A stretch of DNA of 32,233 bases. It comes from Nanobdellota archaeon (GTDB lineage: Archaea > Nanobdellota > Nanobdellia > Woesearchaeales > JAHJEM01). Under the pieces are notes generated by a model. It was not told where the DNA came from and searched no databases. It was given only the letters and a program-made list of their open reading frames with translations. Positions within the stretch are counted from its first letter, which is position 1. Each line of letters opens with the position of its first letter. Position numbers and translations under genes: made by a program. Shown here in pieces: positions 1 through 32,233 of this stretch. Location: assembly GCA_018825425.1 (NCBI GenBank), contig JAHJEM010000139.1, positions 1 through 32,233 of the forward strand, in the 5' to 3' direction.

Positions 1-1
1 T

Positions 2-232
2 CAACAGACCAATAGGGAATTAAATGATCAACAACATTGGATAGAACTTATTGTTGCTGGAGCAAAAGAGAGTAAAGATAAACTTCCTGCTGAGGATCAG
101 AACGGTCCAAAGGGTCACAGAATTGATGAAGTCAGAGATGGTTTTATACGTATGGTCCAAAGAAAGGGGAAACTAGAACAACACTTCTTTACTGTATTTG
201 ACAAGCTACTAAAGGGAGAGCTTCAACCTTAG
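2..232 (+). CDS. 3' end of an unidentified protein (partial, truncated by window edge)
   Basis: Open frame from base 2 to TAG at 230-232 (...QQTNRELNDQQHWIELIVAGAKESKDKLPAEDQNGPKGHRIDEVRDGFIRMVQRKGKLEQHFFTVFDKLLKGELQP*). Tail-to-tail with the next minus-strand gene. Confidence 0.55.
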   Translation, partial: QQTNRELNDQQHWIELIVAGAKESKDKLPAEDQNGPKGHRIDEVRDGFIRMVQRKGKLEQHFFTVFDKLLKGELQP

Positions 233-774
233 CTTTTCTCATACAATCCAATCAATTCTGCCTTATCAATGGTGTGAGCACCTATCTTTTCTAAGAAGTT
301 GTCCTTGGTAACATCCTCGAGCTCTTCCACGTCCAATGCGTAGAGTGTATGGACATATTTGTGTTTTCCGCTTGGAGGGCAGGGACCACCATAGTCTTCT
401 TTTCCAAAATCGTTTGGAACTTGGCTTCCTTCATAGGTTCCTTTCTCAAATCCAGTGCTTGCCCGTGGAATGTTGTAGACTTGCCAGTGTACCCAACCAT
501 CACCTGGAGCATCTGGATCGAATATTCGTAGAGCAAAACTCTTGGTCTCTTTTGGCACCCCACTCCATTTAAGATGAGGACTCAAATCCTCTCCTTGGCA
601 AGTGAGTTCTCTTGGCATATCTGAATTGTGTTCAAAATTTGATTCTAGTTTCATTGCTTCCACCTCCGGTGGTATTTCCTCAGGTATTTGTTGAACATGA
701 TTTGTAGGCTCGGTTGGTATATCAGGCCCAGAACAGGCTACCAATAACACAGCCAGAATTAATAACCATTTCAT
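229..774 (-). CDS. PEBP/YbhB family (Raf kinase inhibitor-like) predicted lipoprotein
   Basis: Signal peptide with lipobox-like LLVACSG; PEBP landmarks LTCQGEDLSPHLKWSGVP, SFALRIFDPDAPGDGWVHWQVYNIP, YGGPCPPSGKHKYVHTLYALD. Confidence 0.88.
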   Translation of the reverse strand: MKWLLILAVLLVACSGPDIPTEPTNHVQQIPEEIPPEVEAMKLESNFEHNSDMPRELTCQGEDLSPHLKWSGVPKETKSFALRIFDPDAPGDGWVHWQVYNIPRASTGFEKGTYEGSQVPNDFGKEDYGGPCPPSGKHKYVHTLYALDVEELEDVTKDNFLEKIGAHTIDKAELIGLYEKS

Positions 775-884
775 GCAATCACCAAATGATGATATGTTTG
801 TTATGTTTAAAAAGGTTGTCCTAGACAGGTATATCTGAAAATGATGTATGTAGCAGCATCACAACCTCCATATTCCTAGAAATA

Positions 885-893
885 TTTATAAAG
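885..893 (+). promoter_or_regulatory. TATA box, about 30 bp from ATG (leaderless-type promoter)
   Basis: TTTATAAAG at 885-893, ATG at 915. Confidence 0.6.
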
Positions 894-914
894 CCCGAAT
901 ATGCAAAATACACT

Positions 915-3527
915 ATGAACCCTCGAGTTTGGCTGCTTACAATATTATTGCTCATAATACCTTTCTCATATGCAGCAAACTGTGGTGGGGGGACTGATTG
1001 TCAGTGCGGGGATTATTTGACTTCTAATCATGTCATGGACTATGATCTTACTGGTTGTGATGGTCATGGTATACGGATTGCAACAGCAGGTCTAATCTTA
1101 GACTGCAACAACAAGCAGATTCAAGGTATTGATTACAGGTCTACAGGTGTTGATATCACAAACAGTGAGATAACTGTGAAGAATTGCAAGATAAACAAGT
1201 TCGGGACTGGAATCAACATTCATGAATGCAATGATTGTGAGATAACTGATAATAAGATCTATGACCACGATGGTTATGCTATCAGACTCTCAGGATCAGT
1301 GGATTCTTCAGGTGTAATAATCACTGGTAATGAATTGTATGATATTGATCATTATACCTTGACAATCGAGAGCTCCAATGTCCATGGCACCACAATAGAT
1401 GACAATTACATCCATGATAATCCTCAGCACGGCATAATTATCAAAGGCAATGATCATGTGGTTACAAATAATCGTCTTAGGAACAATGGTTATGGAAGTG
1501 GTCATTATCCTGGAATTGAAGCGAGCGCAATCGGAGGACAACACTTTGATAATGCAGAAATCTCAGGTAATACAATAAATGGTGAACAGTACAAAGCAAT
1601 ATATCTTGCAGGATATGTCACGAATTCTGAGGTTACTGACAATGAGATAACAGGATGCAGAAGTCAAGGAATATATTTAGGACCTCATTCAGAAAATGTG
1701 GATATTATTGACAATCATATTACAGGAGGGGGCAGATCACAAGGATATGGTGTTGACTTGTGGAGTTTGGGACCGGATATAACCTTCAGTAATAATTTTG
1801 TGTGCAATTACATGAACGATGTATTCTGTCATGGAACAGGTACAGTCGTAACAGGGTCTGGAAACACTTTTTCAGTGCTCTACAATGGTAATGGTGCTTG
1901 CGATGGCGTTACATATTCTCCTTGTCCTGCATCTTGTGGAAACACAGTAGTTGAAGGAAGCGAACAATGCGATGATGGCAATCATGATAATGGGGACGGA
2001 TGCGATGCTTACTGCAGGACCGAAGCGTGTGGTAATGGACGTATTGATGCAGGAGAAGAATGCGACGATAACAATGTCGTAAATGGAGATGGATGCAACA
2101 GCCAATGCCAGACCGAAGTACTGGTCGAGATCTGTACCAATGGAATTGATGATGATCTAGATTCATATATTGATTGCTATGATTCAGACTGTACCTCAAA
2201 TCCTGCTTGTGTCCCTGACGAGATATGCAACAATGCATATGACGATGATGGAGACGGTTATTCTGACTGCTATGACACTGATTGTGCAGATTATCCTGCA
2301 TGCATGGATGACGAGATATGCAATAATGGATTAGATGATGACGATGACGGAGATGAAGACTGTGATGACTCTGACTGCAGCTCAAGTCAATATTGTCAAG
2401 ATTCTGAGATCTGTGACAATGATGAGGACGATGATGACGATGGAGACACTGACTGCGATGATTCTGACTGTGCTGATCTAAGCATATGTGATACAGGACT
2501 TGAGATTTGTGACAATGATGAGGACGATGATGACGATGGAGACACAGATTGTGATGATTCTGATTGTGAAAACGAGAGTATATGCATTGATCCTCCTGAC
2601 TATGAACTTTCATGTGTGAATGGAATAGACGACGATGCTGATGGAGATACTGACTGCGATGATGATGATTGCCTATTGGTTCCAAACTGCTATGACTTCA
2701 ATCAAACCAACCAGACAAACCAGTCTCAACCAAACAATCAGAGCAACCAGTCCAACCAATCAAGCCCTCCTCCAGAAGATCCTGTCTTCAAGACAATAGA
2801 GACTAATCTGCCAGGTATAACGATTGATGTGGAAACAACAAATAAATTCCCAATCTGTACACTAGAAGAAAAGGCAATAACCAATCTACCAAAAGGTGAT
2901 GCACTTTACAGTATTCATTTCATCAATTGTGACATAGAGACTGAGGCCCAGAAGATAATTTTCACTGTGACTGCCAATTCTAAGGAACCCCTTATCTTTC
3001 ACAAACAAGGAGCCACATGGAATAGCATTGATTTGGACGATGTGTATACCCATGGAGTTTCAACTGAAGTATCTGTCGTGTACCAAGGAATTGGTGACTA
3101 TGCTGTCATTATTCCTGATGAAGAAGAACCAGATGATCCTGTAGACGAAGACCCGACTGAAGTGGAAACAGGTGGTGGAATGTCTGTCTGGATAATAATA
3201 TTCGTGATAGCAGGAGTTGTTGTTCTTGGAGGAACTATTGGCTTTCTATATTTGAATAGAGAACATAATCACAAACAGGCTAATCCGAATATGATAACAC
3301 CAGAAGTGCACGAAACAGTACATAGAAGCATAAAAAGTGGTGCCAAACCAGAAAAAGTACATAATGTATTAGCACACAATGGATGGAAACCTGAAGAAGT
3401 GAAAAAAGTTATCCATACATATAGAAATGTACCAAATAAATACCAGAAAACACCATATCAGACAATTGAAAAACACAGGGCTGATTTCATGGACAAAGCG
3501 TTTTCTAGTGATTCGGACAAAAAATAG
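915..3527 (+). CDS. Secreted/membrane-anchored right-handed beta-helix protein with DUF4215-like Cys-rich repeats, six MopE-like acidic Cys repeats, a C-terminal TM helix and a cytoplasmic helical tail
   Basis: N-terminal signal peptide; NosD-like beta-helix text (ITDNKIYDHDGYAIRL...); CGNGRIDAGEECDDNNVVNGDGCNSQC; repeated EICxNxxDDDxDGxxDCxDxDC; TM segment VWIIIFVIAGVVVLGGTIGFLYL near the C-terminus. Confidence 0.85.
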   Translation: MNPRVWLLTILLLIIPFSYAANCGGGTDCQCGDYLTSNHVMDYDLTGCDGHGIRIATAGLILDCNNKQIQGIDYRSTGVDITNSEITVKNCKINKFGTGINIHECNDCEITDNKIYDHDGYAIRLSGSVDSSGVIITGNELYDIDHYTLTIESSNVHGTTIDDNYIHDNPQHGIIIKGNDHVVTNNRLRNNGYGSGHYPGIEASAIGGQHFDNAEISGNTINGEQYKAIYLAGYVTNSEVTDNEITGCRSQGIYLGPHSENVDIIDNHITGGGRSQGYGVDLWSLGPDITFSNNFVCNYMNDVFCHGTGTVVTGSGNTFSVLYNGNGACDGVTYSPCPASCGNTVVEGSEQCDDGNHDNGDGCDAYCRTEACGNGRIDAGEECDDNNVVNGDGCNSQCQTEVLVEICTNGIDDDLDSYIDCYDSDCTSNPACVPDEICNNAYDDDGDGYSDCYDTDCADYPACMDDEICNNGLDDDDDGDEDCDDSDCSSSQYCQDSEICDNDEDDDDDGDTDCDDSDCADLSICDTGLEICDNDEDDDDDGDTDCDDSDCENESICIDPPDYELSCVNGIDDDADGDTDCDDDDCLLVPNCYDFNQTNQTNQSQPNNQSNQSNQSSPPPEDPVFKTIETNLPGITIDVETTNKFPICTLEEKAITNLPKGDALYSIHFINCDIETEAQKIIFTVTANSKEPLIFHKQGATWNSIDLDDVYTHGVSTEVSVVYQGIGDYAVIIPDEEEPDDPVDEDPTEVETGGGMSVWIIIFVIAGVVVLGGTIGFLYLNREHNHKQANPNMITPEVHETVHRSIKSGAKPEKVHNVLAHNGWKPEEVKKVIHTYRNVPNKYQKTPYQTIEKHRADFMDKAFSSDSDKK
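2127..2690 (+). repeat. Coding tandem repeats encoding six EIC(D/N)N..DDDxDG.xDC.DxDC units
   Basis: Six tandem units read in the translation; two units (2406-2472 and 2502-2568) are nearly identical at DNA level, 96 bp apart. Confidence 0.85.
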
Positions 3528-3563
3528 CCCGAGAAACCATCTCTTCCCAAGGAATGGGAAACT

Positions 3564-3572
3564 TTTATAAAT
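3564..3572 (+). promoter_or_regulatory. TATA box of second beta-helix protein gene
   Basis: TTTATAAAT, 31 bp upstream of ATG 3595. Confidence 0.6.
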
Positions 3573-3594
3573 CCTAAACCTCAGAATTGTAGGT

Positions 3595-6500
3595 ATGGCA
3601 AAGCAGATTGATCCAAAGCAGTATATGGTGCTGCTTTTCATAATGATTGCAATTTTCTCAAGCTTTTACGCCGCAATGCAACCTGATGGTCAATTGAATC
3701 TTTATGGTAAGGCTGTAGGAGATTGTATCACGCCTGATGAGTTAGAGGTTTTTGCCAACCAATACATAATCAGCGATGATGTGAATTTGTGTCCTGGGGA
3801 CTATACCATTGATAGGACAATGACAATAGCAAATGATGACATCACTGTGGATTGCAGTGGAGCCACTTTAAGAAACCCATATTTCCAGTCCTCAAAGAAA
3901 CGGTTGGAAGTCAAGGCATGTGTCATAGTTGATGGAAATATTGTTTTTTCTAATTCGGATGATACAATAATAAAAGAGAATATATTCTTGGAGACAAGAG
4001 TGCGGTTTGATGGAGACAGCGCAGATGGAATAAACATTAGTAACAATACTTTTAGGATGAATGACGCTGCTGCTTCAATTCATTTGTATCATATAACTGA
4101 CAGCTTAGTCTACAGCAACACATACTCCTGCGATTATATGTCTGCTTCAATGGTATCTCTGATGGATTCAGACAACAATGATATAATTTCAAATGATATT
4201 AGAGGAGAGTGCCATGGCGCAGGTATCGGACTGGTACGGTCTTCGAGCAATCTGATCAGCCACAACAGCATCAAAAAGATACAGACAGGTATTGCGATCA
4301 GTTCTGATTCAGACGATAATGTAATCGAGCATAACAGCATTCTAAGATCATCTGGTGCAACCAATGGTCTTAATTCTGGAATAACGGTGAGTGGATCAGA
4401 TAATACCCTGGTCAGGAACAATAGCGTCAATGAGACCTCAGGTTCTGCTATCAGAGTAAGGTCAGGAACAACCAATCTCCGGCTTTATGATAATTTCATC
4501 TGCAAGAACAATCCAGGATATTATGACAGGGATATCAAGTGTGAGAATGCACCAAGTGGTGCTGTTACCGGAGCAAGAAATTATATTGGAAGGATACATA
4601 CAGATTGTGTTGTTAGTGGTTTTGAGAAGTGGGATTGTCCATATTGTGGAAACAATAAGGCTGAATATGCTGTGGGAGAAGAATGTGACGGAAACGATAT
4701 GGGTAAATATACTTGTCTTGACTATGATTACAATCGCGGGTTCTTGGACTGCAATCCACCAGGATCAGACAACGAATGCAAATACAATTTTGATTCCTGC
4801 AGTGATGAGTGTTATGATGATGTAACAGAGCCAATCTATGAACCGGTTAAGATGTGCCCAGGAACCTATACGCTTGAGAATAAAATTGTCGTCGGGGTAC
4901 AAAGAGTCTTTGATTGTGCAGGCTCAACCCTAATAGCGGGTGCAGATACTTATGCATTCCAACTGGGAGACTATGCAGAGGTTAGGAATTGTCATCTCAA
5001 GAATTTTGAGGTTGGTGTTTATGTTAAAGGCAGATGGGAATCCGCAGGCCACCAAGGATGGACGTTACATGATCCAAAGATCAAAGATATGAACATTGAA
5101 GACTGCAAGACAGGTATCTATGCATGGATGGTACCTAACTTGTTTATCAATAATACCAATATTACTGGAACAGACCTATTTGGTTTAAGAGTCTCACATA
5201 TTGAGGCTGCCAAGCTTTACAACATTAAATCATGTGACAATGTGAATAGCAGGGATTTCAATTGGGCACAATATGTACAAGACTACAGTACTCCTGCGAC
5301 TGGAGATGACTTGTTCTTCCAAAATGCTCATGTTAGTGTACCAAATCCAGGTATAACCTGGCAACCATGTTATGGACCTCCACCAGTAGAAATATGCAAC
5401 AATGAACTTGATGATGACTCAGACGACTTGATTGACTGTGATGATCCAGACTGCACAACAAATCCAAACTGCATCCCAGGAGCAGAGATCTGCGATAATG
5501 AGATTGATGATGATTCAGATCAGCTAATTGATTGTGATGATCCCGACTGCGAAAGTGCAGAAGCATGCAGAGGAGATCCACTGCCAGGAGCTCCACCAGA
5601 GATCTGCGATAATGGTATTGACGATGACCAAGATGAGTTTGTAGATTGTTTTGATATGGATTGTCTTGACTTCTGTGATAGTGGTGAAAATCCTGATGCA
5701 GGAAATGGCGATGATGGCGGAGACGACGAGGGATCTGGAGCTGGTGATGATGGTTCTGGAGATGACAACAGCCCTGGTGACTATGAATACGAACGCTTCT
5801 GTGACAACCTATTTGATGACGATGATGACGGCTTGCTTGATTGTGAAGATGATGACTGCCTCCGAGTTCCAGAATGTGAAGATATCTTCTATGACGATGA
5901 TGATCTGTGGAACCTAGATCCAGATGATCTGGACTGGGAGTTGGATGGTTTAGATGATGATGTGTACAATACACCTGCTGATCCTCCACCTGAAAACATT
6001 CCATTGGAGAAATCTCTTACTACCAATGTAGAAGGAATGACACTCATAGTGGAAACCACCAATGCAGAACCTACTTGTTATGTGGAGACCAAAACTCCTG
6101 CAATAATGCCTGCAGGAGAAGTAGTGTACTCAATTGAACTATTTGATTGTGATATCCAGACCAATGCAAAATATGTGATCTTTGATATCCAAGGAATTGA
6201 TCAGACAGACAACATAATCAGTGCATACTATGGAACAGCTACAGGATGGAGAAAACTTCAATCTTCAGATGCAGAGGTCATAGATCAGAACTTAAAGATG
6301 CTTTTCCAGGGAAGAGGCAACTATGCAATCATGTCTGCTGAACCAACATATGACAGGAGAGATCCTGCCAACGAAGAGCCTACAGATATTGAATCTTCCT
6401 CATTCTCATTCACTGGACTTATCATTATGTTGATATCAGTACTTGTTGTTGGAAGCATAATATTCCTTTATTTCCATAGAGAGATGCTTCATCTGCAGTT

Positions 6501-6723
6501 CCCTCACAACAAGATGACTCCTGACGTAAACAATGTATTCCAGAAGTCAATGAAACAAGGGAAAAATTCTGAACAGATCCAGAAAGTTTTCGTGAAAAAT
6601 GGCTGGCAGGATGCCCAGATACAAAGGATGGTTGAACAGAAGATGAGCTCACCAAAAAAGAAAGTAAACAAAGATAAGTTTGGCAAGCGATCTGATATGA
6701 TAAGCAATGCTTTTTCTAAGTGA
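3595..6723 (+). CDS. Tandem paralogue: secreted beta-helix protein with MopE-like acidic Cys repeats, C-terminal TM helix and helical tail
   Basis: N-terminal TM/signal segment; beta-helix region; four EICxNxxDDDxDxxxDCxDxDC units; C-terminal region homologous to 915..3527 (ETTN.xPxCxxE...YSIxxxxCDIxTxAxxxIF...QGxGxYA); TM and GW-containing tail. Confidence 0.85.
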   Translation: MAKQIDPKQYMVLLFIMIAIFSSFYAAMQPDGQLNLYGKAVGDCITPDELEVFANQYIISDDVNLCPGDYTIDRTMTIANDDITVDCSGATLRNPYFQSSKKRLEVKACVIVDGNIVFSNSDDTIIKENIFLETRVRFDGDSADGINISNNTFRMNDAAASIHLYHITDSLVYSNTYSCDYMSASMVSLMDSDNNDIISNDIRGECHGAGIGLVRSSSNLISHNSIKKIQTGIAISSDSDDNVIEHNSILRSSGATNGLNSGITVSGSDNTLVRNNSVNETSGSAIRVRSGTTNLRLYDNFICKNNPGYYDRDIKCENAPSGAVTGARNYIGRIHTDCVVSGFEKWDCPYCGNNKAEYAVGEECDGNDMGKYTCLDYDYNRGFLDCNPPGSDNECKYNFDSCSDECYDDVTEPIYEPVKMCPGTYTLENKIVVGVQRVFDCAGSTLIAGADTYAFQLGDYAEVRNCHLKNFEVGVYVKGRWESAGHQGWTLHDPKIKDMNIEDCKTGIYAWMVPNLFINNTNITGTDLFGLRVSHIEAAKLYNIKSCDNVNSRDFNWAQYVQDYSTPATGDDLFFQNAHVSVPNPGITWQPCYGPPPVEICNNELDDDSDDLIDCDDPDCTTNPNCIPGAEICDNEIDDDSDQLIDCDDPDCESAEACRGDPLPGAPPEICDNGIDDDQDEFVDCFDMDCLDFCDSGENPDAGNGDDGGDDEGSGAGDDGSGDDNSPGDYEYERFCDNLFDDDDDGLLDCEDDDCLRVPECEDIFYDDDDLWNLDPDDLDWELDGLDDDVYNTPADPPPENIPLEKSLTTNVEGMTLIVETTNAEPTCYVETKTPAIMPAGEVVYSIELFDCDIQTNAKYVIFDIQGIDQTDNIISAYYGTATGWRKLQSSDAEVIDQNLKMLFQGRGNYAIMSAEPTYDRRDPANEEPTDIESSSFSFTGLIIMLISVLVVGSIIFLYFHREMLHLQFPHNKMTPDVNNVFQKSMKQGKNSEQIQKVFVKNGWQDAQIQRMVEQKMSSPKKKVNKDKFGKRSDMISNAFSK
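5389..5877 (+). repeat. Coding repeats encoding four MopE-like acidic Cys units, interrupted by a Gly/Asp-rich linker
   Basis: EICNNELDDDSDDLIDCDDPDC, EICDNEIDDDSDQLIDCDDPDC, EICDNGIDDDQDEFVDCFDMDC, RFCDNLFDDDDDGLLDCEDDDC. Confidence 0.8.
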
Positions 6724-6798
6724 TCAAAAATATTGAAATTAGTTAAATAGATTATGATTTGAGAATATATTTAAATACACTTGACAAATCATAACAGT

Positions 6799-7587
6799 AT
6801 GAAAGAACAATGTACAGCTAAGCTACATGATCTTACTGGAAAAAAGCACATCATTTTCGTATCCAGAGGCAATGCTGCAATCAAGCTTGCATTGAAATAT
6901 GTCAAAGCACAAGGCAAGACTACACTCCTTTTCCAAGATCAAGGCGGTTGGATTACTTATGGACAGTTTGCAGACAGATTAAAGCTAGATCCAGCCAAAC
7001 TCAAAACAGATCATGGTCTTGTATCCCCTGATTTGCTCAGAAATCATAATGATTCTGCTCTGATTATCAATTCCATGCCAGCATATGCATTCCTACAGGA
7101 TATGAACCTTATATCCAAAGCCTGCAAAAACCAAAATATATTCTTAATAAATGATGTTTCAGGTAGCATAGGAACACCTGAGGCAAAATTTGGAGATCTA
7201 ATTCTGGGAAGTTTTGGAGCATCCAAACCAATTGAAGTAGGCAGTGGAGGATTCATAGCCACAGATTCAAAAGAAGTGTCTGAATTTATAGAAACAGAAC
7301 AAACAAGACTAGATTTTAAGAAGCTTAACCAGGCATTAGACCATCTCAAGCAAAGACTTGACACATACAAAAAAGCAAGAAGCGGTATACTAAAAGATCT
7401 TTCAAAGTATGATATTCTAAACCCTCATTCTTCTGGAATTAATGTAATCATCAAATACAATTCTGAAGAGGAGAAAGAGGATATTGAGAAGTACTGTAAA
7501 ACCCATAACTTTAAATATACTCTCTGTCCCAGGTATATTAGAGTGCTTGAAAAAGCAGTGTCAATTGAAATCAAGCAGTTGAGGTGA
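6799..7587 (+). CDS. Short PLP-fold protein resembling DegT/DnrJ/EryC1 aminotransferases
   Basis: VSRGNAAIKLALKYV; NDVSGSIGT; GDLILGSFGASKPIEVGSGGFIATDS with the candidate Schiff-base Lys. The track starts at TTG 6781, but ATG 6799 fits the upstream TATA (TATATTTAAATAC) better. Confidence 0.65.
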   Translation: MKEQCTAKLHDLTGKKHIIFVSRGNAAIKLALKYVKAQGKTTLLFQDQGGWITYGQFADRLKLDPAKLKTDHGLVSPDLLRNHNDSALIINSMPAYAFLQDMNLISKACKNQNIFLINDVSGSIGTPEAKFGDLILGSFGASKPIEVGSGGFIATDSKEVSEFIETEQTRLDFKKLNQALDHLKQRLDTYKKARSGILKDLSKYDILNPHSSGINVIIKYNSEEEKEDIEKYCKTHNFKYTLCPRYIRVLEKAVSIEIKQLR

Positions 7588-7593
7588 ATTGGG

Positions 7594-7989
7594 ATGAAAG
7601 AACCAGAATCTATGGACGAATTACTATTCTTTACAAATAGAGTTGTGGACAACGGAAGCATAAAAGCATGGATATGCAGGCCCCCGTGCCCAAAATGCAA
7701 CAAATTGATGGGAAAATCAATTAATCCTAAAACAGGTAAAGTTATTAAAAAGGCAGAAGATTACGAATGCCCTTCCTGTGGTTTTAAACAAGCCAAAGCA
7801 GACGTGGAAAAAGATTTAAGAGTGGAAGTGATTTACAAGTGCCCCTATTGCCAGCATGAGGGCGAAACCACAACAGAACATGTAAGAAAGACATGGCAGG
7901 GTGTCCCTTCTTTTATTTTTGAGTGTCAAGAATGCGGGCAAAAGATAGGTATAACCAAGAAGATGAAATCTCCGAAGAAAAAGAAGTGA
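7594..7989 (+). CDS. Multi zinc-ribbon protein, function unknown
   Basis: CPKC...CPSC, CPYC...CQEC paired CxxC motifs; basic C-terminus. Confidence 0.7.
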   Translation: MKEPESMDELLFFTNRVVDNGSIKAWICRPPCPKCNKLMGKSINPKTGKVIKKAEDYECPSCGFKQAKADVEKDLRVEVIYKCPYCQHEGETTTEHVRKTWQGVPSFIFECQECGQKIGITKKMKSPKKKK

Positions 7990-7993
7990 GCAA

Positions 7994-8356
7994 GTGAAAA
8001 ATATGAGTAAAGAAGACATTACAGAAAAAACAGTCCTTGGAATAATTGAGGATGTAGAATTCAAGCTTGAAGATGAAAACATGATAATCCAGGCCAAGAT
8101 AGATACTGGAGCCACCAAGAGCTCAATTGATATCAAGTTGGCATCAGAGCTCAAACTCGGACCTATTGTAAAATCCAAACTTGTAAAAAGTGCTCATGGT
8201 ACTAAGCTTAGGCCTATTGTATGGGCAGATATCGTGCTCAAGGGAAAGCCATTGCGTGCGGAATTCACGCTTGCAGACAGGACACACATGACATATCCTG
8301 TTCTGATCGGAGTGAATATTCTAAAGCAAGGATTTCTGGTTGATCCATCATTATAG
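7994..8356 (+). CDS. Retropepsin-like aspartic protease (RimB-like / PF05618-type), adjacent to RimK
   Basis: AKIDTGATKSSID (D-T-G-A active-site motif) and YPVLIGVNIL; gene pairing with the ATP-grasp ligase. GTG start; ATG 8003 is an alternative. Confidence 0.75.
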   Translation: MKNMSKEDITEKTVLGIIEDVEFKLEDENMIIQAKIDTGATKSSIDIKLASELKLGPIVKSKLVKSAHGTKLRPIVWADIVLKGKPLRAEFTLADRTHMTYPVLIGVNILKQGFLVDPSL

Positions 8357-8379
8357 CAATTCAATAATGAGGAATTTGT

Positions 8380-9504
8380 ATGGCAAAAAAAGTGAAGGAT
8401 TCAAAAAAAGGCAATGGACTTAAGGCTGCACTTGTCAGTTTAGGTGCTGTTTCAAGCCAGTGGACTGGCGAAGCCATGAAATCATACTTTGATGTTGTTG
8501 ATGAGATAGATCTGCGTACGGTTGAGGTGCATTTTTCAGGAAAAAAAGCAGTTGTTATGGTTAGTAACAGACCAATGAAAGACTATGATTGTGTTTATCT
8601 AAAAGGATCTTTTAGGTATGCAAACATCTTGTGTGCTATCTCGAACATACTTGAAAAACAATGTTATATGCCTCTCTCATCTGAAGCATTTACTGTGGTC
8701 CACGACAAGCTACTTACACAACTTGTCTTGGCAAGACATGGAATTCCAACACCTAAAACTTGGCTCAATCCGACTCCTGAATCTGCAAGAAAGCTGCTCG
8801 AAAACGCAAACTATCCTCTTATCATGAAATTTCCTCAAGGAACCCAAGGAAAAGGGGTAATGTTCGCAGAAAGCTATGCTGCTGCAAGCTCAATTCTTGA
8901 TGTACTCAGTTCTTTGAATCAACCATTCATAATCCAAGAATATATTGAGACAGGTAGCTCAGACTTACGACTTATAGTCATTGGAGATAAAGTCGTTGCA
9001 GGTATGAAAAGAACTGCAAGTATCAAAGAGAAGCGAGCAAATATTCATGCAGGTGGAAGAGCAGATCCTTTTGAACCGGATGAGTATCTAAAGAAGATCG
9101 CAGTGGATACTGCAAAGGTACTTGGATGTGAAATATGTGGTGTTGATGTGCTTCTCAGTGGTGCTAGAGGACCTTTGGTTATTGAAGCAAATATCAGTCC
9201 AGGATTACAAGGTATTCAAAAAGTGACTAAGGGAAGTATTGCTGACAAGATCGCAGCCCATCTCTACAAGAGAGCATATGATATGAAAAACAAGAGTATT
9301 GAAAAGGGATCAAAAAATATTCTTGCAGAAATTAATGGAGAACCAGCACACTGCCAAGAAATTATTTCGTCCCTTGACTTCCGAGGTACACGTATATTAC
9401 TTCCTGAAATTGTGACCAAGATGGCAAAATTCAGCCAGCATGAAGATTATCAGATATGTTTTGAAAAAGATAAGATTGTAATCAAACGTTTTAACATCGA
9501 TTAA
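8380..9504 (+). CDS. RimK-like ATP-grasp amino-acid ligase
   Basis: ATP-grasp landmarks: YPLIMKFPQGTQGKGVMFAE, FIIQEYIE, DLRLIVIGDKVVAGMKR, GCEICGVDVLLSGARGPLVIEANISPGLQGIQKVT. Confidence 0.85.
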   Translation: MAKKVKDSKKGNGLKAALVSLGAVSSQWTGEAMKSYFDVVDEIDLRTVEVHFSGKKAVVMVSNRPMKDYDCVYLKGSFRYANILCAISNILEKQCYMPLSSEAFTVVHDKLLTQLVLARHGIPTPKTWLNPTPESARKLLENANYPLIMKFPQGTQGKGVMFAESYAAASSILDVLSSLNQPFIIQEYIETGSSDLRLIVIGDKVVAGMKRTASIKEKRANIHAGGRADPFEPDEYLKKIAVDTAKVLGCEICGVDVLLSGARGPLVIEANISPGLQGIQKVTKGSIADKIAAHLYKRAYDMKNKSIEKGSKNILAEINGEPAHCQEIISSLDFRGTRILLPEIVTKMAKFSQHEDYQICFEKDKIVIKRFNID

Positions 9505-9525
9505 TGACAGAGATATTAACAAAAT

Positions 9526-9598
9526 CAACAACTTCGCCCTAAATGACGAAGTATGAAAATAATAAAAAATGTGAGTTAACTTGCGAGCGAAGTTGTTG
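9526..9598. repeat. 12-bp perfect inverted repeat CAACAACTTCGC / GCGAAGTTGTTG with an alternative internal stem
   Basis: CAACAACTTCGC 9526-9537 and GCGAAGTTGTTG 9587-9598; ACTTCG 9531-9536 can instead pair with CGAAGT 9547-9552. Confidence 0.7.
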
Positions 9599-9620
9599 CT
9601 TCAAAAAAAGGACACTTTAT

Positions 9621-9652
9621 CCTCGCTGTAAACAACGAGGTATTCTTTTTTT
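9621..9652 (+). terminator. Hairpin plus U-tract, candidate terminator in the convergent intergenic region
   Basis: CCTCG-N10-CGAGG followed by TATTCTTTTTTT. Confidence 0.45.
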
Positions 9653-9694
9653 GTAATAACAAAATCTATGGGATTCAGAAATCGCTAATAGTCC

Positions 9695-10966
9695 TCATCG
9701 GGATTTATGAATGATTTCAGATATCATATGTTCAGGCCAACCTGAACCTTTGAGATTCTCTTGAATGATTTCATTTGGCATTCCAGTGCTTCTCATTTCC
9801 TCAATATATAATTCTAACTGCATCAAGCTTTCGTTGTCCAAATCACTTATGTCTGCGTTCTCAATCTTTCTATTGTAATGTACCTCATCATCTCTTTTTT
9901 CTGCAGCTTCCTGATGAGCATAGTTATTCATTATTCCTGCCAAATGATCTTCAATTATCAATGTGTCATCCATTGTCTTTGACTGTTCATCATTTCGATT
10001 ATTCATTGTACTAACAGGAGCTATCTCATCTGGTTTCTCTTCTGGCTCCACAACAGTGATATCATCAAGCTTCACGCGAGTTGTATCTGTTGTATCTATT
10101 GCCACCACTTCTTCAGCCTGAACAACTGACTGCTGTGCAACAATTTTGTTCGCATATTTGGAATTAAGGTATCCATCAACATCTGTAGTTTCAGATACCT
10201 TTCCCACAATCTTCTCAATATCCTTAGAATTTAACATTATATCTGTCTGCGCTGATTTTACTGATTGACCTGATTTGGCTTGCTTGGATTTTTGAAGCTT
10301 TTTTGGTTTTCCTAAGCTTAACAAATTTTCCATACCCCTTCTGCTTTTTTTCTTACCAAACTTAGCAAAAAGTATAACCACCACAATTATAATCATAAGC
10401 GCAACAACAATTCTGAATACTAGTGGATTAAATGAATATGGATCCTCTTCAGATTCATTTGCACCGTTTGCGCTGCCCGTATCCGCTCCGTCAACTGCGT
10501 CAGCTGCTTCACCTGACGAATCATCAGATTCTACCACTCCCTTTGTCGGAGATACACCCTCTTGATTTTGTATCTGAAAAGCTCTATGAGATATTATTGT
10601 CTCAACATCTTTTGTTACTTGGACATCAACCGTGTAAGCACCATCTTCAAAAGTGGTTGTATCAAAAGGAAAGAGATACACGAATCTTGTAACATCTGAC
10701 TCTGTAGTGGTGTTTGATGTATTGGTCGCATTGGATGAATTATCTACAGGCAAGGGCTCTCTGGTTTTACTTCCTATGACAGTATCACCTATTAGCACGC
10801 TTAATTCATCGTATATGCCATCTACTGACACTTTGATCAATGCATTATCTGATAGTGCTTGATCCTGAATCGGACTCTGTATATTGACTTGAAGGGCCAA
10901 AGATAGACCTGACAGAACTAATAGTATAATTAATATGACAGGACCTATTAGCAATAGTTTTTTCAT
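9695..10966 (-). CDS. Membrane-anchored protein with extracellular beta-domain and long cytoplasmic tail ending in a GW-containing helical motif
   Basis: N-terminal signal; VFRIVVALMIIIVVVILFAKFGKKKSRRG TM/stop-transfer; C-terminus MRSTGMPNEIIQENLKGSGWPEHMISEII. Confidence 0.7.
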   Translation of the reverse strand: MKKLLLIGPVILIILLVLSGLSLALQVNIQSPIQDQALSDNALIKVSVDGIYDELSVLIGDTVIGSKTREPLPVDNSSNATNTSNTTTESDVTRFVYLFPFDTTTFEDGAYTVDVQVTKDVETIISHRAFQIQNQEGVSPTKGVVESDDSSGEAADAVDGADTGSANGANESEEDPYSFNPLVFRIVVALMIIIVVVILFAKFGKKKSRRGMENLLSLGKPKKLQKSKQAKSGQSVKSAQTDIMLNSKDIEKIVGKVSETTDVDGYLNSKYANKIVAQQSVVQAEEVVAIDTTDTTRVKLDDITVVEPEEKPDEIAPVSTMNNRNDEQSKTMDDTLIIEDHLAGIMNNYAHQEAAEKRDDEVHYNRKIENADISDLDNESLMQLELYIEEMRSTGMPNEIIQENLKGSGWPEHMISEIIHKSR

Positions 10967-11043
10967 TGTATACCCCTTAAAACCTATTTATTGAAAAATA
11001 TTTAAAAAGGTTTCGCTATTGTTGGTATAAATATGGTATAAAT

Positions 11044-12813
11044 ATGGTAAAAAACACTGCTTTCTTTGCAGAATTGATTTCAAGCATAAAGAAAGATAAG
11101 CTATCCAAGCAGAAACTAAGCAATCATAAAATGCTGCTTTGTAAGAAGCACAATATAAAGAGCGTGCCCACCGATATTGAGATTCTGATGCAAGCAACAG
11201 AGGCTGATGTCAAAAAAATCAGAAAATATCTGCAAACCAAACCTACCAGAACAGGTAGTGGAGTTGCGGTTGTAGCTGTAATGACCAAACCACATGATTG
11301 CCCACATGGCAAATGTGCAATGTGTCCGGGAGGTCCAGAAAGTTTTTTTGGCTCAGTTCCTCAAAGCTATACTGGAAATGAACCAGCCAGTCTTCGTGCA
11401 ATCAGGAACAACTATGATCCGTATTTACAGGTCTTCAATAGATTGGAGCAGTACGTCGTCCTTGGCCAGAATCCAGAAAAAGTAGAATTAATCATAATGG
11501 GAGGTACATTTCCTGCCTTACCAGATTCATATAAACAAGAGTTTGTCCGGCTATGCTTTAAGGCTATGAATGATTTTTCTAGAAAATTCTGGAAAAATCA
11601 AGAATTTTCTATAATGGATTTCAAGCGGTTCTTCCTGCTGCCAGGAAATGTTGGATCTGACAAGAGAACCCAAGAGATCCACAAAAAGACACTGTTTCTT
11701 AAGAGCCAAGGCAAAAAAAGCATTCAAAGAGAACAATTAATCAATGAAAAGACAAGCATACGTTGTGTTGGACTCACTATTGAAACCAGACCAGATTGGG
11801 GTTATAAGGAACATGGAAATGAGCTCCTAAAATTGGGCTGTACCCGGGTAGAATTAGGTATTCAATCTGTTCATGAAAAGGCCCTTAAAAAGATTGAGAG
11901 AGGACATAGTGTCGAGGACTCAGTTAAGAGCATCCAAGAGCTAAAAGATCTGGGATTCAAGCTTAATTTTCACATCATGCCTGGAATTGAAAAGAAAAAA
12001 AAGGATATTCAAGGTTTAAAAGAAGTATTTGAGGATTCCAGATTCAGACCAGACATGCTAAAAATCTATCCATTAATGGTCATGCCCGGCACCAAACTAT
12101 ATACTCACTGGAAAAAGAAGATGTTCAAGCCAATTAATACTAAAGAAGCTGCCAAACGAATCATTGAATTAAAAAAAGTTGTTCCAGCTTATTGCAGAAT
12201 AATGAGAGTGCAAAGAGACATACCCAGCAAATTGGCTGAAGCAGGAGTTGATAGGACCAATCTTAGACAATACATCCAAACCATAATGAAAAAGAAGAAT
12301 ATTGTGTGCAATTGCATCAGATGCAATGAAATCAAGCATATACCCATATCTGATGTGAATTTGCATAAAATTCATTACATGGCATCTAAAGGCAATGAGT
12401 TTTTCATTTTTTTAGAATCAAGTGATAAAATTGTGGGATTCTGCAGAATGAGATTTCCCTATGAATTCTTAAGAAAAGAGATTACTAGAGAAACTGCATT
12501 GATAAGGGAATTACATGTATATTCAAGTGCAGTAGGTCTTGGCAAGCAAACCAAAGGAACAGCACAACACAAAGGATATGGAACAGCACTATTGGCAGAG
12601 GCAGAGTCAATTGCAAAGACATATTATCGGACAAAGATAGTAGTCATATCAGGGATAGGAGTTCGCGAATATTATAAAAAAAGAGGATATAATAAGCAAG
12701 GACATTATATGGTCAAATATTTGAATAGAAAGACCAAGAAGACAAAAATAGTCAGAAAAAAAAGATTAATAAAAAAAAATAAAAAATATCCAAAATCTAT
12801 TTCTTTAGCTTAA
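11044..12813 (+). CDS. elp3: Elp3-family tRNA U34 carboxymethyltransferase (radical SAM plus GNAT)
   Basis: CPHGKCAMCPGGPESFFGSVPQSYTGNEPA; LIIMGGTFPALP; GLTIETRPDW; RVELGIQSVHEKALKKIERGH; C-terminal GNAT RELHVYSSAVGLG...AQHKGYGTALLAEAE. Confidence 0.95.
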   Translation: MVKNTAFFAELISSIKKDKLSKQKLSNHKMLLCKKHNIKSVPTDIEILMQATEADVKKIRKYLQTKPTRTGSGVAVVAVMTKPHDCPHGKCAMCPGGPESFFGSVPQSYTGNEPASLRAIRNNYDPYLQVFNRLEQYVVLGQNPEKVELIIMGGTFPALPDSYKQEFVRLCFKAMNDFSRKFWKNQEFSIMDFKRFFLLPGNVGSDKRTQEIHKKTLFLKSQGKKSIQREQLINEKTSIRCVGLTIETRPDWGYKEHGNELLKLGCTRVELGIQSVHEKALKKIERGHSVEDSVKSIQELKDLGFKLNFHIMPGIEKKKKDIQGLKEVFEDSRFRPDMLKIYPLMVMPGTKLYTHWKKKMFKPINTKEAAKRIIELKKVVPAYCRIMRVQRDIPSKLAEAGVDRTNLRQYIQTIMKKKNIVCNCIRCNEIKHIPISDVNLHKIHYMASKGNEFFIFLESSDKIVGFCRMRFPYEFLRKEITRETALIRELHVYSSAVGLGKQTKGTAQHKGYGTALLAEAESIAKTYYRTKIVVISGIGVREYYKKRGYNKQGHYMVKYLNRKTKKTKIVRKKRLIKKNKKYPKSISLA

Positions 12814-12994
12814 CTTTACAGTCCTTACAGCATGCATGGCCTAGATGTCCAAGTCCCATGAACAAGAACAATGCTGTCCACCATTGAATGCCCCAGAAGT
12901 TCCAGACACCCAAATCAACCAACAAAAACAATACTCCAATAATGAGCAAAAGAATCGTACCCATCATCATGCATTTATTACATCCGCACATCAT
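12797..12994 (-). CDS. Small Cys-rich two-TM membrane protein
   Basis: MMCGCNKCMMMG + hydrophobic segments + GHACCKDCKVKLKK; stop overlaps the elp3 3' end by 17 bp. Confidence 0.6.
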   Translation of the reverse strand: MMCGCNKCMMMGTILLLIIGVLFLLVDLGVWNFWGIQWWTALFLFMGLGHLGHACCKDCKVKLKK

Positions 12995-13070
12995 GTTATC
13001 ACCTTTTTATATTATATGTTCATTAATGTGCTTGCCAATTTATAAATATATCCGAAAAATGCATAATTTC

Positions 13071-15773
13071 CTAATGCAGATGCTCTCCCAAGTTATGTTT
13101 TCTAAGAAGTGCCTTTCGTATCTCTTCAAATATCACAACAGATGAGGATACCAATACTACAACAAGCCAATCCATCCAACTTAAACCTACTGTCTTGAAA
13201 AGATCCTGTAAAAAGGGAACATGGACAACAATTGCCTGTAAGAATACTGAGAATGCTACAGCTGCAAGCAATAACTTGTTGGTGAAGAAACCTATCTGGA
13301 AAAGGCTCAATGTTGGACTCCTGCAGTTGAATACATTCATCATCTGAAAGATAACAAGTGTAGTGAATGCCATTGTTCTTGCATGCATAGGATTAGCGCT
13401 ATAGAATGCATAGACTGCCAATGTACCGACAGCGATAATAAGTCCTGACCAGAACCAGTTCATAAATGTTCTTTTAGTAATTATTCGTTTCTTGGGATCC
13501 CTGGGTGGCTTTCTCATGATGTCAGGTGCGGGAGTGTCAACCCCGAGAGCTATCGCTGGCAAAATATCAGTACCTAAGTTTATCCACAATATCTGCGTGG
13601 CAGTCAAAAGAATTGTTCCCTTTGGAAGATCAAGCAATAATACTAAGAACATACCGAAGAATACAGTCATTATCTCTCCTAGATTACTTGTGAAAATGTA
13701 CTTGAGGAATTTCTTGATGTCTGCATAAATGCCCCTCCCCTCCTTGACAGCCAAAACAATGGTTGCAAAACTATCATCCATGAGAACCATATCACTTGCC
13801 TCTTTTGAGACATCAGTACCAGTTATTCCCATTGCAACCCCTATATCTGCTTTCTTGATGGCAGGAGCATCATTTACACCATCACCTGTAACACTGACAA
13901 TCTCACCCATATCCTTAAGCAAGGCAACAATCCTCATCTTGTGCTCAGGATCTACCCTAGCAAAGATAGCCTTGCCTTGGAGAACCTTTCGCAATTCAGG
14001 ATCTTTCATATTGTTAAGGTCAATACCTGTAATTACCTTGGTATCCTTGTCTGCAATGCCAAGCTGCTCGGCAATTGCCTTTGTAGTTACACCAAAGTCA
14101 CCGCTGATAACAAAAATCCTGATGCCTGCCTCTTTGCATGTGGCTACTGCATCATGGACCTCTTCTCTTGGAGGATCAATCATTCCTTGCATACCCACAA
14201 AGGTAAGACCTGCCTCGAGTCCTTTGGCTTTCTGTCCTTTGAAACTTCCGACTTTCTTGTAAGCAAATGCTAGAACACGAAGTGCATCACTAGCCATATT
14301 ATCATTAGCCTTATGCAACCCTTTCCTCAATTTTGGGGTCAATTTCTGAGTCTTGCCATTGATTGTAATATGTGTGCATTTCTCAATTACTTGATCAGGA
14401 GCACCTTTTACCAAGAGATAATTATCATTGCCAAACTTATTCACTGTACTCATCATCTTACGTTTAGAATCAAATGGTATCTCACGAAGGCGCAAATGCT
14501 CTTTTGACAACTGCTCATGCTTAAAGCCATATTTTTCTCCTGAAACAACCAAAGCCCCTTCTGTAGGATCCCCAATTATCTTAAATTCAGGTGTGAGTTC
14601 TGCATTATTGCATAACACACCTATTCTGAGCAAGAACTCAAGATCCTTACCCTTAAATGCTTTTTTCGCGACAATAAATTTTCCATCAGGTTTGTATCCT
14701 GTACCCTCAACATCAATAATCTTGTTACCTGTAAAAATCTTCTTTACTGTCATCTCATTTTTGGTAAGGGTTCCAGTCTTATCACTGCAAATAACTGTTG
14801 TACTTCCTAATGTCTCAACAGAGTTCAGCTTTCGAATAACAGCATTCTTTTTTGCCATCCTCTGTACACCCAGAGCAAGTGCTATAGTCACTGTTGCAGG
14901 CAATCCTTCAGGTACTGCTGCTACTGCGAGACTTACGGCTAGAAGAAACATGTCAATTGCATTGTTCTTCATGAGGATTCCACCCACAAAAACAATTGCA
15001 CATATTACAAAGACATTCTTTGCAATGAATTTTCCTACATGAATGAGTTCTTTCTGCAAGGGACTGAGGCTCTTGTCAACTTCGGTTGTCAAGTTGACTA
15101 TTTTACCGAATTCTGTCTGCATTCCTGTACTTACTACAATCCCTCTGCCTCTACCTTTGACAACTATTGTACCCATAAATACCATGTTCTCCATATCTGC
15201 AACAGAAATATTATCCTTATTGATTACTTCAACATCCTTGGCTTCAGGTGTACTTTCCCCTGTGAGTGCAGCTGCATCCACTTCAAGCTCAATTTCCTCG
15301 ATTAGCCTTAGGTCTGCGGGTATCTTATCTCCCTCTTCCAGAACCACAATATCTCCAGGAACCAGGTCCCGAGCATCAATCTCACGTATATGACCTTGTC
15401 TAATGACTTTGGTTGTTGGAGTTGTCATTTTTTTTAAGGCTTCCAATGACTTTTCAGCCTTGAATTCCTGAATAAAACCGATTACAGCATTCAGAACCAC
15501 AATCAATACAATAACAACACCATCTACCAGTTCATCCCTACTGTGCTCAATAATTCCTAAGGCAAAAGATACTATTGCTGCTCCAATCAGTATAAGCACC
15601 ATAATATCCTTAAAACCAGAAAAAAATATGCCCCAAAGACTGTACTTACGCTTGGTTATGAGTTCATTAGGGCCGTAATCCTTTAAGCGTTGCTGGGCTT
15701 GATTGTCAGAAAGTCCCAATTTTGAGGAATGTAACTCCTCAAAGACTTGTTTTACTGTCTTATTATGAAACAT
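13071..15773 (-). CDS. P-type (P2, Ca2+-type/cation) transporting ATPase
   Basis: TGES; PEGLPATVTIALALGVQRMAKKNAVIRKLNSVETLG; CSDKTGTLTKNEMT; VTGDGVNDAPAIKKADIGVAMGITGTDVSKEASDMVL. Confidence 0.95.
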   Translation of the reverse strand: MFHNKTVKQVFEELHSSKLGLSDNQAQQRLKDYGPNELITKRKYSLWGIFFSGFKDIMVLILIGAAIVSFALGIIEHSRDELVDGVVIVLIVVLNAVIGFIQEFKAEKSLEALKKMTTPTTKVIRQGHIREIDARDLVPGDIVVLEEGDKIPADLRLIEEIELEVDAAALTGESTPEAKDVEVINKDNISVADMENMVFMGTIVVKGRGRGIVVSTGMQTEFGKIVNLTTEVDKSLSPLQKELIHVGKFIAKNVFVICAIVFVGGILMKNNAIDMFLLAVSLAVAAVPEGLPATVTIALALGVQRMAKKNAVIRKLNSVETLGSTTVICSDKTGTLTKNEMTVKKIFTGNKIIDVEGTGYKPDGKFIVAKKAFKGKDLEFLLRIGVLCNNAELTPEFKIIGDPTEGALVVSGEKYGFKHEQLSKEHLRLREIPFDSKRKMMSTVNKFGNDNYLLVKGAPDQVIEKCTHITINGKTQKLTPKLRKGLHKANDNMASDALRVLAFAYKKVGSFKGQKAKGLEAGLTFVGMQGMIDPPREEVHDAVATCKEAGIRIFVISGDFGVTTKAIAEQLGIADKDTKVITGIDLNNMKDPELRKVLQGKAIFARVDPEHKMRIVALLKDMGEIVSVTGDGVNDAPAIKKADIGVAMGITGTDVSKEASDMVLMDDSFATIVLAVKEGRGIYADIKKFLKYIFTSNLGEIMTVFFGMFLVLLLDLPKGTILLTATQILWINLGTDILPAIALGVDTPAPDIMRKPPRDPKKRIITKRTFMNWFWSGLIIAVGTLAVYAFYSANPMHARTMAFTTLVIFQMMNVFNCRSPTLSLFQIGFFTNKLLLAAVAFSVFLQAIVVHVPFLQDLFKTVGLSWMDWLVVVLVSSSVVIFEEIRKALLRKHNLGEHLH

Positions 15774-15924
15774 AACCCTTATCCTGCTCGCAGGGTTTAT
15801 AAATATTAGTTATCACCGTAAAAGAGTTGTGAGATATTCTAGGTATTTTTCAAGTATGCTATTTTAGACACCAAAAAATATATAAAGCAGAAACAATAGA
15901 CATAATAAAAAGGGGTGTAGCCAA

Positions 15925-16347
15925 TTGCAAAAATCCAAATCAAAAGCACAGGCATGGTCAATTGACCTTATCATTGCAGGTGTAATATTCATTCTTGTAA
16001 TCACAATCTTTTATACTCTTCTTGCAAGAGAGCCAAAAGCAGACTTGCAGGAATTAAAGCGAGAAGGTAATTTCATTGGTAAGAAACTTGCTGATCCTCT
16101 TGCAGGAGACTGTGCATTCTTGGAAGATAATGAAGTAAATCCTGAAAAGATTGTTGCATGCTATGCCACACTTCCTGAAGACTTCAAAAAAGAAAACAAT
16201 ATCAATTCAAAGTTCTGCATATATCTAGTAGACCAAGAGGGTAAGATAATAACTGTAGGTGGTAGAGTTGGATTTGGAGATGAAGACCTAACACTTACAG
16301 AAGATGGTGTTGGTGGTGATGTCAATTGCGGCGAAATAATGCCATAA
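15925..16347 (+). CDS. Type IV pilin-like secreted protein
   Basis: N-terminal KSKSKAQAWSIDLIIAGVIFILVITIFYTLL resembles an archaeal class III signal/pilin helix; TTG start. Confidence 0.5.
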   Translation: MQKSKSKAQAWSIDLIIAGVIFILVITIFYTLLAREPKADLQELKREGNFIGKKLADPLAGDCAFLEDNEVNPEKIVACYATLPEDFKKENNINSKFCIYLVDQEGKIITVGGRVGFGDEDLTLTEDGVGGDVNCGEIMP

Positions 16348-16356
16348 AGATTTATT

Positions 16357-17265
16357 CTATTTACAACAGCATTTCCAATTTACACTTGAGACTAGAGTCA
16401 GATCTCCGTGTCTGCTCTGACCCACACCTTCTCCTTGGCAGTTCTGGTCTTTCCAGGCTTCCACACCCCAATTTCTAAAGCCTTTTGATGTTGTGCAACT
16501 ATTTGAGAACATCTTACCTTGAGACGAACATACTTCATTACAATCATCACCTGCAGAGCTATCCATACATTCTGTCCAAGCTTGAGTTGGAGGCATTGGA
16601 GGCATTCGTTCCCCATCAGCATTTGTATCTTCTGTTTGATCAGATTTTTCGGATGAATACTTCTGCTGCATTCTTGCACGCCATGCACTCACTGTTTCAT
16701 CAACCTGCTTATTTCCAGCATCACTCTTGTAATATTCTCCTTCCTCACCATCCCCATTAGGATCTGGTTGTGGATGAGAAAGAACATCATCATAAAGAGG
16801 TGGTGCATCAGTCTTGTAGCTATTATCACCATATGTGCGCGTCGTGCTCCTTCTATGAGATGTGGTATCTCTGTCATTTCTCATAATACGTTCTACCAGA
16901 CCACCATCTTCGCCTTCAGTAGGGCATCTGAATATAATATTTCTATCCCTGCCAAAGAATCTGTTGGTTGTTGGAGCAGCACCACAATCAGCCTTGAAAG
17001 TCGCAAGGCCTCCTCTTCTGACATTGACATCCATTGAACACTGGCCTTGCCCAGTACAGCTTTGTCCTTTGCTTGAGATGCATTTGTGGACCTCATCTGA
17101 ATCCTGGAAATAACAGGTCACGGTCTGCCTTGCACCATCTGTATTTGCGGCTGTCTGATACGCACTTCCTGCAATAGCAGGCATGAATATATCCCAGAAC
17201 CCTGCAGAAACCAAGGGGATGCAAATTACTAAGAAAATCATGCTAAAAAGAATAGTTTTTTTCAT
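16357..17265 (-). CDS. Secreted Cys-rich protein of unknown function
   Basis: Signal peptide MKKTILFSMIFLVICIPLVSAG; numerous Cys, C-terminal CCCK; low-complexity hydrophilic centre. Confidence 0.6.
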   Translation of the reverse strand: MKKTILFSMIFLVICIPLVSAGFWDIFMPAIAGSAYQTAANTDGARQTVTCYFQDSDEVHKCISSKGQSCTGQGQCSMDVNVRRGGLATFKADCGAAPTTNRFFGRDRNIIFRCPTEGEDGGLVERIMRNDRDTTSHRRSTTRTYGDNSYKTDAPPLYDDVLSHPQPDPNGDGEEGEYYKSDAGNKQVDETVSAWRARMQQKYSSEKSDQTEDTNADGERMPPMPPTQAWTECMDSSAGDDCNEVCSSQGKMFSNSCTTSKGFRNWGVEAWKDQNCQGEGVGQSRHGDLTLVSSVNWKCCCK

Positions 17266-17388
17266 AATTTCACCTCAAGCAAATGAATTATATACTAATA
17301 TATGAATTCTTGACATGAAAGTTTAAAAGGTTTTCGATTAACAGGCACATCCAAAACATTAATAAACAACCTTACAACAAGTATTACC

Positions 17389-17835
17389 ATGGAATTCATC
17401 TTATTGCTCTTGACATTGGTTGTTGGAGGCATTGCAGGCTTAATTGTTGCGCACTATTCCAATGAAGAGTTAAAGACTGGAAAGAGATTCTTTATGTTCA
17501 TACAGCCTCTGCTCATGCTCGTAATCATGGTTGTTGTTGCAGCTTACTCAGACATTGCATTTGCAGTTGTATTGGTTCTGGTATTTCTGAGCGCCTTATT
17601 GATCAATAAAGAGATCTACAATTTTATGTTGCTTGGAGTCGTGTTGGCATTGGTCAATGAAGGACTGCTTGCAATTGTAGCAAGCATTGTCCTGTTGTAC
17701 TTCCTGATTAATTCAGCCTTGCTCTACCAACACTCAATGGAGCTCAAAGAAAAGAAAATCCCTTTTTTTACCAAGACACTTCTAGTCAAATACATCCTAT
17801 TTCTAATCCTTGCATTGATTGGATACTTCATATGA
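17389..17835 (+). CDS. Integral membrane protein, unknown function
   Basis: Multiple hydrophobic segments across 148 aa. Confidence 0.6.
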   Translation: MEFILLLLTLVVGGIAGLIVAHYSNEELKTGKRFFMFIQPLLMLVIMVVVAAYSDIAFAVVLVLVFLSALLINKEIYNFMLLGVVLALVNEGLLAIVASIVLLYFLINSALLYQHSMELKEKKIPFFTKTLLVKYILFLILALIGYFI

Positions 17836-17845
17836 GCTGACCCAG

Positions 17846-18514
17846 ATGAAAAAGGAACTGAAAAAAGTCACTACAAAGGATGGATCTGAAACCTTCTATT
17901 CTGATGAATATCAAGAGTACTATCATTCAATAAGCGGTGCTATGGAAGAGGCATTCAAGAAATTCGCAATTCCCGGTATAAAACCAAAGTTGAAAAAGAA
18001 AAGCATAAGGATTCTTCATATCTGCTTTGGCCTAGGATACTTGAGTGCCGCAGCAATCCATTACATCCGAAAAAACAATGCCAAAATGGATGTTGATATC
18101 ATCGGACTTGAGATTGATCAGGCAATTCTTGACAAGATATCAGAAATTGAGGTTCCAAACCTGATTAAACCAGACTACGAGCTCATAAGAGGGCTTGCCC
18201 ACAACAAGTGGGAACTGCATCTGGGCAGATTTCATCTGAAGATGATAAAGGGTGATGCAAGACATACTATAAATGATCTTGAAGGCGGATTCGATGTGGT
18301 ATTCCTTGATCCATTCAGCCCAAAAAAGTGTCCTGAGCTCTGGACACAAAAATTTATCAAGAAAATATATGATCTTATGAACAAGAAAGGCATCCTTACC
18401 ACATATTCTTGTGCTCGTAGTGTTCGAAATAACCTTGAAGCTGTTGGTTTTAAGGTCAAAGATGGTCCGCGGGTGGGCAGGAGAGCACCTAGCACCATTG
18501 CTCAGAAAACCTGA
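17846..18514 (+). CDS. MnmC2-like SAM-dependent methyltransferase (tRNA wobble uridine modification)
   Basis: SDEYQEYYHSISGAMEE; ILHICFGLGYLSAAAIHYI; VVFLDPFSPKKCPELWTQKFIKKIYDLM; LTTYSCARSVRNNLEAVGFKVKDGPRVGRRAPSTIA. The track start TTG 17819 overlaps the upstream gene; ATG 17846 preferred. Confidence 0.82.
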   Translation: MKKELKKVTTKDGSETFYSDEYQEYYHSISGAMEEAFKKFAIPGIKPKLKKKSIRILHICFGLGYLSAAAIHYIRKNNAKMDVDIIGLEIDQAILDKISEIEVPNLIKPDYELIRGLAHNKWELHLGRFHLKMIKGDARHTINDLEGGFDVVFLDPFSPKKCPELWTQKFIKKIYDLMNKKGILTTYSCARSVRNNLEAVGFKVKDGPRVGRRAPSTIAQKT

Positions 18515-18557
18515 TAGAAAACATAATATTTATAAGCCTATTCTTGGTATTGATACC

Positions 18558-19157
18558 ATGAACAAGCTGCTAATGATATTTGTGTTCAGCATTCTATTCT
18601 TAAGTATAGTAGGAACTGCGCTCGCAGATGAGGAAACAGGCCACGTGGTTATCCATATAAAGAATCGAGAGCCACAGATAACAACAATCAGTATAATGCC
18701 TGAGAAGGCCTATCCAGATTCTGTTCTCAGATGCGTGGCCATTGTTGATGATGAGCGCCCAGAGGATGTTCATCTTGAGTATTCTTGGAAGATTAATGCT
18801 ATCGAAAGTGTGGAACAAAGCGAAGAGCTCATTGGATTTAATGCAGATGATTATGTTGAATGCATAGCATACCCTATCGATTCTGCAGGAGCAGTTGGGA
18901 CCAAAATTACTGCAAGCACAACAATACTCAATCCAACATTTTCTGAAAAAATAACCAAGGTTGTACTAAATATTTTTGGAGAAGCAGATTATGAGAAGAG
19001 TGCTGAATTAGATAACCAAGGACTTAGCGCAGTGACAGGTCATGTTATCTATGAAGGTATTGGCGAGACCAACATTGCATGGAGTTTGATCGTGATTGTA
19101 TTCATCCTTGCGCTGATCAATGTCAACCTAGTTCTTAGACATCGCGCCAAAAAATAG
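18558..19157 (+). CDS. Secreted/membrane-anchored protein, unknown
   Basis: ATG 18558 lies 29 bp downstream of TTTATAAG (18529-18536); MNKLLMIFVFSILFLSIVGTALA signal peptide; C-terminal TM. The longer 18411 start in the track overlaps the methyltransferase. Confidence 0.7.
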   Translation: MNKLLMIFVFSILFLSIVGTALADEETGHVVIHIKNREPQITTISIMPEKAYPDSVLRCVAIVDDERPEDVHLEYSWKINAIESVEQSEELIGFNADDYVECIAYPIDSAGAVGTKITASTTILNPTFSEKITKVVLNIFGEADYEKSAELDNQGLSAVTGHVIYEGIGETNIAWSLIVIVFILALINVNLVLRHRAKK

Positions 19158-19185
19158 TCTGATACAGAGTATTTCTATCGAAATA

Positions 19186-19193
19186 TTTAAATA
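19186..19193 (+). promoter_or_regulatory. TATA box of nrtR-like gene
   Basis: TTTAAATA. Confidence 0.6.
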
Positions 19194-19195
19194 AA

Positions 19196-19212
19196 AGTGT
19201 AGCAATTACACT
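19196..19212 (+). promoter_or_regulatory. Putative NrtR operator AGTGT-N7-ACACT (nrtR promoter)
   Basis: AGTGTAGCAATTACACT, 2 bp after the TATA box; same motif and geometry at 20046-20062. Confidence 0.7.
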
Positions 19213-19249
19213 ATTAAAATAATTATGTGAGATAAAAAGGTCTAATTTT

Positions 19250-19945
19250 ATGGCATTTAGCATTAAGGATTGGTCACATCTTGGACGTATGCAAGTAGCT
19301 TCCGATGCAGTTGTATTCACAGTATTAAATAATGAACTGCAAGTCCTTCTAATCAAACGAAGATATCCTCCATTCAAAGGCACATATGCGTTGCCAGGAG
19401 GGTTCTTGCAACAGCATGAAAGTCCTGAAGAAGCCGCGATTAGAGAGCTTCGGGAAGAGACAGGAGTCCAGAAACTTCATCTTCATCAATTAGGTGCTTA
19501 TGGCGACCCTAAACGAGATCCGCGGGGACGAGTTCTTAGTGTTTCATACATTGCTCTTGCTGACCATCATAGAAAACTTCATTCAACCACAGATGCATTA
19601 CGTGCTGACTGGTTTTTAGTACACAATCTTCCAAAGCTGGCCTTTGATCATGCAAAAATCATTGAGGATGCACTGGTTCATTTGCGACTGGAGATCCAGA
19701 CAACAAATATTGCCTACCAGATATTGACCAGAAAGTTTACATTATCTCAACTGCAAAAGCTATACGAATTGATCCTAGAAAAGAAACTGGACAAACGAAA
19801 TTTCCGAAAAAAGATCAAAGAACTCGATCTCCTCGAGGAAACCAAGGAGTTATTCAGGGAAGGCGCTCATAGGCCCGCAATGTTATATAGGTTCAGGGAT
19901 CGAGAATACAAGCCCCTTTCTGAGAAAATCCAAGCATTTCTTTAA
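19250..19945 (+). CDS. nrtR: NrtR-type Nudix-domain transcriptional regulator of NAD metabolism
   Basis: N-terminal Nudix domain with intact box GGFLQQHESPEEAAIRELREETGV; C-terminal NrtR-like winged HTH (NIAYQILTRKFTLSQLQKLYELILEKKLDKRNFRKKIKELDLLEET); directly upstream of the NAD operon. Confidence 0.88.
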   Translation: MAFSIKDWSHLGRMQVASDAVVFTVLNNELQVLLIKRRYPPFKGTYALPGGFLQQHESPEEAAIRELREETGVQKLHLHQLGAYGDPKRDPRGRVLSVSYIALADHHRKLHSTTDALRADWFLVHNLPKLAFDHAKIIEDALVHLRLEIQTTNIAYQILTRKFTLSQLQKLYELILEKKLDKRNFRKKIKELDLLEETKELFREGAHRPAMLYRFRDREYKPLSEKIQAFL

Positions 19946-20033
19946 AAACGTTTTGTGACACCCTATTTTCTTTATAAAGACCATTACATTTCAACTTTTC
20001 CTTTATAAGTTTATATCCTACACTAACGAAATC

Positions 20034-20043
20034 TTTATAAATA
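20034..20043 (+). promoter_or_regulatory. TATA box of NAD operon
   Basis: TTTATAAATA; further CTTTATAA copies upstream at 19970 and 20001. Confidence 0.6.
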
Positions 20044-20064
20044 TTAGTGTATATCTGACACTAA
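20044..20064 (+). promoter_or_regulatory. Putative NrtR operator TTAGTGT-N7-ACACTAA (NAD operon promoter)
   Basis: Perfect 7-bp inverted repeat; core AGTGT-N7-ACACT at 20046-20062 identical in spacing to the nrtR copy. Confidence 0.75.
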
Positions 20065-20078
20065 CTGAATGAAAAATT

Positions 20079-20108
20079 AAGGTCCGTAATCGAACACGGG
20101 CCTTTTTT
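20079..20108 (+). terminator. Leader hairpin with U6 tract (terminator/attenuator-like) in the NAD operon 5' leader
   Basis: AAGGTCCGT-AATCGAAC-ACGGGCCTT followed by the T run at 20103-20108; 9-bp stem with one G-U. Confidence 0.5.
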
Positions 20109-20167
20109 ATTCAAACAGTAAGTGTAAAAAGTACAATAACTAAAAAGGAAGAAAGGAGGACTCAAAG

Positions 20168-21346
20168 ATGAAAAACAAAATGCAAGCATTCGCAGACAAA
20201 TACTTCCTGCGATCAGACGAAATACTAAGAAAAGAAGGACTCAATCCCTGGGTCAACATGCAAGTCTTTGTAAGGAAAGGACCTGGAGAAATTGCAGGGA
20301 TTGATGAAGCTATTGATATCATAACCCAGAATTCAAATATTGCTGAAGTGGGCGGACGAATCTATGCCAAATCCGAAGGTGACATCTACACACCCACTGA
20401 GACTGTAATGAACATTGTGGCCCCAATACAATCAATCATGCCACTGGAGACAGTATATCTTGGTCCGATCGCGTCTGAGACAACCCGCAGAAACGATCAC
20501 AAAGAAATCGATCTTGAAGCCATAACCAGAAATGTTGAACAAGTGGTTGCACTTGCAGGTGGAAGACCAGTTTTCTATTTCGGTGCCAGGCATTGGCACT
20601 ATAATATGGATGCAGAAATCACTGCCGCTGCTTTTGCAGGCGGTTGTGCTTCTGCATCAACCGACAATGGCGCCTCAACTGCAGGCCAAAAAGGCATGGG
20701 AACAATCCCTCACGCATTAGAAAACGTATACGCTTTCTATCATGGAGTTGAAAATGCTGTAGCCGAAAGCACAGCAGCATTTGACCGCCACATGGATCCA
20801 AACATACCTCGTGTTGCTCTTGTTGACTACAATAATCGTGAAATTGATGACAGTGTTCAGACCTCAGAGAAACTTAGGTCTCAAGGGTCAAGACTGTCAG
20901 CTGTAAGAATAGATACTTGCGGCGAGAATTATGCCCAAGGAGCAAGAGAATTTGTTAGAGATTCTGAATTTGCGCAGACAGCCGATCAAGCATTCGGAGG
21001 ATACTTTGCTCCAAGCGGAGTAAGTATTGCAGGTGCTATCATATTGAGACAATGGTTAGATGCCATTCCAGGACCAAGGATAGGTCTTGTCTTAAGCTCA
21101 GGATTCAGCAGCCCTGCCAAAGTCCAAGCATTTAACGACGCTGAAGCACACTACGGAATGAAAATATATGATTCTATCGGAGCAGGATTTCTTGATGGTA
21201 TCCGAACATCAACTGCAGACATAATTGCAGTAGGCAACAGTGCTGATCAAGTCGACTATTTTGTGGCACCTATTGCAGAGCACAACATCATACACAAGGT
21301 AGGCAGGCCGCCAAAATACAATACAACACTCGAGAGGAGAGTGTAG
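20168..21346 (+). CDS. pncB: Nicotinate phosphoribosyltransferase
   Basis: FYFGARHWHYNMDAEIT; GGCASASTDNGASTAGQKGMGTIPHALE; IDTCGENYAQGAREF; LSSGFSSPAKVQAF. Strong SD GGAGG upstream. Confidence 0.88.
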   Translation: MKNKMQAFADKYFLRSDEILRKEGLNPWVNMQVFVRKGPGEIAGIDEAIDIITQNSNIAEVGGRIYAKSEGDIYTPTETVMNIVAPIQSIMPLETVYLGPIASETTRRNDHKEIDLEAITRNVEQVVALAGGRPVFYFGARHWHYNMDAEITAAAFAGGCASASTDNGASTAGQKGMGTIPHALENVYAFYHGVENAVAESTAAFDRHMDPNIPRVALVDYNNREIDDSVQTSEKLRSQGSRLSAVRIDTCGENYAQGAREFVRDSEFAQTADQAFGGYFAPSGVSIAGAIILRQWLDAIPGPRIGLVLSSGFSSPAKVQAFNDAEAHYGMKIYDSIGAGFLDGIRTSTADIIAVGNSADQVDYFVAPIAEHNIIHKVGRPPKYNTTLERRV

Positions 21347-21376
21347 AATCGAAGAAATAATTGGAGGAATAAAAAA

Positions 21377-22312
21377 ATGCAAACAATCGAAGAAACAACC
21401 GAACACACAACTGAACAAATAGTAGAACAACCAGCTAAACAAAAAAAACGAGTGATCATCGCAAACCTGATTGATTTCTCAGAGTCATTCACTGACAAGA
21501 ATGGTTCCTTTTATTGTGGAACCACAGATGAACAAAAGGAACACACAGCAGATGTTGTAGAGCTTGCAGATCTTGTCATCAATGCAACTGATCTGCACCC
21601 AGTGACTGCACCAGAATTCACAGTAAACGGAGGACTTTATCCTGTTCACAACTCTGTTCACCCAGAACAATATGGACCTGATTTTATATTTGCAAGGACT
21701 CAAACTGGAGAGGATCTTCTTCTTGAGGACAAGACATTGAGTCCAAGACTTACCAGAATCATCAGAGATTCTATTCAGGATAGGAAATCAGGAATGATTG
21801 TCCCACGTGGAGTATACTTCCAGGGTGAAGGACAAAGTCAGTTCTGTGCACCTACTGATATTGAAGAGACTTTTGATGAGAAAATAATCTCTGATAAGGA
21901 ATTCATTGAAGATGACTACGGATACATTATTGCTCCAAAACAGTATTTCGATGCCACAAGACTCGATTCTGATAGAGCTCTTCCTGACGAGAGCATTCCA
22001 GGTGTTCCTGATCAGAACTATGACGTCTTTAGTCTGCTTAATGAAAAGTTCCCATCTGACGAATACGAAGTAATACTTGTGAATACAGGTGTGGTCGAAG
22101 GAATATGCAGACTTCATACATCAACAGGAGTAAGACAGATGTTTCCAGAAGCTCGAGTGATCAACATCTCAGATGCAACAACACCCCTCTATGGAATCGG
22201 TCTTGGATATGAGACTGAGAGCGAGTCAAGAGATGCATGTGAGAAAGTATGCAAGGACATAGGAATTGAGTACATGACAACACAAGAATTCCTTGACGAA
22301 TTCAAGGAATGA
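21377..22312 (+). CDS. pncA: Divergent isochorismatase-fold nicotinamidase
   Basis: IANLIDFSESF (Asp), NATDLHP (metal DxH), GGLYPVHNSVH, LLEDKTLSP (Lys), VNTGVVEGICRLHTSTGVRQMFPEARVINISDAT (Cys); position between pncB and nadE. Confidence 0.7.
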   Translation: MQTIEETTEHTTEQIVEQPAKQKKRVIIANLIDFSESFTDKNGSFYCGTTDEQKEHTADVVELADLVINATDLHPVTAPEFTVNGGLYPVHNSVHPEQYGPDFIFARTQTGEDLLLEDKTLSPRLTRIIRDSIQDRKSGMIVPRGVYFQGEGQSQFCAPTDIEETFDEKIISDKEFIEDDYGYIIAPKQYFDATRLDSDRALPDESIPGVPDQNYDVFSLLNEKFPSDEYEVILVNTGVVEGICRLHTSTGVRQMFPEARVINISDATTPLYGIGLGYETESESRDACEKVCKDIGIEYMTTQEFLDEFKE

Positions 22313-22344
22313 ATGTAGGAGAAATATGAAAGAGGAATAAGAAA

Positions 22345-23199
22345 ATGAAACTCGAAAAAACCATCAAGAAAGCATACTTTGCAAATGGAATAGCACACGC
22401 AGTGGATCAGCTCGCAGACCAGATTATTGATTGGGTTGTGGGTTCAGGATCACGTGGAGGCGTAGTGGGCTTGAGTGGAGGAATTGATTCAACCACTGTT
22501 GCCTACCTCACAAAATTTGCATTTGACAAGTACAATAGCACACGTCCAGAAGAAGATCATCTCACACTTTATGGTATGATGCTACCATCAAAAGTAAATG
22601 ACAGAGCTGACGTGGAAGATGGTCAGAGAGTTGCAGATTATCTTGGAATAGAGAGCAAGGTTGTCCCGATTGAACCAATTGCAGACAGTTTCAAGCAATC
22701 AATGCCCTATGCTTTTGAAGACAAAGAAGAATGGCACACAGGCAATCTCTACTCTGAAACAAGAGCAGTTGTCCTAAGCAGGTTTGCGGCCAGTCAAGAT
22801 TGCTTAGTCATGGGAACAGGCAACAAGGATGAGGATTACGGACTGGGCTATTTCACCAAAAGAGGTGATGGTGCAGTTGACAATAACGTCCTAGGTAGTC
22901 TTTCAAAACGCTTGGTTCGACAAGTTGCCCAATTTCTAGCAGTACCAGAAGATCTTGTGAAAAGGACAAGCACTGCAGGTTTATGGGAGGACCAGACTGA
23001 TGAAGGAGAACTAGGTTATGGCTATGATGTTGCAGAAGCTGTCATGAATGGACTGGATCAAGGATTCAGCCCAGAAGAAATTGTAGATATCACAGGGTAT
23101 GGCAAAGACACTGTTCAAGATGTCATGTATCGTCATGAATCTACACGTCACAAGAGAAATGTACCGCCAGTCGCAGAGGTGAGTCTTGCATACGAATGA
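22345..23199 (+). CDS. nadE: NAD synthetase (NH3-dependent type, no glutaminase domain)
   Basis: GLSGGIDSTTVAYL PP-loop; MGTGNKDEDYGLGYFTKRGDGAVDNNVLGSLSKRLVRQVAQFL; TAGLWEDQTDEGELGYGYD. Confidence 0.93.
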   Translation: MKLEKTIKKAYFANGIAHAVDQLADQIIDWVVGSGSRGGVVGLSGGIDSTTVAYLTKFAFDKYNSTRPEEDHLTLYGMMLPSKVNDRADVEDGQRVADYLGIESKVVPIEPIADSFKQSMPYAFEDKEEWHTGNLYSETRAVVLSRFAASQDCLVMGTGNKDEDYGLGYFTKRGDGAVDNNVLGSLSKRLVRQVAQFLAVPEDLVKRTSTAGLWEDQTDEGELGYGYDVAEAVMNGLDQGFSPEEIVDITGYGKDTVQDVMYRHESTRHKRNVPPVAEVSLAYE

Positions 23200-23235
23200 A
23201 TAAAATGGAGAATAAAATGGATATTGGAGGTCAAA

Positions 23236-24114
23236 ATGAAAAGCCCAACATATACTATGATTGTAGGAAGTAAAGCATGTCCTAATGATTGTGAACTCTG
23301 CATCTCAAAGATGACACCTGATTATGGTATAGGCCTTGCTCTACCTCCTGTAAACTGGGATAGGTTTGAGACAGCTACAAGAATGGCACTTGCCCATGGT
23401 GCAGAGAATGCACTCATTACAGGCAAAGGTGAACCAACATTGTATCCCGGCCAAGTAACCCAGTACCTCATACGTCTAAAAGACAAGCCGTTTAGTGCGC
23501 GGGAAATCCAGACAGAAGGAAGCCAGCTTGCAAGAGGAGGATTATACAATGATTTCCTGACTGTATGGAGAGAACTTGGCCTTGATACTGTAGCTGTCTC
23601 AATGTACCATTATGATATGGAAAAGAATCAAAATCTCTATCGGCCAAGAGATGGAAAGTTCTATGACATACCTGATCTAGTAGACAAGCTCCATGAGAAA
23701 GATCTCAACACCCGCTTATCGTGCGTCCTCATGAAAGGATATGTCGGAGATGTTGATGAGGTCAAGAATCTCATCCAGTTTGCCAAAGAAAACAAGGTTT
23801 TCCAACTCACACTCAGATCAACAGGTCAACCTGAAAAGAGTCTGGATCAAAGGGTTGCTGATTTTGTAGATGCCCACACGGTCAGCCAAGAAAATCTTGC
23901 TGCAATCACTGAATTCCTGGAAAAAGAAGGATCTTTCTGCTACTCTCTTCCTCATGGTGCAAATGTGTACGAGGTCTATGGTCAGAATGTGTGCATGACT
24001 ACGTGCATGACCACACCAGAGAGAAATGAAGATAAGATCCGTCAGCTAATCTGGTTTCCACAAGGGTGGCTCACAACTAGTTGGGAAAATGTTCAAGGAG
24101 GTAGATTATTATGA
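23236..24114 (+). CDS. Radical SAM protein of unknown function in the NAD operon
   Basis: CPNDCELC (CxxxCxxC), ITGKGEPTLYP; additional C-terminal CMTTCMTT. SD TTGGAGG precedes ATG 23236; the track start TTG 23224 falls at the SD. Confidence 0.85.
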   Translation: MKSPTYTMIVGSKACPNDCELCISKMTPDYGIGLALPPVNWDRFETATRMALAHGAENALITGKGEPTLYPGQVTQYLIRLKDKPFSAREIQTEGSQLARGGLYNDFLTVWRELGLDTVAVSMYHYDMEKNQNLYRPRDGKFYDIPDLVDKLHEKDLNTRLSCVLMKGYVGDVDEVKNLIQFAKENKVFQLTLRSTGQPEKSLDQRVADFVDAHTVSQENLAAITEFLEKEGSFCYSLPHGANVYEVYGQNVCMTTCMTTPERNEDKIRQLIWFPQGWLTTSWENVQGGRLL

Positions 24115-24728
24115 ATTCCACTGAAAAAAGAAAGCAGGTGCTTGTCATTGGAAGGTTCCAACCTGTCTGTGGCAACCATGTTGATATGGTTGAACAGGCA
24201 AGAGAATATGGAGAAGATCTGATCGTAGGGATTGGCAGACCAAATTATGCACGTGCAAGAGAAGTTCTTGATGCCAAGGGTTTTTTGGAATATCAAGTAA
24301 AGAATCTTTTCTCATATGAACGGACCAAGGAATTGGTTGAACATGCTTTCGCAGGAGAGAAAGGAATTGCTGTTGTCCCTATATACGACATCTTTGACCC
24401 TGACAATTATGCATCACATGTCAAGAATGAAGCTGCAAAAGCAGGCGTACATCTTGATGACTGTGTGCTTGCAGGAGAGAACTTTGATACTTGGAAATGC
24501 TTTGAGGGGTCTGGTATTGAAGTGAGGCTTGTGCAAGATAGAACCAAGTATCATGCAACACAGATCAGAGAAGAGATTTATCGTACTGGAAAGAGCGAAC
24601 AGCTTGCTGCACCACTAACTCCAAAGGAAATCAAACGGGTTCAGGATGCAAACTATATACTTGGACAAGAGAGTGCTCATGATATGAGAGAAGCTATACT
24701 AAAATTAGGATATGAAATTATTGATTAA
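24111..24728 (+). CDS. nadM: Archaeal-type NMN/NaMN adenylyltransferase
   Basis: VIGRFQPVCGNHVDMVEQAREYGEDLIVGIGRP nucleotidyltransferase start; PIYDIFD; HATQIREEIYRTGK. 4-bp overlap with upstream gene. Confidence 0.88.
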   Translation: MNSTEKRKQVLVIGRFQPVCGNHVDMVEQAREYGEDLIVGIGRPNYARAREVLDAKGFLEYQVKNLFSYERTKELVEHAFAGEKGIAVVPIYDIFDPDNYASHVKNEAAKAGVHLDDCVLAGENFDTWKCFEGSGIEVRLVQDRTKYHATQIREEIYRTGKSEQLAAPLTPKEIKRVQDANYILGQESAHDMREAILKLGYEIID

Positions 24729-24768
24729 AAAAAATTGATTCAGATGATAAATAAAACAAGGTGAAACA

Positions 24769-25329
24769 ATGAGCGAGATACTGCAACCAGGGGACCGATT
24801 GATATACAAAGGACATTTAACATTAGTACACAGGGAATTTCGTGATAAACCATTTGATGTAATACTTTCAAAAGATGCATGTTGTATCATGTACATAGAT
24901 CCTGAAGATCATGTATATTTTATCAGACAGTATAGAGTTCCAATGGGAAAAGAGATTCTTGAACTTCCAGCAGAGACCATGGATAAACCAGGTCTGACAT
25001 CATTGGAAGTCATTGTTGAAGGACTTGAAGAAGAATGTGGAATCAAGATATCACCAAGTCAAGTACACTACTTCACCACAATTGGATCTTCAGAAGGACA
25101 TGATTCTGAGATGGTGGATCTGTTCTATGCCTACGGCCCGAATAAATACGTTGGCCAAAGGCTTGAAGACACTGAAAAGATCAACGTTGTACGGATTCCT
25201 TTCATGGATGCATATCAAATGATGCTAAGAGGAGAGATTCAAGGAGGAAAGGCTGTACCCCTCTTGCAGCATGAATATATAAAAAGGATGGAAGAGTCCT
25301 ACGGACCAATTCACGGAGGAGAACCATGA
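24769..25329 (+). CDS. Nudix-fold protein, ADP-ribose pyrophosphatase-like with degenerate Nudix box
   Basis: VYFIRQYRVPMGKEILELPAETMDKPGLTSLEVIVEGLEEECGI aligns to PAGxxxxGExxxxAAxRELxEETG with the G, first E and R substituted. Confidence 0.78.
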   Translation: MSEILQPGDRLIYKGHLTLVHREFRDKPFDVILSKDACCIMYIDPEDHVYFIRQYRVPMGKEILELPAETMDKPGLTSLEVIVEGLEEECGIKISPSQVHYFTTIGSSEGHDSEMVDLFYAYGPNKYVGQRLEDTEKINVVRIPFMDAYQMMLRGEIQGGKAVPLLQHEYIKRMEESYGPIHGGEP

Positions 25330-26243
25330 GCAGAGTAATGTTGGTTTATAAGAGAAGCTCATTTGATCTTTATAAGGATTCAGATGATGAACTAATACGA
25401 AATTTCATATGGAGCAATCATCCTGAAGCCAAACGCAAAAGAGAAAGCCATGAACACCAGGAAAAAACACTGGAAACTGTAGTGCATGAACTTCAAAGGC
25501 AAGGAATCAGTTTTGATCAAATATATAGAGCAGATTTGGACAAGCCAGATGGATATGATTACGTAATCACAGTTGGAGGAGATGGTACCCTCCTAGAAGT
25601 TGCTCATTTCATATTGGATATACCCTTGCTAGGTGTTAACTCTGACCCCAACGGAAGCCTAGGATTCTATTCATCTAGTAATAGATTTAATTTTGGTGAA
25701 ATACTTGCAGATATTGATTCATACAAAACAACTCAACTTCACAGATTTGGAATAAAAATTGACGGTAAAAGTGTTAGAGAACCAGCCCTAAATGACGTCC
25801 TATTTGCGCATAGCAATCCAGCTGCAAATACGTATTATGTACTTACTGCTGACAAGGTCCTTGATCCTGTTGGGAGAGGAAGTGGAGTTTTGATGTGTAC
25901 ACCTTCTGGTTCCACAGCATTTCTTTATCAAGAGAATGGAATAATGACTCCTCTTGACTTTGATAAGATTCAATACAGGCACAGGGCGGTACGAGGAAAC
26001 AAAAGTCAATTTGCATCTGAAATCAATATTGAATCCACAACAAGACCTGCCAGGATATATATTGATGGAGATCATCTAACATATCCTGTGACACTTGGTC
26101 AGACTTTGAATATAACCCAAGGACCCCAGATAACAATTATTGGCGAATTGGAAGAAAGGAGAAAAAAAATGGATCCTGATTACAACCACTGTGGACACTG
26201 TAGAGATAACAGTGTTAATCCCCATCAAACTCCTGATATATGA
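25326..26243 (+). CDS. nadK: NAD kinase
   Basis: DYVITVGGDGTLLEVAHF (GGDGT), LGVNSDPNGSLGFYSS, MCTPSGSTAFLY; 4-bp overlap with the Nudix gene. Confidence 0.92.
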   Translation: MSRVMLVYKRSSFDLYKDSDDELIRNFIWSNHPEAKRKRESHEHQEKTLETVVHELQRQGISFDQIYRADLDKPDGYDYVITVGGDGTLLEVAHFILDIPLLGVNSDPNGSLGFYSSSNRFNFGEILADIDSYKTTQLHRFGIKIDGKSVREPALNDVLFAHSNPAANTYYVLTADKVLDPVGRGSGVLMCTPSGSTAFLYQENGIMTPLDFDKIQYRHRAVRGNKSQFASEINIESTTRPARIYIDGDHLTYPVTLGQTLNITQGPQITIIGELEERRKKMDPDYNHCGHCRDNSVNPHQTPDI

Positions 26244-27099
26244 TATGCCCGCATGCTTTGCAATTACTTGCGTCCTTATCGTGATACCTAAGACCGCATT
26301 TCTTGCACACAATCCTTTTCTTATCAGATAGATGGAGCCATTCTCTGGCAATTCCGCCCACCTGCCAAGGGATAAGGATTATACCTGAGAGTATCATGAT
26401 GACTGTAACAGCTTTACCACCCTCACTGAGTGGAATGATATCTCCGAATCCTACTGTTGTTAATGCAACGACTGTGAAATAGAATGCATCTCCAAAGTTC
26501 TGGACAGTGTGATTGATCGGGCTCTCTACATGCCAGAACAATCCTGCTGAGACAAAGAAGATGATTAGAAGTGTTATAACAAGACGTGTTACTCTCAAGA
26601 CATGCCATGTCAGGTTTCCAAAAAAGAAATAAGGGTCTGCAATGAACCGCAGGAACCTAAATATTCTTAGCACTCTTAATACCCTGATTATCTTCAGGAA
26701 TCCAACATAACCTGCGGACGCAGGAAGCAATACTAAAAGCAATGTTGGCAGGATTGCTACCAGATCAATTAGACTGTAGATATGAAAGAGGTGCTTGACG
26801 CGATTCCTTGAGCCATAAAGTCTTGCAACGTATTCTATAATGAAGAACACGACAAGAACAACTTCTAGGTTCCATAAGAACTGCCTAGTACTCTGGGAAA
26901 TCAGATATGTATCGACGACAAAACTCGCACAAACCAGCAAGTTGATAATGATAATAAATAAATCAATGAATTTTCCAGGACGGGTTTTGCAATCAATGAG
27001 ATAGAACTGGATTGCTTCGCGGAAAGAATGGTTCTTGTGAACAGGTTGAACTGCCTTTTTCCTGGCTACATTCTTCCCTTTTACGTTCTTTTTTGCCAT
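26215..27099 (-). CDS. Voltage-gated-type K+ channel with C-terminal zinc ribbon
   Basis: S4-like KIIRVLRVLRIFRFLRF; selectivity filter ALTTVGFGDIIP; C-terminal CKKCGLRYHDKDASNCKACGH. Confidence 0.9.
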   Translation of the reverse strand: MAKKNVKGKNVARKKAVQPVHKNHSFREAIQFYLIDCKTRPGKFIDLFIIIINLLVCASFVVDTYLISQSTRQFLWNLEVVLVVFFIIEYVARLYGSRNRVKHLFHIYSLIDLVAILPTLLLVLLPASAGYVGFLKIIRVLRVLRIFRFLRFIADPYFFFGNLTWHVLRVTRLVITLLIIFFVSAGLFWHVESPINHTVQNFGDAFYFTVVALTTVGFGDIIPLSEGGKAVTVIMILSGIILIPWQVGGIAREWLHLSDKKRIVCKKCGLRYHDKDASNCKACGHIIYQEFDGD

Positions 27100-27245
27100 T
27101 TATCTTGTTGATATGATACAAATGGCAGAGGTTTATAAATATTATGCAAGACTCGGAAGAACACTTCTTGTGAGTGATGGAAGTTCTGTGTTGGAAGCGT
27201 TTAGGATAAGATAAGTTTTTATATTCCTTTTTCTTTCTTTTTTTT

Positions 27246-27728
27246 ATGCCATACACAGATTTACAAAAACAAGTTTACGACAACAAGATTAAACGAGGAT
27301 TTAATGTCACAGATATTGGAAAAGAGATAATTCTTATGACAGAAGAGCTTGGAGAATTGTGTGATGCCAAACTTTCTAATGATAAAGGCGCGATTATAGA
27401 TGCTATTGGTGACATCATGGTCTATTGCTTAAGCATGTCCTCTCTTTTCAAATGGGATGCTCACGACATTATAGAAGAAGTCACTTTCTCTGGAGATTAT
27501 CTGACCCACATTGGAAGAGAGATTGGAATGCTGGCAAAGACATTCAAGAAAAGTAATCAGCAATCTGTGGACAAGATTGACAGAAGAGCAGAGTTCAAAT
27601 CTCATCTGGGAAAACTCTTGGGCTATTGCAAAGCAGCCTTTTTTGCTGAAGGTTCGAATGAATTGGCCATATTGAAAGGTATTGTGGAGAATAATTCAGT
27701 AAGAAGTCACCAAGGAAAAATAAAATAG
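27246..27728 (+). CDS. MazG-like nucleotide pyrophosphohydrolase
   Basis: MTEELGELCDAK...AIIDAIGDIMVYCLSMS matches the EExxE...ExxD-type MazG helix pattern. Confidence 0.75.
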   Translation: MPYTDLQKQVYDNKIKRGFNVTDIGKEIILMTEELGELCDAKLSNDKGAIIDAIGDIMVYCLSMSSLFKWDAHDIIEEVTFSGDYLTHIGREIGMLAKTFKKSNQQSVDKIDRRAEFKSHLGKLLGYCKAAFFAEGSNELAILKGIVENNSVRSHQGKIK

Positions 27729-27739
27729 TCATTTTATTC

Positions 27740-27951
27740 GTATCTCAAAGCGTACTCAATTAGCATTGAGAAGCTATGAGATACTCATTTTATTCGTATC
27801 TCAAAGCGTACTCAATTAGCATTGAGAAGCTATGAGATACTCATTTTATTCGTATCTCAAAGTTAGCTTGACTCCGTCAATCAACTTTGAGGTATTCGTT
27901 CTACTCATACCTCAAAACATACTCAATTAACATTGAGAAGCTATGAGATAC
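27740..27951. repeat. Array of four about 45-nt hairpins with 56-bp period
   Basis: GTATCTCA...CTCAATtagcATTGAG...TGAGATAC at 27740-27784 and 27796-27840 (identical), structural variant 27852-27895, variant 27907-27951. Confidence 0.88.
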
Positions 27952-27956
27952 TCATT

Positions 27957-29192
27957 TCATTCGTATCTCAAAGCGTCCACAGGCTTCAACTTGCTTCCCT
28001 GATACGCAGGAATTGCCCCTGCTACAACTCCAACAAGCATGGACACAGAAAGTGCCATAACCACAGAATTCAAGGACACAAATGTTCCTCCTCTTGCAAA
28101 AGGTGTGCCACCCATCAGAGTCGGTAGTGCTCCTGAGAGCAAACCTCCAAAGAATGCACCGATTAGCCCGCCGACCAAGCCGATCAATGCAGCATTCAGG
28201 AGAAATATCAATAAGATATCCCGATTCTTTGCACCAATAGCTTTCATTATACCTATTTCTTTTGTCTTCTCGATTACTGATGTGAACATGGTATTTGCAA
28301 TCCCGACTGCACCGACAATGAGTGAGACTGCAGCTATTGCAAGTAGGAACATGCTCATAGAGCTCATCATTTCAGCACGTTGCTCACTCATCTGCTTGTT
28401 TGAGCTTATGCTAAAGTCACGGTCTTTTGCTGTGACATGTCTGATCATCATAAGTTTATTCTCTATCTTTGCTATCGATTCATCCAGATTATTCTCATCT
28501 TTGACCTTCACTATGATAGAATCATATACATCATTGTCTTTATCATCCAGTATTTGATATGCCATCTGCAAAGGCATGTAGATCGTTGTACTAGAATCAT
28601 CAAGGACTCCAACAACCCTAAAAGAGCTGCCTTCGATTGTAATCATCTTGTTTATTCCAAGTGGTTGGTCAAAATATGTGTCTGCAAGTCTTGCACCAAT
28701 AACCACTACGTTCTGATCAGCAGAGTCAAGGAAACGACCATCTCGTATGGTGAGGGTTGTGATCTGTGACCATACCTTCTGGTCAACACCAGTAAGGGAT
28801 ACAGTTCCTTTCTTTCCTAAGAAAGAGACTTCAACACTATCCCTAATCTGAGTATCCATCATCAATATATCTGATATTCCTCGTAATGCCTGTAGGTCTG
28901 AGCGATCAAGCACGATCTCATCTTCAGTCGCTACAGCACCTCCTCCTCCGTCTCTTCCTCTGCCACCTCCCCACATGCCACCCCCTCTTGAGTAACCTGC
29001 AGTAATTGTGAGCAGGTCTCCGCCAAGCGCATTAAGCTGGCTGTTCATTTGAGATTGCATGCCTTCCCCTAGAGAGACGATGGCTATCACTGCAGCAACT
29101 CCTATGACAATACCTATTATGGTCAGCCAGCTACGTAGCTTGCTGTGTACTACCATATTGAATGCGTGCTTGAAGCACTTGATAAGCTTCAT
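27957..29192 (-). CDS. MacB-type ABC transporter permease
   Basis: HSKLRSWLTIIGIVIGVAAVIAIVSLGEGM; ASMFLLAIAAVSLIVGAVGIANTMFTSVIEKTKEIGIMKAIGAKNRDIL; ends KPVDALRYE. Confidence 0.92.
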   Translation of the reverse strand: MKLIKCFKHAFNMVVHSKLRSWLTIIGIVIGVAAVIAIVSLGEGMQSQMNSQLNALGGDLLTITAGYSRGGGMWGGGRGRDGGGGAVATEDEIVLDRSDLQALRGISDILMMDTQIRDSVEVSFLGKKGTVSLTGVDQKVWSQITTLTIRDGRFLDSADQNVVVIGARLADTYFDQPLGINKMITIEGSSFRVVGVLDDSSTTIYMPLQMAYQILDDKDNDVYDSIIVKVKDENNLDESIAKIENKLMMIRHVTAKDRDFSISSNKQMSEQRAEMMSSMSMFLLAIAAVSLIVGAVGIANTMFTSVIEKTKEIGIMKAIGAKNRDILLIFLLNAALIGLVGGLIGAFFGGLLSGALPTLMGGTPFARGGTFVSLNSVVMALSVSMLVGVVAGAIPAYQGSKLKPVDALRYE

Positions 29193-29195
29193 AAT

Positions 29196-30524
29196 TTACC
29201 TCTTCCTGAATATGCTTTTCTTTGATACTCCTTTTTTGGGACCTTCATTATTGTTTTTCTTGCGTCTCGTGTATATGAACACACCCGCAATAACTACTAC
29301 CAATACTATCAGGTACCACTTGCTTTTGGACCAGAAGCTCTGCTGCTGCATACCTCTTCTCTGGAAATTCATAACTTGGGTCGCATCTGTAACTGCAGTT
29401 GTCAATGTACTCTGCGAGGTCATCTCAACGTCTTTTTCCACAGTATTTCTGTTTCCCATGGTGTCAGTGTATGCAATCTGTACTGTCAGTGGCGTATTTG
29501 GTCTTGATCCCATAATTTCTCGAGAGACATTCTGGATGTTGCCCATTCCCCTTGAAGATTGCTGCAAAGTAAAACTTGCAACAGTATAATCTCCTGTGTT
29601 CAGATTTCCGATTATGACGTTGTTTGATCCTGTCACTCGCCAACCTTCTTGATTTGGGATAATGACAGATACGGAGTTTGCAGGATTGCTTCCCACATTC
29701 GCAATGGAGAATGATGTCTCACCTGCTGAACTGTCAGAGAATGCCACTTCAAAATCTGTTCCTCCTCCGACGTAAATTCCTGCAATTGTGGATATTGTTG
29801 TTGTGGTCCCACTGCTTGGATCATTGTATGAAAGGTGCAGGTCAAGCTTGTATAGACCTGCGTCTCCATTTGTATCTGCAATGACTTGATACTCCACTTC
29901 TGCACTCTCGCCGATATCAATACTCTTGATATGCTTGGTATTGTCACTTCCGACTGGAAGGACTATCTCATCCTCATTCTCCCAATAGAATGTCAGATCA
30001 TTGAGAGGAGCATTTCCGACATTGTTTATGGTGAATTTTAGGCTTTCCTGTTTGCCTGGTATAAGTACACTCTTGTCAATGTGTATGATCTCTGCATTCT
30101 CGCCTGTCTCCACGTCGATCGATAGGATTACTTGTGCTTTTGCTGTTGCACCTTCAGTGTAATAGTAGATGTCAAGGTCATGGCTGCCTGTTGGTGCGTT
30201 CTTATCAATACGCAATCGGTATTTAACAATACGCATATCTTCCTCATCCTGATATGCTCTAAGTGTTCCGATCTTCTTGGCTGCATCCTCTCCAGGAACA
30301 AGTTCCAGAGGATAGTCTGGATTCAGCTCAATGACCATGTCATTTGCAGCGCTTCCTCCGAGGTTCTCGATTCCCAGCCTGATCTCCACAATATCACCTG
30401 CGTTGGCAGGATCTGGTTCTTGGTTTACAAGACTAATGTATATTGATGGTATATCTCCTGCACCCGCATGAACAATCGGGGCTAATGCAAGTATTAACAA
30501 TAATAATATTCCGTAGATTTTCAT
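29196..30524 (-). CDS. COG1361/CARDB-like extracellular protein anchored by a C-terminal TM
   Basis: Signal peptide; repeated beta-domain text (PDPANAGDIVEIRLGIENLGGSAANDMVIEL); C-terminal TM WYLIVLVVVIAGVFIYTRRKK. Confidence 0.82.
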   Translation of the reverse strand: MKIYGILLLLILALAPIVHAGAGDIPSIYISLVNQEPDPANAGDIVEIRLGIENLGGSAANDMVIELNPDYPLELVPGEDAAKKIGTLRAYQDEEDMRIVKYRLRIDKNAPTGSHDLDIYYYTEGATAKAQVILSIDVETGENAEIIHIDKSVLIPGKQESLKFTINNVGNAPLNDLTFYWENEDEIVLPVGSDNTKHIKSIDIGESAEVEYQVIADTNGDAGLYKLDLHLSYNDPSSGTTTTISTIAGIYVGGGTDFEVAFSDSSAGETSFSIANVGSNPANSVSVIIPNQEGWRVTGSNNVIIGNLNTGDYTVASFTLQQSSRGMGNIQNVSREIMGSRPNTPLTVQIAYTDTMGNRNTVEKDVEMTSQSTLTTAVTDATQVMNFQRRGMQQQSFWSKSKWYLIVLVVVIAGVFIYTRRKKNNNEGPKKGVSKKSIFRKR

Positions 30525-31231
30525 TTTATCACCTTCTTGTGTGTTCTAATAATCTTACCATCCATCAGTTCAATGGTGGTGTGAGCATAATCTGCTAATT
30601 TAAGGTCGTGAGTGACAAGGATTATTGTCTTTCCCTCATCTTTCCACAATCTTTGCAGCATATCAAGAATCTCTCTGCCAGTTACACTATCAAGTGCACC
30701 TGTAGGTTCATCAGCCAAGATGATTTCAGGGTCAGCAACCAAACTTCTTGCAATGGAAACCCTTTGTTGCTGTCCTCCTGAGAGCTGGGACGGAAGGCTA
30801 TTGAATTTATCGCTCAACCCCACCAGATCTAATATTTTTTTTGCCTGCTCTGTTGCCTTCTTGTCATCCACTTCAAGAAACTCAAGAGGTAAAAGAACGT
30901 TCTGGAATGCAGTCATAGATGGAATAAGATTATATTGCTGAAAAATGAAGCCAATAGTTCTTCCACGAAATGATGAGAGCTCTGATTCGCTTAGAAGGCT
31001 TATGTCTTTTCCCTTAAGAGAAATCTTGCCTCTCGTTGGCATATCAAGACAACCTATAAGATTCATCATAGTTGATTTACCAGAACCAGATGCTCCGATG
31101 ATTGCAATAAAGTCACCTTTTTTTATTTCTACATTTACACCTCTAAGTGCAGGAACCTCTACCTCACCCATCTGGTAGATCTTCCATACATCTTCCAGGT
31201 GAAGCATTGTCTGCCTTGAGTCTTTTTTCAT
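30521..31231 (-). CDS. MacB/LolD-type ABC transporter ATP-binding protein
   Basis: GASGSGKSTMMNLIG Walker A; LSGGQQQRVSIARSLVADPEIILADEPTGALDS. Confidence 0.95.
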   Translation of the reverse strand: MKKDSRQTMLHLEDVWKIYQMGEVEVPALRGVNVEIKKGDFIAIIGASGSGKSTMMNLIGCLDMPTRGKISLKGKDISLLSESELSSFRGRTIGFIFQQYNLIPSMTAFQNVLLPLEFLEVDDKKATEQAKKILDLVGLSDKFNSLPSQLSGGQQQRVSIARSLVADPEIILADEPTGALDSVTGREILDMLQRLWKDEGKTIILVTHDLKLADYAHTTIELMDGKIIRTHKKVIK

Positions 31232-31322
31232 CTTGATCTCATTGCTCCATCTATAATATAATTAGTATTCCTTCTTGTGTTTATAAATGAAATGGATTAA
31301 TCATCCATATTAGAAAAATCTT

Positions 31323-31355
31323 AAAAAAAAAAAAAAATTGAGGGGTTTTCCCCTC
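31323..31355 (-). terminator. Intrinsic-type terminator on the minus strand
   Basis: Minus strand reads GAGGGG-AAAA-CCCCTC-AA-T15 directly at the stop codon of 31355..31885. Confidence 0.7.
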
Positions 31356-31885
31356 TAAGACATTCTACAGCCACCATCGCTACGACCTATGCCCTTTTGC
31401 ATACCATCACCCATGCCAAGCATACCTTTGCTTCGCATACCTTTATGCTGGCCAGGTTCAAAACCTAGCTCGTCTGCAAGTGCATTTGCAGTCTCAAAGT
31501 CCTGGTCCATTCGTGCGTTGTGCATTTCAACAAATGTGTCCCAGTTCTCTTCTGTTATCTGTTCAGCCATTGGATGTGCTCTTTCCAATTTAGCCATTGC
31601 TTCACTCCAAGCCTCATAGTCATCTGCTTCGACTGCTGCACGGATCTCTTCATGGACTTGGTATTGGAGGACTCGTTCATTGAACCGTTCCTCAGTCATG
31701 TGCTGTGCCATAAATGGCTTGTCTCCTGTTTCAACAGAGTCTATGAATGCATCATAGTCTCCTGTTTCTAGCGCGTCTTTCATTGCATCATTGCCTCGAA
31801 AACCATTGCCTCCAAAGGCATAGGTTCCTGCTGCAACCATACCAACAACGAAAACCGCCAAAATTCCTAACATTATTGCTTTCAT
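31355..31885 (-). CDS. Small secreted protein with repeated helical ALETGDYDAF-like units
   Basis: Signal peptide MKAIMLGILAVFVVGMVAAGTYAFGG; repeats ALETGDYDAFIDSVETGD and AAVEADDYEAWSEAMAKLE; Gly/Met-rich C-terminus. Confidence 0.7.
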   Translation of the reverse strand: MKAIMLGILAVFVVGMVAAGTYAFGGNGFRGNDAMKDALETGDYDAFIDSVETGDKPFMAQHMTEERFNERVLQYQVHEEIRAAVEADDYEAWSEAMAKLERAHPMAEQITEENWDTFVEMHNARMDQDFETANALADELGFEPGQHKGMRSKGMLGMGDGMQKGIGRSDGGCRMS

Positions 31886-32017
31886 AATACCACCTCCGTA
31901 GTCTTATTAAAAACAAGATAGACAGAGTCCTTTATAAGCAGGAAGAAGGGAAAATGTGCACTTGAAGTCCACATTTTTTATATAATTTTAAAAATACAGC
32001 CCTATTGGTGATACAGT

Positions 32018-32233
32018 ATGCCTCCAATTCATTATTTCGGACCTCATAATATGATATTTGAACTAATTTATACACTATTGATAGTTTTCCTATGTGGATT
32101 TGTTTATTTCAAGACAACAGAACTGTATCAATTATCAAAATACAAAGGCATTAGTTTTTTTCGAAATGCATTTCTATTCTTTGGACTTGCATATGCTGCG
32201 AGGCTTCTCCTTCATCTGATAATGCTTGGAACA
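32018..32233 (+). CDS. N-terminus of a membrane protein (partial, truncated at window edge)
   Basis: Open frame from ATG 32018: MPPIHYFGPHNMIFELIYTLLIVFLCGFVYFKTTELYQLSKYKGISFFRNAFLFFGLAYAARLLLHLIMLGT... Confidence 0.6.
   Translation, partial: MPPIHYFGPHNMIFELIYTLLIVFLCGFVYFKTTELYQLSKYKGISFFRNAFLFFGLAYAARLLLHLIMLGT

Follow-up and report, generated by a model that had tools for sequence, protein, structure and literature searches.

Paired predicted NrtR operators around a leader U-tract suggest repressor-coupled attenuation of an archaeal NAD operon

What does one palindrome, AGTGT-N7-ACACT, do in the promoters of both an nrtR-like gene and the NAD operon behind it in the genome of an archaeon? 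Both copies in the window (the whole stretch of 32,233 nt analysed here, from a Nanobdellota archaeon; all features of the nrtR/NAD locus are on the forward strand) are exact and lie at the positions given in the original prediction: AGTGTAGCAATTACACT at 19196–19212, the predicted autoregulatory operator of nrtR, and AGTGTATATCTGACACT at 20046–20062, predicted operator 1 of the NAD operon, which has the extended form TTAGTGT-N7-ACACTAA. When one mismatch was allowed, motif scans returned four sites in the window (starting at 19196, 20008, 20046 and 20121), all of them at the nrtR/NAD locus, compared with a mean of 0.98 in shuffled windows, 2 of 100 of which reached four. The site at 20008–20024 (AGTTTATATCCTACACT) is degenerate, with its single mismatch in a conserved G and only the right half-site ACACTAA intact. 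Three exact copies are present in the whole genome (1.51 Mb in 143 contigs, ~82% complete), two at this locus and one on contig 48; the latter was rejected as an operator and treated as a chance occurrence because it is located inside an ORF, read as that of a HerA-like ATPase. The motif is not common at unrelated promoters and is nearly absent from the rest of the genome.

The gene between the two palindromes (19250–19945) is nrtR, as identified by two independent domain matches: its product of 231 aa matches the Nudix family PF00293 in its N-terminal part (4.8e-22, 78.9 bits) and the NrtR winged-helix family PF21906 in its C-terminal part (NrtR_WHD; 3.5e-25, 88.4 bits), both above the Pfam cut-off. 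Against the NCBI equivalog model NF050029 it scores 138 bits, where the cut-off is 400 bits; by the NCBI rule it therefore belongs to the NrtR family in the wider sense and is not an equivalog. Its PDB relatives include 5bs6 and 3gz5, and the closest solved proteins are Bacteroides AraR (BtAraR, PDB 5bs6/5deq; 8e-44), with which it has a DKRNFRK stretch in common, and Shewanella NrtR (SoNrtR; 5e-28). The AraR_C model also matches (52 bits). However, AraR controls arabinose genes and binds L-arabinose, whereas the neighbours here are NAD genes, so that the arabinose-gene surroundings of an AraR regulator are lacking. The Nudix box is intact in the window protein and in most of its closer relatives in the order, which is probably Woesearchaeales or near it (DPANN), unlike in characterised NrtRs, for which it is reported to be impaired (PMC4666351, PMC6800001). 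A tree built from 127 NrtRs places the window protein in an archaeal group of 29 rows, which is moderately supported (85/86); taken together, the archaeal rows require seven label changes. Four further loci (L051, L053, L122 and L123) represent one family with an NrtR of ~400 aa that apparently carries an extra N-terminal Nudix domain, and four others (L064, L067, L068 and L069) hold NrtR-like paralogues that branch deeply and apart from the rest; no GGF-type Nudix box was detected when these were searched for one.

Downstream of operator 1 lie seven ORFs, and several of the assignments within the operon are weak. The first, at 20168–21346, encodes a PncB-like nicotinate phosphoribosyltransferase (NCBIfam 4.6e-38, under the model cut-off; QRPTase_N). 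It is followed by an ORF of 311 aa without family assignment (21377–22312), which had no match in Pfam or NCBIfam and whose best PDB match, an isochorismatase, is not significant (E 0.36); homologues of 39–57% occur in other NAD clusters (L110, L119 and L129), and local motifs alone make a divergent nicotinamidase possible. NadE (NAD synthase; 22345–23199, PF02540 8.6e-57), a radical SAM protein (23236–24114, PF04055 1.1e-7, with the start placed at an ATG by our choice), a NadM-like adenylyltransferase (24111–24728, weak matches to PF01467 and PRK01153), a Nudix hydrolase of the YffH/AdpP type resembling ADP-ribose pyrophosphatase (24769–25329, TIGR00052 9.4e-12, under the cut-off) and an NAD kinase (25326–26243, PF01513 2.8e-10) complete the series. 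The radical SAM gene is retained in the NAD clusters of several relatives.

By direct reading, the nrtR promoter consists of a BRE-like CGAAA and the TATA sequence TTTAAATA (19179–19193), and that of the NAD operon of the same BRE-like element and TTTATAAA (20027–20041). Both palindromes begin 2 bp past the letters AAATA and fill the interval from TATA to the expected start site, as had been proposed. The accompanying claim of identical TATA spacing holds for that count only: if the count starts from the TTTAWA hexamer, nrtR has a gap of 4 bp and the NAD operon one of 6 bp. Among relatives it tends to be ~4 bp for nrtR promoters, the class to which the window's nrtR promoter belongs, and mostly 8 bp for NAD operons, and since the two promoter classes tend to differ, "identical" is a loose reading and not a fixed rule. 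Similarly, the N7 spacers, which were said to share no sequence, do differ within the window, but their inner bases are biased in relatives (GTGTATNNNATACAC). The consensus of 32 promoters with an 8-bp gap comprises CGAAA, TTTAWATAG, the operator and AAG; an additional conserved element like TATATTCTNNAGTA is found in NAD-operon promoters of this type at −36 to −26 from operator 1, upstream of the BRE. A block of TFB or RNA polymerase by operator-bound NrtR would be the simplest reading of the operator position.

Comparison across genomes connects the motif with nrtR. A TATA-adjacent exact motif was found in 18 of the 27 genomes of the order that encode NrtR and in 11 of the 118 that do not (Fisher 2e-9), and again in 16 of 25 further NrtR-positive genomes (p 2e-8 against the same negative set); the rate in NrtR-negative genomes is close to that of a reversed control pattern (~15 of 145 by our count). 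Neither of the two refuting conditions that were checked, frequent occurrence at unrelated promoters and absence from relatives that have this operon, was borne out: in relatives, sites lie ahead of PncB, NadE, NADK, PnuC-NadR and nicotinamidase genes as well as at nrtR itself, and in one genome ahead of a gene of the inositol-phosphatase family. Some NrtR-positive genomes had no detectable site near nrtR. In bacteria of many phyla, 24 of 71 nrtR loci by our tally carry the exact motif no more than ~1 kb from the gene, which indicates that AGTGT-N7-ACACT is a shared NrtR operator. Taken with the domain matches, the operator position and the rarity of the motif in the genome, this co-occurrence supports the predicted autoregulation of nrtR and repression of the NAD operon, and the palindromes probably serve as operators for the NrtR whose gene they flank. 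Two other genomes carry NrtR-like sites before PnuC and a NadR-like gene (L074, 4170–4892; L077, 4600–6400).

The original prediction was, however, incomplete, as it overlooked the content of the leader. A terminator-like hairpin identified by folding (AAGGTCCG...CGGGCCTT, 20079–20104) runs into a T6 tract (20103–20108), which ends 12 nt upstream of a predicted operator 2 (AGTGTAAAAAGTACAAT, 20121–20137). The fold of 20064–20175 has a z of −3.3 and the leader alone one of −6.1, and the leader hairpin is the first-listed terminator-like match in 20 kb. The one mismatch of operator 2 lies in its right half (ACAAT), which is a point against the explanation favoured below. The same layout recurs in relatives: in ~32 promoters a second NrtR-like site, often AGTGTAAAAAATACAAT, is located 25–170 bp downstream of operator 1. 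T-runs of at least four end 9–14 nt before operator 2 in 20 of 32 such leaders, compared with 2.7 expected from shuffling, and 12 of the 32 lack one at this distance. With one leader per family the count is 11 of 17 families against 1.5 expected, a value that none of 20,000 simulations equalled; the p-value is optimistic because the 9–14 nt window was fixed after viewing the data, but the excess is nonetheless large. Genome-wide, T5 runs precede operator-2-like sites by 9–13 nt in 29 of 59 matches from NrtR-positive genomes and in 7 of 35 from NrtR-negative ones (p 0.004). A hairpin stands immediately before the T-run in the window, in the glutamate dehydrogenase (GDH) leader described below, in both leaders of family f63 and in several others, though not in all; a conserved hairpin was rejected as a core feature, since it is often missing from short leaders.

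Searching with the pattern of T-run and operator 2 alone returned loci in two genomes (G042 and G294) in which the pair is preceded by a TATA box with an imperfect operator 1 and followed by NAD genes. In a third (G283), the T-run and operator pair occupies an internal gene junction, behind an ORF of 502 codons and ahead of a nicotinamidase-like ORF, and the preceding 300 nt contain nothing that resembles an operator. An operator-like site in a fourth (G187:C3:33231) is ambiguous because it possibly lies within coding sequence. As separate observations, a SAM methyltransferase heads the NAD clusters behind paired operators at L080 (1512–3028, in G058) and L271 (340–2661, in G294).

From these arrangements, all of them comparative sequence evidence, we propose a two-step control by NrtR in Woesearchaeota, in which operator 1 would block initiation and operator 2, set 9–14 nt behind a U-tract, would create a ligand-controlled terminator; we give this reading as a whole a probability of roughly 40%. 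An NrtR dimer on 19196–19212 would repress nrtR itself, while NrtR on 20046–20062 would cover the DNA between TATA and start and thereby repress the NAD(P) operon. NrtR bound to the weaker site at 20121–20137 would halt any polymerase that escapes the first block while it is over the U-tract, and the transcript would be released at that point, as by a repressor-coupled attenuator. This stalling step, considered by itself, has a chance only slightly short of even. Both blocks would be relieved by a ligand derived from NAD; ADP-ribose is the probable one, by analogy with bacterial NrtRs such as that of Mycobacterium (MsNrtR), which represses its own gene until ADP-ribose releases it (PMC6800001). 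Archaeal terminators consist of runs of 4–7 U and do not strictly require a hairpin (PMC8716108). Those U-tracts lie at gene ends, whereas the one here is in a 5' leader beside an operator. Together with the enrichment of T-runs and the loci in G042, G294 and G283, this terminator type favours the stalled-polymerase terminator.

In the main rival, which is possible but doubtful, termination plays no part: the two operators would bind NrtR cooperatively or form a DNA loop, and the T-run would be a bendable tract. Paired operators are indeed common, their spacing clusters at 52–55 bp or about five helical turns, and the related AraR likewise has tandem sites, separated by 3 bp or 42 nt (PMC4666351). 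Nevertheless, the helical phasing of the two operators is weak overall (p 0.02–0.03) and disappears outside the 52–55 bp cluster (p 0.67), so phasing is not claimed here. Moreover, plain bending would not favour T-runs over A-runs, which occur at the same 9–14 nt distance in only 3 of 32 leaders as against 20, and the pair in G283 combines a T-run and an operator where operator 1 is lacking.

It is unlikely that the hairpin and the conserved AGTGTAAAAAATACAAT form an RNA element, either a riboswitch or a protein-bound leader, with an incidental likeness to the operator. Long leaders do contain strong hairpins (z to −6), and stem changes on both sides were seen by eye between sister leaders such as L042 and L111. 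However, an Rfam search found no match to a known riboswitch, several short leaders have no hairpin, and the hairpin sequences are not conserved. The part that is conserved is an NrtR-like palindrome, in which the ACAAT mismatch weakens the RNA hairpin. Less probable still is a degenerate second promoter–operator unit with its own start: although the T-run is placed about as TATA is relative to operator 1, it is a pure T tract instead of TTTAWATA and shows no BRE/TATA consensus, and GC-rich stems lie directly upstream of it in several leaders. That a different regulator binds the palindrome, with nrtR merely its neighbour, could be argued from G058, which has sites but yielded no match in an NrtR search at E 1e-20, and is very improbable in view of the co-occurrence of motif and nrtR across genomes and their adjacency in bacteria.

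If the stalled-polymerase reading is true, the two-step NrtR system would act as an attenuator built on a protein roadblock, for which no description was found in the literature searched. In known roadblocks such as LacI and EcoRI Q111 (reviewed in PMC10310618), a bound protein halts polymerase that has already left the promoter, as is proposed here; the difference is that here the site is set 9–14 nt behind a U-tract. A literature search by title and abstract returned no description of an operator roadblock paired with an intrinsic terminator or attenuation. NrtR appears as a bacterial family in the literature searched, a scope outside which the founding NrtR papers of 2008/2009 fall, and none of the Sulfolobus Nudix proteins examined in a study from 2023 was reported to have an HTH domain (PMC10311068). 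The locus resembles the bacterial systems of SoNrtR and MsNrtR in combining a Nudix and winged-helix protein with adjacent NAD genes, an N7-spaced palindromic operator and, as predicted here, autoregulation. It differs from them in an archaeal host with TATA/BRE promoters, in the second operator behind a U-tract and in an operator at GDH in this genus. Since one operator sequence accompanies both bacterial and archaeal TATA promoters, a cross-domain repressor–operator pair is directly testable, and the recurring distance between U-tract and operator offers a precise and cheap test of whether repressors in archaea can serve as regulated terminators.

The GDH leader lies on contig 105 of the same genome (L070, 3400–3560) and contains both operators, a hairpin and a T6 tract. 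It aligns with the NAD leader of the window, and this likeness suggests that its paired-operator cassette is a duplicate copy. The GDH gene of G001 (L073, 4140) has one operator, and no operator was present within the stretch scanned in 28 other genomes with a GDH match. NrtR control of GDH in general was accordingly rejected, since among 30 genomes with a GDH match only two, both of this genus, had such operators; in this genus a GDH operator would tie NAD status to nitrogen metabolism. Elsewhere in the window, an MnmC2-like tRNA methyltransferase gene adjoins the locus at 17819–18514 (NCBIfam 6.2e-35, under the cut-off), and the ORF list includes two large ORFs at 915–6723 with repeated ICDNxxDDDxDxxxDCxDxDC-like stretches.
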